Part shown: one piece after another, positions 1 through 55,569 of the stretch
Numbering within the stretch: position 1 is the stretch's first letter
How the letters are laid out: the number at the start of each line of letters is the position of its first letter
From: Methanoculleus sp.
Lineage (GTDB): Archaea > Halobacteriota > Methanomicrobia > Methanomicrobiales > Methanoculleaceae
Direction: 5' to 3'
Assembly: GCF_030019085.1 (NCBI RefSeq)
Contig: NZ_JASEFJ010000012.1
Location: 1 to 55,569, forward strand
Length of the DNA stretch: 55,569 nucleotides
Translations under genes and position numbers: made by a program
The notes under the pieces: generated by a model
Told to the model about the DNA's origin: nothing
The model's input: the letters and a program-made list of their open reading frames with translations, nothing else
Database searches by the model: none

Positions 1-246
1 GTTGTCTGCAATCGTCACGAGGCATCCCGTACATCCGCTCAGGTGTAATTCACCTATCGTAATCTTTTCTGCCACAGGCTTTTCCTCCTTTTGTACAACT
101 TCCACCTTTTCTTCCACAATCACATCAGAGGGCTTCACCGAGGGCTTCGCCTCAGGTTTGCTCTCCGGGGTTTTTCCCGGCTTCTCCTCCGGCTTCTCCC
201 GGCGACGCCCAAAGATGCGTTCCTTGATGGTTGATAGTAGCCCCAT
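1..246 (-). CDS. frhG: F420-reducing hydrogenase gamma subunit, N-terminal part (runs off window)
   Basis: This is the small electron-transfer subunit of the F420-reducing [NiFe] hydrogenase; it carries the Fe-S clusters between FrhA and FrhB. Translation from the ATG at 246 stays open for exactly 82 codons to the window edge and ends in LHLSGCTGCLVTIADN, the conserved start of small hydrogenase subunits with the first cluster cysteines. About 65 residues precede this core: a basic start (MGLLSTIKERIFGRRR) and then a stretch rich in Lys, Pro and Glu. That extension is longer than I expect for FrhG. The start lies inside the end of frhD, so the two reading frames overlap by 95 bases. Identity is firm. 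The use of this ATG is likely but not proven. Confidence 0.85.
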   Translation of the reverse strand, partial: MGLLSTIKERIFGRRREKPEEKPGKTPESKPEAKPSVKPSDVIVEEKVEVVQKEEKPVAEKITIGELHLSGCTGCLVTIADN

Positions 247-712
247 ATTCTACCCCAATCTCTTCCAGTACGATCCGTACTGTTTTGGGAATGGCCCCTT
301 CAACCTCCTCAGTGAGCCCCAGTTCAAACTCATGGCTCGCGACACGCTTTGGCTGACATCCGATGATCGTGATATCGATGACATCCTTCAACCGCTGCAG
401 CGGTTCTGAGAGATCCCACGAATGGGCATCACGGTAGGCGCCCGGCGGCAGGTCTTCGGGCCGGAGTTTCGTCACATCACCAGGGTTACCGCCGAAATCG
501 GCGATATCGATGATGATCAACTTCTTCACCGGCAATTCCGAATCCTCCACCAGTGTAAAGAGGAAGTGAGGGGCGCCGAGACCGGCATCGATAACCTTGA
601 CGTTATCGGGCAGTTGTAGTTTCTTGAGTTCCTCGACTACAGCAGGGCCAAACCCGTCATCTCCAAAGAGTGGGTTGCCACATCCTGCAATCACGATCTC
701 ACGGAATAACAT
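152..712 (-). CDS. frhD: F420 hydrogenase maturation endopeptidase FrhD
   Basis: This is the HycI/HyaD-type protease that removes the C-terminal tail of the large subunit FrhA after nickel insertion. It has 186 residues. The N-terminal motif GCGNPLFGDDGFGPAV is the family signature, and its second Asp is an expected nickel ligand; DAGLGAP and DAHSWDL supply further conserved acidic and His residues. It sits 10 bases behind frhA, between frhA and frhG, which is the usual frhADGB order. The last 31 codons are read over the start of frhG in another frame, and that tail is Gly/Pro-rich and unlike the folded domain. The family core therefore probably ends near residue 155, and the tail may be dispensable. 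Confidence 0.9.
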   Translation of the reverse strand: MLFREIVIAGCGNPLFGDDGFGPAVVEELKKLQLPDNVKVIDAGLGAPHFLFTLVEDSELPVKKLIIIDIADFGGNPGDVTKLRPEDLPPGAYRDAHSWDLSEPLQRLKDVIDITIIGCQPKRVASHEFELGLTEEVEGAIPKTVRIVLEEIGVEYGATINHQGTHLWASPGEAGGEAGKNPGEQT

Positions 713-722
713 GCGTGTACGC

Positions 723-2090
723 TCACTGAATGAGTTTCTGGGCCACTAACCTCTTGTCTTCGTCGATCACGATCATGTGCGTCGCGCAGGAGACGCAGGG
801 GTCGTATCCTCGCATGATGACTTCCGCAAGCCGCCAGGGTGCACCCTCAAGCGCACGGCTGCAGGTCGGGAAGTTCCAGGTGGTCGGGACGAGCATCGAG
901 AAGTACTGAACTCTGCCGTCCTTGACGCGAGCAAGGTGGACATCAGTACCACGGGGAGCCTCGTTTGCGGCCCAGCCAAGAGATCCATCGCCCTGCGGGA
1001 TCTCGTCAGCGAGCACCGCTCCGGAGGTGTCGAGAGCATCGAGTGCCTCGATGATGCCATAGGCGGTCTCAGGGAACTCCATCTGGCGCGCGATCTGCTG
1101 TCCGATGGTACCCTTCTCATCGTAGTTCTTGAAGATCGCCATGCGTGCCCGTGGTCCAACCTCAACCGGCTGACCATCGTAGAGCGGGACACCGGTGCAG
1201 GCCTCCATCTGTGGCCAGGCTTTCTTTCCTACCGGTGTGGTGCCGCCGATCGGATAGTTCGGATCGGCCTCCGTTATCTCAACCTCACCCATGTACCAGT
1301 CCCAGGGGCGGACCTCAGTGAACCGCTCGGGGAACCAGGTCGGGTTCTCGTCGAGGCTTGAACTGCCGTAGACCGGCGCAGTGGCCATGTAGCCCTGGTT
1401 GTGGTAGCCAAGGTCTTTCGGGATCGGGACCTCTACGCCACCGACTTCAGCCCAGTCACGCTTCTGGTAGTTCCGGAAGACCGCGATCATGAACTCCATC
1501 TGTTCCTGAGCCAGCACGCGGCCCTCCTTCGCAAGATCATAGATCTTCGCCTTCGCCCGCGGGGTGATGTTCTTATACATACCGCCGACGCGGGGGTTGC
1601 TCGGGTGGATTGCCTCTCCACCGACGATCTCACCGATGGTCTGGCCGATCTCACGAAGCCGCTGGATCCGGAGAGCAACGCTCCTGACCGGTTCTTCCTT
1701 TGTGAACGGGTTGATCTTCGTGTCTGTTCCGGGGATGTACATGTCCGGGAGGGACAGTATGTTGTGAATGGCGATGCTGTGCATCCTGTTGGCACACTGC
1801 AGGATGTAGCGCAGGAGTTTCGCGTCCTCGGGGATCTCGCACCCGATGGAGGCTTCCATCGCCTCGATACCCGCCAGGGTGTGGGCGATGGGACAGATAC
1901 CGCAGACACGCGACGCAATCTTTGGAACCTGATCCATCGTCTTTCCTATGGCGAGTTTCTCAACTCCCCTCACCGGGGTGATGCTGAGCCAGTCTCCACG
2001 CTCGATTATTCCGTCGTCATTGACCTTCAGGACGAGCTTTGAGTGGCCTTCATGCCTCGTAGTTGGGGAAATCTCTACAACTTTCGACAA
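723..2090 (-). CDS. frhA: F420-reducing hydrogenase large (alpha) subunit
   Basis: FrhA is the [NiFe]-site subunit of the cytoplasmic F420-reducing hydrogenase (group 3a), which oxidises H2 for F420 reduction in methanogenesis. The N-terminal metal-site motif RVCGICPIAHTLAG and the C-terminal DPCVSCATH are both present. Cleavage by FrhD is expected after that His, removing MIVIDEDKRLVAQKLIQ. All four metal ligands are Cys, so this is not a selenocysteine variant. The open frame extends upstream to 2171, but homologues begin at SKVVEISPTTRHEG. The TTG at 2090 gives that start, 455 residues, with a GAGG ribosome site 10 bases upstream. Translation from the far upstream ATG would add 27 residues lying in the leader and is unlikely. 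Confidence 0.93.
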   Translation of the reverse strand: MSKVVEISPTTRHEGHSKLVLKVNDDGIIERGDWLSITPVRGVEKLAIGKTMDQVPKIASRVCGICPIAHTLAGIEAMEASIGCEIPEDAKLLRYILQCANRMHSIAIHNILSLPDMYIPGTDTKINPFTKEEPVRSVALRIQRLREIGQTIGEIVGGEAIHPSNPRVGGMYKNITPRAKAKIYDLAKEGRVLAQEQMEFMIAVFRNYQKRDWAEVGGVEVPIPKDLGYHNQGYMATAPVYGSSSLDENPTWFPERFTEVRPWDWYMGEVEITEADPNYPIGGTTPVGKKAWPQMEACTGVPLYDGQPVEVGPRARMAIFKNYDEKGTIGQQIARQMEFPETAYGIIEALDALDTSGAVLADEIPQGDGSLGWAANEAPRGTDVHLARVKDGRVQYFSMLVPTTWNFPTCSRALEGAPWRLAEVIMRGYDPCVSCATHMIVIDEDKRLVAQKLIQ

Positions 2091-2116
2091 ATATATCGCC
2101 TCATTCCGATAATGTG

Positions 2117-2215
2117 GTGTTCTGAACACTATACTGATGTTACCACACGATTCTGTACTGAAAACGTACACGAGTACGTCAACAAGGATTATGAAGGAAA
2201 CAGAGTTTATATCTT
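2117..2215 (-). promoter_or_regulatory. frhA promoter and palindromic leader
   Basis: On the minus strand a purine-rich element followed by GATATAAAC (2207-2215) makes a strong archaeal TATA box. The expected transcription start is near 2183, so the leader is about 90 nt. It holds two perfect inverted repeats: ACGTAC-acga-GTACGT (2165-2180), right at the expected start site, and GTGTTC-t-GAACAC (2117-2129). The first could be an operator or an RNA hairpin. The sequence cannot distinguish these. Confidence 0.5.
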
Positions 2216-2315
2216 TCGCTTTAGGATGTCCATGAGTGTTATTAAATTGGGAATTAGTAACAACAGATGCGGATACAAAACGATTTAGTATGAAAATATA
2301 GTTTGTATGTGGTGT

Positions 2316-3257
2316 TTATAGTGCACCAATTTCCAGCTCGGAGATCAGTTCAGCTATCGTTGCCTTCCGCTCCGCGTAGGCGTCGTGCTGATGGATGCTC
2401 TCCTCATTCGTCTGTTTGATGGTAACCACGGAGTCACCCGGTAGATCCCCGAACTGCGTAACCACCTTGCGGGCCATCTCACGGACACAGTCCTCGACAA
2501 ACCTCGGGTTCTTGTGAGCTTCCATCACCACGTAACTCTCGTCACCCCGTTTGAGGAGCTCGTAGATACGTGCGCTCATGGAGTCCTTCAGGATCTTGAT
2601 GATCTTCTCGAGGCTGATCTGCTGATCATCGTCGATCTCGATGCAGAGGAAACCCCGCCCACGCTGGTTGTGGGTGGCCATTGGAACCTCTTCAAAGAAC
2701 CTGGCAATCTTATCTTCCTCAACACCAAGTTGCTCGAGGACGTGAAGGGCATGATCCTTCATGATATTCTGAGCACAGGGGCAGGCAGTCATCCCGATCA
2801 CCTCAGCACCGATGCTCTTTCTGATGATCGGGTTTCCATCATTCCTCTGAGCTATCGCTCGCGCGTGGACGTTCACGACCTCGTGACAACCAGTCTCGCT
2901 GACCGGAGTCTCACGCCTTACCATGAACTGACTCCGCATCCTGACCTCCGTCCGTTCCGCGTACTCATGCTTATCAAGCAGTTTCCTGGCCACCGCGCTG
3001 CAGACTTCCTCAATACCCTTTACCTCCCCGTCGATGGCCTGCTGCAGCACGTCGTCGATCACCTCAAAGTTCCGCGAGAGGTTGGCACCCTTGAGGCTCC
3101 CTGGCAGGTCAACGAAGACGTCGAAGTTAGAGATGAAGATGACCGGCCGCTTACCTGGCCGACCAACTTCAACAAGTTTCGTGACGTTCTTCACGCCCAC
3201 CCTGGTCAGGCCGATCCTGACCTCAGGCAGACTGGACTGGACATCTGGCAGTTCCAT
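2316..3257 (-). CDS. mptA: GTP cyclohydrolase MptA (type IV)
   Basis: MptA converts GTP to 7,8-dihydroneopterin 2',3'-cyclic phosphate, the first step of the pterin part of tetrahydromethanopterin, and is an Fe(II)-dependent enzyme. It has 313 residues, the normal family length. The signature GMTACPCAQ lies at residues 155-163, with conserved Cys at 159 and 161. ETGCHE (121-126) and MATHNQRGRG supply the His, Glu and Arg residues typical of the GTP cyclohydrolase IB/MptA fold. It is transcribed on the minus strand upstream of the frh operon, separated by about 225 bases that contain a separate frhA promoter, and it is divergent from ilvC. Family assignment is firm. MptA rather than bacterial FolE2 is inferred from the methanogen context. 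Confidence 0.93.
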   Translation of the reverse strand: MELPDVQSSLPEVRIGLTRVGVKNVTKLVEVGRPGKRPVIFISNFDVFVDLPGSLKGANLSRNFEVIDDVLQQAIDGEVKGIEEVCSAVARKLLDKHEYAERTEVRMRSQFMVRRETPVSETGCHEVVNVHARAIAQRNDGNPIIRKSIGAEVIGMTACPCAQNIMKDHALHVLEQLGVEEDKIARFFEEVPMATHNQRGRGFLCIEIDDDQQISLEKIIKILKDSMSARIYELLKRGDESYVVMEAHKNPRFVEDCVREMARKVVTQFGDLPGDSVVTIKQTNEESIHQHDAYAERKATIAELISELEIGAL

Positions 3258-3345
3258 TATAAATCCTCAATCGCCTATTATGAAGGATAAAGTTTCTCCT
3301 CGACAACCATAAAATAACCCTCAGTGCACCAGAGAGGTCGCACTA

Positions 3346-3384
3346 TAGAATATTTATCTGGTTTGCTCTCCAAGAGGGAGGTGA
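3346..3384 (+). promoter_or_regulatory. ilvC promoter and ribosome-binding site
   Basis: An AT-rich box, TAGAATATTTATC (about 3346-3358), lies 33 to 45 bases before the ilvC ATG at 3391. A very strong ribosome site, GGGAGGTGA (3376-3384), sits six bases before the ATG. Together they imply a short leader and efficient translation. Confidence 0.6.
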
Positions 3385-4380
<996 letters not shown>

Positions 4381-4403
4381 CCCCACCTTTTCGTATGAAA
4401 ATG

Positions 4404-5675
4404 TCAAAGGGGGCGGGTGGCCCTCTCCGCTCTCACCCCCTTACCGGTTGACTTTTGGTTCTCAGGCGAGTAAATTCGGTACCCCGCACTCAACAGGGTT
4501 TCGACGGCATCATCAATCGAAATCTTCGGCAGGGTCATGCGCACCGGGAGTTTCCGCATCCTCTTGAGTCCCGGTTCGACGTAGTGTTCCCGGTTCACCA
4601 GGAGATGCCACAGGATACTGAGGATCTTCCGGGCGAGAGCAACAATTGCCTTATTCCTCCCTCGGCGGTAGGCGATCCGCCGGAAGAAGGAGGAGAAGAC
4701 GGTATTTGTTGTCCGGCTGGCCGCCTGGGCTGCCTGCACCAGGATCCAGCGGAGACTTTTTGACCCCTGTTTCGTGATCTTGCCGCACACCAGGGTATCG
4801 GCAGATTGATAGACCGACGGTGCCAACCCAGCCCAGGAAACCAAACGACTCGCGGTGGAGAAATCACGGACATCACCCAGTTCTGCGAGAATTGTTGTTG
4901 CTGCGGTGATGCTGATCCCCGGCACCGAGGTGCAGATCGCGACTGCCTCCAACTGGGGATCCTCGAGCGAGGCAAGGATCAGCTCATCCAGATGGGCGAT
5001 CTCATCAAGCAGATGCAACTGGGTCGTAAGGAGCTGCACCTGGATGGGGGAGAGTGGGCTACCCTGGAGGATCTCCCGGAGTTGATCGGCACGGCGGAGG
5101 ATCAGGGGCGAGGGGATAGTCGCGAGGGTGGTCTCCAGGTCCTTCTGCTCGGCAAGGCCCATGAGGAGATGACGACCAGATTTCCCGAAAAGATCTTTGA
5201 GCACCAGGTTCAGGCGGATACCCGCGCTATCCAGGATCTTATGAATCCGGTTCTTGATGGTTGTTCGGGTTCTGACCAACGTCTCCCGGTTGCGGGTCAG
5301 ATCCCGGAACTCACGATCGCGCCGGGGAAAGATCCGGGAGGGCCGGATCAACCCGTGGAGAGCAAGTTCGGCAATCCATCGAGCATCGTTCATGTCTGTC
5401 TTGCGTCCTGGGATACTCTTGATCTGACGCGCGTTGGCAACAATCGTTCGAATATCTGACTCGAGTTCCAGGAAGAGTCGATACCAGTAGATCCCGGTCG
5501 ATTCCATGGCAACGATCTCACACCCTTCAGCAAGCACAAGGTCTTTTAGTGCAAGAATCCCATTGGGAGTGTTGTGGAAGCGATGTTGAGAGGTTTCTCC
5601 AGATCGCGAGAGAATGCAGACCTGGAGAAACACCTTATGGACATCGATTCCACACACAGTGGTTGGTTCCTTCAT
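4404..5675 (-). CDS. IS110-family transposase (DEDD recombinase)
   Basis: The protein has 423 residues. The N-terminal RuvC-like domain has the DEDD set: D11 in GIDVHK, E58 in AMESTGIYW, and D94 and D97 in GRKTDMNDARW. The C-terminal transposase domain has VPGISITAATTILAEL and WAGLAPSVYQSADT, where a Ser in the GLAPS region is the expected nucleophile. Nothing is truncated, so the protein looks active. In this family the enzyme works with a bridge RNA transcribed from a non-coding end of the element. Here the only long non-coding end lies on the 5' side of the gene. ATG at 5675 is the obvious start, although no clear ribosome site precedes it. Confidence 0.95.
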   Translation of the reverse strand: MKEPTTVCGIDVHKVFLQVCILSRSGETSQHRFHNTPNGILALKDLVLAEGCEIVAMESTGIYWYRLFLELESDIRTIVANARQIKSIPGRKTDMNDARWIAELALHGLIRPSRIFPRRDREFRDLTRNRETLVRTRTTIKNRIHKILDSAGIRLNLVLKDLFGKSGRHLLMGLAEQKDLETTLATIPSPLILRRADQLREILQGSPLSPIQVQLLTTQLHLLDEIAHLDELILASLEDPQLEAVAICTSVPGISITAATTILAELGDVRDFSTASRLVSWAGLAPSVYQSADTLVCGKITKQGSKSLRWILVQAAQAASRTTNTVFSSFFRRIAYRRGRNKAIVALARKILSILWHLLVNREHYVEPGLKRMRKLPVRMTLPKISIDDAVETLLSAGYRIYSPENQKSTGKGVRAERATRPL

Positions 5676-5823
5676 AATACCTCACGAGGGGGGTAGCTCC
5701 AAAATGCTTCAGGAGCGTTTTCGTATACGCATTCGCTGATGCAGGTATGCTTCCGAAACGATGGCTTGGTTAGTTTTTTTCACGGGTTCAGGTCCCAAAA
5801 AGCGATCAGCCTTCACTACCCCA
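5676..5823 (-). ncRNA. Candidate bridge RNA region of the IS110 element
   Basis: This is the non-coding end upstream of the transposase. It contains an inverted repeat GCTCC...GGAGC (5696-5700 with 5712-5716, 11-nt loop) and an adjacent GC-rich partial hairpin around 5714-5737. The 9-mer GGTATGCTT occurs here at 5744-5752 and again at 5854-5862, inside the repeat taken as the element end. A copy of the terminal sequence inside the RNA-coding stretch is what a donor-binding loop would look like. This rests on position and that short repeat only. No structure was computed. Confidence 0.35.
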
Positions 5824-5890
5824 GGAAAAATGGCCACCCAACTATTTTAATGGGGTATGCTTGTGGCCCAAAGGGCATCATGTAGTTTTT
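5824..5890 (-). repeat. Dispersed repeat, copy 1 (probable IS110 end)
   Basis: Read on the minus strand, this stretch matches the plus strand at 55503-55569. Both contain ACATGATGCCCTT, a GCCC...GGGC mini-hairpin, GCATACC, ATTAAAAT and CATTTT in the same order with close spacing. Copy 1 sits immediately 5' of the IS110 transposase region. The second copy is cut by the window end. Confidence 0.7.
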
Positions 5891-5940
5891 TACGAAGAGA
5901 ACAGGTAGAATGCCCCCGGCTTCAGTTTGGGGGGCAGTCG
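5889..5940 (+). repeat. Solitary TnpB-element end with hairpin
   Basis: The first 29 bases (TTTACGAAGAG...GAATGCCCCC) match 24474-24502 at 27 of 29 positions. The hairpin TGCCCCC (5911-5917) with GGGGGCA (5930-5936) follows. The stretch ends in GGGGGGCAGTCGC, close to GGGGAGCAGTCAC at the 3' end of the tnpB gene at 25691-25703. It therefore looks like the 3' (guide-RNA) end of a lost IS605/IS1341-type element. No tnpB coding sequence remains here. Confidence 0.55.
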
Positions 5941-6132
5941 CACGATCTATTTGCGGGTTCCCTCCTCCACTCAGCCTCGTTGTATTCTCTGCCGCATCCG
6001 GGGTTTTCCGCGACGGTTCTTCCCGTGGCCGCTCACACCCGCAGGTGGTCTCACGCTCTCGCAGGAAGAGGGTTCCGGCGTGAGGAGGTCCCCCTCACGT
6101 TTTTACCTCCGGCCGGACATACTCCTCCTGTA

Positions 6133-6744
6133 ATGACCCCTGATGTCCTTGCTTTTTCGGCCTCGCCCCGCCGCCATGGTAACTCAGAGACGCTGCTCGA
6201 CTGGGTGCTTGCGGGGATGGAGGCGGAAGGTTGTAGTATCGAGAAGATCATTATCCCTGAGGTCGATATCAGGCCGTGCCGCGGGTGCAACGCCTGCGAG
6301 AGACTCAACCGCTGCGTTCAGCGGGACTACATGGACTACGCCCATGACCGGATAATAGCGGCTGACTGCATCATCCTTGCGTCACCCATCTACTGTATGG
6401 GGCTTGCAGCGCAGGCGAAGATCCTGGTCGACCGTGCCCAGGTCTTCCGCTCAAGGAAGTACGTCCTCCACCTCCCGGTCGTCCCGCCTGAACGGAAAGG
6501 AAAACGGGTGGGTGTCTTCCTCGCGACCGCCGGGCAGAACTGGGAGAACGTATTTGATGCGGCCATCCCGTCGGTGAAGTGCTTCTTCCACGTTGTCGAT
6601 ATACCTAACAGGGATGTCAGATATCTGATGATAAACGGTGTCGATGAGAAGGGCGCAATCGAGCGCCACCCCACGGCGAGGGACGACGCCGGCCGACTGG
6701 CACGCGAGGTCGCGGCACGCCTCCGGGAGGTTCTTGCTGCATGA
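6133..6744 (+). CDS. Iron-sulfur flavoprotein (Isf-like), first of tandem pair
   Basis: This is a flavodoxin-fold FMN protein of 203 residues. It shows SASPRRHGNSETLL (FMN phosphate loop), the compact cysteine motif C49-x2-C52-x2-C55-x5-C61, SPIYCMGL and TAGQNWENVFDA. The motif CX2CX2CX5C is that of archaeal iron-sulfur flavoproteins, which carry FMN and a [4Fe-4S] cluster and move electrons from ferredoxin to acceptors such as O2 or peroxide. The frame is open from 5857, but family similarity begins at the ATG at 6133, so the upstream part is leader and repeat sequence. The stop overlaps the next ATG by four bases, so the pair is translationally coupled. The physiological acceptor is unknown. 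Confidence 0.85.
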   Translation: MTPDVLAFSASPRRHGNSETLLDWVLAGMEAEGCSIEKIIIPEVDIRPCRGCNACERLNRCVQRDYMDYAHDRIIAADCIILASPIYCMGLAAQAKILVDRAQVFRSRKYVLHLPVVPPERKGKRVGVFLATAGQNWENVFDAAIPSVKCFFHVVDIPNRDVRYLMINGVDEKGAIERHPTARDDAGRLAREVAARLREVLAA

Positions 6745-7376
6745 GAGACCCCATAAAGGTCCTCGGGATCTCCGGCAGTCCGCGGCGGCACGGAAACACC
6801 GAGACCCTGCTCGACGCCGTGCTCGATGGTGCGGCAAAGGCAGGGGGCAGCATCGAGAAGGTCATTCTCAGGTCGCTTGACTACACCTCGTGCCGGGGGT
6901 GCAACGCCTGCCACAAAACAGGGGTATGCGTGATCAGGGACAACCTCACACCGCTATTTGATAAGATCGCCGATGCAGATGTCCTTGTTCTTGCATCCCC
7001 GATCTACTCGATGGGGATCACGGCGGAGACGAAGGGGTTGATCGACCGCACCCAGTTCCTCTGGGCCCGCAAATTTATCCTGAAGAACCTCTACTACCCG
7101 GATGATCGGATCCGGCGTCGTAAAGGGATCTTCGTCTCGACCGCGGGGCTTGGCTGGGAGAACGTCTTCGACGCGGCGTTTCCCGCGATCACCGCGTTCT
7201 TCAACACCACCGGGTTCGATTACTGGGATAATATCATCGCAAACGATCTCGACCGTTACGGTGGGATCGAGGGGCATCCAACCGCTCTTATGGAGGCGCG
7301 GGAGAAAGGACAGCGCGTGGTTGAACTCCTCCTTAAGATGGGGGAAGAGAGTGAGTTAAGCGCGCCAAAAACCTGA
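6741..7376 (+). CDS. Iron-sulfur flavoprotein (Isf-like), second of tandem pair
   Basis: This 211-residue paralogue has the same layout as its upstream partner: GISGSPRRHGNTETLL, cysteines C51, C54, C57 and C63 (CX2CX2CX5C), SPIYSMGI and TAGLGWENVFDAAFP. Its start overlaps the preceding stop as ATGA. The two proteins are clearly related but have diverged, for example in the loop after the cysteines, so they may form a heteromer or have different partners. The likely role is FMN/Fe-S electron transfer in oxygen or peroxide defence or another redox reaction. The function is inferred from the family only. Confidence 0.87.
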   Translation: MRDPIKVLGISGSPRRHGNTETLLDAVLDGAAKAGGSIEKVILRSLDYTSCRGCNACHKTGVCVIRDNLTPLFDKIADADVLVLASPIYSMGITAETKGLIDRTQFLWARKFILKNLYYPDDRIRRRKGIFVSTAGLGWENVFDAAFPAITAFFNTTGFDYWDNIIANDLDRYGGIEGHPTALMEAREKGQRVVELLLKMGEESELSAPKT

Positions 7377-7394
7377 GATCTGCGGGATTGTCAC

Positions 7395-7979
7395 TCAGAG
7401 GAGCGACCAGATCAGGATCCCGAGTGAAGCGACCATGAGCACGGCAAAGACCGCCGGTTTCCAGGCCAGTACCTTGCGCCCGTCAAGGACGCTTATTGGA
7501 AGCATGTTGAAGGTTGCGATCATCGCGTTGACCCTGAGTCCTACCAGCCCTACGACGGCCAGGAGCCCGCCGCCGAGGACCCAGAGAGCCGCAAATGGTA
7601 TGCATAGGAGGAGGTTTGTGACCGGTCCTGCTGCCGATATCCGGCCGTTCTCCGTCCGGGTTGCGTTCCCGTAGATGTAGGTTGCCCCCGGCGCCGCAAA
7701 GACGATCCCCACAAGCGCCGCCATCAGCACGGCGACGAGGAGCATCTGGTTATCCTTCTGAAACTCTGCCCAGTAGCCATAGCGCATGGCTGAGAACTTG
7801 TGCGCCAGTTCGTGGAGGACGAAGGCAACCCCCACAGTGAGAAGCGACATCACGAAGAAGAAGACCAGTTCCGCGATGTTTACACCACCCCGGATGTAGA
7901 TCAGGGTGAAGGCTATCGATATGGCAAGCCACGCTATCAGGAGATCTCTTCGCTCGCGTGGTGGTATTCGTTCCAGCAT
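7395..7979 (-). CDS. M50-family intramembrane metalloprotease
   Basis: This is a site-2-protease-like membrane zinc peptidase of 194 residues. The zinc motif HELAH is at residues 56-60 within the second hydrophobic segment. The third ligand is in the late motif FNMLPISVLDG, matching the NxxPxxxLDG signature. About five hydrophobic segments are visible and there is no PDZ or CBS domain, so this is the minimal archaeal form. Its substrate cannot be told from sequence. It is divergent from the chorismate mutase gene with about 100 bases between them, and convergent with the flavoprotein pair. No anti-sigma-type partner is expected in archaea. Confidence 0.88.
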   Translation of the reverse strand: MLERIPPRERRDLLIAWLAISIAFTLIYIRGGVNIAELVFFFVMSLLTVGVAFVLHELAHKFSAMRYGYWAEFQKDNQMLLVAVLMAALVGIVFAAPGATYIYGNATRTENGRISAAGPVTNLLLCIPFAALWVLGGGLLAVVGLVGLRVNAMIATFNMLPISVLDGRKVLAWKPAVFAVLMVASLGILIWSLL

Positions 7980-8077
7980 CCGGTACCTGGTTTGTCACGG
8001 CACGATAATATCCTTCGCCTCGCCGATGCAAAAGAGTCGTCAGGTTTATCCAGCCCCCGCGTTCAATCATTGTTTGT

Positions 8078-8362
8078 ATGTCCCTTGATGCGGTCAGGAA
8101 CGAGATCCGCGTGATCGATGAGAAGATCATCGATCTGATTGCGGAGCGGCAGAACCTTGCGGCGGAGGTTGCCAGGATCAAGCGTGAGATGGGTCTACCA
8201 CTCCGTGACGAGGCGCAGCGGAGGGCGGTCCTCGACCGGGTCTTCACCTACGCCGTCGAGAGCCGGATAGACCCGGTCGCCGTCCGCAGGATCTTTGAGA
8301 TCCTGGTCGAGATGAGCGAGGAGCGGCAGCGGGAGTGCAGCGGCGATGGCAACCTGCCCTGA
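8078..8362 (+). CDS. Chorismate mutase (AroQ type)
   Basis: This small all-helical enzyme of 94 residues turns chorismate into prephenate for phenylalanine and tyrosine synthesis. The AroQ pattern is clear: RNEIRVIDEKIIDLIAERQ, then VARIKREMGLPLRDEAQRR, then RRIFEILVEMSEERQ, providing the conserved Arg, Lys, Asp-Glu and Gln or Glu active-site residues. It is a stand-alone domain, not fused to prephenate dehydratase or dehydrogenase. It converges on argB with eight bases between the stops. The ATG at 8078 has no obvious ribosome site, so it may be translated from a leaderless or very short-leader mRNA. Confidence 0.92.
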   Translation: MSLDAVRNEIRVIDEKIIDLIAERQNLAAEVARIKREMGLPLRDEAQRRAVLDRVFTYAVESRIDPVAVRRIFEILVEMSEERQRECSGDGNLP

Positions 8363-8370
8363 GAAAAAGG

Positions 8371-9240
8371 TCAGGCGGTGATCATCGTTCCGACGCCCTC
8401 GTCGGTGAAGAGTTCGAGGAGCAGGTTGTGCTCCCTGTTACCGTTGACGACGTGGGCGCTCGTGACACCGTTCCGGACCGCTTTCATGCAACCCTCGAGT
8501 TTCGGGATCATCCCGCCGGCGATGGCCCCGCTCTCGATCATACCCTCCGCCTCGGGGAGCGATAGACGGTGGTAGACCTGCTTCCGGTCGGCGTCCATAA
8601 CCCCATCGACGTCGGTCAGGTTGACCAGTTTGTAAGCCTGGAGTGCAATCGCGATCTCTGCTGCCGCGGTGTCGGCGTTGATGTTCAGGCTCCTGCCATG
8701 ACGGTCGATGGCGATCGGTGCCACCACCGGGATGTAGTTCTGGGCGAGGAGACAGTGGAGCACCTCGGGGTCGACCTCCTCGATCTCGCCGACATGTCCA
8801 AGGTCGACCTCCTCGAAGGTCTCCCCGATCTGCACCCTCTGAGGTTCCATCTTCCTGGCGATGAGAAGGTTGCCGTCGTTTCCTGAGATCCCGACCGCAC
8901 GGGTGCCGCAGTTTGCTATGAGGGAGACGATCCCGTCGTTGATCTTTCCCACCAGCACCATCTGGGCAATCTCAAGCGTCTCGGGGTCGGTGATCCGCAG
9001 ACCGCCGACGAACTTCGGTTCTTTGCCCATTGCTTTCATCTTGGCGGTGATCTCTGGCCCCCCACCGTGGACAAGGACAACCTTCATCCCCACGTAGTGG
9101 AGGAGGACGGAGTCCCTGATCACGGTCTCCAGGATCTTCTGATCGACCATTGCATGGCCGCCAAGTTTGATCACGATAGTCTTACCGTAGAACTTCTGGA
9201 TGTAGGGGAGAGCCTCCATCAGCACGTCTTCTCGCTTCAT
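8371..9240 (-). CDS. argB: Acetylglutamate kinase
   Basis: ArgB phosphorylates N-acetylglutamate, the second step of arginine synthesis. The 290-residue amino acid kinase fold shows [11 protein letters not shown] (ATP phosphate loop), [20 protein letters not shown] (substrate-binding region) and [10 protein letters not shown] near the C-terminus. The reading frame continues to 9288, but the ATG at 9240 overlaps the argJ stop (ATGA), matches family N-termini ([19 protein letters not shown]) and is preferred. It is the last gene of the minus-strand arginine operon. Confidence 0.95.
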
Positions 9241-10376
9241 GTCGTATACTTCCCGTTGATCTCCACGTATCTCTCGGTGAGGTCGCATCCCCAGACTGTC
9301 GCCTGGCCGTCACCCACGGCGAGGTCAAGGTCGAAAGTGACGGTATCGCCGTGCATCGCTGCTTTTGCCGCTGCAGGTTCGGCGACGATCTCACCACGAC
9401 GTACAAGGGTCACGTCCCCGACCCGGAGCGAGACGGCGTAGGGGTCAAACTCCACGCCCGCCCTGCCCGCCGCCGCGACAACCCTGCCCCAGTTCGGGTC
9501 CTCGCCGTAGACGGCGGTCTTGACGAGCGGGGAGGCGACGATCGTCCTTGCAACGGCCGCTGCCCCCTCTTCGTCGGGGGCGCCGCGGACCGTGACCATC
9601 AGGAGTTTCGTTGCCCCCTCACCGTCGCGTGCGATCTGGATGGCAAGGTCGCGACATACCGCCTCTATGCCCTTCGCCAGGTCGTCGCGGTTCACTTTAC
9701 CTGCGGCGCCCGTTGCGGTGCAGAACGCGGCGTCGTTTGTGCTTGTATCTCCGTCGACCACCACACGGTTAAACGACCGGCGGGCCGCCTGCCGCAGGAT
9801 CTCCCGGAGCACCGGCGCCTCTACCTCCGCGTCGGTGTAGATGAACGCAAGCATCGTCCCCATGTTCGGTGCGATCATCCCGCTACCCTTGGCGATACCC
9901 CCGACGGTAAACGACTCTGTCTTTAAAAGGGCATGCTTTGGGAAGGTGTCGGTGGTCATGATTGCCCGTGCCGCCGCCTCCTCGGCTTCGGCACTCCGGG
10001 CAAGTAGCGGCGATGCCCGTCCGCACTGCATTCGGATCAGGGGGAGATCCAGGTATCGCCCGATCACCCCGGTGCTCGCGACACCGACTGCCTCCGGTTC
10101 AAGACCGAGTGAGGAGGCCGCGATGGCGGACATCTCCACCGCATCACGGTAGCCCCGCTCACCGGTGTAGGCGTTAGCGCACCCGCTGTTGACAACGATC
10201 GCCTCGAGCGCACCCCTTTGCAACCGCTCCATCATCAACTCGACCGGGGCCGCTCTAACAAGGTTAGACGTGAATACACCGGCTGCGGTTCCGCCCGCCC
10301 GGATAAGAGCAAGCCCGAACTTTCCGTCCTTCAGTCCCGCGGCAAAGACACCCTCTACCGCGCAGATGCTCTTCAC
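9237..10376 (-). CDS. argJ: Bifunctional ornithine acetyltransferase / N-acetylglutamate synthase
   Basis: ArgJ recycles the acetyl group from acetylornithine to glutamate. In many archaea it also makes acetylglutamate from acetyl-CoA. It has 379 residues, is an N-terminal nucleophile enzyme and cleaves itself before a Thr. The site is [16 protein letters not shown], with T174 as nucleophile. The residue before it is Gly, whereas most relatives have Ala, a small change in the cleavage motif. [10 protein letters not shown] forms the oxyanion hole region. Both ends overlap neighbours by four bases (CBS gene and argB), so translation is tightly coupled. Confidence 0.95.
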
Positions 10377-10867
10377 GACTCTTCCTCCTCCTCGCCGGAG
10401 GACGCCCCAAGACCGTTGACTATGTCCGCCCGGGTGACGATGCCGACCAGTTTCCCGTCACGGAGCACCGGGAGGCGTGCGATCCCCTCGTGGAGCATCA
10501 GGGACGCCGCCTCGGAGATATCGGCCTCCTCGTCGATCGCGATAACCGGGCTGCTCATCACCCGCCGTACCTCCATGTTGCTTATATCGGTGAGTGCCCT
10601 CTTTGTCCTCTCCCAGTTAATGAACTCTCTGACCGGGATCTCGATCACCTCGAGCGGCGATGGAAGCCAGAGGTCATCGGAGAGGTCACCGACGTCCAGT
10701 AGTGAGAGGATATCTGTCTCGGTGATGATCCCCGCCACCCGGTCGCCGTCCATCACAGGAAGCCCACCGATATGGTACTTACGGAGCAAAGCTGCCGCCT
10801 CACGAAGAGGTGAGTCTACCCGGACGGTCACAGGGTTCGGGGTCATTATATCTTTTACCTTCAACAT
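10373..10867 (-). CDS. Paired CBS-domain protein in the arginine operon
   Basis: The protein has 164 residues and consists of two CBS domains with no attached enzyme. Domain 1 begins VKDIMTPNPVTVR and domain 2 begins VRRVMSSPVIAIDEEADI. Each ends in a GIITETDI- or GIVTRADI-type motif that usually binds adenine nucleotides or S-adenosylmethionine. An acidic tail (EEEEES) closes the chain. It lies between argC and argJ and overlaps argJ by four bases, so a role as an energy or nucleotide sensor for the pathway is possible. No direct evidence ties it to arginine synthesis beyond gene order. Confidence 0.9.
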   Translation of the reverse strand: MLKVKDIMTPNPVTVRVDSPLREAAALLRKYHIGGLPVMDGDRVAGIITETDILSLLDVGDLSDDLWLPSPLEVIEIPVREFINWERTKRALTDISNMEVRRVMSSPVIAIDEEADISEAASLMLHEGIARLPVLRDGKLVGIVTRADIVNGLGASSGEEEEES

Positions 10868-10878
10868 TCGGCATCACC

Positions 10879-11865
10879 TCAGGGTAGCATCCCGGCGAAC
10901 CGCAGACCTGCGTCCTCCGCAAACCCGCACATAAGGTTCATGTTCTGGATCGCCTGACCGCTTGCCCCCTTGACCAGGTTGTCGATCGTCGAGACAGCAA
11001 CAACCCTCTCTCCTTCGCTCTCCACCGCAACGTCGCAGAAGTTCGTCCCCCGGACGGCCGCAAGGGTCGGTTTCTGGTAGCGGACGAAGAACTCGTCTGC
11101 ATAGTAATTCCGGTAAAGCGACTCGACCTCCTTCTGCTCCATGGGTTCGGAGAGGAGGATGTGGGCGGTTGTAAGGATGCCCCTGTTCACAGGTAGGAGG
11201 TGGGGCGTGAAGTAACACCTCGCGCCTGAACCGAGTCGGGCGACCTCCTGCCTCATCTCGGCAAGGTGGCGGTGAGTCGTCCATTTGTAGGCGCTGAAGT
11301 TGTCGCCGACGTTGGGGTAGTGGGTGGTCTCAGACGGGGTGTTCCCTGCGCCGGAGACTCCCGTCTTTGAGTCGTAGATGATGGTATGGGCAAACCTTGC
11401 AAGCGGCGCTGCCGCAAGCGTTGCACCTGTCGGGAAACAACCCGGGTTTGCGACGAAAGAGGCGCCCCTTATCTCGTCCCGGTGGAGCTCGGTCAGGCCG
11501 TATGGGGCCTCAAAGTAGGCCTGGTGGGTCACGCCGTAGACCTTTTCGTACACATCCTTCGGGAGGCGGTAGTCGGCCGAGAGGTCGACGGTCTTTATCC
11601 CACGTTCTCCCAGTGTCCCGGCAATCAGCATCGCCGCGGTGTGGGGTACGGCCAGGAAGGCGAAGTCAGCGTCGATATCGCCGACTTCTGTGTTTCGGAA
11701 GACAAGGTCGGTCAGACCACGGAGGTGGGGGTGGACCGATGCGACGGGTGTGCCGTCCAGTCGCCGGGACGTCGCAACGACGACCTCCGCTGATGGGTGG
11801 TTCAGCAGCAGTCGCATCAACTCGCCACCGGTGTAGCCGGATGCGCCGATAATCGCAATATCCAT
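10879..11865 (-). CDS. argC: N-acetyl-gamma-glutamyl-phosphate reductase
   Basis: ArgC catalyses the third step of arginine synthesis and uses NADPH to reduce acetylglutamyl phosphate to the semialdehyde. It has 328 residues. The Rossmann motif [14 protein letters not shown] is at residues 7-20. The catalytic cysteine is C143 in [10 protein letters not shown], and HRHLAEM supplies the catalytic-region His. It is followed 11 bases later by the CBS gene and preceded 25 bases upstream by an ADP-ribosylglycohydrolase gene on the same strand. Confidence 0.96.
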
Positions 11866-11890
11866 AAGATGGAGTCTCTTTTATGGAATC

Positions 11891-12826
11891 TTAAGGCTTT
11901 GTGGTATAGCGTTGATAGAGCCGGGTGGCCAGGGAATCTATCTCGTCCTTCCCCTCAAGTCCATTCAGGAGATCCTGCGGGAGGGCGGATCTCCCGTAAA
12001 CCGCGCCTGCATAGGCCCCGCATATAAACGCAATGGTGTCGGTGTTCCCGCCGACGTGTGCGGCAGTGGTGAGGAGTATTGTGAGATCTTTTATGCGACT
12101 GATCAGGAAGAAGGCGAGCGGTATGGTCTGGTAGACTGTAACATCGTTCCCTATCACCGAGAGTGCACCCTCCAGGCTGATCCCTTCCTGCTCAAGATTC
12201 AGGGCGTCGCGGATCTTGTTACCGAGCGTGACGTCCTCAAGCGTGGCATGTTTCCCGGCAAGGGTGATGGCGTCGGCGCGGCCACGAACGGCGTGGTGGA
12301 CGAGCATCCCGACGCTGACCGCTCCAGCGTGTGCTCCCGGGTGGGTGTGCGTGACGCTGCAGGCCTTGACCACCCGTTCGGTCACGTCGATCGGGTCGTC
12401 GTAGAGGAGGCCGAACGGGACGGCGATACCGGTGCATCCGGCGGTGCTCGATGAGACTCCTGCCGATACCGGGGGATCGCTGGAGAGGAGGATTTGACGG
12501 CAGGCGGCGTCCACAGCGGCATCAGGAAACCTGAGATCGCCGTTCATATACATCCGTGCAAGGGCGGCCGCGTATCCCTGCTCCGAGTAGGTGCCGTCGG
12601 CGAGCATCCCTGCCACAAGGAGCATCATCTGGGTGTCGTCGGTGAACTGTCCGGGTTTAAGCCCGGCGTTCGGGTGTCCCCGCCAGGCACGGTGGTAGCC
12701 CTCATGGAGGTTCTGGAAGTCAGGTGGTGCCGTCTCCCGCGCCATACCCAGGGCGTCTCCGATGGCGGCCCCAAGGAGACAGCCCCTGAACTGATCGAGC
12801 ATTTGAGTAATACTCTCTAAGGTCAT
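11891..12826 (-). CDS. ADP-ribosylglycohydrolase (DraG/ARH family)
   Basis: This is an all-alpha, two-Mg2+ hydrolase of the ADP-ribosylglycohydrolase family, 311 residues. The motifs are GCLLGAAIGDALGMA, GQFTDDTQM (metal-binding Asp pair), THTHPGAHAGA, and HVGGNTDTIAF for the last metal site, where many relatives read GGDTDT, so an Asp is Asn here. Substrates in the family include ADP-ribosyl-arginine, ADP-ribose esters and related nucleosides. It opens the arginine operon. Whether it acts on arginine-linked ADP-ribose is untested. ATG at 12826 is used. A second Met eight codons later (MLDQFRGCLLG) is a good alternative. Confidence 0.85.
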   Translation of the reverse strand: MTLESITQMLDQFRGCLLGAAIGDALGMARETAPPDFQNLHEGYHRAWRGHPNAGLKPGQFTDDTQMMLLVAGMLADGTYSEQGYAAALARMYMNGDLRFPDAAVDAACRQILLSSDPPVSAGVSSSTAGCTGIAVPFGLLYDDPIDVTERVVKACSVTHTHPGAHAGAVSVGMLVHHAVRGRADAITLAGKHATLEDVTLGNKIRDALNLEQEGISLEGALSVIGNDVTVYQTIPLAFFLISRIKDLTILLTTAAHVGGNTDTIAFICGAYAGAVYGRSALPQDLLNGLEGKDEIDSLATRLYQRYTTKP

Positions 12827-12962
12827 TCTTAAGGGTTGTTGTTTGTCGGTGAAGGGTCCTTTCTGGATCCTGAGTCTTCCCGATCGCCAAATGCGCGTGT
12901 ATGCGCCCCGGATGAGAAATTCAGGAGTTTTATGGGTTACATGGGTCGATCAAAAGCACATC

Positions 12963-12969
12963 TTTTATA
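12963..12969 (+). promoter_or_regulatory. TATA box of the antiporter operon
   Basis: TTTTATAC at about 12963-12969 is about 50 bases before the likely TTG start at 13018, and the next 30 bases are AT-rich. The expected start of transcription is near 12993. It is the only good promoter seen before the ten-gene operon. Confidence 0.5.
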
Positions 12970-13017
12970 CGTTGCCCCCTCCTAATAAGGATATTAAATT
13001 TGCAGAGAGGGTATGCG

Positions 13018-13542
13018 TTGTCTTCAGGTAAAAAAAGGCCGTCGGTGTCTCAGTATATAGTCACGTTTGCGGTATTGATATTCTTCTGGTATATCCTGTC
13101 AGGATATCTGGAACCGTTCTATATCGGCGCCGGGATCATATGCTGTGCCATCGTGACCCTTATCTCAACCGACCTTCTCTTCCTCTCTAATGAGACCAGC
13201 GTTTTGCGGTCTGTGGGGACGTTCATCCGGTTCATCGGCTATCTTCCACGGTTGATACTGGCAATTATCATTGCCAACTTCGACGTTGCCTACCGCGTCC
13301 TTCATCCCCGCATGCCGATCGACCCCGGTATCATCACAGTCGATACGCCATTTAAAAACGATATCCTGCGTACAGCGTTTGCAAACGCGCTCACCCTGAC
13401 CCCCGGCACGGTGACCGTTGAGGTGGTCGGCGGGAGATACACTGTGCACGCCCTTGTCCGTGAGGCGGCGGAAGAATCTCTACTCAGAGAGAAGGATATG
13501 CAGAAAAGTCTCGCACATGTCTTTGGTGAGGGCGAAGAATGA
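13018..13542 (+). CDS. mnhE: Mrp/Mnh-type antiporter subunit E
   Basis: MrpE (MbhA-like) is a small membrane subunit of multi-subunit cation/proton antiporters. The frame is open from a TTG at 13000, but a TTG at 13018 has AGAGGG about six bases upstream and gives about 174 residues, so I prefer it. Two or three hydrophobic segments at the N-terminus are followed by a soluble tail with the MrpE motif FANALTLTPGTVTVEV and HAL. It is the first gene of the operon, and its stop overlaps the next ATG by four bases. Confidence 0.88.
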   Translation: MSSGKKRPSVSQYIVTFAVLIFFWYILSGYLEPFYIGAGIICCAIVTLISTDLLFLSNETSVLRSVGTFIRFIGYLPRLILAIIIANFDVAYRVLHPRMPIDPGIITVDTPFKNDILRTAFANALTLTPGTVTVEVVGGRYTVHALVREAAEESLLREKDMQKSLAHVFGEGEE

Positions 13543-13799
13543 TCGATCTCTTCGACGCCAGCGTGGTCGTACTCATATTGACGATCTTCCTCTGTCTCTA
13601 CCGGGTGGGCAGGGGCCCCGGGGTTGAGAACCGCCTGATTGCTGTGAACACCATCGGAACAAAGACAATCATTCTCCTGATACTCATCGGACTCATATAC
13701 GGGCGGCCGATCTTCCTGGATATCGCGATCGTCTATGCGATGATAAACTTCATTGCGACGATTGCGGTCGCCAGATACCTCAAAGAGGGATGCGTATGA
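13539..13799 (+). CDS. mnhF: Mrp/Mnh-type antiporter subunit F
   Basis: This 86-residue protein has three membrane segments. The family core GPGVENRLIAVNTIGTKTIILL and the Asp in FLDIAIVYAMINFIATIAVARY match MrpF/MbhB. The start overlaps mnhE as ATGA. MrpF is needed for assembly and activity of Mrp complexes in bacteria. It has no redox site of its own. Confidence 0.92.
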   Translation: MIDLFDASVVVLILTIFLCLYRVGRGPGVENRLIAVNTIGTKTIILLILIGLIYGRPIFLDIAIVYAMINFIATIAVARYLKEGCV

Positions 13800-14104
13800 T
13801 GAACACTCTGGCCAGCATCTTCGTCGTCATCGGCCTCTTCTTCATGGTCGTCGGTGCCTTAGGTCTTATCAGGCTTCCTGATTTCTATACCCGTGTCCAC
13901 GCAAGCGGCAAGTGCGACACGATGGGGGAGGGGATGATGCTTCTTGGTTTCATCCTCTACGAGGGGACGAGCCTGATCGCGGTTAAGATGTTCCTGCTGG
14001 TGCTTTTCATATTCATCACCTCGCCGACGGCCGTCCATGCCATCATGAATGTCGCACATACCTGCGGAACTGAACCATGGAAGATCGGGGATGAACGGCG
14101 ATGA
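13796..14104 (+). CDS. mnhG: Mrp/Mnh-type antiporter subunit G
   Basis: This is a three-segment membrane protein of about 102 residues. GALGLIRLPDFYTRVHASGKCDTMG is the conserved MrpG/MbhC core (quoted in part: LPDFYTRVHASGKCDT). An ATG at 13790 is also in frame, but the one at 13796 gives the four-base ATGA overlap seen throughout this operon and sits at a better distance from AAGAGGGA, so it is preferred. Confidence 0.92.
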   Translation: MMNTLASIFVVIGLFFMVVGALGLIRLPDFYTRVHASGKCDTMGEGMMLLGFILYEGTSLIAVKMFLLVLFIFITSPTAVHAIMNVAHTCGTEPWKIGDERR

Positions 14105-14346
14105 TCTGGGACCTTGACTTTGCACTCCTCCTCTTTATGATCATCTGTGCAATAGCGGCGATAACCGTCCGCGACCTACTCCACGCGGCGGTCATCCTTG
14201 CTGCTTACTCCCTGATCATGACGGTGCTCTGGTCGGAGATGAACGCCGTCGACGTCGCCTTCACCGAGGCGGTGGTGGGGGCAGGCGTCACTACCGTCCT
14301 ATTCATCGCGGCCATAGCAAGAACTGAAAGGAGTTCTTCAGATTGA
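14101..14346 (+). CDS. MbhD-like antiporter subunit (DUF4040)
   Basis: The protein has 81 residues and three membrane segments. VRDLLHAAVILAAYSLIMTVLW and DVAFTEAVVGAGVTTVLFIAA match the MbhD/DUF4040 domain, which in bacteria is the part of MrpA after its antiporter domain. Here it is a free protein, as in the membrane-bound hydrogenase (Mbh) clusters of Thermococcales. The start overlaps mnhG as ATGA. Confidence 0.87.
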   Translation: MIWDLDFALLLFMIICAIAAITVRDLLHAAVILAAYSLIMTVLWSEMNAVDVAFTEAVVGAGVTTVLFIAAIARTERSSSD

Positions 14347-14618
14347 ACGTAAAAGCTCTGCTTGCAGTTCTCTTAATAGGCGTCATCCTCTTCTGGGCGG
14401 TCGGAGATATGCCGGCGTTTGGTGATCCACAGTCCCCAGCCACTCGCTATACCGGAAAACTATACGTAGATCTGGCCCTTCAGGACGTCGGGGTCGAGAA
14501 CATCGTCACAGCAATACTTGCGAGTTACCGTGGGTTCGATACGCTTGGAGAGACTGTGGTGATCTTCACCGCAGGTATATCGGTCGCTCTCCTGCTGAGA
14601 CGGGGGGGGCGACTGTGA
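14343..14618 (+). CDS. MbhE-like antiporter subunit
   Basis: This 91-residue membrane protein starts at a TTG that overlaps the preceding stop (TTGA). One segment lies at the N-terminus and one at the end (ETVVIFTAGISVALLLRRG). The central stretch DVGVENIVTAILASYRGFDTLGE matches the MbhE domain, also equivalent to a C-terminal part of bacterial MrpA. It is a conserved structural subunit with no known catalytic residue. Confidence 0.85.
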   Translation: MNVKALLAVLLIGVILFWAVGDMPAFGDPQSPATRYTGKLYVDLALQDVGVENIVTAILASYRGFDTLGETVVIFTAGISVALLLRRGGRL

Positions 14619-15046
14619 GGGAGAACGTAGTAATCCGGACGATATCACGGATTTCGGTGCCGTTTATCCAGGTTTTTGCCCTCTACGTCATAGTGCATGG
14701 TGCGGTGGGAGCAGGTGGAGGGTTCCAGGGTGGTGTCGCCTTTGCTGCATCTTTTATCCTGATGTTCATCGCTTTCGGGCTCTCTGGTGTCGAGAAGCGG
14801 CTTGGAAAGAAGTGGCTCATGGTCTACTCCATTATCGGGATTGCTATCTATGCAGGTATCGGGTTCCTCTGCCTCGCTGCTGGTGGAAACTACCTGGAGT
14901 ATGGGGCAATCGAGTCGGCAGTTGGCGTGGCCCATCTCCATGGATACCTGATCGACGCGGTTGAGATGGGGATAGGGATCACCGTGATGGCGGTGATGGT
15001 CTCGATAATCTCTGATGTGATGGATAGAGATGGTGAGTCCCCGTGA
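14615..15046 (+). CDS. mnhB: Mrp/Mnh-type antiporter subunit B
   Basis: This is a 143-residue, four-segment membrane protein. The sequence VHGAVGAGGGFQGGVAFAASFILMF is the MnhB/MrpB signature (key part GAGGGFQGG). It starts at a GTG that overlaps the preceding stop (GTGA) and ends overlapping the next gene. MrpB sits between MrpA and MrpC in known complexes. Confidence 0.92.
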   Translation: MRENVVIRTISRISVPFIQVFALYVIVHGAVGAGGGFQGGVAFAASFILMFIAFGLSGVEKRLGKKWLMVYSIIGIAIYAGIGFLCLAAGGNYLEYGAIESAVGVAHLHGYLIDAVEMGIGITVMAVMVSIISDVMDRDGESP

Positions 15047-15420
15047 TGGAAGCGGTCCTTGAGGCATTCCTCTCGCACTACAACTATGGGATGGCAATCA
15101 TCCTGATGATGATCGGGCTGTATGCGTTGATCGCCAAGCAGAACCTGGTAAAGAAACTTATCGGGCTCAATATCTTCCAGACCGCGATATTCCTCTTCTA
15201 CATCTCGTTTGCCGATGTTGAAGGGGGTATAGCACCGATCTACCTCCCTGAAGGGATGGAAGCCATCTACGTCAACCCCCTTCCGCACGTCCTGATTCTG
15301 ACCGCGATCGTCGTCGGGGTGAGCGTGACTGCGGTCGGTCTCTCGCTCATAGTCCGGATCTACGAGGAGTATGGAGTCATCGATGAGGCTGGTCTGTTAA
15401 AGATGGTGAAGAGACGATGA
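15043..15420 (+). CDS. mnhC: Mrp/Mnh-type antiporter subunit C (NuoK-like)
   Basis: This is a 125-residue NuoK-like protein with three membrane segments. AKQNLVKKLIGLNIFQTAIFLFY and LPHVLILTAIVVGVSVTAVGLSL match MrpC/NuoK (key parts LIGLNIFQTA and LTAIVVG). The GTG at 15043 overlaps the mnhB stop. The ATG immediately after it, at 15046, is an equally likely start. It links the antiporter-like subunits in the complex. Confidence 0.91.
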   Translation: MMEAVLEAFLSHYNYGMAIILMMIGLYALIAKQNLVKKLIGLNIFQTAIFLFYISFADVEGGIAPIYLPEGMEAIYVNPLPHVLILTAIVVGVSVTAVGLSLIVRIYEEYGVIDEAGLLKMVKRR

Positions 15421-16919
15421 TCGAACACCTCCCTGTCCTCCTGGTAACCGTCCCGATCGTGGCGGCGCTCCTGATACTCCTGCTTGGCTGGCACGACAGC
15501 CGGTTCTGCTACCCGCTCACACTCGCAACGATCCTCTTCCAGTTCGCTGGCGGGATCGCACTTCTCATCGAGGTGATGCGGGAAGGGACGATCCATTACT
15601 ATCTCGGGGGATGGGCACCACCGCTCGGGATCGAGTTTGTCATCGATACCTTCAACGGCTACATCCTGCCGATCGTCCTCCTGCTGGCCCTGGCAACGGC
15701 GGTTTATGCACGAAGGAGCGTCGAAAAGGAGATCAAACCGGAGAAGATCGTCTCGTTCTACGTTCTCTTCCAGCTCCTTGTGACCGGTCTTGTCGGCATG
15801 ACGATCACCGGGGACATCTTCAACCTCTACGTCTTCCTGGAGATATCGTCGATCGCTGCCTACACCCTGATCGCCTCCTCCCGGAAGCCACGCGCCTATG
15901 TTGCAGCCTTAAACTACCTGGTTCTCGGTTCGATTGCAGGAGGTTTTGTCCTGCTGGGCATAGGAAACCTCTACGTTGCGACCGGGACACTGAACATGGC
16001 AGACCTTGCCCGCCTGCTCCCCGCGTCGTATGGGCTTGCAACGGTTCATACCGCGTTTCTCCTGCTGGTAATCGGTTTCTCCATAAAGGTTGCACTCTTT
16101 CCGCTCCATCTCTGGCTCCCTGATGCCTACACGGAAGCCCCGTCTGCGGTGACGGTCCTGATTTCGACCGTGATGGCCAAGGTGAGCGTCTATGCGATGT
16201 TCAGGGTCATATTCTCGGTCTTCACGACGGCATACTTCGTCGAGACCGTGCCGGTGACCGAGCTCATCCTCTTCATCGCAGCAGTTGCGATAGTTGCCGG
16301 TGCGGTGCTGGCCATCGCACAGGAAGACCTGAAGCGGATGCTCGCTTACTCGAGCGTCAGCCAGGTCGGCTACATCGTCTTTGCGCTGGGCGTTGCAAAC
16401 CAGATCGCGCTGGAAGGCGGGCTCCTGCATATCCTTGGCCACGCCGTGATGAAAGGTTGCCTCTTCATGGTCGCGGGGGTGATCATATACCGACTGGGGA
16501 CATCGAGTTTTTCCGACCTCAAAGGTGTTGCAGCAACGATGCCGGTCACCTGTGCCGCGTTCGCCCTCGCCGGGGCGTCGATGATCGGTGTCCCCCCAAC
16601 AATCGGGTTTGCAAGCAAGTATTACCTGGTGCTTGGAGCGCTTGAAGCGGGGCACTGGGTCTATGCGGCCGTCCTCCTGGCAGGTTCGCTCCTGGCGGTC
16701 GGCTACATCTGGCGGTTCATCGAGGTCGCCTACTTCAGCGCCTCGAGTCACCACGAAGGCGGCGATCACCACCCGGCACCGGGGGTGCGCGAGGCGCCTC
16801 TCTCTATGCTCGTCCCGATGGTCATTCTGAGCATCCTCTGTCTTGTCCTTGGCATCTTCGTGGATCCTCTGATGAAGATAGTCGCTCCTGCCGTCTCGCT
16901 GTTACTCGGGGGTGCCTGA
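15417..16919 (+). CDS. mnhD: Antiporter subunit MrpD/MbhH-like (first of three NuoL/M/N-type)
   Basis: The 500-residue protein has about 14 membrane segments of the NuoL/M/N proton-channel family. The channel residues are all present: E142 in VFLEISSIAAYTL, K224 in FSIKVALFPLHLWLPDA, K255 in VMAKVSVYA, and a late Lys in HAVMKGCLFMVAGV. NLYVFLEIS and the following order are typical of MrpD. It overlaps mnhC by four bases. The role is Na+ or H+ transfer driven by the ion gradient, because no redox partner is encoded in the operon. Confidence 0.92.
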   Translation: MIEHLPVLLVTVPIVAALLILLLGWHDSRFCYPLTLATILFQFAGGIALLIEVMREGTIHYYLGGWAPPLGIEFVIDTFNGYILPIVLLLALATAVYARRSVEKEIKPEKIVSFYVLFQLLVTGLVGMTITGDIFNLYVFLEISSIAAYTLIASSRKPRAYVAALNYLVLGSIAGGFVLLGIGNLYVATGTLNMADLARLLPASYGLATVHTAFLLLVIGFSIKVALFPLHLWLPDAYTEAPSAVTVLISTVMAKVSVYAMFRVIFSVFTTAYFVETVPVTELILFIAAVAIVAGAVLAIAQEDLKRMLAYSSVSQVGYIVFALGVANQIALEGGLLHILGHAVMKGCLFMVAGVIIYRLGTSSFSDLKGVAATMPVTCAAFALAGASMIGVPPTIGFASKYYLVLGALEAGHWVYAAVLLAGSLLAVGYIWRFIEVAYFSASSHHEGGDHHPAPGVREAPLSMLVPMVILSILCLVLGIFVDPLMKIVAPAVSLLLGGA

Positions 16920-16921
16920 GA

Positions 16922-18412
16922 ATGGTGGACGTAACCGGTCTGCTCCCGGCGGTAACCGTGGTCATCCCGCTCCTGGCGGCGGTGATGATCCTGGTCTCCG
17001 GGCGGCACGAGAACATAAGGGACGGGTTCACGGTGGCGGCCGCGGTGGCGATGCTAGTCTCTGTCGTTGCCATGCTCCCCTCGATCCTCTCCGGGGAGAG
17101 GATCACGATCTCGCTCATCCCGCTCCTGCCCGGCGGCGATCTGGCGCTGCGGGTGGACGCTTTCGGCATGGTCTTTGCCCTCACCGCCGCCGTTCTCTGG
17201 CTGCTGAACTCCTTCTACTCCATAGGCTACATGCGTTCGCTTAAGGAGCATGCACAGACAAGGTTCTTCTTCTGCCTTGCCGTCGCGATAGCCGCCGCGA
17301 TCGGGATAGCGTTCTCGGCGAACCTGGTGACGCTTCTTGTCTTCTACGAGATCCTGACCATCATCACATACCCCCTCGTTGTTCATGTCGAGACTCCGGA
17401 GGCGATGGCGGCGGGGAGGAAATATCTGGCCTACCTCCTAATCGGGGGTATCTTCTTCCTTGCAGCGGTCATCCTGACCTATATCCTCACCGGAACAACC
17501 GGTTTTGTCCCGGGCGGGTTCCTTGCCGGGTCGGCACCGCCCCTCACCCTCCAGATCCTCTTCGTCCTCTTCATGGTAGGGTTCGTGAAGGCGGCCTGGA
17601 TGCCTCTACACGGCTGGCTTCCTGCGGCGATGGTCGCCCCGACACCGGTGAGCGCGTTTCTGCACGCCGTTGCTGTCGTCACAGCGGGGGTCTTCGGGAT
17701 TGTCAGGATCGCGGGGTGGGTCTACGGGATGGATCTCCTGGCCTCGCTCGGTCTCGGGACGCTCCTTGCCGTTATAGCCTCGTTTACAATCATAACCGCG
17801 TCCCTCTTCGCCCTGACCGAGGACAATCTCAAACGGAGGCTTGCCTACTCGACGGTAAGCCAGCTCTCATACATCCTGCTCGGCGTCTCGATGCTCTCTA
17901 TTGCCGGGATGACCGGGGCGATGGCGCATATCCCCATCCACGCCTTCCTGAAGATCACGCTCTTCTTTGTTGCGGGAGCAGTCATCGTCGCCGCAGGGAG
18001 AGAGCGGATCTCCGATATGAAGGGTATCGGAAGGAAGATGCCGGTGACAGCCGTGATGTTCTCGGCTGCGGCGATCGGGATCTGCGGTCTGCCGCCACTC
18101 TCGGGGCTCATCAGCAAGGTATACCTGGCTCTCGGGGCGGTCGAAGGTGGTGTGCCGATTCTGCTCATCGTCCTGATCGCGAGCACGGTCTTAAACGCCG
18201 CTTATTTCTTCCCGATCATACATACGATGCTGCTTGGCCGGCCGGATGACGAGCGCTCGCTCGACTCCGTCAGTGAACCGCCTCTCACGATGCTCGTCCC
18301 GATCGTCCTGACGACGGTTGCATCGGTGTTGATCTTCTTCTTCCCCTCGATGCCGTTTATGGACCTCGTTGAGATTGCTATTGGAGAGATCACAGGATCG
18401 GTGATACCATGA
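16922..18412 (+). CDS. Antiporter subunit, NuoL/MrpA-N-like (second of three)
   Basis: The 496-residue protein has about 14 membrane segments. E143 in LVFYEILTIITYPLVV and K223 in GFVKAAWMPLHGWLPAA form the conserved channel pair. APTPVSAFLHAVAVVTAG carries H248 where MrpD-type proteins have Lys, as in NuoL and the N-terminal half of MrpA. HAFLKITLFFVAGA gives the late Lys. The MrpA C-terminal domains are not fused to it but are the separate MbhD- and MbhE-like genes upstream. It begins two bases after the previous stop. Confidence 0.9.
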   Translation: MVDVTGLLPAVTVVIPLLAAVMILVSGRHENIRDGFTVAAAVAMLVSVVAMLPSILSGERITISLIPLLPGGDLALRVDAFGMVFALTAAVLWLLNSFYSIGYMRSLKEHAQTRFFFCLAVAIAAAIGIAFSANLVTLLVFYEILTIITYPLVVHVETPEAMAAGRKYLAYLLIGGIFFLAAVILTYILTGTTGFVPGGFLAGSAPPLTLQILFVLFMVGFVKAAWMPLHGWLPAAMVAPTPVSAFLHAVAVVTAGVFGIVRIAGWVYGMDLLASLGLGTLLAVIASFTIITASLFALTEDNLKRRLAYSTVSQLSYILLGVSMLSIAGMTGAMAHIPIHAFLKITLFFVAGAVIVAAGRERISDMKGIGRKMPVTAVMFSAAAIGICGLPPLSGLISKVYLALGAVEGGVPILLIVLIASTVLNAAYFFPIIHTMLLGRPDDERSLDSVSEPPLTMLVPIVLTTVASVLIFFFPSMPFMDLVEIAIGEITGSVIP

Positions 18413-20205
18413 TCGGGTTACCACCAGCCTTCATCTACCTTCTCGGGATCCTCTTCCTCCCCTTCTTTGCCGGCAGGGCCAGGAAGGCATGGACGCTATT
18501 TGCGGGGGTTGTAGGGGTTGTCCTGGCACTTGGACTCTCTCCTTCGGTGCCGGAGATCGTGATCCGGGTTCTGCCGGGGATCGATACGGTTCTCCTTACG
18601 GTTGACCCGATGCGAGAGGTGGCTGGCGGTATCTTCGCCATCTCCGGTCTAATCGTCCTGGTCTACGCGGTATACCGGGATCTCCCGCTTGTGGAGACGA
18701 TCGGAATCCTGGCTTCGATCGCTGCGGCGATGGGAGTGGTCTACGCGGGGGACTTCATTACCGTCTTCGTCTTCTGGGAGGCACTTGCCCTTGCATCGAT
18801 TGCGATCATCTGGTCATCGAGATCGCCTGGTTCCTCCGCTGCCGGTTACCGCTACATCCTCTACCATATCTTTGGTGGGGCGTGCCTTTTATCCGGGATC
18901 GTCTACACGCTGGTCTCCACCGGGAGTGCTGCCATCGGCCCGGTGGCGGATGGCCCCGGTCTGCTCTTCATTCTGGTCGGGATCGGCATGAACGCAGCGT
19001 TCATCCCCATCCACACCTGGCTACCTGACGCATACCCGAAAGCATCGGTCGTCGGATCAGTCGCGCTCTCCATCTTCACGACGAAAGCCGCGGTCTTCCT
19101 GCTTGCCGGAGTGGGTGGATGGGGGGTTGCGGTCGCCTACATGGGCGGCGCGATGGCACTTTACGGTGCTGTGTTTGCGCTCATGCAGGACGATCTCCGT
19201 CGACTCCTGGGCTACTCGATCATCAGCCAGGTGGGTTACATGGTCGCGGGCATCGGTGTGGGGTCGGTTGCAGGGGTAGACGCCGGGCTTGCTCACATGG
19301 TCAACGACATCCTCTTCAAGTCGCTTCTTTTCATGGCGGCGGGCGCTGTCATCCTCAGAACTGGCTCTCACCGGCTTTCGGAGATGGGCGGACTCTGGCG
19401 GACGATGCCGCTGACCACCCTCTCATGTATCATCGGCGGTCTTGCGCTCGCGGGCCTCCCCGGGCTGAACGGTGCGGTCAGCAAGGGTATGGTAATCGAG
19501 GCGGCAGGTTCTGTGCCCTATCTTGCGCCAATCCTCATGGTAGCGGCCGTAATAACCGTAATCTACGTCTTCCGGATCCTCTACCTTGGGTTCTTCCGCC
19601 CGGCCGAAGGTACGCGGGAAGGGCTCCTCCCGAAGGACCCACCGGTTCCGATGCTGCTGGCAATGGGGGCAACCTCTCTCCTCTGTGTTGCAATAGGGCT
19701 CTTCCCACACCTCCTGACAGACTTCCTTCCCGGCGGGACACCCGCTCACCCCTTTGCAGCCTCATATCTGCTTGAGTCTGCGGGTATCTTTGCCGTCGCA
19801 GGGGTGCTCCTGGCTCTGGCGCGTCCCCTCAGGCGCTCGTGGGACGGGTTCGAGAACGATATAGACGCCCTCTACATAAGGGCAGGCCGGGCGGTTGTCT
19901 GGTTCTCCTCACACCCGCTTGTGGAGGTCACGGATGCGATAGGCCGCGGGATAGGACGCGTGGTGGCGTGTTTCCAGTATGTCTCGGCAAACCCGGGTGT
20001 TGCCATCCAGATAGCCTGGAGGAAGCTTGCTCTGCCGTTTGTGCGGATCTTTGGGGGTCGGGAAAGGTCAGCGGCATACGAGAAGGAACTTGCTTTCTTG
20101 AGAGACAATTACCCGGAGGTCCAGACAAACATCTGGGGCGGAGGTTACGGCATCATATTCATCTGTATCGTTGCGTTCCTCTACTTCCTCTTCAGTTTAA
20201 CGTGA
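18409..20205 (+). CDS. Divergent antiporter-like subunit lacking the central lysine (third of three)
   Basis: The 598-residue protein is NuoL/M/N-type and has a long C-terminal extension of about 130 residues ending in a membrane segment. E124 (FVFWEALALAS) and K226 (SIFTTKAAVFL) are kept, and the late Lys is in NDILFKSLLFMAAG. At the usually essential TM7 Lys the sequence reads GIGMNAAFIPIHTWLPDA, placing N195 there. This would alter or block proton passage in this subunit. It overlaps the previous gene by four bases and ends the operon. Its closest relatives are probably antiporter-like subunits of Mbh-, Mbx- or Ech-related clusters, which I could not test. Confidence 0.88.
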   Translation: MIGLPPAFIYLLGILFLPFFAGRARKAWTLFAGVVGVVLALGLSPSVPEIVIRVLPGIDTVLLTVDPMREVAGGIFAISGLIVLVYAVYRDLPLVETIGILASIAAAMGVVYAGDFITVFVFWEALALASIAIIWSSRSPGSSAAGYRYILYHIFGGACLLSGIVYTLVSTGSAAIGPVADGPGLLFILVGIGMNAAFIPIHTWLPDAYPKASVVGSVALSIFTTKAAVFLLAGVGGWGVAVAYMGGAMALYGAVFALMQDDLRRLLGYSIISQVGYMVAGIGVGSVAGVDAGLAHMVNDILFKSLLFMAAGAVILRTGSHRLSEMGGLWRTMPLTTLSCIIGGLALAGLPGLNGAVSKGMVIEAAGSVPYLAPILMVAAVITVIYVFRILYLGFFRPAEGTREGLLPKDPPVPMLLAMGATSLLCVAIGLFPHLLTDFLPGGTPAHPFAASYLLESAGIFAVAGVLLALARPLRRSWDGFENDIDALYIRAGRAVVWFSSHPLVEVTDAIGRGIGRVVACFQYVSANPGVAIQIAWRKLALPFVRIFGGRERSAAYEKELAFLRDNYPEVQTNIWGGGYGIIFICIVAFLYFLFSLT

Positions 20206-20335
20206 TGGGTGGAGCCTCCTCTCATCATGATTTTCAACACCGGCCGGTCTGTGAATGCTGCCTCTTCTCCCGGCCACGGGATCTCTGGAAAGGTGGATCG
20301 AACCAATACGGTCCCTGTGTACGGCCCAGCTTGCC

Positions 20336-21523
20336 TCATTCCAGGATTCGCCGGGCTACATACTTTCCCAGGGCCACGATCGTGAGGATGGGTGGGCCGC
20401 CGGGGGCTCCGGGGAGGACGGAGGCGTCCGCCACATAGAGCCCTTCCACGGGAGTTTGGAGATAGGTGTCCACCGCTACACCGATGCGGGCGGTCCCGCC
20501 GGGGTGGGTGCCCCGGAGGCTGGCGGCCACCAGTGAACGTGGATCTGCGCCCGCCTCCACCAGGATCGCCCCCGCGTGCGCCGCACCCGCAGATAGCGTT
20601 CCCGCATCCCGGGGGGTGACCGCCTTCGATATGGTGTCGCCCACCTCTCCCGCATCATCGTCCCGGATCTTGACCATCATGGAGAGCACGTCAGACGCGG
20701 TCGCCGGCCATCCCCGTTCGACGAGCAGATCGACCAGCTGCCGGGAATAGTGGGGCATCACCAGCGTACCGTCGTGGTGAAGATACGCGTTCATGGGGAT
20801 CTCCGTGTGGAGCCCGGCCGCCGGGCAGAAACCCCCGATTGTGACGAACGTGTCGATGAACAGCGGTGCGGTGGGGATGTCGATTCCCTGCAGCAGGCGG
20901 GGAGTCTCCAGTGCTCCGGCGGCGAGGACCACCTCGTCGTCGAGAATGTGCCGGGATCCAGAGCGGACACCTCGCACCTGTCCACTGGATACCAGTATCT
21001 CCTCTGCCGGGGTACCACAGCAGGTCCTGCATCCATGTTCCTCTGCCTCCTCCACGAACCAAAGAGCACTCCACCGGGCGTTTGTCGGGCACCCGAAGGC
21101 GCACTGGCCGTCCAGGCGGCAGCGACCGTGGTCGATGAATTTGGGCATCTTTTTCATGGGCGTTCCCATCGTGGCGGCAGCCTCCATCAAGCGCCGGGTG
21201 GCCGGCCCATATAGCGAATCGGGGAGGATGCGGACGCCCAGATCCCTCTCTGCTTCGGCGAACTCGCGTGTGAGATCGATGCCAAGGGAACGCAGTTCTT
21301 CCTCCAGGCATCGCATGGCATTTCCCGTAGATACCAGGGTGGTCCCTCCCAGGCAGAGGGTGCGGAGGATCTTCACCCCGGCATCCACATTCGCATAGTA
21401 TCGCGACGCGTGCCCGTCCGATGGCCGTGGCCCCCGCTCCAGAAGGGTGACCTCGGCCCCCTTCAGCGCCAGTTCACGGGCGACCGTCGCCCCGCCCGCT
21501 CCAGACCCGATCACGATCACCAT
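20336..21523 (-). CDS. GMC-type FAD-dependent oxidoreductase with Cys cluster
   Basis: This is a flavoprotein of about 395 residues. The FAD-binding motif VIGSGAGGATVARELALKGAEV is at the N-terminus (key part GSGAGGATVA). The C-terminal GTHPGGTARIG and YVADASVLPGAPGGPP match the glucose-methanol-choline family, including the catalytic-region His. The middle has CRLDGQCAFGCPTNAR, a Cys-rich motif seen in long-chain alcohol oxidase-like members. The substrate in a strict anaerobe is unknown, and a dehydrogenase or lipid-modifying role is as likely as an oxidase. The ATG at 21523, after GGGTATTG, is preferred. It stands alone between the antiporter operon and thiC. Confidence 0.82.
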   Translation of the reverse strand: MVIVIGSGAGGATVARELALKGAEVTLLERGPRPSDGHASRYYANVDAGVKILRTLCLGGTTLVSTGNAMRCLEEELRSLGIDLTREFAEAERDLGVRILPDSLYGPATRRLMEAAATMGTPMKKMPKFIDHGRCRLDGQCAFGCPTNARWSALWFVEEAEEHGCRTCCGTPAEEILVSSGQVRGVRSGSRHILDDEVVLAAGALETPRLLQGIDIPTAPLFIDTFVTIGGFCPAAGLHTEIPMNAYLHHDGTLVMPHYSRQLVDLLVERGWPATASDVLSMMVKIRDDDAGEVGDTISKAVTPRDAGTLSAGAAHAGAILVEAGADPRSLVAASLRGTHPGGTARIGVAVDTYLQTPVEGLYVADASVLPGAPGGPPILTIVALGKYVARRILE

Positions 21524-21725
21524 CAATACCCCTGATCAACCTGCCGCCTGTTAAACCTTGCACCCCGGTGCGGTTGAAATCCAGGCAGGGGCGCTGTCCC
21601 CTGCTGTGCACAGGGGAAGGAGGAGGGGGTGGGAGAGGTATGGACTGAAGAATCCACCGAACTCTTCGCACCTGCGGGCTTTGCTATGCAGCGAGGGTGG
21701 TCTGCTGTCCGGTGACGGGGCGGTC

Positions 21726-22986
21726 TCAGAACCGGTCGCGTTTATCTGCTCTTTCCTTTTTGAGCCGTTCCATCATGGCAACCGCACAGAAATCTCCGCA
21801 CATCGTGCATGGCCCTGACCCGGGGATGAGATCCCGTGCGGTCTCCGGGTCGATGGCATGGGCAATCTGCCCCTCCCGGTCGAGGCGTGATCTGGAACGG
21901 GGGAGGGCGAGATCTGCATCGTCCAGGCCGTACTTGATAGTGTCGCCTATGTGAGCGGCAATCCTGAAGGCGATCAGACCATCCCGCACCTGTTCGGGAG
22001 TCGGGAGACCCAGGTGTTCGGCGGGAGTGAGGTAACAGAGGTAGTCGGCACCTGCACCGCTTGCGATGCTTGCGCCCACGCAACCGGCGATATGGTCGTA
22101 ACCGACGGCTATGTCGGTTGGAAGCGGGCCGGCGACAAAGAGGGGGCGCCGGTGAGGCCTCCAGGTAGTGCTGGATGTAGCGGGGTATCCGGTCGGCCCT
22201 GACATGGCTGCCGAGCCCTTCGATGATCGCCTGGACACCGTGTTTATTGGCGCAGGCGGCGAGCCGTGCGTTCAGGTGCATCTCCCTAATCTGGGCCTCG
22301 TCCATCTCGTCGTGGATGCACCCGCTCCGCATTGTGTTGCCGAGGGAGAGGACAATGTCGTGTTCCCTCAGTATGGCAAGGATCTCATCAAAGCGTTCGA
22401 TAAATGGGTTTCCAGAATCGTGGCTGAGCATGTAGGCGGCGGTGATCGATCCGCCTTTCGAGACGACCCCCATCACACGGCTTCCGTCCCGGGCGGCATC
22501 GATTATCCCCCTCTCGACAGCGTGGATCACAAACGAGGAGACCCCTTCCTCTGCCTGACGTCGTATGGTGGCGAGGATGTCATCCGCTGTCATCTTCTCG
22601 ATACCGATCTCGGCGGCGGTCTGATAGATTGGCACCGTTGTTATCGGGAGGGTGGTGGCGGCAAAGATCGCACGCCGGATCGCCGAGATGTCCCCGCCTG
22701 CGGAGAGATCTGTGACGGTGTCTGCGCCATGTATTTCGGCGATCCTGGCTTTTTTGACCTCATCCTCGGGTCGAACCATGGCGGTTGATGTTCCCAGGTT
22801 GACATTGACCTTCGTCCGCAAACCTCGACCGATGCCAAGGGAAAACTTTCCCCGCGTCATAATGACGGCCTCTCCATCGGCGATAGATCGGCGGAGGTCA
22901 TCCACCTCGATCCCTTCGGTCGATGCAACCGCTGCCATTTGTGGGGTGATCATCCCATCCCTGCCCTCTTCGATCTGAGTTTTCAT
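21726..22986 (-). pseudogene. thiC: Phosphomethylpyrimidine synthase ThiC, interrupted by a frameshift
   Basis: ThiC converts aminoimidazole ribotide to hydroxymethylpyrimidine phosphate for thiamine, using S-adenosylmethionine and a [4Fe-4S] cluster. The first frame (from the ATG at 22986) covers TKVNVNLGTST to GLGSHVRADRIPRYIQHYLEA. The second frame continues PLFVAGPLPTDIAVGYDHIAG to the cluster motif CTMCGDFC near the C-terminus and stops at 21726. The joined protein would be about 419 residues, a full ThiC. The frame changes by one base near 22142-22160; an extra G in the G5 run at 22142-22146 (C5 on the coding strand) would explain it. This may be a genuine mutation, a programmed shift or an assembly error. 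The cysteines are spaced CX2CX3C. Confidence 0.88.
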
Positions 22987-23019
22987 CCGGGATATTATTG
23001 GGTCTCAGATCTGAAAAAA

Positions 23020-23045
23020 CCCGCTATAAGGCTATATTTTTCCTC
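23020..23045 (-). promoter_or_regulatory. Probable thiC promoter
   Basis: On the minus strand GGAAAAATATAGCC (about 23025-23040) is a TATA-like element 40 to 55 bases before the thiC ATG at 22986. No TPP riboswitch core could be recognised by eye in the short leader. Confidence 0.35.
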
Positions 23046-23175
23046 ACGCTCCTCCTGGCGGGTTCGGGAGGTGGGATGGGGGGGGTCGCCTCTCTCTGGA
23101 AGGCTACACCCCGCCGTTTTGAGGTTGAGGCTCATCTGAAAAGGTCTTTCTTCCTGGAGCGCTTATACCGTTCTT

Positions 23176-24204
23176 GTGAAGACTGCCGGAAACCTTCCAC
23201 CCCCCGCCCGTATCGCTATCGTCGGGGCGGCGGTTGTCATAGTGCTTGCGGGAATCCGTGCAGCCACCCCAATCCTTGCGCCGCTACTCGTCGCCATCTT
23301 CTTCGCCACGATCACCGCGCCCGCCATGAAGTGGCTGATCCGGCGTGGCGCCCCTCCGGTCATCGCCGCAGCCGGGGTGGTCGCCGGTCTGATCGGGCTC
23401 TTCGCTGCGACTGTAGCCTTTCTCGGTGTTGCGTTTGCCGGTTTTATCCGTTCTCTGCCGCAATACAGGGAGAACCTCCTTGAGCAGGTGACCGTCCTGG
23501 CTGATTATGGTATCGATATCAGCAGTTTTACGATCTGGGACTACGTCGACCAGGCTTTCCTGATCCAGCAGGTGGCCGGGATCGCCCGCGGGATCGGGAG
23601 TTTCGCCATCGATGCCTTCCTGGTCTTTGTCGGGATGGCTTTTCTACTCATCGAGGCGCCGCGTCTTGCAGGCGTTCTCGAACGATACCTGGGGGTTGAT
23701 AGTTCCCTATACCAGCACCTTGCACAGTCTGGCAGTTTCCTCATAGACTACATCCTTGTCAGGACGAAGGTGAACCTGATCACGGGTGTCGGGACCGGGC
23801 TATTCCTGGCCATCCTCGGGGTCGACTTCGCCGTGCTCTGGGGGTTCATAGCCTTCATCCTGAGTTACGTCCCTTACATCGGCCTGGTCATCGCGGCGAT
23901 CCCTCCCACCCTTCTTGCCCTGATCGAGTTCGGGCCGGCCGGAGCGGTAGCGGTCATAGTCGCCATATCTCTCATAGACTCCGCTGCCGAGAACCTGATC
24001 CTCCCTCGCATGGCCGGACGCGAACTCAATCTCTCGCCAGTCGTCGTCCTCTTCTCCGTCGTTTTCTGGGGTTTCATACTGGGAGCGGTCGGTGTTTTCC
24101 TTGCGATACCGCTGACCATCGCGGTGAAACTCCTCCTTGAGAGCTGGGAGGAGACCCGGTGGATGGGCGAGTTGATCGGGAACAGCGGCAGCGCGGAGGA
24201 CTGA
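23176..24204 (+). CDS. AI-2E family (UPF0118) transporter
   Basis: This is a membrane protein of 342 residues with about eight hydrophobic segments. Two lie at the N-terminus, then comes a soluble loop (SLPQYRENLLEQVTVLADYG), then a cluster including GFIAFILSYVPYIGLVIAAIPPTLLAL and ENLILPRMAGRELNLSPVVVLFS (key part SYVPYIG). The ENxxxPxxxGxxLxLxP pattern is typical of the AI-2E/TqsA/PerM family, some members of which are Na+/H+ or signal exporters. The start is the GTG at 23176. The function in archaea is unknown. It is divergent from thiC. Confidence 0.88.
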   Translation: MKTAGNLPPPARIAIVGAAVVIVLAGIRAATPILAPLLVAIFFATITAPAMKWLIRRGAPPVIAAAGVVAGLIGLFAATVAFLGVAFAGFIRSLPQYRENLLEQVTVLADYGIDISSFTIWDYVDQAFLIQQVAGIARGIGSFAIDAFLVFVGMAFLLIEAPRLAGVLERYLGVDSSLYQHLAQSGSFLIDYILVRTKVNLITGVGTGLFLAILGVDFAVLWGFIAFILSYVPYIGLVIAAIPPTLLALIEFGPAGAVAVIVAISLIDSAAENLILPRMAGRELNLSPVVVLFSVVFWGFILGAVGVFLAIPLTIAVKLLLESWEETRWMGELIGNSGSAED

Positions 24205-24237
24205 CCCCCGTTCAGGATGGAAGACTTTCGACCACCG

Positions 24238-24262
24238 CGGAGGGGATGGAACGTCCCCTCCG
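24238..24262 (+). terminator. GC-rich hairpin after the AI-2E gene
   Basis: CGGAGGGGA and TCCCCTCCG form a perfect 9-bp stem with a 7-nt loop, 34 bases after the stop codon. No T-tract follows, so it may stabilise the mRNA 3' end rather than terminate transcription. Confidence 0.45.
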
Positions 24263-24473
24263 TCAGTGCCAACCTGAGATGGCGATTCTCCATCAACACT
24301 GACAGGGAAGAGCACCTCCAGCGTCACGGTGAACCCCTCCTGAAAAAACCCTGTTTCCGGCACAGGGACGGCTTTCCGTGGGCTAGCGCCACATGCCATT
24401 CCCTACAGGCGGAGGAGGTATCAGTTAACAGGGTTGATGATCGCCGGGCAAACAGCCATAAAGATGTGGCGAG

Positions 24474-24520
24474 TTTACGAAGAAAACAGGCAGAATGCCC
24501 CCCACTTTAGTGGGGGGATG
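24474..24520 (+). repeat. TnpB-element end repeat with perfect hairpin
   Basis: TTTACGAAGAAAACAGG...GAATGCCCCC matches 5889-5917 at 27 of 29 positions. It is followed by CCCCCCAC-TTTA-GTGGGGGG (24498-24517), a perfect 8-bp stem with a 4-nt loop, and then ATGAATGCC. Such hairpins close the ends and guide RNAs of IS605/IS1341 elements. Because it lies upstream of the tnpB here, it may be the 3' end of an older element into which, or next to which, this one inserted. Confidence 0.55.
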
Positions 24521-24570
24521 AATGCCGTCCCTCGATAACATTATTACGCGCCGTCGTGTATACGACTATA

Positions 24571-25662
24571 ATGCTTAAGGCATATCGGTATCGACTCTAT
24601 CCCTCAAAGTCCCAGGTGACTCTGCTTGAGCAGACGCTTGAGATCTGTCGGTGGGTCTATAACGATACCCTTGCGTTGCGAAAGACCGCATGGGAGCAGG
24701 AGCAGCATTCAATCTCTCTCTACGAGACCAACAAGATCCTTACACAGTGGAAGAAGGAACGACCCGATCTGAATCGGGTTCATTCTCAGGTTCTCCAGAA
24801 CGTTCAGATGCGCGTGGATCTTGCCTTCAAATCGTATTTCAGGCGCGTAAAAGCAGGGGAGAACCCTGGATATCCTCGATTCAAAGGGAAGGGACGATAC
24901 GATAGTTTCACGTACCCCCAGTCGGGATTCAAACTTGATGGAGACCGCCTTCACCTTTCGAAGATCGGAGACGTGAGGATCGTCCTTCACCGACCTATCG
25001 AAGGGAGGATCAAGACCCTCACGGTCCAGCGGTCTTCGACCGGGAAGTGGTATGCCTGCTTCTCGGTCGAGTATGAACCCTCTCCTCTCCCGCAGAAGGA
25101 GACGACGGTCGGGGTCTATTTCGGCCTGGAGTCCTTCGCAACCCTATCAACCGGGGAGAAGATCGAGAACCCCCGGTTCTTCCGTACCGATGAGAAAGCC
25201 CTTGCGAAGGCACAGAGAAGACTCTCGAAAGCAGAGAGGGGCACTCCTGAACGGAAGAAGGCCCGGAAGATCGTCGCACACGTCCATGAACGGATCGCCA
25301 ACAGACGGCTCGATTTTGCTCACCAGACTTCCCGACAGTTAGTGGACCGGTTCGGTATAATTGTGTTCGAGGACCTGAATATCACAAACATGCAGAAGAA
25401 CCCTCATCTGGCAAAAAGCATCGCGGATGTTGCCTGGAACCAGTTCATCACGGTCACGAAGAGCAAAGCGGAAGAGGCTGGCTCTCGGGTGATTCTGGTG
25501 AACCCCAGGAACACGTCGCAGATGTGTTCCAGATGTGGCATGATCGTCGCAAAAGAACTTTCAGATCGTGTCCACTCCTGCCCGCATTGTGGGCTGATGA
25601 TGGACCGCGACCAGAACGCGGCGATCAATATTATGAGATTGGGGCTGCAATCTCTGGGCTGA
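24571..25662 (+). CDS. tnpB: TnpB (IS605/IS1341 type) with altered RuvC active site
   Basis: TnpB is an RNA-guided DNA nuclease encoded in IS200/IS605 elements. The 363-residue protein has the N-terminal fold (MLKAYRYRLYPSKSQ), the RuvC core and a C4 zinc ribbon (CSRCG at 319-323, CPHCG at 337-341). Of the catalytic acids, E267 (IVFEDLNITNM) and the DRDQNAAINI Asp (345-347) are present. The first one is missing: the motif reads VGVYFGLESFATL, with Y183 (codon TAT at 25117-25119) where relatives have Asp (GxDxGL). The rest of the protein is intact and uninterrupted. Loss of DNA cleavage is expected, while RNA and DNA binding may persist. No tnpA is nearby. The frame is open from a GTG at 24556, but ATG at 24571 matches the family start. 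Confidence 0.93.
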   Translation: MLKAYRYRLYPSKSQVTLLEQTLEICRWVYNDTLALRKTAWEQEQHSISLYETNKILTQWKKERPDLNRVHSQVLQNVQMRVDLAFKSYFRRVKAGENPGYPRFKGKGRYDSFTYPQSGFKLDGDRLHLSKIGDVRIVLHRPIEGRIKTLTVQRSSTGKWYACFSVEYEPSPLPQKETTVGVYFGLESFATLSTGEKIENPRFFRTDEKALAKAQRRLSKAERGTPERKKARKIVAHVHERIANRRLDFAHQTSRQLVDRFGIIVFEDLNITNMQKNPHLAKSIADVAWNQFITVTKSKAEEAGSRVILVNPRNTSQMCSRCGMIVAKELSDRVHSCPHCGLMMDRDQNAAINIMRLGLQSLG

Positions 25663-25703
25663 AAAACCCTGGATGCCCCCGACGAAAGGAGGGGAGCAGT
25701 CAC
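25550..25703 (+). ncRNA. Probable omega (guide) RNA of the tnpB element
   Basis: In TnpB systems the guide RNA overlaps the tnpB 3' end and runs to the element's right end. Here the sequence after the stop has ATGCCCCCGAC...AGGGGAGCAGTCAC, a short C/G hairpin and the TCAC end common to such elements. The element would then end at 25703, and the guide would be the flank beginning GTAGACCGATGGCGTAAAAA at 25704. The 5' limit is a guess. Confidence 0.5.
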
Positions 25704-25978
25704 GTAGACCGATGGCGTAAAAAACGATTTTGCTCATAATCCGGGTATGACCTCCGGCCAGAGCGAAAATGGTGTGGATCGGATCTGCACCTGTACAACA
25801 CGATCTTACCCGGTCTTCTCCCGCCACCGGTATGGGGTGGTATGTAACTGAACCCGGGGCGGTGATAATGACCCTGACAGACCGCCGAGAAGGTCGAACT
25901 ATGGCGGGTGAGAGCGGGTATCGTCACACCCACCTCCACAGATGCGTATTTGACGGATGATGCCCCAGGTATTACGAA
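25704..25978. other. Non-coding flank between tnpB element and pth2
   Basis: No gene is supported. It begins with the presumed guide sequence of the TnpB element. The last 40 bases contain a weak AT-rich box (GCGTATTTGAC) that could serve pth2. Confidence 0.4.
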
Positions 25979-26341
25979 ATGCCTGAGGAACGGGAGTTCA
26001 AATGGAAGCAGTGTCTTATTGTGCGCACCGACATCAAGATGACCTGCGGTAAGAAGTGCGCCCAGATAGCCCACGCCGCCGTAAGCGCCTTTGAGAAGGC
26101 CGATAAGACGGCGAAGAAAGCCTGGCTTGACGAGGGCCAGAAGAAGGTGGTACTGAAGGTGCCCTCCGAACGCGCCCTCTTTGAACTCAAGACGATTGCC
26201 GAGCGGGCGGGGATCCCGGCATCGATCATCCAGGACGCCGGGATGACCGAGATCCCGCCGGGCACGGTGACGGCACTCGGTCTCGGGCCCGCCCGCTCCG
26301 AAGACCTGGACAGGATCACCGGAGATCTTCCGCTGCTATGA
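25979..26341 (+). CDS. pth2: Peptidyl-tRNA hydrolase, archaeal/eukaryotic type (Pth2)
   Basis: Pth2 frees tRNA from stalled peptidyl-tRNA in the cytoplasm. The 120-residue length is standard. The motif KQCLIVRTDIKMTCGKKCAQIAHAAV (key part KMTCGKKCAQIAHA) is the catalytic signature. QDAGMTEIPPGTVTALGLGP near the C-terminus completes the family pattern. Its stop overlaps the truD start by four bases, so the two tRNA-related genes are coupled. Confidence 0.95.
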   Translation: MPEEREFKWKQCLIVRTDIKMTCGKKCAQIAHAAVSAFEKADKTAKKAWLDEGQKKVVLKVPSERALFELKTIAERAGIPASIIQDAGMTEIPPGTVTALGLGPARSEDLDRITGDLPLL

Positions 26342-27609
26342 TCCCATCAACCCACCCCCTTGAACGCGATCTCGGGATGAGGTACTACGCCTCGGATACT
26401 CCAGGGATCGGCGGTCGCCTCCGCTCCACCCCCGCAGACTTCGTCGTCGAGGAACTTCCCCTGCCGGTCGCCGACCGGGAGGGGCCATATCTGATCTGCA
26501 GGCTCACCAAGACTAACTGGGAACTCCAGCGTGCGGTCAGGGAGATTGCAAAGCGTCTTGGTGTCAGCCACCGCCGGATCTCATGGGCGGGGACGAAGGA
26601 CAAGAACGCGGTGACAACCCAGTTTATATCCATCTACAACGTCTCTCCAGAGGCGGTCGAGCGGGTGCATCTACAGGATATCTCGCTTGAGGTCGTGGGG
26701 CGGTCGCAACACCCGCTCTCTCTGGGGGATCTTGCGGGTAACCGATTTGAGGTCATGATCCGTGAATGCCAGGATGAGGATCTTCCGGCACGGGTGCAGG
26801 CGGTCACGAAGGCGGTCTCTGCCGGGATACCGAACTACTACGGGTTGCAGAGGTTTGGTGTCATCCGGCCGGTCACCCACCTTGTGGGTGAGAGGATCCT
26901 CAGAGCCGATTACGAGGGTGCTGTGGTCACCTACATCGGTCGGGCGTATCCTATGGAACCGGAGGAGGTGCAGCAGGCGCGAACGCGATTTCTCGAGACC
27001 GGAGACGCGCGGGCGGCGCTTTCCGACCTGCCCGTCAGGCTGACCTACGAGAGGGCGATGGCAAACCACCTGGTCGCAAACCCCGGAGACTACGCCGGCG
27101 CGCTCCGGGTTCTTCCGCCGAAACTACTATCGCTCTTTGTGAGCGCGTTCCAGTCCTGCCTCTTCAACCATGCGCTCTCCGCCCGCATCGATACCGGTCT
27201 CTCGCTAACAGACCCGGAGGTCGGCGATCGTCTAATCTTTGAAAATGGCCGTGAGGATATTGTCACAGCACAAAACCAGCAGGCGGCCAGACTGCAGATC
27301 CGCCGTGGACGCTGCCGAATCGCCATCTTCGTCCCGGGTTCTGAACCGGTGGTGCGGCACGGGCCGATGGATGAGACCCTGCATGACCTGATGCAGAGGT
27401 GCGGTATCGACGCTGCGGACTTTGAGCGTGCCTCCAGGTTTGTGGAGACGGCTTTCTCGGGGGCTCTCCGCGCGATAAGCCTCTCTACCGGGGTGGAGGC
27501 AGAGGTCTATGCCACCGACGTCAGGCTACGGTTCAGCCTCCCTCCCGGCCACTACGCAACGACGGTCTGTCGGGAGTACATGAAGGCCGAACCGCATATG
27601 ATGATATAG
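26338..27609 (+). CDS. truD: tRNA pseudouridine synthase D
   Basis: TruD makes pseudouridine at position 13 of tRNA. It has 423 residues, the longer archaeal form. The catalytic Asp is D88 in WAGTKDKNAVTTQ. FVVEELPL near the N-terminus and NYYGLQRFGVIRPVTH (the NxFG-like motif, here YGLQRFG) are family marks. It follows pth2 with a four-base overlap and is convergent with the reductase gene on the other strand. Confidence 0.94.
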   Translation: MIPSTHPLERDLGMRYYASDTPGIGGRLRSTPADFVVEELPLPVADREGPYLICRLTKTNWELQRAVREIAKRLGVSHRRISWAGTKDKNAVTTQFISIYNVSPEAVERVHLQDISLEVVGRSQHPLSLGDLAGNRFEVMIRECQDEDLPARVQAVTKAVSAGIPNYYGLQRFGVIRPVTHLVGERILRADYEGAVVTYIGRAYPMEPEEVQQARTRFLETGDARAALSDLPVRLTYERAMANHLVANPGDYAGALRVLPPKLLSLFVSAFQSCLFNHALSARIDTGLSLTDPEVGDRLIFENGREDIVTAQNQQAARLQIRRGRCRIAIFVPGSEPVVRHGPMDETLHDLMQRCGIDAADFERASRFVETAFSGALRAISLSTGVEAEVYATDVRLRFSLPPGHYATTVCREYMKAEPHMMI

Positions 27610-27680
27610 GGGCAGAGCATGAAGACCAGGTGCGCAGGGTTCTTCACCACTGTCACGGGGTGGCCGGGAGGGTTTTGTCC

Positions 27681-28361
27681 TCAGGAACTGTAGAGGACTT
27701 CCCACTCGGTGACCAGGTTGCTACCGCACATGTAGTGCCTCTTCAAGGATAGACGGATCATCTCCTCCTCGGTCTCGATGTGCATGCCGCCAACGAGCGA
27801 GGGGGTGTCGGCACCGCCGACGATAAACGGAAGGTGGATCAGGCGTATCTCGTCGACCAGATGGTGGTGTAACATCGACCAGTTCAGAGTCGGCCCGCCC
27901 TCGATCATCATCCGGTCCACACCGTAGTCCTGCTTCAGGATCCGCATCAGTCGCGGGAGGTCGACCTGACTCGTGCCAACGACGAGGACGTCGACACCGG
28001 CATCCCGGAGCCGGGCGATCTTATCCGGCGGCGCGGCCTCGCTGACGACGATAAGGGTTCGGGCGTCTGAACCCAGGACGTTTGCACCCGGCGGGATCTC
28101 TCCACTGCTGGTCGGGATGACGCGGAGCGGGTTCTTACCCTCGACCAGCCTGACTGTCAGGAAGGAGTTGTCTATCCGGATGGTGTTTGCCCCGACCATG
28201 ATGGCATCGCACTCCGCCCGTGTCCGGTGCAGGAGGACCTCCGTCTCCGGGGCCATGTACTTCATGAGGATCTTGCTTGATGCCCCGCGTTTCAGGGTGA
28301 GTTTCCCGTCGACGGTGATCTCTGACATCATGAGCACTTGCGGCCTGTCGTCTTCTGGCAT
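27681..28361 (-). CDS. arfC: 2,5-diamino-6-(ribosylamino)-4(3H)-pyrimidinone 5'-phosphate reductase
   Basis: This NAD(P)H-dependent enzyme of archaeal riboflavin and F420 deazaflavin precursor synthesis reduces the ribose of the pyrimidine intermediate. It belongs to the RibD C-terminal/DHFR-like fold. In 226 residues the motifs are LMMSEITVDGKLTLKRG, CDAIMVGANTIRIDNSFLTVR (key part AIMVGANTIRIDNS), and MIEGGPTLNWSML. The frame extends to 28472, but the ATG at 28361 matches the family N-terminus. It is divergent from the CDP-alcohol phosphatidyltransferase gene. Confidence 0.9.
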   Translation of the reverse strand: MPEDDRPQVLMMSEITVDGKLTLKRGASSKILMKYMAPETEVLLHRTRAECDAIMVGANTIRIDNSFLTVRLVEGKNPLRVIPTSSGEIPPGANVLGSDARTLIVVSEAAPPDKIARLRDAGVDVLVVGTSQVDLPRLMRILKQDYGVDRMMIEGGPTLNWSMLHHHLVDEIRLIHLPFIVGGADTPSLVGGMHIETEEEMIRLSLKRHYMCGSNLVTEWEVLYSS

Positions 28362-28506
28362 TGGACTCGTTCCCGGTGATCTTATCTGGCGGGAGCGGTT
28401 ATGAATCTGGTGATTCCCCTTCAGAAGGTCTATTCTGTTTCGGGGTGTTTGAGGGATCACATCACAGAGCAAAGGTTAAACTCTTCATCGATTCATAGGA
28501 TATGAG

Positions 28507-29139
28507 ATGAATATAACCTCCCTGCGGCCGAAATTTGTCAAATACACGGATCCAATTGCGTCGTTTTTCATCCGGCTCGGTATTACGCCAAACCAGGTCT
28601 CCGTGCTCTCCTTGCTCTTCGGCTTTGGGTGCGCCCTTGCTTTTGCAGGTCACCACTTCGTGACAGGGAGCCTGCTCCTCCTGATCTCGGCCATCCTTGA
28701 CCTTGTGGATGGCAGCGTCGCACGCAAGAACAATACCAGGAGCAGGTTCGGCGCGGTATTTGACTGGATCGCCGACAAGTACGTTGACGCGGCGGCCATC
28801 CTGGGTGTGGGGTTCTCCGGCATCCCGATCGTCAGTCAGATCTTTGACGTTCCGGCGGTTGCAGATTTCGGCGTGGTGGGGCTGGCTCTTGCAGGGTCGC
28901 TGATGAATACCTTCATCAAGCCGGTCACTTATGCCGAGATCGGCTATTCTGAGCGGATTGCCGGGAAGATCGAGGACCCCCTGGAGGGGGTCGGGTTCTT
29001 CGGAAGGCCAGAGACCATCCTGGTGCTGGTGCTCGGCGGTCTGACCGGTTTTCTCTGGGTTGCGGTGATCCTGATCGCGGTCTGCACAAACCTCTCCGCA
29101 CTCCAGCGGATCGTCTACCTCTATCGGCGGTATTCCTGA
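28507..29139 (+). CDS. CDP-alcohol phosphatidyltransferase (archaeal phospholipid synthesis)
   Basis: This integral membrane enzyme joins a CDP-activated archaeal lipid to an alcohol phosphate. The 210-residue protein has about six membrane segments. The metal-binding motif is complete: D65-LV-D68-G-SV-A-R73, G82, D86 and D90. An archaetidylinositol phosphate synthase is the likely identity for this short archaeal form, but archaetidylglycerol phosphate synthase cannot be excluded. It converges on the archaeosortase gene. Confidence 0.87.
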   Translation: MNITSLRPKFVKYTDPIASFFIRLGITPNQVSVLSLLFGFGCALAFAGHHFVTGSLLLLISAILDLVDGSVARKNNTRSRFGAVFDWIADKYVDAAAILGVGFSGIPIVSQIFDVPAVADFGVVGLALAGSLMNTFIKPVTYAEIGYSERIAGKIEDPLEGVGFFGRPETILVLVLGGLTGFLWVAVILIAVCTNLSALQRIVYLYRRYS

Positions 29140-29313
29140 ACAGTTCAACCCTCCTGTGTGACACCATCGCCATGCGCTCTCCCCCTTTTCAGGGTTTTTC
29201 CCGTGACAGGCACCTTCCAGGATTTCAGCCGGGTTGATGGTGGCCGCCGGATACAGTAAGCGATGACGATGGTAGAACTCCACGCCAGGCGGGAAGAGGT
29301 ATACAGGGGTTTT

Positions 29314-30138
29314 TCAGGTGCCGGCTTTTGCGGAGCCCCGTCGGAGGAGCTGTTCTACCTCGCCACGATAGAGACGATAGAGGTCATCGGCAAGTGCGGC
29401 GAGTTCGGGGATTATGGTGAAGAGAGCGTAGGCCAGGGCCACAAGCACAACAAGAGCGCCGAGTTCTGCCATGACGTTGTGCGCCCAGAAGAAACTCTCG
29501 TAGCCGAACTCGCCGTTGCTGGCGATCTCGGGGAGGTAGGGGAACCACTGCTCGGTGTAGGCCGTGATCACAAAGACGTTTCGGATTATGTTGAGGATGT
29601 AGATCGTGGGAGCGACGAGGAGGAAACCTTTTATCTTCTGTTTCAGCGTCGACTCCACGCCCCAGGCAACGCCGAGCATGATCGCGATGCTCTGGATCCC
29701 GGTGCAGGCCAGGACTATCTCGGTCTGGAGACCGTTGCGCTCCAGCAGGTTCCAGGCCTGGAAGGTCACAGGATAGCCGACCGCCGCAAGCACTGCAGAG
29801 GTCTGTCCGGCGACCACGGTGATCAACCAGTTCCCGATCGCGGGGATGTAGCCGAAAGGAGCGTAGATCAGGAACGCGATGGCGGCGATCATCGAGACCT
29901 GGATCACCGGGGGGTCATCGCGGAGGAGGTATTTTATGGTGATATAGAGGAGTGGCAGCGAGATGACCGCCAGTGCCGGGTACACGAAGTTATTCAGTGA
30001 GATGTAGTGGGGGATCTCAGCGAAGAGGTATCCAACGATGCTTACCCAGCCAGCGATAGCAAAGTAGTTCCGATATCTCCAGGGGATGAGGAAGACAAGA
30101 AAGCAGATGCAGGAGATCAGCACCAGGTAACCATTCAT
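29314..30138 (-). CDS. artA: Archaeosortase A
   Basis: This multi-pass membrane transpeptidase-like enzyme recognises C-terminal PGF-CTERM signals of surface proteins and replaces them with a lipid anchor. It has 274 residues and about eight membrane segments. The catalytic triad is present: C145 in IVLACTGIQS, R186 in LNIIRNVFVI and H220 in FFWAHNVMAELG. No protein with a PGF-CTERM tail is encoded in this window, so its targets are elsewhere. It is divergent from the TFS gene, with 126 bases between the starts. Confidence 0.93.
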   Translation of the reverse strand: MNGYLVLISCICFLVFLIPWRYRNYFAIAGWVSIVGYLFAEIPHYISLNNFVYPALAVISLPLLYITIKYLLRDDPPVIQVSMIAAIAFLIYAPFGYIPAIGNWLITVVAGQTSAVLAAVGYPVTFQAWNLLERNGLQTEIVLACTGIQSIAIMLGVAWGVESTLKQKIKGFLLVAPTIYILNIIRNVFVITAYTEQWFPYLPEIASNGEFGYESFFWAHNVMAELGALVVLVALAYALFTIIPELAALADDLYRLYRGEVEQLLRRGSAKAGT

Positions 30139-30264
30139 CTTTTAACCTTCTGTTTATCCGGCAATAAAATCATTTGCGCTTCCGATCTCAACTGCTCAGG
30201 ATTACGGGTTGCGATCATGCAGCATGACCAAGATTAATTGTGGTCGCCGCCCCATGACTATACG

Positions 30265-30579
30265 ATGATATTCTGTCCGCAGTGCAAAGGTCTGATGATA
30301 TCCTCCGCTGGTCAGCTGAAGTGCAAGAAATGCGGCTATATCCGTGATATCAACGCGTCTGACCGGTTGAAGAAGACAGACAAACGTCTGGAGAAAGAGA
30401 TCACCATCGTCGACACGGAGAAGGAGATCGCAACCCTTCCGACCGCAACCGTCAAGTGCCCCGATTGTGATTGCACGACGGCATACTGGTGGCTTCGGCA
30501 ACTGCGTGCGGCAGATGAGAGCGAGGTTCGGTTCTTCCGCTGCACGGCCTGCGGGAAGACCTGGCGTGAGTACGATTGA
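30265..30579 (+). CDS. tfs: Transcription factor S (TFS, TFIIS-like)
   Basis: TFS stimulates RNA cleavage by backtracked archaeal RNA polymerase. In 104 residues there are two zinc ribbons: C4/C7/C20/C23 at the N-terminus and C65/C68/C93/C96 at the C-terminus. The catalytic acidic pair D84-E85 lies in QLRAADESEV between them. The frame extends upstream to 30238, but MIFCPQCKGL is the normal family start, and CTATACG a few bases before the ATG suggests a short leader. Confidence 0.93.
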   Translation: MIFCPQCKGLMISSAGQLKCKKCGYIRDINASDRLKKTDKRLEKEITIVDTEKEIATLPTATVKCPDCDCTTAYWWLRQLRAADESEVRFFRCTACGKTWREYD

Positions 30580-30666
30580 TATTATTTGCTTTTGCAGGTC
30601 ACGAACCTGCGATGGCTGATTGAAGGTTCTGGGAATAGGCAAGAGACGAGTCGCTGCTTTTCCGTC

Positions 30667-30702
30667 CCGGGAGAATTCAACAGGAAATTATATCACTCCC
30701 GG
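30667..30702 (+). promoter_or_regulatory. Exonuclease promoter framed by an inverted repeat
   Basis: AATTATATC (30686-30694) is a good TATA box 26-34 bases before the ATG at 30720. CCGGGAG (30667-30673) and CTCCCGG (30696-30702) form a perfect 7-bp inverted repeat on either side of it, a plausible repressor site. A chance palindrome is possible. Confidence 0.45.
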
Positions 30703-30719
30703 AAATCATTTTCAGGCAT

Positions 30720-31295
30720 ATGGCGCCGGCATCGCCTGGAAATGCTGTATGTTATCTATTCGTTGATACGGAAACGACCGGGACGTTCAGGTTCGGTCGT
30801 CCACCTCCACGTCTTGTTGAGGTTGCCTGCCTGGTCTGTGAGGTGAGTGGGGAGGTTGTGGAGAGGGGCGAGCGGATCGTTCGCCCGGATGACTTTACAG
30901 TTCAGGCAGTTGCCTCCAGGATCCACGGTATTACCACAGGATACGCCCGGCAAGCCGGTGTATCTGTCCTGGAAGCTCTTGAGGTGCTATGCCTCGCCGC
31001 AAGCCGGAGTTCTACTGTTGTTGCGCATAACCCAAGGTTTGACCGTGCGGTCATTGCTGAGGAGGGCAGGCGCAACGGGGTTCCGGATCCGCTCTCGAAC
31101 CTGCCCGGGATCTGCACGATGGGGTCGACGGCACCGGTCTGCGGGATTCGACGGGTTGGTGGCGGGGACTATAAGTGGCCTGCGCTCTCCGAACTTTATC
31201 GGAGCCTGTTTGGAGTAACTTACGAGCGGAGCGTTCACCGCGCGGCTGACGATGTAGAGGCATGCGCGTGGGCTGGTCCCGGGAGCGCTCGATAA
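30720..31295 (+). CDS. DEDDh 3'-5' exonuclease (DnaQ/epsilon-like)
   Basis: The 191-residue protein has the three exonuclease motifs: FVDTETTG (ExoI, Asp and Glu), VVAHNPRFDRAV (ExoII Asp) and VHRAADDVEACAW (ExoIIIe, His and Asp). No polymerase, BRCT or helicase domain is attached, so it is a stand-alone nuclease for DNA or RNA. ATG at 30720 lies directly after the TATA box, giving an almost leaderless message. The C-terminus is short compared with bacterial DnaQ. The substrate is unknown. Confidence 0.88.
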   Translation: MAPASPGNAVCYLFVDTETTGTFRFGRPPPRLVEVACLVCEVSGEVVERGERIVRPDDFTVQAVASRIHGITTGYARQAGVSVLEALEVLCLAASRSSTVVAHNPRFDRAVIAEEGRRNGVPDPLSNLPGICTMGSTAPVCGIRRVGGGDYKWPALSELYRSLFGVTYERSVHRAADDVEACAWAGPGSAR

Positions 31296-31581
31296 AAACC
31301 CCACCAGATCACCCCAACAGACCCCCACCGCCGGGTTGGGAGAACCTGCGCACAAACCCGCCACACCCCCCGGCCCCGGCCACCCCCCCTCGCCCGCATC
31401 AGAACTCACTTTAATGGCCTCCGATCCTGAAAACTTTCAGGAAATAGGTTATCCCCAACCCCACCGGCCCCGACAGATTCCGGGCGCACCTCCGATAACC
31501 CTTTCCCTGCTGCAAATCAACACTTAACCAGAATATTGATATAATATTCATTATTAATAGTGATCAATACGGGGTAACCGA
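31296..31581 (+). promoter_or_regulatory. C-rich spacer and acs promoter
   Basis: The first 120 bases are strikingly C/A-rich on the plus strand (31300-31400). The last 60 are AT-rich, with GATATAATATT around 31539-31549, about 35 to 40 bases before the acs ATG, as the likely TATA box. Nothing coding is seen. Confidence 0.5.
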
Positions 31582-33480
31582 ATGGCTGAGAAATTTGATG
31601 TCAAACTTGAAGATGCGAAATATTATCTGCCCGATGCCAGTTACAAAGAACAGTCCTGGTTAGGCGACTACAACCGTGCCTATCAGGAGTTCCTGGCCGA
31701 CCCCGATGGATTCTGGGACAGGATCGCCCGTGAACTCGAGTGGTTCCAGCCCTGGGACCGGGTGAAAGAATGGAACTACCCCTACGCTAAGTGGTTCACC
31801 AACGCCAAACTCAACATCACCTACAACTGCCTTGACCGCCACGTCAACAACCAGCGTCGTAACAAGGTCGCGATCATGTGGCGTGGTGAGACCGAAGGTG
31901 ACGAGGAGGTCTACACCTACCGCCAGCTCCTCCAGGCCGTCAGCCAGTTTGCCAACGGCTTAAAGAGCCTCGGCGTCGGCAAAGGCGACCGTGTCTGCAT
32001 CTACATGCCGGTCGTGCCCGAGCAGATCATCGCCATGCTCGCCTGCGCCCGCATCGGGGCGATCCACACAGTTGTCTTTGGCGGGTTCGGCGTCAGCGCA
32101 CTCAACCAGCGTATCGTCGGCACAGATGCAAAGGTCATCGTCACCGCCGACTTCACCTACCGGCGCGGCAAGGCAATCCCGCTCAAGAACATCGTCGAAG
32201 AGGCCGTCGTCAACGCCCCGAGCGTCGAGCGGATCGTCATCCTCAGGCGTGACGAGAAAAAGCCCGTAGAACTCCACCCCGAGATGGAGGTTGACTTCTA
32301 CGAACTGATGGAAGAATCAGACCGGGAGTGCCCTCCAGAAGCCATGGACGCCGAAGACCCCCTATTCATCCTGTATACCAGCGGCACCACAGGCTCCCCG
32401 AAAGGCATCGTCCACACCTGCGGCGGCTACATGGTCGGGACCTACTACACGATGAAACACGTCTTCGACATCAAGGATAACGACGTCTACTGGTGCACCG
32501 CAGACCCGGGCTGGATCACAGGCCACAGTTACTGTGTCTACGGCCCTCTCCTGAACGGTGCCACCTGCCTCATCGCCGAGGTGACGCCGGACTACCCGAC
32601 CAACGGCACCTACTGGGACATCATCCAGGACTATGGTGTCACCATCTTCTACACCGCCCCGACCGCCATCAGGATGTTCATGCGGGTGGGTGAAGAGTGG
32701 CCCAACCGCTACAACCTATCATCGCTCCGCGTACTGGGGTCTGTCGGCGAACCGCTCAACCCCGAAGCGTTTGAGTGGTTCTACCACGTCATCGGCAAAA
32801 CCCGTTGCCCGGTCGTGGATACCTGGTGGCAGACCGAGACCGGGATGCACATGATCACAACAATGATCGGCGAACCCATGCGCCCGGGGTTCGCCGGAAA
32901 ACCGATCCCCGGCGTCGTCGCCGACATTGTCGACCGCAGTGGCAATCCGGTCCCTCCCGGTACCGGCGGTTTCCTCGTCATCAAAGAACCCTGGCCCTCG
33001 ATGATGCGAACAGTCTGGAACGACGACGAGCGCTACCGGAAGTACTGGTACACCATCCCCGGATGCTACACAACCTCCGATCTGGCGGTGAAAGACCACA
33101 AAGGCTACATCATGGTCCTTGGCCGGTCTGATGACCTGATAGTCGTCGCCGGACACAACATCGGAACCGCAGAGGTCGAGAGCGCACTGGTCTCCCACGA
33201 TGCCGTGGCAGAGGCCGCTGTCATCGGAAAACCCGACCCCCTGAAGGGGAACATCATCAAGGCCTTTGTCATCCTCAAGAACGGTCGCGTGCCAGGCGAA
33301 AAACTGAAGAATGATCTCGTCTACCATGTCCGGATGACCCTTGGACCCATTGCCATACCCTCCGAGATTGAATTCGTCGATTCACTCCCGAAAACCCGGA
33401 GCGGAAAGATTATGAGGCGCGTCCTCAAAGCCCAGGAACTCGGGATGGACCCGGGAGACATCTCGACCCTGGAGGAGTAG
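31582..33480 (+). CDS. acs: Acetyl-CoA synthetase, AMP-forming
   Basis: Acs activates acetate with ATP to acetyl-CoA through acetyl-AMP. In a CO2-reducing methanogen this mainly serves carbon assimilation from acetate. The 632-residue length is typical. YTSGTTGSPKG is the AMP/phosphate loop, DTWWQTETG carries the Trp that limits the acyl pocket to acetate, WCTADPGWITGHSY is conserved, and KTRSGKIMRR contains the Lys that is acetylated for regulation in many species. It is followed 41 bases later by TBP with its own promoter. Confidence 0.96.
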   Translation: MAEKFDVKLEDAKYYLPDASYKEQSWLGDYNRAYQEFLADPDGFWDRIARELEWFQPWDRVKEWNYPYAKWFTNAKLNITYNCLDRHVNNQRRNKVAIMWRGETEGDEEVYTYRQLLQAVSQFANGLKSLGVGKGDRVCIYMPVVPEQIIAMLACARIGAIHTVVFGGFGVSALNQRIVGTDAKVIVTADFTYRRGKAIPLKNIVEEAVVNAPSVERIVILRRDEKKPVELHPEMEVDFYELMEESDRECPPEAMDAEDPLFILYTSGTTGSPKGIVHTCGGYMVGTYYTMKHVFDIKDNDVYWCTADPGWITGHSYCVYGPLLNGATCLIAEVTPDYPTNGTYWDIIQDYGVTIFYTAPTAIRMFMRVGEEWPNRYNLSSLRVLGSVGEPLNPEAFEWFYHVIGKTRCPVVDTWWQTETGMHMITTMIGEPMRPGFAGKPIPGVVADIVDRSGNPVPPGTGGFLVIKEPWPSMMRTVWNDDERYRKYWYTIPGCYTTSDLAVKDHKGYIMVLGRSDDLIVVAGHNIGTAEVESALVSHDAVAEAAVIGKPDPLKGNIIKAFVILKNGRVPGEKLKNDLVYHVRMTLGPIAIPSEIEFVDSLPKTRSGKIMRRVLKAQELGMDPGDISTLEE

Positions 33481-33491
33481 AAAGCCAATTA

Positions 33492-33499
33492 TTTATATA
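33492..33499 (+). promoter_or_regulatory. TATA box of the TBP gene
   Basis: TTTATATA (33492-33499) lies 22-29 bases before the TBP ATG at 33522, so the transcript should begin within a few bases of the start codon. It is the most canonical TATA box in this window. Confidence 0.65.
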
Positions 33500-33521
33500 C
33501 CTTTTTAAATATGCTCTATAT

Positions 33522-34085
33522 ATGTCTGAACACAGACCAGAAGAGTCCCTCAAGATAGAGAATATCGTTGCTTCCGCAAAAGTGACCGACTCTCTTGATC
33601 TACCCTCTCTTGCTTCGCGCCTGAAAGATGCAGAATACAATAAAAAACGGTTCCCGGGCGTTGTTCTCAGGATGCAGGACCCGAAGATCGCAGCGCTTGT
33701 CTTCGGTTCAGGGAAGGTTGTCCTTACAGGCGCAAAGAGCATCGACAGCCTCTCGCGGGGCCTGCAGATCCTCACAGACCATCTGCGAGCGCTCGGCATA
33801 GAGATCCCGGGAAACCCGGAGTACAAGATCCAGAACATCGTCACCTCAGCTGATCTTGGAACGCCGATCAACCTCAACAAGATCGCCGTCGGTTTCAACC
33901 TGGACAGGATCGAGTACGAACCAGAACAGTTTCCGGGACTCGTCTACAGGCTCGACGATCCGAAAGTGGTTGCCCTCCTCTTCGGTTCCGGCAAACTGAT
34001 CATCACCGGCGGCAAGGTGCCCGACGACGCACGTAGGGCGGTAGAGCGGATCGTCTCAGAACTCTCGAGTCTCGGCCTCCTGTGA
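33522..34085 (+). CDS. tbp: TATA-box-binding protein
   Basis: TBP is the general transcription factor that bends promoter DNA for TFB and RNA polymerase. The 187-residue protein consists of two direct repeats of about 90 residues: one with FPGVVLRMQDPKIAALVFGSGKVVLTGAK and one with FPGLVYRLDDPKVVALLFGSGKLIITGGK (key parts FPGVVLRMQDPK and FPGLVYRLDDPK). The paired Phe residues that intercalate into DNA are conserved. Other copies may exist elsewhere in the genome. Confidence 0.97.
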   Translation: MSEHRPEESLKIENIVASAKVTDSLDLPSLASRLKDAEYNKKRFPGVVLRMQDPKIAALVFGSGKVVLTGAKSIDSLSRGLQILTDHLRALGIEIPGNPEYKIQNIVTSADLGTPINLNKIAVGFNLDRIEYEPEQFPGLVYRLDDPKVVALLFGSGKLIITGGKVPDDARRAVERIVSELSSLGLL

Positions 34086-34211
34086 TCACTCCACTGGATG
34101 CTATATCCACATCTTTTTGCGGTGGAAAGAGCATTCACGGTTACAGAGCGCCCATAAAAAAGGCAATTGCGAGGCCACTCACAGCCAGTAGAGTGGCTCA
34201 TTGGAATAATA

Positions 34212-34250
34212 ATATTTTTATAGTTAGATTTAAAAAAGTAGATTAAATCT
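34212..34250 (+). promoter_or_regulatory. Promoter and inverted repeat before winged-helix regulator
   Basis: TATTTTTATAG (34213-34223) is a TATA-like box 40 to 50 bases before the ATG. AGATTTA (34226-34232) and TAAATCT (34244-34250) form a perfect 7-bp inverted repeat between the box and the start codon. The position at or just after the expected transcription start suggests an operator, perhaps for the encoded regulator itself. Confidence 0.5.
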
Positions 34251-34262
34251 GATGGTGAATGG

Positions 34263-34643
34263 ATGGGACCGGAGACTACGAAGAGTTTTACCCCCCGTGA
34301 TGAAGAAGTCGCCGAACTGTTGATGGACATCGGAATCAAGAGAAACGTCGCCAGGGTGCTCGTATTTCTCACAAACAATGCAGAGGCGACGTCAAGAGAG
34401 ATCGAGCGAGGCACCGACCTCCGCCAACCAGAAGTCAGCATCGCCATGCGCTACCTCAAAGAATGTGACTGGATCGATGTCCGTGAGAGCAGGTCGGAGA
34501 GCAAGGGAAGACCTGTAAAGATCTACAACCTATCCCGACCTATATCAGAGATCATGGACAAGATCGAGTACGAAAAGAAGAAAGAGGCCCGACACCAGCT
34601 GGATCTCATCCAGAAGATGCGGGAATGCATATCAACGCAGTGA
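34263..34643 (+). CDS. Winged-helix transcriptional regulator
   Basis: The 126-residue protein has one helix-turn-helix/winged-helix domain: LLMDIGIKRNVARVLVFLTNN, SREIERGTDLRQPEVSIAMRYL (recognition helix) and the wing SRSESKGRPVKIYNLS. This is followed by a Lys/Glu-rich helix (EYEKKKEARHQLDLIQKM) that probably dimerises. It resembles predicted archaeal regulators of the TrmB/ArsR-like groups without a sugar-binding domain. The target genes are unknown. The upstream inverted repeat hints at autoregulation. Its 3' end overlaps the 3' end of rpiA by 12 bases on the opposite strand. Confidence 0.85.
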   Translation: MGPETTKSFTPRDEEVAELLMDIGIKRNVARVLVFLTNNAEATSREIERGTDLRQPEVSIAMRYLKECDWIDVRESRSESKGRPVKIYNLSRPISEIMDKIEYEKKKEARHQLDLIQKMRECISTQ

Positions 34644-35330
34644 GAGAACGCGACAACCGTCGCCATCACCAAGAATAACCGTTATCTTTTCTCCGTAGGC
34701 CGAAAAAAGGCCGCATTCGATCACACCAGGGATCGATATCATCTCCGCTTCCAGTCGATCCGGGTTCGTCACAGGTCCAAAGTTACAGTCGATGATGAAG
34801 TTGCCGTTATCGGTGATTACCGGCCCGTCCTTCCTCACCCCTTCCCGCAGGACGGGATCGGCGCCGAGTGCTTCAAGCCTCCGCGAGACAGACCCGGCCG
34901 CAAACGGGAGCACCTCTACAGGAACAGGTGCGTCCAGTCTCTCCACCATCTTTGAAGGGTCAACGACGATCAGGACTTCCCTCGCCGCGTCGCATACGCA
35001 CTTCTCACGGAGGAGCGCCGCTCCCCGTCCCTTGACCAACCGGAACCGGGGGTCGACCTGGTCGGCACCGTCGATTGCCAGATCGAGTTCGGGGTGTTCA
35101 TCGAGGTCTGTGAGGAGGACACCGTAACGGCGCGCCCGCATGGCCGCCTGGTAGGATGTCGGCACCCCGGCAATGGAGAGACCTTCTTTTGCGATCCGCT
35201 CACCAAGACGCTCAATCGCGAAGAAGACCGTCGACCCCGTACCAAGACCGACGACCATCCCATCGCGTACCTCCTCGGCCGCCCTGCAACCCACCATCCG
35301 TTTAGCTGCAACCAGATCGAGTGGGCTCAT
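34632..35330 (-). CDS. rpiA: Ribose-5-phosphate isomerase A
   Basis: RpiA interconverts ribose 5-phosphate and ribulose 5-phosphate, needed for nucleotide synthesis. The 232 residues show GLGTGSTVFFAIE near residue 28, DLAIDGADQVD with the conserved Asp residues near 87, KGRGAALLREK with the catalytic-region Glu and Lys, and SVSRRLEALG. The start overlaps the surE stop by four bases, so the two genes are coupled. Confidence 0.95.
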   Translation of the reverse strand: MSPLDLVAAKRMVGCRAAEEVRDGMVVGLGTGSTVFFAIERLGERIAKEGLSIAGVPTSYQAAMRARRYGVLLTDLDEHPELDLAIDGADQVDPRFRLVKGRGAALLREKCVCDAAREVLIVVDPSKMVERLDAPVPVEVLPFAAGSVSRRLEALGADPVLREGVRKDGPVITDNGNFIIDCNFGPVTNPDRLEAEMISIPGVIECGLFSAYGEKITVILGDGDGCRVLSLR

Positions 35331-36139
35331 AGATGTATCTCCTCCCGTCTTACAGTCAACCCATCAAAGATGCACTGGAGTTCTCCTACGGCAGCAAAAG
35401 CCGTGCAGTCAAGCGTGATCGGCGTTATGGAGATGTTGCCCTGCTGCACCGCATGCACATCGGTCCCCTCCTCTGCATCCTCGTAGAGAGGGCCGTCGAT
35501 CCAGTAATACGGGCGGCCACGGGGGTCGAAACGCTCCTCCACGCCAGTGTGGAAGAGTTTTGCGGCAAGCCGGGTGACCTCGTAGCCGCCGCGCACCACC
35601 GCCGGTATGTTCACATTGATAACGTGGGCATTCTCCGGAAACCCTGTCTCAAGCACCCTCCCGCAGACCTCGCGGACCACCCTTTTCGCATCGGAGAACC
35701 GTCTGGTGATCCCGGAGGGCTCGTCGAACTTATCCCCCTGATCCTCCACCTGGAGCGAGAAGGCAAGTGCCGGCACCCCCTGGTTAGAGGCCTCGAGCGC
35801 GGCCCCGACCGTCCCCGACGTCATTACAGACTCAAACGAGAGGTTCTCCCCGATGTTGATCCCGCTAACCACCAGGTCAGGGTTCAGGCGCAGCGCAAAC
35901 AGCCCGATGATCACGGCATCGGTGGGTTTCCCGCCGACCGAGTAGGCGGTAACGCCGTTCATCACCACCCTGTTTGCACGGATAGGCTCAAAGATGGAGA
36001 TTGACCGCCCCACAGCGCTCTGCTGGGTGGCCGGCGCAACCACGGTGACCTCGGCAAACGGTGAAAGTGCATTGTATGCCGCCCAGAGCCCCGTGGACGT
36101 GATCCCATCATCGTTTGTGAGCAGAATCCTGGGTTTCAT
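35327..36139 (-). CDS. surE: 5'-nucleotidase SurE
   Basis: SurE is a metal-dependent phosphatase acting on nucleoside monophosphates and short polyphosphates. The 270-residue protein has the N-terminal metal motif LLTNDDG (N9-D10-D11), GRSISIFEPI and SGINIGENLSFESVMTSGTVGAA (key part SGINIGENL). The reading frame is open much further upstream, but ATG at 36139 is the family start. The pairing with rpiA fits nucleotide salvage. Confidence 0.94.
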   Translation of the reverse strand: MKPRILLTNDDGITSTGLWAAYNALSPFAEVTVVAPATQQSAVGRSISIFEPIRANRVVMNGVTAYSVGGKPTDAVIIGLFALRLNPDLVVSGINIGENLSFESVMTSGTVGAALEASNQGVPALAFSLQVEDQGDKFDEPSGITRRFSDAKRVVREVCGRVLETGFPENAHVINVNIPAVVRGGYEVTRLAAKLFHTGVEERFDPRGRPYYWIDGPLYEDAEEGTDVHAVQQGNISITPITLDCTAFAAVGELQCIFDGLTVRREEIHL

Positions 36140-36223
36140 CCTTGTATATACGGATGGTTTCCCTGAAACAAAAACCTGCCCGATCGTCAGGGTCATGTGG
36201 TAGGCAACCAACCATATACTGGA

Positions 36224-37114
36224 ATGAAGGTCTTTCTCGCCGAGTACACTGTATGTAACGACCCCGACCTTGCGCCAGAAGGTGCTGCAATGCTTGATAC
36301 GCTCACCGGGAGTTTTGAGCGTTGCGGCCACGAAGTTATCACGCCGGAGAGACCCGATTTCGAGGGCGAGATCCGGAGACTCGCCCCGGAATCCGATGCC
36401 GGACTGGTCATAGCACCTGACCATCTCATCTTTCGCTACACCCACCTTCTCGAGCAGTTTACCCACAACATCGGTTGCGGGAGCATGAACGCAGCGGTCT
36501 GTGCAAACAAACCGCGGACGGCAGCGATCCTTGCCAGAAACGGTATACCCGTACCCCCTCCTGCCGTCAGAGGGGGACGCAGGGTCGTCAAACCGATCAT
36601 GGGCTGCGGCGCCAGGGGGGTCAGGTTAACGGAGGAGGAACCGGGCGAAGGAGAGTTTGCCGAGGATTACGTGGAGGGGGAGGCGCTGAGTGTGAGCCTG
36701 GTGGGGAGCCGGGTGACCGGGAACGTCTGTGAGTTCTACTCGGGCGCCCCTCCGCTCCCGCTCGCGATCAACCGCCAGGAGATCGCCATCAGCGACGACG
36801 GCCGGTTCCACTACATGGGAGGCGAGACCCCTGTTCACCCGGAGAGGGAGGACGAGATTCTCGGGGTCGCAATCAGGGCGATGAACGTTCTCGGATGCCA
36901 GGGGTATGCAGGAATCGACCTAATCGCCGGTGATCGGATCTACGTCCTGGACGTCAACCCGAGACCCACAACCAGCCTTGTCGGGATTGCGGCCGTCATG
37001 CAGGAGGAGATCGCCGATATCCTCATCAGAGCATCGCACGGCGAGGCCCCCGGAGAGGTGCACCTCTCCGGCAGGGTGAGGTTTGACAGGGACGGGAGGA
37101 TACAGAGGCTATGA
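36224..37114 (+). CDS. mfnD: ATP-grasp ligase, probable tyramine-L-glutamate ligase (MfnD)
   Basis: MfnD joins glutamate to tyramine in methanofuran biosynthesis. The 296-residue protein has the ATP-grasp pattern: VVKPIMGCGARGVRL for the nucleotide loop, AEDYVEGEALSVSLVG, and GIDLIAGDRIYVLDVNPRPTTS with metal-binding Asp, Glu and Asn residues. ATG at 36224 (MKVFLAEYT) is chosen over the open upstream codons. The downstream gene is MfnF, which supports the pathway assignment over other amino-acid ligases. It is divergent from surE by 84 bases. Confidence 0.85.
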   Translation: MKVFLAEYTVCNDPDLAPEGAAMLDTLTGSFERCGHEVITPERPDFEGEIRRLAPESDAGLVIAPDHLIFRYTHLLEQFTHNIGCGSMNAAVCANKPRTAAILARNGIPVPPPAVRGGRRVVKPIMGCGARGVRLTEEEPGEGEFAEDYVEGEALSVSLVGSRVTGNVCEFYSGAPPLPLAINRQEIAISDDGRFHYMGGETPVHPEREDEILGVAIRAMNVLGCQGYAGIDLIAGDRIYVLDVNPRPTTSLVGIAAVMQEEIADILIRASHGEAPGEVHLSGRVRFDRDGRIQRL

Positions 37115-38022
37115 TCGGGATCGATATCGGGGGAGCAAACCTCAAGATCGTCGATGACGATGGGGTGCACATCCACTACTGCCCCCTCTGGCAGGGGGCA
37201 CCGCTGGCCGACCTCCTCAGAGGTTGCAGGGGTCCGGCTGCCGTGGTGATGAGCGGGGAGCTTGCCGACTGCTTCTCAAGCAAGATGGAGGGGATCCGCT
37301 GGATCGTGGAGACTGTACAGAAGGTCATCCCGGACGCCATCTTCTACGGCATCGACGCTGCCTTCCATACCCGTCCTGTCCTCGAACTTGCGGCGGCCAA
37401 CTGGCTGGCCTCGGCCGATTACCTCAGAGAGGACTACCCTGACGCCGTTCTCCTCGACGTCGGGAGCACAACCGCCGATATCATACCCCTGAACCTTTTT
37501 GACGACCTGAGAGGGCTGACCGATACCCGACGGCTTCAGGAGCACTACCTCGTATACACAGGACTGCTCCGGACAAACGTCGCAACCCTCCTTCGTTCGG
37601 TCACACTCGATGGAACGGTGACCCCGGTGAGTACCGAGTACTTTGCTTCAAGCGCCGATGTCCACCTTGTGCTCGGTCATATCAGCCCCGAGGATTACAC
37701 CGTCCCAGCAGCCGATTCCGGCGAGAAGACCATCGATGCGGCGCTTCGGAGGCTGGCCCGGGTTGTCTGCGCTGATCTTGACGAGATCGGTAGAGAGGGG
37801 GCGCTCGAGATCGCCCGGCAGTTCTGGGATTGCCAGCGGGCGATGATCGCATGCGCTCTGGAGCGCGTTCAATCCAGGAGCGGTGCCGGGAGAGTGATCA
37901 CGGCCGGGATAGGAGCGGATTTATTTGCCCGAGAACTCGGCGGTGTCACGCTGAAAGCCGGGATCGGGGAGGCAGCGGACGCGCTGCCGGCATACGCGGT
38001 GAGGGAGGTGGCGCTCCGGTGA
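37111..38022 (+). CDS. mfnF: Methanofuran biosynthesis protein MfnF (H4MPT-linked C1-transfer family)
   Basis: MfnF condenses the activated furfurylamine unit with glutamyl-tyramine. It belongs to the sugar kinase/Hsp70/actin-like superfamily related to hydantoinase/oxoprolinase proteins. The 303 residues begin MIGIDIGGANLKIVDDDG (phosphate-1-like loop) and contain AVLLDVGSTTADIIPL (phosphate-2-like loop) and VITAGIGADLFAREL near the end. It overlaps mfnD by four bases and ends in GTGA, shared with the start of the next gene. Confidence 0.86.
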   Translation: MIGIDIGGANLKIVDDDGVHIHYCPLWQGAPLADLLRGCRGPAAVVMSGELADCFSSKMEGIRWIVETVQKVIPDAIFYGIDAAFHTRPVLELAAANWLASADYLREDYPDAVLLDVGSTTADIIPLNLFDDLRGLTDTRRLQEHYLVYTGLLRTNVATLLRSVTLDGTVTPVSTEYFASSADVHLVLGHISPEDYTVPAADSGEKTIDAALRRLARVVCADLDEIGREGALEIARQFWDCQRAMIACALERVQSRSGAGRVITAGIGADLFARELGGVTLKAGIGEAADALPAYAVREVALR

Positions 38023-38276
38023 ACCGCTGGGGACTGAGCCTGCTCCTGCTTGCTGGATCGCTTGCCATCACACTCGTAGCGCTGGCGCTGGGGTTCCCGT
38101 TCTTCTTTCTCTTCCTATTCATACCGCTGATACCGTTCTTCGGCCGGCCGACTGGCGTGAAGCGGTGTCCGGTCTGTGGCTGGGAAACCACAGGCAGCGA
38201 GCACTTCTGCCCCTACGATGGAACCCCCCTTATGGTTGAGAGCGAGGGTGGCCAGGTTCAGCAGGGAGAGCGGTAA
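38019..38276 (+). CDS. Small membrane protein with C-terminal zinc ribbon
   Basis: The 85-residue protein is read from a GTG that overlaps the mfnF stop (GTGA). Residues 5-41 are hydrophobic and could form two membrane spans. The rest is a short C4 ribbon, CPVCGWETTGSEHFCPYDG (CX2C...C plus a further His and Tyr/Asp where the fourth ligand would be), and a polar tail. I do not know a family for it. Its coupling to mfnD-mfnF suggests a link to methanofuran synthesis or to a membrane-bound step. It overlaps the 3' end of an opposite-strand gene by about 160 bases. Confidence 0.7.
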   Translation: MNRWGLSLLLLAGSLAITLVALALGFPFFFLFLFIPLIPFFGRPTGVKRCPVCGWETTGSEHFCPYDGTPLMVESEGGQVQQGER

Positions 38277-38714
38277 CTGTAGACCGAATAGATCCGCTGC
38301 CGGTATGTCACCAAACTCGCGAGAGGCGTAGTTACGGATCGTCCCCCGGTCGACTACTATACTCATCGCCAGGAGGTATTGCGCCACCCGGTTGAACGGC
38401 ATCTGCCGGCCAAGGAGGATACAGAGGTCGACTATGGGCGAGGCAAGGCGCGTGTCAGGGTAGAAGGGGGCGTTCGCATAACAGATGGCGCCGCAGTCAT
38501 GGCAGTGGAACCGTTTCACCATAACCCTGATGGTACGTCTCCCCCCGCCGTCGAGTATGACGGCAAACCTTTTTGCCCGCATATCATAGCCGGTCACCTC
38601 GCCACCACAGTATGGGCAGGCAGGCAGGTCGGTGAAGGCCACGCCGTCCATCGAGGCGAGTGCGTTCACCACCAGGTCAATAAGCATCGGTGAGATCGGC
38701 GGTCTCTTCTTCAC
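38115..38714 (-). CDS. Conserved-looking zinc-finger protein, possibly transposase-derived
   Basis: The frame is open from 38774. The GTG at 38714, with GGGAG ten bases upstream, gives about 199 residues and avoids reading through an inverted repeat. Two CxxC pairs are seen, LPACPYCGG and RFHCHDCGAICY, followed by a helical region (SPIVDLCILLGRQMPFNRVAQYLL) that looks like a helix-turn-helix. This pattern resembles the N-terminal parts of some transposase-like archaeal proteins, but I cannot name a family. The last 55 residues lie antisense to the zinc-ribbon gene, so the natural end may be altered or one of the two genes may be non-functional. Confidence 0.6.
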   Translation of the reverse strand: MKKRPPISPMLIDLVVNALASMDGVAFTDLPACPYCGGEVTGYDMRAKRFAVILDGGGRRTIRVMVKRFHCHDCGAICYANAPFYPDTRLASPIVDLCILLGRQMPFNRVAQYLLAMSIVVDRGTIRNYASREFGDIPAADLFGLQLPLSLLNLATLALNHKGGSIVGAEVLAACGFPATDRTPLHASRPAEERYQRYE

Positions 38715-38726
38715 GAAAGTAACTCT

Positions 38727-38797
38727 CCCATGCAGGTTATGTATGATCGGGTAGGAAGCCACCGATATTAACACCTTTCCACAGGCCCCTGCATGGG
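38727..38797. repeat. Perfect 10-bp inverted repeat around a possible promoter
   Basis: CCCATGCAGG (38727-38736) and CCTGCATGGG (38788-38797) are exact reverse complements, with 51 bases between them. They lie just upstream of the minus-strand zinc-finger gene and enclose an AT-rich minus-strand stretch. They could be operator half sites or the ends of a small mobile element. Confidence 0.5.
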
Positions 38798-39118
38798 TTC
38801 CTCTGCGGCAGCACAGAGTTCATGCCCCCTCCTCAACCTGCCGGGAGGGCGTGCTGGATCACTAACCGCCGATACGGTATAATCGGGACCGCGATCCAGG
38901 AGATATTTCTAAAAAATAAGCCAGATGAAGCAGGGAATAACGCTACTGCCGGTCTTCGACCGATGAAAAAGACATTAAGTGCAATTGGGGGCAGTTTTGG
39001 TCCATGGGTCGAGGGACGCAATAGGTCAAACCCACATTTATTCATCAAAAACGCCGATGTTAATCACTATAATTAAATATCACTAACCCCGTATTTGTAT
39101 GTATCCGAGGTTTTTACC
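38798..39118. promoter_or_regulatory. Leader region and promoter of fdhAB
   Basis: No gene is supported in this 320-base stretch. CTATAATTAAATA (39068-39080) is a good TATA-like element about 40-50 bases before fdhA. The ribosome site CCGAGG (39105-39110) precedes the ATG at 39119. A second AT-rich stretch lies near 38909-38923. Confidence 0.5.
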
Positions 39119-41185
39119 ATGGATCTCAAGTATGTACAGACGACATGCCCGTACTGTGGTACTGGCTGCAGTTTTAACCTCGTCGTCAGGGACGGAAAGG
39201 TTGTCGGCACACAACCTTACGACCGCACACCTGTTAACGAGGGAAAGGTATGCCCGAAGGGCACCTATGCTCACGAGTTCGTGAATAGCCCGGACCGTCT
39301 CACAAAGCCGCTCATCAAGAAGGACGGCAAGTTTGTCGAGGCGACCTGGGATGAGGCGTATGACCTGATTGTGGAGAAGTTCAAGGCCTGCAAGCCCGAC
39401 GAGTTTGCGGCCCTCGCATCGGCCCGTGTCTCTAACGAAGAGAACTACCTTATGATGAAGTTTGCCCGCGGCGTCATGAAATCCCGGCACATCGACCACT
39501 GTGCCCGACTCTGCCACGCATCCACCGTCGCTGGTCTTGCGGCATCGTTTGGCTCAGGTGCGATGACCAACTCAATCCTCGACATCCCCGAGGCAAAATG
39601 CGTCTTTGTCATCGGGTCCAACACCTTTGAGCAGCACCCGCTGATCGGGCGCAAGATCGTCCAGGCCAAAAAGAACGGCGCAAAGGTGATCTACGCCGAC
39701 CCACGATACACCCCCACCGCCCGACAGGCCGACCTCTACATGCCTTTCGTCTCCGGAACCGATGTTGCGATCCTGAACGGCCTGATGCAGGAGATAATCA
39801 AGAACGGCTGGGAGGATCGGGAGTTCATCGAGAAGCGCACGAAGGACTATGAGAAACTCAAGGAGGTCGTCATGAAAGAGACCTACAGCCTTGAGAACGT
39901 CTCGAAGATCTCCGGCATCCCTGTCGAGAGTCTCAAGACCGCGGCCGAGTGGCTCGGCACCAACAAGCCCGGCGCCATCCTCTACTCGATGGGCATCACC
40001 CAGCACACCGTCGGCGTCGATAACGTCCGGTCGGTTGCAAACATCCAGATGCTGCTTGGCAACCTGGGCAAGCCCGGCGGCGGCGTGAACGCGCTCCGTG
40101 GCCAGAACAACGTCCAGGGCGCCTGCGATATGGGGGCCCTGCCAAACGTCTTCACCGCATACCAGAAGGTCATCGATGAAGCCGCCCACAAGAAGTTCGC
40201 CGACGGATGGGGTTTCCCTGACGGGATCTGTGAGCCAAAGAACGGCTACGAGGTCACCGTCATGATGAACGTTCTGGTCGATAACCCGGGAGAGCTCAAG
40301 TGCATGTACATCATGGGCGAGAACCCCATGCTATCCGACCCTGATATCAACCACGTCAGAGAGGCGCTCGAGAACCTGGAGTTCCTGGTCGTCCAGGACA
40401 TCTTCATGACCGAGACAGCCGAACTTGCCGATGTCATCCTCCCGGCCGCCTGCTATGCCGAGCGTGACGGCACGCAGACCAGCACCGAGAGGCGTGTCCA
40501 GCGCTGGAGGAAGGCGCAGGACCCACCGGGCGAGGCGAAGCAGGACTGGCAGATCATCTGCGAACTCGCTGCACGGATGGGCTACGCGAAGCAGTTCCCA
40601 TTCCAGAGCGCGGAGGAGATCTTTAAAGAGATTGCAACCCTCACGCCTTCCTATGGCGGGATGAATTACGAGCGGCTGGAGCGGCCTGAGGCGCTGCACT
40701 GGCCCTGCCCGACCGTGGAGCACCCGGGAACCCCGATCCTGCACCGTGAGAAGTTTTCCAGTCCGGATGGGCTTGGAATCTTTGCTCCCATTGAGTGGAA
40801 ACCGCCGGCGGAGGTCCCCGACGAGGAGTACCCGTTTGTGCTCACGACCGGGCGTATCCTCTGGCACTGGCACACCGGCACGATGACCCGCCGGTCTGCG
40901 ACGCTTGCTAACGAGGTCCCGACGGGGTGGATCGAGATCAACACCGAGGACGCAAAGGCACTCGGTATCAAGAACGGGGAGATAGTCCGTGCGGTCACCC
41001 GCCGTGGGTCCGTCGAGGTCCCCGCAAAGGTGACAGATGACATCATGAAGGGAGTCATGTTCATGCCGTTCCACTTCAGGGAGTGCCCGGCGAACGTGCT
41101 GACAAACAACGCGCTCGATCCGATCGCAAAGATCCCGGAGTTCAAGGCCTGTGCTGTGCGGGTCGAGAAGATCACGGAGGCCTGA
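39119..41185 (+). CDS. fdhA: Formate dehydrogenase alpha subunit (molybdopterin, F420-linked)
   Basis: FdhA oxidises formate at a Mo or W bis-pterin site. With FdhB it reduces F420. The 688-residue protein has the N-terminal [4Fe-4S] motif CPYCGTGCSFNL...GKVCPKGTYAHEF. The metal ligand is Cys in ARLCHASTVAG, so no selenocysteine is used. VIGSNTFEQHPLIGRKI and LRGQNNVQGACDMGALPN are typical of the family. The ATG at 39119 (MDLKYVQTTCPYCG) follows GAGG at a suitable distance. An in-frame upstream ATG at 39095 adds eight residues and is less likely. Confidence 0.96.
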   Translation: MDLKYVQTTCPYCGTGCSFNLVVRDGKVVGTQPYDRTPVNEGKVCPKGTYAHEFVNSPDRLTKPLIKKDGKFVEATWDEAYDLIVEKFKACKPDEFAALASARVSNEENYLMMKFARGVMKSRHIDHCARLCHASTVAGLAASFGSGAMTNSILDIPEAKCVFVIGSNTFEQHPLIGRKIVQAKKNGAKVIYADPRYTPTARQADLYMPFVSGTDVAILNGLMQEIIKNGWEDREFIEKRTKDYEKLKEVVMKETYSLENVSKISGIPVESLKTAAEWLGTNKPGAILYSMGITQHTVGVDNVRSVANIQMLLGNLGKPGGGVNALRGQNNVQGACDMGALPNVFTAYQKVIDEAAHKKFADGWGFPDGICEPKNGYEVTVMMNVLVDNPGELKCMYIMGENPMLSDPDINHVREALENLEFLVVQDIFMTETAELADVILPAACYAERDGTQTSTERRVQRWRKAQDPPGEAKQDWQIICELAARMGYAKQFPFQSAEEIFKEIATLTPSYGGMNYERLERPEALHWPCPTVEHPGTPILHREKFSSPDGLGIFAPIEWKPPAEVPDEEYPFVLTTGRILWHWHTGTMTRRSATLANEVPTGWIEINTEDAKALGIKNGEIVRAVTRRGSVEVPAKVTDDIMKGVMFMPFHFRECPANVLTNNALDPIAKIPEFKACAVRVEKITEA

Positions 41186-41187
41186 AG

Positions 41188-42426
41188 ATGGCAGCAAAAG
41201 GCGATATGTTCTACGCATGGGCGGCCGACGCCGCCTGCCAGGAGAGAGGCGAGTGCGGTGGCGCGGTGACCGCTCTTCTGACGTACGCGCTCAGGTCGGG
41301 TATGGTGGATGCCGTCCTTGCCGTAAAGAGGGGGCAGGACATCTACGATGCCGTTCCAACGCTCGTCACCGATCCTGAGGAGATGGCTGAGACGGCCGGT
41401 TCGCTCCACTGCGGGACGCTCCTGCTCTCGAAACTGCTCAAGAAGTATCTTGACGGCGTCGAGAATATGCGCATCGGGATCACGGTTAAGGGTTGCGATG
41501 CGATGGGGCTCTACGAGCTTGCAAAGCGTAACCAGGTAAACCTGGACAACGTTCTGATGATCGGTGTGAACTGCGGTGGGTCTGTCAGCCCTGTGACCGC
41601 CCGGAAGATGATCCGCGAGAAGTTCGGGGTTGACCCGGACGATGTCGTCAAGGAGGAGATCGACAAGGGTCAGTTCATCATCCAGACGAAAGACGGCCAG
41701 CACAAGGGTATCTCGATGGACGAGCTCGAGGACGAGGGATACGGCCGCCGTCCGAACTGCCGTCGCTGCAAGATGAAAGTCCCGCGTCAGGCGGACCTTG
41801 CCTGCGGTAACTGGGGCGTCATTGGCGATAAGGCAGGGAAGGCGACCTTCGTTGAGGTCTGCTCTGAGAAGGGAGCAAACCTTTTCGATTCGGCTGCAAA
41901 GGCCGGGGCGATCGTCACGGAGCCTGCAAACCCGAAGGGTGTCGAGATCCGCGGCAAGGTCGAGACCTCGATGCTGAAACTCGGCGACAAGTGGCGGAAC
42001 CGCTACTTCGAGGGGCTGGGCGAGGGTAAAGACCGCCTCAAGAAGATCATGGATGAGACCGGCAGGTGCATCAAGTGTTATGCGTGTATCGAGAACTGCC
42101 CGATCTGCTACTGTGTCGAGTGCAGCACGAAGAAGCCCTACCTGGTCGAACCCGGTCGGGTCCCGCCGCCGTTTATGTTCCACCTGATCCGCTACGCTCA
42201 CATCGCTGACTCGTGCATCAACTGCGGCCAGTGTGAGGAGCACTGCGCGATGGACATCCCGAACTCGCTCTACATGCACGCACTGCAGGTGGAGATGGAG
42301 AAGATGTTCGGGCACACCCCCGGTGTGAACATGGAACTCCCGGTGCTCGCGCTTGTCGAGGAGAAGTCCGAGCGCGATCGGCTTGCTGCAACCGGAAGCG
42401 ACCAGATCTTCGATATCTTCAAGTAA
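41188..42426 (+). CDS. fdhB: Formate dehydrogenase beta subunit (F420-reducing)
   Basis: FdhB carries FAD and Fe-S clusters and passes electrons from FdhA to F420. It belongs to the FrhB/FdhB family. The 412 residues include VTVKGCDAMGLYELAKRN and MIGVNCGGSVSP in the flavin/F420 domain, NCRRCKMKVPRQADLACGNWG, and two ferredoxin-like clusters: CIKCYACIENCPICYC and CINCGQCEEHC. ATG at 41188 is two bases after the fdhA stop and is preceded by GGAGG. Although the frame is open upstream inside fdhA, that part is a shadow. Confidence 0.96.
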   Translation: MAAKGDMFYAWAADAACQERGECGGAVTALLTYALRSGMVDAVLAVKRGQDIYDAVPTLVTDPEEMAETAGSLHCGTLLLSKLLKKYLDGVENMRIGITVKGCDAMGLYELAKRNQVNLDNVLMIGVNCGGSVSPVTARKMIREKFGVDPDDVVKEEIDKGQFIIQTKDGQHKGISMDELEDEGYGRRPNCRRCKMKVPRQADLACGNWGVIGDKAGKATFVEVCSEKGANLFDSAAKAGAIVTEPANPKGVEIRGKVETSMLKLGDKWRNRYFEGLGEGKDRLKKIMDETGRCIKCYACIENCPICYCVECSTKKPYLVEPGRVPPPFMFHLIRYAHIADSCINCGQCEEHCAMDIPNSLYMHALQVEMEKMFGHTPGVNMELPVLALVEEKSERDRLAATGSDQIFDIFK

Positions 42427-42836
42427 GGATCCCTTTCCAACCTTTTTTGTCCTCCACAGCACCGGCAGCGTTCCATGTCTCCTCCGCGAGGAAAAGAGGG
42501 GCGGTATGCGATCAATATGGATTCCTACGGGGATGGCTGTTATGATGCCGTATCGAAGGGGAATCGCAGATCGTGGAGGGAGGAGAAATGTCCCCTGCCC
42601 ATCTCTCATCGTGTCACACAGGCACCCTCTTACCTGGATGCAGGTCCCACCCCAAACCCGTAACCCGTTCGTGGCAAGGCCCGTCAAGCCAGGGCACAGC
42701 CTGAAGGGTAACTGTCTTATACCCCGGCAACCCCGTGAAACTACTGATCAATACAATCCGGTGCAAACAGGCCGAACTGACCGCGATAGCGGGCTCCTGG
42801 AGCGGGAAAAAGGGGAATATTGTTATTCCTGTATCT
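42427..42836. other. Non-coding stretch after fdhAB
   Basis: A T-rich run (CCTTTTTTG, about 42443-42451) soon after the fdhB stop could terminate transcription. The remaining stretch has several short open frames on both strands, but none has a convincing start, codon pattern or recognisable motif. I see no RNA gene. Confidence 0.5.
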
Positions 42837-43331
42837 TCACAGAACAGTGTGCGATAGTGCTGGAATGGTGCTCTGGTCGGTAAACCTCTCCTCATAACCG
42901 TCCGGGAACCGGACAACCGTCAGGTCAGGGGAAAAGTCGGCTCTCACCAGCGGTGCAAACCAGTAACTGTCCAGGATCTTCTGGGCCCCGGTTAGATCGA
43001 TCCCGGGTGTAGAATAGGTCACCCCATCGTTGCCGGGTACGACCTTTGCGAACTTGAGAGCCGAGAAGACAGCACGATCGCTCTCCGCCGCAGTCACCGT
43101 TACGGGCACACCCGTCGCACTCTCGAGCGCAGACTTCAACTCCCGATCCGGTTCAGCGATCCTGAAAAAGACGCCGATCCGCTCGAGCCACGAGAGGGTG
43201 TACTCAAACGTGATATCCGCACTCCCATCCTCGTTCAGACTGATCTCGAGAGTGTCTGCACTGAAGGCCCCCGCCGGGGCCGCAATAAGCATCATGACCA
43301 GAAGGCAGGCGGCCAGAATCACAGGCTTCAT
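42837..43331 (-). CDS. Secreted or membrane-attached hypothetical protein
   Basis: The 164-residue protein has a clear N-terminal signal sequence: MKPVILAACLLVMMLIAAPAGAFSA, with likely cleavage after AGA (key part LLVMMLIAAPAGA). The mature part begins DTLEISLNEDGSADITFEYTLSW and is soluble, with alternating beta-strand-like segments. No PGF-CTERM tail or lipobox is seen. I do not recognise the family. A TATA-like stretch (AAGGTAATATAG on the minus strand near 43340-43352) lies just upstream. Confidence 0.7.
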   Translation of the reverse strand: MKPVILAACLLVMMLIAAPAGAFSADTLEISLNEDGSADITFEYTLSWLERIGVFFRIAEPDRELKSALESATGVPVTVTAAESDRAVFSALKFAKVVPGNDGVTYSTPGIDLTGAQKILDSYWFAPLVRADFSPDLTVVRFPDGYEERFTDQSTIPALSHTVL

Positions 43332-43787
43332 AATTGAACCTCTATATTACCTTTTGCAACGCGAATTAACCCCGACCCTGAAGACAGGAGGCATCCTGCA
43401 TCACAGGGATGTAGATATCCCTCTCCATGGGCTTAAAAGGCTGTTTCGCAACCAACCGGGATATACGATACCCATGATTATATATCTATCGCAATTGAGG
43501 GGAGGTCAGCCCCCCTTTTATCCCGGTGATTGCAACCGGGGAATTCCCGATCCGCCCCATTACTCAGGAACCGTGCGGTCTGGTGACTCCACATATCCTC
43601 TCAAAGTTCGTGCCCGGCACGCAGAGACCGATTCTACGGGGATGGGAAAGAGGGTTCAACTTTGAAGCGGTCAGATACCCTGTATCAAGCCCTCCCGGCA
43701 CAGGGTTCCCCCGGGATACACCAGATCCCTCGAGGCCAGTTCGTATCAGCAGTCTTTTTATCGGATTGAGCGCAAAACTTCTGAACT
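43332..43787. other. Non-coding stretch before the archaellin pair
   Basis: It contains the minus-strand promoter of the secreted protein at its left end. In the middle is a plus-strand GATTATATATC (43476-43486), followed by a GGGGAGGTCAGCCCCCC hairpin with TTTTA (about 43500-43520). At its right end is the archaellin promoter. The middle part could be a short RNA gene. No protein is supported. Confidence 0.4.
43753..43762 (+). promoter_or_regulatory. Promoter of the archaellin pair
   Basis: TCTTTTTATC (43753-43762) lies about 26-35 bases before the GTG at 43788, so the mRNA should be almost leaderless. Confidence 0.5.
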
Positions 43788-44348
43788 GTGCGCCGGGTAG
43801 AGAGTGAAGATCAGGCTTTTACCGGAGCGGAAGCGGCAATCGTTCTGATCGCCATCGTCGTCGTCGCATCTGTTTTTGCATACGTCGTTCTCGGTGCGGG
43901 CATGGCCACATCGCAGAAGAGCCAGCAGACTATGTACGCCGCTCTAGGTGAGGCTGCCTCAGGGCTGCGCACTGGAGATTCTGTCATCGTCAAACTGGAC
44001 AATGACCGTGGTTATGTCAGGTTTGTCGAGTTCGATCTTGAGACTCTGGCCGATATCGCCCCAATCGATCCAGGAAGACTGACATTCACCATCGCCACAA
44101 AGGACAGACTGGTCACGATTCCTCCAGGCGATCCCCGTGCAACCATAACCTGGCGCTACCGAAGAGACGACGGAGACCTCCTTGAGGCAGGAGAGGTTAT
44201 CGCGGTGAGACTGAACGCGGTTGATGCGATCATCGCCAGGGGTGATACATTCAGCATCGAGATAACCGCCCGGGATGGAGCGAGCGTTTCCCTGGCCCGG
44301 AGAGTTCCAGCAGGTGCTGAGAAGAATGTCTACCTCGAACTCTTCTGA
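43788..44348 (+). CDS. Archaellin (first of pair)
   Basis: This is a type IV pilin-like subunit of the archaeal flagellum. The 186-residue protein starts at GTG. A short charged leader ends in FTG, and the hydrophobic segment AEAAIVLIAIVVVASVFAYVV follows (key part EAAIVLIAIVVV), the class III prepilin site cut by FlaK/ArlK after Gly. The body is a beta-rich domain with no Cys. The next gene overlaps it by 23 bases. No other archaellum genes (flaC to flaJ) are in the window. Confidence 0.85.
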   Translation: MRRVESEDQAFTGAEAAIVLIAIVVVASVFAYVVLGAGMATSQKSQQTMYAALGEAASGLRTGDSVIVKLDNDRGYVRFVEFDLETLADIAPIDPGRLTFTIATKDRLVTIPPGDPRATITWRYRRDDGDLLEAGEVIAVRLNAVDAIIARGDTFSIEITARDGASVSLARRVPAGAEKNVYLELF

Positions 44349-44907
44349 GGCTGGATTCACAGGGCTGGAGGCAGCGATAGTGCTCATGGCGTTTGTCGTC
44401 GTTGCAGCAACCTTTGCTCACGTCGTCCTGGGAACGGGCTTCCTCTTTGCCGGCGAGAGCCAGTCCATCGTCCACCAGAGCGTCGGGCAGGCGGGGTCGG
44501 GCCTCATTCTGGCAACTTCTATCCACGGTATCAGCAGCAGTCCAGGGAGGATCGATACCATCGTCATCCCCGTAAGCCTCACCGCAGGTTCGGAACCGAT
44601 CGATATCAATACAGTCTCGATCCGCCTTGTTGGCTCTGCGCACATAGAAGAGATCTACAGGAACAACCCCCTGGTCGGTGCTTTCCCAGAAGACGGGCAC
44701 TGGAGCGTCATGGAGCGGATCAACAGCGACGACGACCATCTCCTGGAGCCCGGAGAGCGCTACATTCTCTACATAAGACCGATGAACCGCGTTGACTGTA
44801 GACCCTACCGGACGTTTGCTCTCGAGATCAAACCGGCCGGCAGGGTGGCGCTCCGGGTCGAGCGGACCGTTCCTGGCAGCATCACCCCTCTAACCCGTCT
44901 CGAATAA
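44326..44907 (+). CDS. Archaellin (second of pair)
   Basis: The 193-residue paralogue has leader MSTSNSSEAGFTG, then LEAAIVLMAFVVVAATFAHVVLG, the standard archaellin segment (key part GLEAAIVLMAFVVV). It starts at ATG 44326 inside the end of the first archaellin gene. The C-terminal body differs clearly from its neighbour and has Cys in NRVDCRPYRT. Two subunits of different sequence suggest a filament with major and minor archaellins. Its 3' end overlaps the opposite-strand hydrolase gene by 26 bases. Confidence 0.86.
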   Translation: MSTSNSSEAGFTGLEAAIVLMAFVVVAATFAHVVLGTGFLFAGESQSIVHQSVGQAGSGLILATSIHGISSSPGRIDTIVIPVSLTAGSEPIDINTVSIRLVGSAHIEEIYRNNPLVGAFPEDGHWSVMERINSDDDHLLEPGERYILYIRPMNRVDCRPYRTFALEIKPAGRVALRVERTVPGSITPLTRLE

Positions 44908-45571
44908 GGGCACCGCGCTGGTGGTAGGAGATCCCGATGACCCCGGCCGTTGCAACCGCTGCCAGCAGGAGGTAGTCCACAGACCCCGCTCCGACCATCA
45001 GGACGCTCTCAGGGCTGCCTGCGGCAAAGAGAACGAGTGATAGGATGGCAAGGAGTCCAAGAAGTATGGTGGAGGCACGGATGATTGCACCGGAGAGGCG
45101 GGATAGCCCACGCGTGGCTGCAAGGACTATACCTGCCGATGCTGCCAGGAATACCCATTCCGAGAGCGAAGATACCTCTGCCATGAAGGCGCCGCCAAAG
45201 TAGTTAATGTATTCCTGCGGCTCGTAGGGCCCAAGCAGCGGGAAGTACCAGGTGACGGGCATCGCCCACATCGCATCCAGGACCTGGTGCGAGAGCACGC
45301 CCGCGGCGACCGCCAGGGTCGCGAACGAGTCCCTTCTCCGGTAACTGGTGAGACCTGCCACGATAAGGATGAAAACGAAGAGCAACCCGTGCCCGAAGAG
45401 ACGACCGGAGTCCAGGGTCTCTGCAAAGAGGATGTGACCAATCGGTTTATCGAGGAGGTCGGGGATTACAGCCCCGAGAGCAGAGAACCCGATGAGTCGC
45501 CGCTCGCCCGTGCGACCGGCAAGCACAAGCCCCAGCAGAATGCCGAAAAACAGGTGGCAGGCAAGGAACAT
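44882..45571 (-). CDS. Membrane-bound metal-dependent hydrolase (DUF457/YdjM family)
   Basis: The 229-residue protein has about six to seven hydrophobic segments. The family His/Asp positions are seen in LGAVIPDLLDKPIGH, SGRLFGHGLLF and GVLSHQVLDAMWAMP. Proteins of this group are annotated as LexA-binding or inner-membrane-associated putative hydrolases, but no substrate is known. It is oriented against the archaellin pair. Confidence 0.8.
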   Translation of the reverse strand: MFLACHLFFGILLGLVLAGRTGERRLIGFSALGAVIPDLLDKPIGHILFAETLDSGRLFGHGLLFVFILIVAGLTSYRRRDSFATLAVAAGVLSHQVLDAMWAMPVTWYFPLLGPYEPQEYINYFGGAFMAEVSSLSEWVFLAASAGIVLAATRGLSRLSGAIIRASTILLGLLAILSLVLFAAGSPESVLMVGAGSVDYLLLAAVATAGVIGISYHQRGALIRDGLEG

Positions 45572-45667
45572 CTCTAATTAATGTGCCTCCGCCGGTTTAT
45601 AATCCCTGCCGGCCTGTGCGGCCACAAAAACGATTAACACATACCAAAGCGATACCATACCACTCCC

Positions 45668-45865
45668 ATGGAACCGGCTTTGAGATCCGAGATCCTGATC
45701 CTCTTTCTCTCCTTCCTGATCGGCAGCACGGCGGGGTGGTGGGTCCGTATCCACTGTAGTGGCGCCACGCCTGCCGTTGCGGTGACGCTTGCCGGCACAG
45801 TTGCCGCCTACCTCATCATAACCGGCATCCTCCGGGCTAACCGGCATAGAAGGGACACTCCTTGA
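45668..45865 (+). CDS. Small two-span membrane protein
   Basis: The 65-residue frame has two hydrophobic stretches (ILILFLSFLIGSTAGWWV and VAVTLAGTVAAYLIITGIL) and a basic C-terminus. It lies in the only gap on that strand and overlaps the 3' end of the next, opposite-strand gene by 29 bases. It has no recognised motif. Hydrophobic periodicity favours a real gene, but its short length leaves doubt. Confidence 0.5.
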   Translation: MEPALRSEILILFLSFLIGSTAGWWVRIHCSGATPAVAVTLAGTVAAYLIITGILRANRHRRDTP

Positions 45866-46538
45866 GGAGGCACTCGCGATTGATATCGCTGAACTCGCAT
45901 CGCACCGCCCCCTCCACCGGGAGGGCCAGACCGAACCGTTCCTCAAGGAAGGTGACCGCAGTGCGTATCGCAAGCCAGGAATCGCGTTTGCAGCACCTGG
46001 GCCCGCCGTGCCGGGCGATCGCCATCAGACTGCGGGCTGTCATCTGGTTTGATAGCGACCACTCCTGCTTCTTCAAGGGAGTTGACCCCGTGATCAGGCT
46101 GACAAAGATGCCCGTCCCGATCGCCGCCCCACAGGTGCCGTGAGTCCCGCAAAAACCACCCGGAACCCTGCTGGCTCTCTCACGGGCACGGGCGAGGAGC
46201 TCGACCTTCCTCCCAGGTTCACCGCGGTGGTTGCAGTAAGCGGCGATGAGAGACGCTGGCACGAGAAAATGGTGCTCCGGGCCGTGCATCCTGACCGCCG
46301 GGTTCCTCATCAGTATACAGGCGATGGCGATCGGGTCCTCAAGTTCGGTTGTGAGACAGAACTGCTCGATCAGGTCGACCGCTTCAAGGCCATGACAGCG
46401 GTCGCAGACAAAGTGCCCGGCCTCGCAGGCGGCGGTGGTGCTCAGCACCTCGCCACAGATGGCGCATGCAAGGTCGCGGGACTCCTCGCTGTATAAGATC
46501 TCACGACCGCAGATCAGGCATCCGGTCCTCTGCTCCAT
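45837..46538 (-). CDS. Cys-rich DUF5714-type protein
   Basis: The 233-residue protein has a Cys-rich N-terminal part: CLICGREILYS, CAICGEVLSTTAACEAGHFVCDRCHG (CxxC pairs and HxxC). The middle has GTHGTCGAAIGTGIFVSLITG, then RCCKRDSW and a last Cys-rich end (CEFSDINRECLLKECPFYAG). These match the DUF5714 proteins found in methanogens, and the pattern suggests zinc or Fe-S binding. The function is not known. It may be coupled with the amino acid transporter genes only by position. Confidence 0.75.
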   Translation of the reverse strand: MEQRTGCLICGREILYSEESRDLACAICGEVLSTTAACEAGHFVCDRCHGLEAVDLIEQFCLTTELEDPIAIACILMRNPAVRMHGPEHHFLVPASLIAAYCNHRGEPGRKVELLARARERASRVPGGFCGTHGTCGAAIGTGIFVSLITGSTPLKKQEWSLSNQMTARSLMAIARHGGPRCCKRDSWLAIRTAVTFLEERFGLALPVEGAVRCEFSDINRECLLKECPFYAG

Positions 46539-46589
46539 GAGAGTATGGTTGCGTCACCGCCCTCAATAAGCATACGGCCCTGGAGAGAG

Positions 46590-47288
46590 TCAGAGGCCGG
46601 GGGTGGAGGATCCCTGGACGGTGCCGGGTACGGCCACCTTCTTCTCCAGTATGTTTACGGCGACGGTTGTGATCGAGACCAGAATCAGGTAGACGATACC
46701 GACGGCCGCAAACGACTCGGTGTAGAGGAAGTACTTTGTTGCCACCTTTTTTCCTGCCCCGGCAAGCTCGATCACCGTGAGCATGTAGGCAAGCGAGGAG
46801 TACTTGATCAGGTATATGAACTCGTTTGAGAGGCCCGGTATCGCCCGGCGGAGCGCCTGTGGGAGTATGACGTTCCGGATCGCCTGCCATCTTGTCATCC
46901 CGAGCGCCTGGGCGGCGACCATCTGGCCGTCCTTGATCGATATAAGAGCGCTCCGAAGATACTCGGCATTATACGCGGCGTTGCAGAGGATGAACCCTAC
47001 AACCGATGCCGTGAACGCAGTGAGAGTGATTCCGAACGACGGAAGCCCGAAGTAAAGAATGAACAGAAGGAGGAGGAGCGGCGTGCCTTTGATCAGGAAG
47101 ACATACGTCCTGCAGAGCCAGGATATGGCCCTGTTGCCATACTGTCTTCCCACCGCGACCACGATCCCGAGGCCAAGTCCGACCGGCGCCGAGCATGCGA
47201 TCAATTGCAGGGTTACAATCAGCCCCTGCATCAATGCAGGGAGGAGGATATCAAAGATAAATACCGCCTGATCCATCCTCTTCCTCAA
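46590..47288 (-). CDS. Polar amino acid ABC transporter permease (second permease)
   Basis: The 232-residue HisM/HisQ-type permease has five membrane segments. The EAA loop that contacts the ATPase is VAAQALGMTRWQAIRNVILPQALRRAIPG (key part AQALGMTRWQAIRNVILPQ). The start overlaps the ATPase stop by four bases. The likely substrates are polar amino acids such as Glu, Gln or His, but no binding protein is present to indicate which. Confidence 0.9.
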   Translation of the reverse strand: MRKRMDQAVFIFDILLPALMQGLIVTLQLIACSAPVGLGLGIVVAVGRQYGNRAISWLCRTYVFLIKGTPLLLLLFILYFGLPSFGITLTAFTASVVGFILCNAAYNAEYLRSALISIKDGQMVAAQALGMTRWQAIRNVILPQALRRAIPGLSNEFIYLIKYSSLAYMLTVIELAGAGKKVATKYFLYTESFAAVGIVYLILVSITTVAVNILEKKVAVPGTVQGSSTPGL

Positions 47289-48040
47289 CCCTCCGTCCGG
47301 GAATCAAGTCGCCCTACAAAGTCCTTCATCCTGGAGAACCGGGGGTCGTACAGGAGCTGATCAGGCGGCCCGCGTTCGGCGATAACACCGTTCTCCATGA
47401 ACAGGATCTCGTTTGCAACGGAGCAGGCAAACCCCATCTCGTGGGTGACAACGATCATCGTCATCCCCTCACGGGCAAGTTTCCGCATGACCTCCAGCAC
47501 CTCCCGGGTTAACTCCGGGTCGAGCGCCGAGGTCGGTTCGTCGAAGAGGATGACATCAGGGTCCATGGCGAGCGCCCGGGCGATGGAGACCCGCTGGGCC
47601 TGACCGCCGGAGAGTTCCGCGGGGTAATGGTCAGCCCACTCCTCCATCCCGACCTGCCGGAGTTCATACAGGGCTTTCTCCCGGGCTTCCGCCTTGTTCA
47701 TCCCCCGGACCTTGATCAGCGCCAGTTCGACATTCTTGAGCGCAGTGAGATGGTCGAAGAGGAAGAAGTTCTGAAAGACCATCCCGATCTTCTGCCGGAA
47801 GTAGTTGATCCGGTGTCCAGAGTTCGTGACCTCCTCGCCATCAAGCCAGACCCTGCCACGGTCAGGAGGCGTCAGCTGGTTGATGCACCGCAGAAGCGTG
47901 CTCTTCCCGGTCCCTGATGGGCCGATGATGACCTTGGTCTCGCCCCGCCGGACATCAAACGAGACCCCCCGCAGCACCTCCCTGTCGCCAAAAGACTTGT
48001 GGATCTCCTCGACCTTCAACACTATCTCGTTCTCGCTCAT
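47285..48040 (-). CDS. Polar amino acid ABC transporter ATP-binding protein
   Basis: The 251-residue ATPase has Walker A GPSGTGKST, Q-loop GMVFQNFFLFDHLT, signature LSGGQAQRV, Walker B VILFDEPTSALD and H-loop VTHEMG. It belongs to the HisP/GlnQ family. ATG at 48040 is preferred over the open frame upstream (to 48064), because MSENEIVLKVEEI is the usual start. It lies between the two permeases. Confidence 0.94.
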   Translation of the reverse strand: MSENEIVLKVEEIHKSFGDREVLRGVSFDVRRGETKVIIGPSGTGKSTLLRCINQLTPPDRGRVWLDGEEVTNSGHRINYFRQKIGMVFQNFFLFDHLTALKNVELALIKVRGMNKAEAREKALYELRQVGMEEWADHYPAELSGGQAQRVSIARALAMDPDVILFDEPTSALDPELTREVLEVMRKLAREGMTMIVVTHEMGFACSVANEILFMENGVIAERGPPDQLLYDPRFSRMKDFVGRLDSRTEG

Positions 48041-48044
48041 GTTT

Positions 48045-48722
48045 CTACACCGCCCCAGCTCCAAATCCGGGTATTGCCACCCTCTCCTCCAGGGCGTGGA
48101 GGAGTTTTAAGCCACCGTAGTTCAGGACGATGAAGATCGCCGCTGCAGTCAGGTATATCGGCATCGTTATGTGTGTCTGGACGACAATCCTGGAGGTGAT
48201 TGTGAGCAGTTCAACGACCCCGATCGCGTAACAGACCGCTGAATCGGTCAGGATGTTTGGGTACTCGTTTGACCAGGCGGGTAGGGCGATGCGCAGCGCC
48301 TGGGGAAGAATGACCGAACGGATGGCCGCAAACCTGCTCATACCGAGTGATCGGGCCGCGATCATCTGCCCTTCGCCGACCGACTGAATGGATCCGCGGA
48401 AGATCTGGGACTGGTATGCCGCACCACGCAGGCCCAGGACAACAGCGCCGACGACGAACGCCGAGAGGTGACCCAACCCGGTCGCCGGGAAGATACCGAA
48501 CCAGAAGAGGAAAAGCAGGACCAGGATCGGGAGACCCCGGAAGAACCAGACGTAGACCCCGATTATCCAGCGCACCGGCCTGGAGCCATAGACCTGGCCG
48601 AGCGCCATGGGCAGCCCGAGGAGAACGCCGAGGGCAAGGGCGATCAGGACAAGGCCAAGGGTAGATGCCACGCCCCTGAGAATATATGGTGACCAGTCGA
48701 TCAGAATCGGCAGAACGTCCAT
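48045..48722 (-). CDS. Polar amino acid ABC transporter permease (first permease)
   Basis: This 225-residue permease has about five membrane segments. The EAA loop is IAARSLGMSRFAAIRSVILPQALRIALP (key part ARSLGMSRFAAIRSVILPQ). It is the promoter-proximal gene of the three. Together with the second permease it would form a heterodimeric channel of the HisQM type. About 275 bases separate it from the PspC gene, and I see no binding protein there. Confidence 0.9.
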   Translation of the reverse strand: MDVLPILIDWSPYILRGVASTLGLVLIALALGVLLGLPMALGQVYGSRPVRWIIGVYVWFFRGLPILVLLFLFWFGIFPATGLGHLSAFVVGAVVLGLRGAAYQSQIFRGSIQSVGEGQMIAARSLGMSRFAAIRSVILPQALRIALPAWSNEYPNILTDSAVCYAIGVVELLTITSRIVVQTHITMPIYLTAAAIFIVLNYGGLKLLHALEERVAIPGFGAGAV

Positions 48723-48997
48723 TCGGCTATCCCTGAATCACTGCATGACACCACCTCTCCGGCCGGGAGAGATGTGCCTGGAATTCCATGCATAAATCTG
48801 ATGGAGATCCACTTAAACGTTGTCAATTCAGGCCGGATTGAGCCTGATATCCAGGCGTGGGTGAAGGGGGCGGAACGAGAAGACCCCACCCAACAGGTGC
48901 GGGGTGGTTAACTCGCACATAGCCCCCATTAGCCGCTCTTCGTGCCGTAAGACGGGGGACCCCCGGGAAAAATGGGTCAACCTTGCCGGTGTCAGGA

Positions 48998-49222
48998 TTA
49001 CACATCGACAGGGGGCACTTCCACCGGACTCCCCTCTGCGCCCTCCGGGAGGATTATCCAGAGCAGGATGTAGATGATAAGCCCTGCAATAAACCCGGTG
49101 AGCACGGTGAAGACTATGTAGACGGCGCGGATTATGTTCGGGTCGATATCCAGGTATCCTCCAATACCTCCGCATACGCCGGCGATCCATCGGTCGGTCC
49201 TTGAACGGGTCAGCCTCTTCAT
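48998..49222 (-). CDS. PspC-domain membrane protein
   Basis: The 74-residue protein has the PspC start MKRLTRSRTDRWIAGVCGGIGGYLDIDPNIIRAVYI (key part IAGVCGGIGGYLDID). One long hydrophobic region follows, with a hydrophilic tail. In bacteria PspC responds to membrane stress. The archaeal role is unknown. It is isolated here. Confidence 0.92.
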   Translation of the reverse strand: MKRLTRSRTDRWIAGVCGGIGGYLDIDPNIIRAVYIVFTVLTGFIAGLIIYILLWIILPEGAEGSPVEVPPVDV

Positions 49223-49382
49223 GTTCTCTCCGGAGATATCTCTTATCCCTAACCTTTAAAAAGGTGTTTCCCACTCGCCGGGATTTGTATCACCCGAAAC
49301 TGTCATCTCACGAGCGAACGTCTTTCGCAGATGAGCCCTTCGCCCCCGGGAAGCGGGCGTCTCACCGGGACGCTGGAAATGC

Positions 49383-49414
49383 GCCTCCCGGAGAGAGTAT
49401 CTATAGAGAATCGC
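49383..49414 (-). repeat. 32-base repeat, copy 1
   Basis: On the minus strand it begins GCGATTCTCTAT and ends TCCGGGAGGC. It matches 49601-49632 at 25 of 32 positions. Confidence 0.55.
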
Positions 49415-49600
49415 ACCTCCGGGGGAGGGGCTGACGGGGAGGGGGATGGAACGGTGAAATGGTATATTACTCACAGATCACCACCACCTCCAGGCGCGTT
49501 CCGCGCCTCCTCCGCCCCCTTCCCGGGGGGCGGGCAGTTATCGGCGATAGACCCGGATGACCGTGCCAGGGGAGCGTTAGCGAGACGATCCGGGGGGATA

Positions 49601-49632
49601 CCTTCCCGGACACTGTACCGATAGAGAATCGC
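49601..49632 (-). repeat. 32-base repeat, copy 2
   Basis: On the minus strand it begins GCGATTCTCTAT and ends TCCGGGAAGG. It is in the same direction as copy 1, 218 bases away. Confidence 0.55.
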
Positions 49633-49673
49633 CGCCCGGAAACGCAACCTGAAGGAACCGGTTTGACAACTTC

Positions 49674-50903
49674 TTATGCAAACCAGCGATCCCCGCCCGG
49701 AACACAGATATCGCAACCTCCGCAGGCCGGGTCGAGTCGCTCACCAAAATAGTCCAGGAGAAACCTCCTCCGGCATGTTCCGGTGGTGCAGTAATCCACC
49801 ATACTCTGGAGTTTCGAGCGTGCAGCCTCGCGCTGGAGCCCGGAGGCCAGGTCGCGGTCGATGAGCGACCTGAGGCGGCGAGCATCCCCTTCATCGTAGA
49901 AGAGGATACAATCACCTGGCCTGCCGTCCCTCCCGGCCCGGCCGCTCTCCTGGTAATAGGCCTCAAGCGTCTCAGGGATATCGTAGTGGACGACAAACCG
50001 CACATCCGGCCTGTCTATACCCATCCCAAACGCGCTTGTCGCGCAGATGACCAGCGCCTCTCCACTGGCGAACCTATCATGCGTCTCTGCACGGGCGGAC
50101 GCCTTCATCCCGGCGTGATACGGTTCCGCCGGGACACCGTCGGCACGGAGACTGGCCGCAAGTTCACGCGCCCCCTCACGTGTTGCCAGGTACACTATCC
50201 CGCTCTCCCCCCGCCGCATAAGCAGGTAGTCGCGGAGCCGTCTGTAGGCATCCTCACCTTTCCGGACGACAACGTAACGGAGGTTCTCACGGTTGAAACT
50301 CCCGACATAGACAGCGGGGTCTGCCAGGTTGAGCTGGCGCACGATGTCTTCCCTGACATCCGGCGTTGCGGTCGCCGTCAGGGCGACCATAGGCACGGAG
50401 GGGAACCTTTCTTTGAGGACAGCGAGAGCCCGATACTCCGGGCGGAACTGGTGGCCCCACATCGAGATACAGTGCGCCTCGTCGACCGCGATCAGGTTGA
50501 GGGGTAGAGATGCGATGGTCTCAAGAAAATCATCGCTGACCGCTCTCTCCGGCGATACGTAGAGTATCTGGACAAGTCCCTCCTCAAGTTCGGCAAGCGT
50601 CCGCCGCCTGGCCGCATAGGTGCCCGAGGAGTTCAGGGTTGCAGCGCCGATCCCCTTCGCCTGCAGGTCGTCGACCTGGTCTTTCATCAGGGCGATGAGG
50701 GGGGAGACCACCAGGGTTACCCCATCGCCGAGAAGTGCGGGGACCTGGTAGCAGAGCGATTTCCCGCCCCCGGTCGCAAGAACCGCCAGGACGTCGCGAC
50801 CCGCAAGGAGATCCTGGATGATCTCGCGCTGGCATGGGTAAAACGCCGTATACCCGAAGTAGCGTTCCAGGAATAGGTGCAGCCGATCCATCATTCCATG
50901 CAT
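49674..50903 (-). CDS. recQ: RecQ-family DNA helicase, short form
   Basis: This is a superfamily 2 DNA helicase. It has motif I LATGGGKSLCYQVPAL, motif II AVDEAHCISMWGHQFRPEY (DEAH), TATATPDVREDI (motif III), and QESGRAGRDGRPGDC (motif VI). The zinc-binding module CRRRFLLDYFGERLDPACGGCDIC (four Cys) is present. The protein ends soon after, so the winged-helix and HRDC domains of longer RecQ proteins are missing. ATG at 50903 (MHGMMDRLHLFLERYFG) is chosen. Another Met follows three codons later. It lies 62 bases after the amidohydrolase gene on the same strand. Confidence 0.93.
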   Translation of the reverse strand: MHGMMDRLHLFLERYFGYTAFYPCQREIIQDLLAGRDVLAVLATGGGKSLCYQVPALLGDGVTLVVSPLIALMKDQVDDLQAKGIGAATLNSSGTYAARRRTLAELEEGLVQILYVSPERAVSDDFLETIASLPLNLIAVDEAHCISMWGHQFRPEYRALAVLKERFPSVPMVALTATATPDVREDIVRQLNLADPAVYVGSFNRENLRYVVVRKGEDAYRRLRDYLLMRRGESGIVYLATREGARELAASLRADGVPAEPYHAGMKASARAETHDRFASGEALVICATSAFGMGIDRPDVRFVVHYDIPETLEAYYQESGRAGRDGRPGDCILFYDEGDARRLRSLIDRDLASGLQREAARSKLQSMVDYCTTGTCRRRFLLDYFGERLDPACGGCDICVPGGDRWFA

Positions 50904-50965
50904 GGGCGCCCGACAGGCATAGGATCTTCCCCGGGAGACACTGCGAGAGGGTTTTGAAAGAACCC

Positions 50966-51757
50966 TCAACCGGAGACCTCGTCCCAGAACCCGGTTATGC
51001 TGGAGAAGATCCGATCCCGGAGTTCAACGAGCCTCTCCTGCTCGATCTCGCCGCCATCACTCTCGTAGAGGGCACGGTTGACCTCGATCTGAACCCAGGG
51101 GACGCGCGTCCGCCGGTGGTGTGCAAGCGCTATAAACCCGCCCCGAAACGGATCGTTCATCGCAACCCTTCCCTCTCCCGCAAACTCTTCCTCAAACGAG
51201 CGGGCTAGCGCCTGAAGCCATGCCGGAGAGCAGGTCACAGGGCGGTTCTTCGCCACCGGCCTCCCGTTCCGGTCGCCAAGGTTGCCAAGGCAGATGATCG
51301 GGCGTTCACGCCCGGCGTCCCGCTGGACCGGCGGCGATCTCGGGAGCATGCTGTGACAGTCAAAAGCAATCCCGATCGGGTGGTTATCGAGCGCCCCGGC
51401 CAGTCGTGCGTGAAAAGGGTGGTAATAGTTCTTCAGGAGGGCAGAAACCACCTCCCTGCCGGGCGACTGGCCGTTCCGGAAGACCGGCATCCCCTCCTGG
51501 GTGATTACCTTGACAATTCCGTCCTGACTCCGCGGCGGGTAGGCGTAAGGTGGACGGTTGGTGTCGACGAAGATCCGGGATATCTCAAAATCGATCACCG
51601 CCTCGACGGAGTCGTCAAACCCGTAGAGGAAACGCGTCCCGGGATCGCTATTGTAGACTATCTCCTTCTGGCCGAGGTTGACAAGACCACGGACCTCCGG
51701 CGGAACGCTGGTGCCCCCATGGGGGATCGAGATAAGGAAAGGGTACCGGTTGATCAT
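50966..51757 (-). CDS. N-formylglutamate amidohydrolase family protein
   Basis: The 263-residue zinc-peptidase-like hydrolase has ISIPHGGTSVPPE at the N-terminus, FVDTNRPPYAYPP, GIAFDCHSMLP (metal His) and VPWVQIEVNRALYE. These fit the HutG/FGase family, which removes a formyl group or opens N-acyl amino acids. No histidine-degradation genes are near, so the true substrate is uncertain. It follows the TPR gene by 77 bases on the same strand. Confidence 0.86.
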   Translation of the reverse strand: MINRYPFLISIPHGGTSVPPEVRGLVNLGQKEIVYNSDPGTRFLYGFDDSVEAVIDFEISRIFVDTNRPPYAYPPRSQDGIVKVITQEGMPVFRNGQSPGREVVSALLKNYYHPFHARLAGALDNHPIGIAFDCHSMLPRSPPVQRDAGRERPIICLGNLGDRNGRPVAKNRPVTCSPAWLQALARSFEEEFAGEGRVAMNDPFRGGFIALAHHRRTRVPWVQIEVNRALYESDGGEIEQERLVELRDRIFSSITGFWDEVSG

Positions 51758-51834
51758 CTACCCTGCATCGATCCTATTGGTTGTCCGTCACAAAAGCGCA
51801 GCGGTCGGGAGGGGGAGAGAGGAAAGGCCGTTCC

Positions 51835-54800
51835 TCACATGTCCTGCCCGTTCTCGAGCGCAGAGTTAAAGCACGCCACCGCATCGGCAAACCGCCCCAG
51901 GCGGTCGAGCGCCAGGCCTTTGAGGTACCAAGCCCGGGCCTGATGCGGGTCTGTCTCAAGAACCTTATCGTAGCAGGCGAGAGCCTGATGGGGTTTACCC
52001 AGGCGATCGAGGGCGATACCCCTGGAGAGCCAGAGATGGACGCCGCCACCCCCGAGGTCGATCGCCCGGGAGAAAGCCCTGACGGCATCCCCGTGCCGCC
52101 CCACTACACCCATGAGACCCCCGGCAGCCGCCCAGACGGCCGCGTTCTCCGGGTCGATCTCGAGCGCTTTTTCGTAGGTTGCAAGAGCGTCGTCATACCT
52201 TCCGGCCTTCTCAAGCACCGCCCCCCGCATGAAGAGCGCGGCCGGGTTCTCCTCCTGGATGGCAATGATCCGGTCAATCGACCTGACCGCCTCGCCGTAG
52301 CGCCCGAGATGGACCAGGAGAGAGGCACGGGCATAAAGCGTCTCGATGCTGGCAGGTTCCCTCTCCAGCAACTCCGTGTAGACCGAAAGGGCGTCCTGGT
52401 ATCTGCCGGCCTTCTCGTGAGCCTCGCCGAGTCGGCGCAGGCTGAGAAGGTCTTCCGGATCGGCAGCGGTCACCTTCTCGAAACATTCCACCGCCCCGGC
52501 ATACCGACCCAGCCACATCAGGATCTCCCCCCGCCGTTGCAGGGCGGCCATGTTCCCGGGGTTCGCCTCGATGATCTTTTCGGAACACTGAAGGGCCTCT
52601 TCATACCTGCCCATGTGCATAAGAGCGCTCTCCAGGGCATACCACGCCCCGGTATCGTTCTCGTCTTTCTGGAGCACAAGCGCATACTGCCTGATCGCGT
52701 CCTCAAACCTGCCGCTGCGCTCAAGCGTCATCCCAAACGACATCCTGGCGTCCCGGTCTTCGGGCGCAAGGCCAAGGTAACGCTCGTAGGCCTTTGCCGC
52801 CTCCTCGTGCTGCCCGATGGCCTCGAAGACCCCGGCCCTGATACGGGCGGCCGCGAGATTTGAGGGGTCGAAAGCGAGCACCCTCTCGCAGCACTCGATC
52901 GCCTCCCGATACCTGCCGAGATTGGCAAGTGTGGAGGCAAACGCGAAAACGACAGCGATATCGTCCGGCCGTTCCCGGACAACCGTGGCGTAACATTCCG
53001 CAGCTCCGGAGTAGCGTCCCAACCTCTCCAGGGCCTGCCCCTTGCTGTACAGGGCAAAGAGATCCCCGGGCCTGGCTTTCGCGGCCTTCCCAAACCACCT
53101 GGCGGCCTCCTCGTAGCGACCGAGCGCGGAGAGAACGAACCCCAGGTTCACCTGGTATCCCGCGGCCTCGGGTTCGGCGGCAAGAAGCGTCTCATAACAC
53201 TCGACCGCCCCGGCGTAGCGGCCGAGAGCCTCCAGGAGCCTGGCTTTCAAAAGGAGCGCTCCGGCATCGGACTCCTCCACGCGGTCAACAGATTCAAGCG
53301 CCTCCTGGTAGCGCCCCTGGCAGAAGAGCGCCATACCGTGCCCGAACAGAGCCGCCCGGTTCCCGGGGTCAGATTCCAGCACTGCCTCATAACACCCGGC
53401 AGCTTCCGCGTAGCGGGAGAGATGCATGAGCGCCTCTCCCCTGCCCATCTCCGCCACCGGGTCGTGGGGGCATCTCTCAAGGAAGGTATCGAAAGCCTCG
53501 ACCGCCCCGGCATACCGCGCAAGGTGCAGCAAGATCTCGCCTCTGCGGCAGATGTCCCGTGGGTCGTCAGCCCCGTCCAGGTGCGCAAGCGCCTCGTCAT
53601 ACCTTCCCTGATTGGCGAGCGCTTCTGCCAGCATCGACCGGACGGCGGTGTTGCCGGGCTCCATCTCAAGAACAGTCTTCAGGCAGCGGACAGCCTCGTC
53701 GTACCTGCCGAGATGGAGGAGCGCGATGCCGTTCTGCTCCAGGACGGGGATGTTATCGGGATCTGACTCGATGACGTAGTCGAACTCTTCTTCTGCCTCT
53801 GCGTAGCGTCCGAGGCGCAGCAGGGCCGTCCCCCGGCAGGTGTGGACAAACCTGGCCGGTGCATCGAACTTCATGGGGATGCTCTTTCGGTTCGCGGCCA
53901 GGTCGTCACGCTCAAAGAGCGCAAGGTCGGCACCTCCCCGGATCAACCTCATCCCGGCAGACGCCTGGCCTTCAAGCACGCGGTCAAACGACTGTAGAGC
54001 CTCCTCGTAGCGGGAGAGGTGCATGAGCGCCATACTGCGAGCATACCATACCTGAACCAGGTTCTGGTCGTGCTTGAGGATCTGGTCAAAGTTCTTGAGC
54101 GCACGGTCATGGCGGCCAAGCGCCTCGCAGGCCAGCCCCATGGCGTAACGGGCCGCGATATGGTCCGGATCGGCTATGGTGACCTTCTCAAAGCACTCGA
54201 TCGCTTCTGCCGGTCTTCCCGCGCGGAGGAGGAGCAACCCGCGTTGATACCAGGCGGTGACGTTCCCGGAGTCGAGGGCCAGGATCTCTTCCCAGCACCC
54301 GGCGGCATCCTGGAATAGACCCAGGTACTCGAGCGCCCGTGCTTTGCCGTAGAGTGCGTCGAGTTTATGCTGCCCGGTTTTGAGCAGACGGTCAAAAGTC
54401 TCCACTGCGCTGTTGTAATCTCCCATGGCAAGGTACGCGTTCCCCGCCCGCACCAGAGCGCCGATGCGGTCTGGGTTCGACCGGTAGACCTTCCAGAAGG
54501 AGAGCGCCGCCTCCCGGTAATTCCCGGCCCGCTCAAGCATCGTCCCATACTTCTCGCGCAGGAGAACGTCTTCGGGGTTTGCATCCAGCGCCTCTGCGTA
54601 TGCTGCTGCCGCATCGGCATACCGACCCAGCCTCTCAAGCATCTCTGCATGCCAGTATGCTGCGTCGGCGTCTCCAGGGTTCTCCTCGCGGATCTGTGCA
54701 AAGCAGGTGGCCGCATCCTCATACTCGCCGGTGCGGGCGAGGAGATGCCCGAGCGTTCGCAGCGTCCCGGTATCGTCCGGTGATACCTCGATAACCCTTC

Positions 54801-55014
54801 GAAGCCAGTCCGCGGCCTCGGTCTCTCTGCCAAGACAGGCGAGCGCCTGACCCATCATCTGCCAGACCAGGCGGTTCTCTGGCTCGGTCCTGAGCGCCTT
54901 CTCAAAACTTTTTACCGCCTCGCCGTAGTTCCCGGCCTCGAACTGAGAGAGGCCCTGTTTTACCGCGGGGTTTGCACCCTTCCCGGGACCAAGGATATTA
55001 CCGAAGAGATCCAT
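51835..55014 (-). CDS. Giant TPR-repeat protein
   Basis: The 1059-residue protein consists almost entirely of tetratricopeptide repeats of 34 residues, I estimate about 30. The typical unit is ALxxLGRYxEAxxCFExxLExDPxN (here, for example, LGRYAGAVECFEKVTAADPE). A break of about 45 residues near position 350-395 (GQASAGMRLIRGGADLALFERDD) separates two blocks. There is no signal sequence, membrane segment or catalytic domain. The first residues, MDLFGNILGPGKGANPAVKQG, form a short non-repeat cap. It is probably a cytoplasmic scaffold for protein complexes. The partner is unknown. The 102-base DNA repeat makes the gene prone to length change. Confidence 0.92.
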   Translation of the reverse strand: MDLFGNILGPGKGANPAVKQGLSQFEAGNYGEAVKSFEKALRTEPENRLVWQMMGQALACLGRETEAADWLRRVIEVSPDDTGTLRTLGHLLARTGEYEDAATCFAQIREENPGDADAAYWHAEMLERLGRYADAAAAYAEALDANPEDVLLREKYGTMLERAGNYREAALSFWKVYRSNPDRIGALVRAGNAYLAMGDYNSAVETFDRLLKTGQHKLDALYGKARALEYLGLFQDAAGCWEEILALDSGNVTAWYQRGLLLLRAGRPAEAIECFEKVTIADPDHIAARYAMGLACEALGRHDRALKNFDQILKHDQNLVQVWYARSMALMHLSRYEEALQSFDRVLEGQASAGMRLIRGGADLALFERDDLAANRKSIPMKFDAPARFVHTCRGTALLRLGRYAEAEEEFDYVIESDPDNIPVLEQNGIALLHLGRYDEAVRCLKTVLEMEPGNTAVRSMLAEALANQGRYDEALAHLDGADDPRDICRRGEILLHLARYAGAVEAFDTFLERCPHDPVAEMGRGEALMHLSRYAEAAGCYEAVLESDPGNRAALFGHGMALFCQGRYQEALESVDRVEESDAGALLLKARLLEALGRYAGAVECYETLLAAEPEAAGYQVNLGFVLSALGRYEEAARWFGKAAKARPGDLFALYSKGQALERLGRYSGAAECYATVVRERPDDIAVVFAFASTLANLGRYREAIECCERVLAFDPSNLAAARIRAGVFEAIGQHEEAAKAYERYLGLAPEDRDARMSFGMTLERSGRFEDAIRQYALVLQKDENDTGAWYALESALMHMGRYEEALQCSEKIIEANPGNMAALQRRGEILMWLGRYAGAVECFEKVTAADPEDLLSLRRLGEAHEKAGRYQDALSVYTELLEREPASIETLYARASLLVHLGRYGEAVRSIDRIIAIQEENPAALFMRGAVLEKAGRYDDALATYEKALEIDPENAAVWAAAGGLMGVVGRHGDAVRAFSRAIDLGGGGVHLWLSRGIALDRLGKPHQALACYDKVLETDPHQARAWYLKGLALDRLGRFADAVACFNSALENGQDM

Positions 55015-55502
55015 CAGGCATCATCTGCTGCTCTATGTTTTGCATGGTGAGTATTCACAACTTCGCATCACCCACCGGCCGCGATTGGAACTCATCAAAC
55101 CAGTTCCTTCGGGCGGTGCCATGGTTCACTGAGCGCCATGCAGGGGCGGATTTTTGGGGATCTGCACAGGCGAAGACCGCCCCCCCATCCGGGGCGGGGT
55201 TTTGCAATGAGACTGTCATTTCAACGAGACGCGAGAGACCGGGGACTCTTTATCGGTGAACCGCCTGGAACGTGTTTTTCGTCGGTTCCAGGGTAGAGCG
55301 GCTGAGATCTAACCTGAGTCCCCACCGCCAATCGCCACGCAGTGCCCGCCGGGGGGAGGGGGCAGGGGGAGACCCTGTCGGGTGGCCGGGTGGTGGTCTC
55401 CTCAGGGGAGGGGGTGCCAGGGTATCCACAGTCGGTCTGGTGGCCGTGATTTGAGGGACTCCGCTATGAGGGTGGTTCACTACATTGGTGGTGGATGCCT
55501 CT
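55015..55502. other. Non-coding stretch with hairpins upstream of the TPR gene
   Basis: I see no gene. Two clear inverted repeats occur: CCGCCCC/GGGGCGG (55177-55183 with 55191-55197), followed by GGTTTT, and CCTGGAAC/GTTCCAGG (55264-55271 with 55285-55292). The latter follows CTCTTTATCGG (about 55238-55248), which resembles a plus-strand TATA box. A G-rich block fills 55350-55430. Confidence 0.45.
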
Positions 55503-55569
55503 TGAAAAAAAACACATGATGCCCTTCAGGGCTACAGGCATACCGGATTAAAATCGGGGGTCATTTTCA
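55503..55569 (+). repeat. Dispersed repeat, copy 2 (cut by window end)
   Basis: This matches the minus strand of 5824-5890. It has the order ACATGATGCCCTT, GCCCTTCAGGGC mini-hairpin, GCATACC, ATTAAAAT and CATTTT. Because copy 1 lies 5' of an IS110 transposase in the same reading direction, this copy probably begins a second element whose gene lies beyond the window on the plus strand. Confidence 0.65.

What the first reader, a model, noticed from the sequence alone, without database searches (positions are those of the whole stretch)
24571..25703. TnpB with a tyrosine in place of the first RuvC aspartate
The whole TnpB is intact, with zinc fingers, E267 and DRD, but VGVYFGLESF has Tyr183 at the catalytic Asp. 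The TAT codon is one base away from GAT. Nuclease-dead TnpB relatives are known to act as RNA-guided repressors (TldR). A full-length protein with an intact right end and one mutated catalytic residue could be an early step of that kind, or a recently inactivated element.
Basis: partly seen in the sequence, partly recalled or inferred. Interest (0 to 1): 0.65.

Follow-up and report, generated by a model that had tools for sequence, protein, structure and literature searches.

The report
Recently disabled copy of ordinary TnpB
In one methanogenic archaeon, a copy of a common jumping-gene element carries an RNA-guided DNA cutter with a broken active site; close relatives elsewhere keep the working residue, so this looks like an ordinary, recently broken copy rather than a new gene regulator.

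Summary
A full-length 363-aa TnpB at 24571-25662 has Tyr183 (TAT, 25117-25119) at the position of ISDra2 TnpB Asp191, and also Phe184 instead of Val. E267, D347 and the four zinc cysteines are intact. The early-TldR reading is not supported. All 18 close relatives and 7 outgroups covering the site have Asp. A degenerate pattern for the Tyr allele matched only the window among 232 Methanomicrobiales genomes and nothing in IMG/VR. The transposon ends are intact, no gene partnership is conserved, and the guide has no convincing second target in its own genome. Low dN/dS on this branch (0.13) tells little, because visibly broken copies score the same. Of 16 complete relatives, 6 carry stops or frameshifts, and this is the only full-length TnpB in its assembly. 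A new result limits the locus itself: the left flank belongs to an insertion whose exact empty site survives in a relative, but that insertion's right end lies at the end of another contig (C18). The window joins halves of two insertions, by recombination or misassembly, and a second copy remains unassembled. Best reading: a recently inactivated, decaying IS1341-type element; ordinary.

The parts
24474..24478 (+). TTTAC, target/TAM sequence left of the element
   Evidence: Shared next to the left end by most insertions at unrelated sites; present in the empty site of relative G011
24479..25703 (+). Whole tnpB-only (IS1341-type) IS200/IS605 element
   Evidence: Homology to copies at unrelated sites starts and stops here; left boundary confirmed by the empty site in G011
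24498..24517 (+). Left-end hairpin CCCCCCAC-TTTA-GTGGGGGG, perfect
   Evidence: Read from sequence
24571..25662 (+). tnpB, 363 aa (ATG; an in-frame GTG at 24556 would add 5 aa)
25117..25122 (+). TAT TTC = Tyr183-Phe184, in place of Asp-Val (GAT GTN) of relatives
25369..25371 (+). Glu267, second RuvC catalytic residue, intact
25609..25611 (+). Asp347, third RuvC catalytic residue (DRDQN), intact
25643..25703 (+). 3' end of the omega-RNA scaffold: outer stem and two hairpins
   Evidence: Consensus fold of 22 copies; 9 of 23 pairs have a kept two-sided change; same overall fold for the window copy
25676..25694 (+). Terminal hairpin CCCCC-GA-C-GAAA-G-GA-GGGG; 4 G where the sister copy at the end of contig C18 has 6, so one C/G stem pair fewer
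25704..25723 (+). Sequence read as guide, GTAGACCGATGGCGTAAAAA
   Evidence: Starts after the conserved GCAGTCAC right end; no convincing second target in own genome
23176..24204 (+). AI-2E family transporter, left neighbour; in relatives it is followed by the genes of contig C18, not by pth2
25979..26341 (+). pth2 (peptidyl-tRNA hydrolase), right neighbour, followed by truD 26338-27609

Best explanation
This is one copy of an ordinary tnpB-only (IS1341-type) IS200/IS605 element of Methanoculleus whose TnpB lost its first RuvC catalytic Asp by a recent change that also altered the next residue (GAT GTN to TAT TTC). It is expected to fold and perhaps still bind its RNA, but not to cut DNA, and probably not to process its own omega-RNA, so it can no longer restore the element to an excised site. 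It is an early stage of the decay that the other TnpB loci of this genome have already undergone. Shown: the residue, its Asp in all close relatives, the intact rest, the element ends, the decay around it. Inferred: loss of cutting and loss of RNA processing (from mutants of other TnpBs), and recency. The locus is also a junction of two insertions: the left flank is from insertion A (AI-2E side), the right flank from another insertion (pth2 side), by recombination between copies or by an assembly misjoin.
For: Asp183 in 18 of 18 close relatives and 7 of 7 outgroups covering the site, and in all other members of a 37-protein alignment. The pattern for the Tyr allele matches only the window in 232 genomes of the order and nothing in IMG/VR. 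D191A in ISDra2 TnpB blocks cleavage in vitro and interference in E. coli (PMC8612924); an intact RuvC is needed for omega-RNA processing by AmaTnpB (PMC10278001). Tyr183 is the only window-specific change at a site otherwise invariant in relatives and outgroups (1, against 0-4 in other copies), so the rest has not eroded. Of 16 complete close relatives, 6 carry a stop or frameshift (about 5 separate lesions). In its own assembly it is the only full-length TnpB among 10 loci with the TNB domain. Junction: C18 10131-18135 is collinear with G011 and directly next to AI-2E there; C18 ends in the right end of a second copy; joining the window's left flank to the C18 flank gives G011's empty site without a gap; AI-2E lies next to C18 genes in five more species.
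Against: The dN/dS ratio on the window branch is 0.13 (95% 0.08-0.21) without the short 3' fragments, or 0.16 (0.06-0.41) with them, which could also fit a protein still under selection; but the branch of a visibly broken copy (L053, 0.116) looks the same. A second copy of the element exists but its body is not assembled, so it is unknown whether a working copy remains. Two changes 3 bases apart are unusual for drift, and a consensus or sequencing error cannot be excluded without reads.
Confidence: 0.8

Rival explanations
1. A TnpB on the way to becoming a TldR: a nuclease-dead, RNA-guided binder that represses a target promoter.
For: Single catalytic loss with the rest of the protein and the omega-RNA scaffold intact; low dN/dS.
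Against: No relative shares the loss. No second site in its own genome matches TAM plus 15 guide bases with 3 or fewer mismatches, nor Y-TTAC plus 7 guide bases exactly; the two weaker matches are about what chance gives, and the one followed up as to genes (L193) lies inside a ribosomal protein L1 gene. Transposon ends are still present. The neighbour pair was not found in relatives. Loss of RuvC should also block self-processing of the RNA (PMC10278001).
Confidence: 0.05
2. The Tyr codon, or the whole joined locus, is an assembly or sequencing error: reads from two or more copies were merged, and the codon does not exist as shown in any real copy.
For: The contig joins halves of two insertions; C18 ends inside a copy with a nearly identical right end; two substitutions lie 3 bases apart.
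Against: The frame is intact through the whole gene; genuine recombination between two copies gives the same junction.
Confidence: 0.12
3. TnpB with Tyr183 is still an active nuclease, using a different metal-binding arrangement.
For: One TnpB ortholog with rearranged RuvC-II residues is active (PMC10278001).
Against: No compensating acidic residue is seen next to it (the neighbour became Phe); those rearrangements define clades, not single copies; D191A in ISDra2 TnpB is dead (PMC8612924).
Confidence: 0.03

Closest known systems
IS200/IS605 TnpB of Methanoculleus (e.g. L060 in Methanoculleus sp. FWC-SCC3, 88% identity; L062-L069)
   Same: Nearly the same protein length, same element ends, same omega-RNA fold, insertion next to TTTAC or a close variant
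   Different: All have Asp183-Val184; the window has Tyr-Phe, and a GNRA-like loop and shorter C/G stem in the terminal hairpin
ISDra2 TnpB (PDB 8h1j, 8exa, 8bf8)
   Same: Same fold (TM 0.84-0.86 for the structures with RuvC resolved), aligned catalytic positions
   Different: 33% identical; D191 is Tyr in the window; its element also carries tnpA, which this element lacks
TldR (TnpB-like nuclease-dead repressors)
   Same: RuvC catalytic residue lost
   Different: TldRs arose as inactivated lineages, many tied to non-transposon genes (PMC13418256); none of that is seen here
Cas12m (Cas12 relative that does not cut dsDNA)
   Same: A RuvC that does not permit dsDNA cutting can still act by binding (abstract of PMC10442227)
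   Different: A CRISPR effector family with a non-canonical site, not a single mutated copy

Membership tests
IS200/IS605 TnpB | HTH_OrfB, OrfB_IS605 and TNB zinc-finger domains | tested here: met
   Pfam E 1.8e-17, 2e-24, 4e-24; NCBIfam guided_TnpB 338 bits, cut-off 100
IS200/IS605 TnpB | RuvC triad D-E-D | tested here: not met
   First Asp is Tyr183; E267 and D347 intact. The protein is a TnpB by descent but lacks the full active site
IS1341-type element (tnpB only) | Defined left and right ends, no tnpA inside | tested here: met
   Ends 24479 and 25703 shared by copies at unrelated sites, only tnpB between them
IS200/IS605 element | Seamless insertion 3' of a short target sequence | tested here: met
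   Insertion A: G011 empty site GAGTTTAC|AGTCC against G000 GAGTTTAC|ACTCC, no duplication
TldR | RuvC inactivation | tested here: met
   Tyr183; loss of cutting itself is inferred, not measured
TldR | Inactivation shared by a lineage | tested here: not met
   Unique to the window in 232 genomes of the order and in IMG/VR; no same-species genome was available
TldR | Stable association with a non-transposon gene | tested here: not met
   Copies sit at unrelated sites; AI-2E/pth2 adjacency not found in relatives
TldR | Guide matches a target in the host genome | tested here: inconclusive
   No convincing match; guides as short as 6 nt suffice for a TldR (PMC13418256), too short to exclude by sequence
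TldR | RNA-guided DNA binding and repression | not testable with these tools
   Needs experiment

The most novel reading that the evidence does not exclude
A freshly nuclease-dead TnpB that still loads an omega-RNA, perhaps matured by host RNases or by another TnpB copy, and binds TTTAC-flanked sites without cutting: an archaeal 'day-one' dead TnpB in which exaptation could be watched from its start.
Probability: 0.04. Interest if true: 0.6.

Novelty: new member of a known kind. Interest (0 to 1): 0.13.

Why it matters
Mostly as a caution. A lone catalytic-site substitution in a TnpB is not evidence of a TldR: this family is full of broken copies, terminal-branch dN/dS stays low even in a copy with a stop and a frameshift, and multi-copy elements break or cross assemblies so that the flanks, and hence TAM and guide, can come from different insertions. 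If the protein does bind RNA and DNA, it would be a natural starting point for measuring what a single loss of the RuvC Asp does.

Tried and rejected
(1) tblastn seemed to show Tyr-Phe in two other copies (L112, L099), which would have made it a shared trait. DNA alignment showed a frame artefact: L112 has GATGTC and the site is missing from L099. (2) A genus-wide pattern for the Tyr allele with 1 mismatch gave 15 matches, of which only the window's was exact; the others carry one mismatch and were not examined further. (3) Pairwise dN/dS and the branch model were considered as support for a functional protein and rejected, since a broken copy gives the same value. (5) Rfam has no match around the locus. 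(6) An empty site for the window's right flank was not found: 25704-25911 matches no relative, and the contig C2 that carries the genes upstream of pth2 in G011 begins inside a different TnpB element.

Full report
WHAT IS THERE. The window is contig C3 of an assembly (G000) of 1.91 Mb in 59 contigs, 99.6% complete. It is a Methanoculleus by kinship: its same-genus genome G008 has the contig lengths of Methanoculleus sp. FWC-SCC3. At 24571-25662 lies an uninterrupted TnpB gene, 363 aa, recognised by three Pfam domains and by NCBIfam. The AlphaFold model is confident (mean pLDDT 90.9) and matches ISDra2 TnpB at TM 0.84-0.86. Residue 183 is Tyr and aligns with Asp191 of ISDra2, one of the catalytic D191/E278/D361 (PMC10097598). 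E267, D347 and the four zinc-finger cysteines are intact. The next residue is changed as well: relatives read GAT GTN (Asp-Val), the window TAT TTC (Tyr-Phe).

THE ELEMENT. Comparison with dozens of copies at unrelated sites fixes the ends: left after TTTAC (24474-24478), right at GCAGTCAC ending at 25703. Only tnpB lies between, so this is an IS1341-type element. The last 61 nt fold, across 22 copies, into an outer stem with two hairpins, with two-sided compensating changes in 9 of 23 pairs. The window keeps this fold, with a GNRA-like GAAA loop and 4 G where the sister copy at the end of contig C18 has 6.

IS THE TYROSINE INHERITED OR PRIVATE? Private, as far as the data go. In 18 close relatives (81-90% identical) and 7 outgroups, position 183 is Asp; so it is in the other 36 proteins of a wider alignment. 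A degenerate pattern for the Tyr allele, one mismatch allowed, matches only the window among 232 genomes of the order and nothing in IMG/VR. One degraded copy (L084) has Asn, among other lesions. An apparent Tyr-Phe in L112 and L099 was an alignment artefact. The relatives are other species; same-species strains were not available.

SELECTION. A codon model with a separate ratio for the window branch gives dN/dS 0.13 (95% 0.08-0.21; background 0.12; ratio 1 rejected, 2dL 64). With the short 3' fragments of the nearest lineage included it is 0.16 (0.06-0.41; ratio 1 rejected, 2dL 8.1). This shows that the gene was under constraint for most of the branch, not that the present protein is used: L053, which has a frameshift and a stop, gives 0.116 in the same test. 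At sites invariant in all other copies, the window has 7 changes (other copies 2-12), and only Tyr183 hits a site also invariant in outgroups. The rest of the protein has not eroded, which fits a recent lesion.

SETTING. Of 16 complete close relatives, 6 are broken by stops or frameshifts, about 5 independent lesions. In G000 the window's gene is the only full-length TnpB among 10 loci with the TNB domain. The Y1 transposase matches are one reading frame near a contig end and one broken gene; whether an intact Y1 gene exists elsewhere cannot be told from this assembly.

THE LOCUS IS A JUNCTION OF TWO INSERTIONS. This is the main new result. Contig C18 of the same assembly ends in the last 63 bases of a second copy. 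C18 10131-18135 is collinear with G011, where it lies directly beside the ortholog of the window's left neighbour, the AI-2E transporter; a similar neighbourhood is found in five more species. Joining the window's left flank to the flank of C18 gives, at the joint, the empty site of G011 without gap or duplication: GCGAGTTTAC|ACTCCTGATCT against GCGAGTTTACAGTCCTGATCT. So insertion A had AI-2E on its left and C18 on its right. The window instead continues into pth2-truD, which lies about 958 kb away from AI-2E in G011. The window element thus combines the left side of insertion A with the right side of another insertion. Recombination between copies and a misjoin in the assembly predict the same picture; only reads or PCR can decide. 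Consequences: the TTTAC and the guide GTAGACCGATGG come from different insertions, and at least one more copy exists whose codon 183 is unknown.

TldR TEST. TldRs arose by repeated inactivation of TnpB nuclease domains without apparent loss of RNA and DNA binding, and many are tied to non-transposon genes (PMC13418256). Here the inactivation is not shared by a lineage, neighbours are not conserved, the transposon ends are intact, and the guide finds no convincing second site: none within 3 mismatches over TAM plus 15 nt, none with Y-TTAC plus 7 nt exact, and two 14-mers with one mismatch, about chance level. Of those two, the one checked for genes lies inside the ribosomal protein L1 gene. Because 6-nt guides suffice for a TldR (PMC13418256), sequence search cannot fully exclude a target.

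MECHANISM. In ISDra2 TnpB, D191A blocks cleavage in vitro and interference in E. coli (PMC8612924). In AmaTnpB, an intact RuvC is needed to process the omega-RNA from the mRNA (PMC10278001). By inference the Tyr183 protein neither cuts nor matures its guide, and the copy depends on other copies, if any, for maintenance. The likely course is further decay like that of the other TnpB loci in the genome.

VERDICT. Ordinary, with a useful caution about flanks of multi-copy elements.

Noticed in passing
window 5887-5940: Mini-element: left-end sequence (TTTACGAAGAGAACAGGTAGAATG) joined through one hairpin directly to a right-end-like GGGCAGTCGC, with no tnpB body; looks like a MITE-like remnant of the same family.
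   Followed up: partly
window 25676-25694 and relatives: The terminal hairpin of this family comes in two loop classes, fully paired GACTTCAGTC-type and GNRA-like GACGA(G/A)AGGA, and in L117 the second class appears inverted (TCCTCTCGTA), suggesting hairpin flips or exchange between copies.
   Followed up: no
window 24205-25978: Synteny breakpoint: AI-2E transporter joined to pth2-truD only in this assembly; in relatives AI-2E is next to the genes of contig C18.
   Followed up: yes
window 25704-25911: 208 bases between the element's right end and the pth2 region match no relative in the genus; origin unknown.
   Followed up: partly
L226 (G000 contig C2) 1-257: The contig begins inside a TnpB of a different subfamily (86% to L022), another place where TnpB copies break this assembly.
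   Followed up: partly
L128 and L129, 3001-4089: TnpB relatives on two IMG/VR contigs, each with one in-frame stop in the matched stretch (L129 at codon 43).
   Followed up: no
genome G033 (e.g. L083-L085, L099, L100, L108, L112): Candidatus Methanoculleus thermohydrogenotrophicum DTU006 gives an unusually large number of matches to this TnpB (64), many of them broken or cut by contig ends.
   Followed up: no
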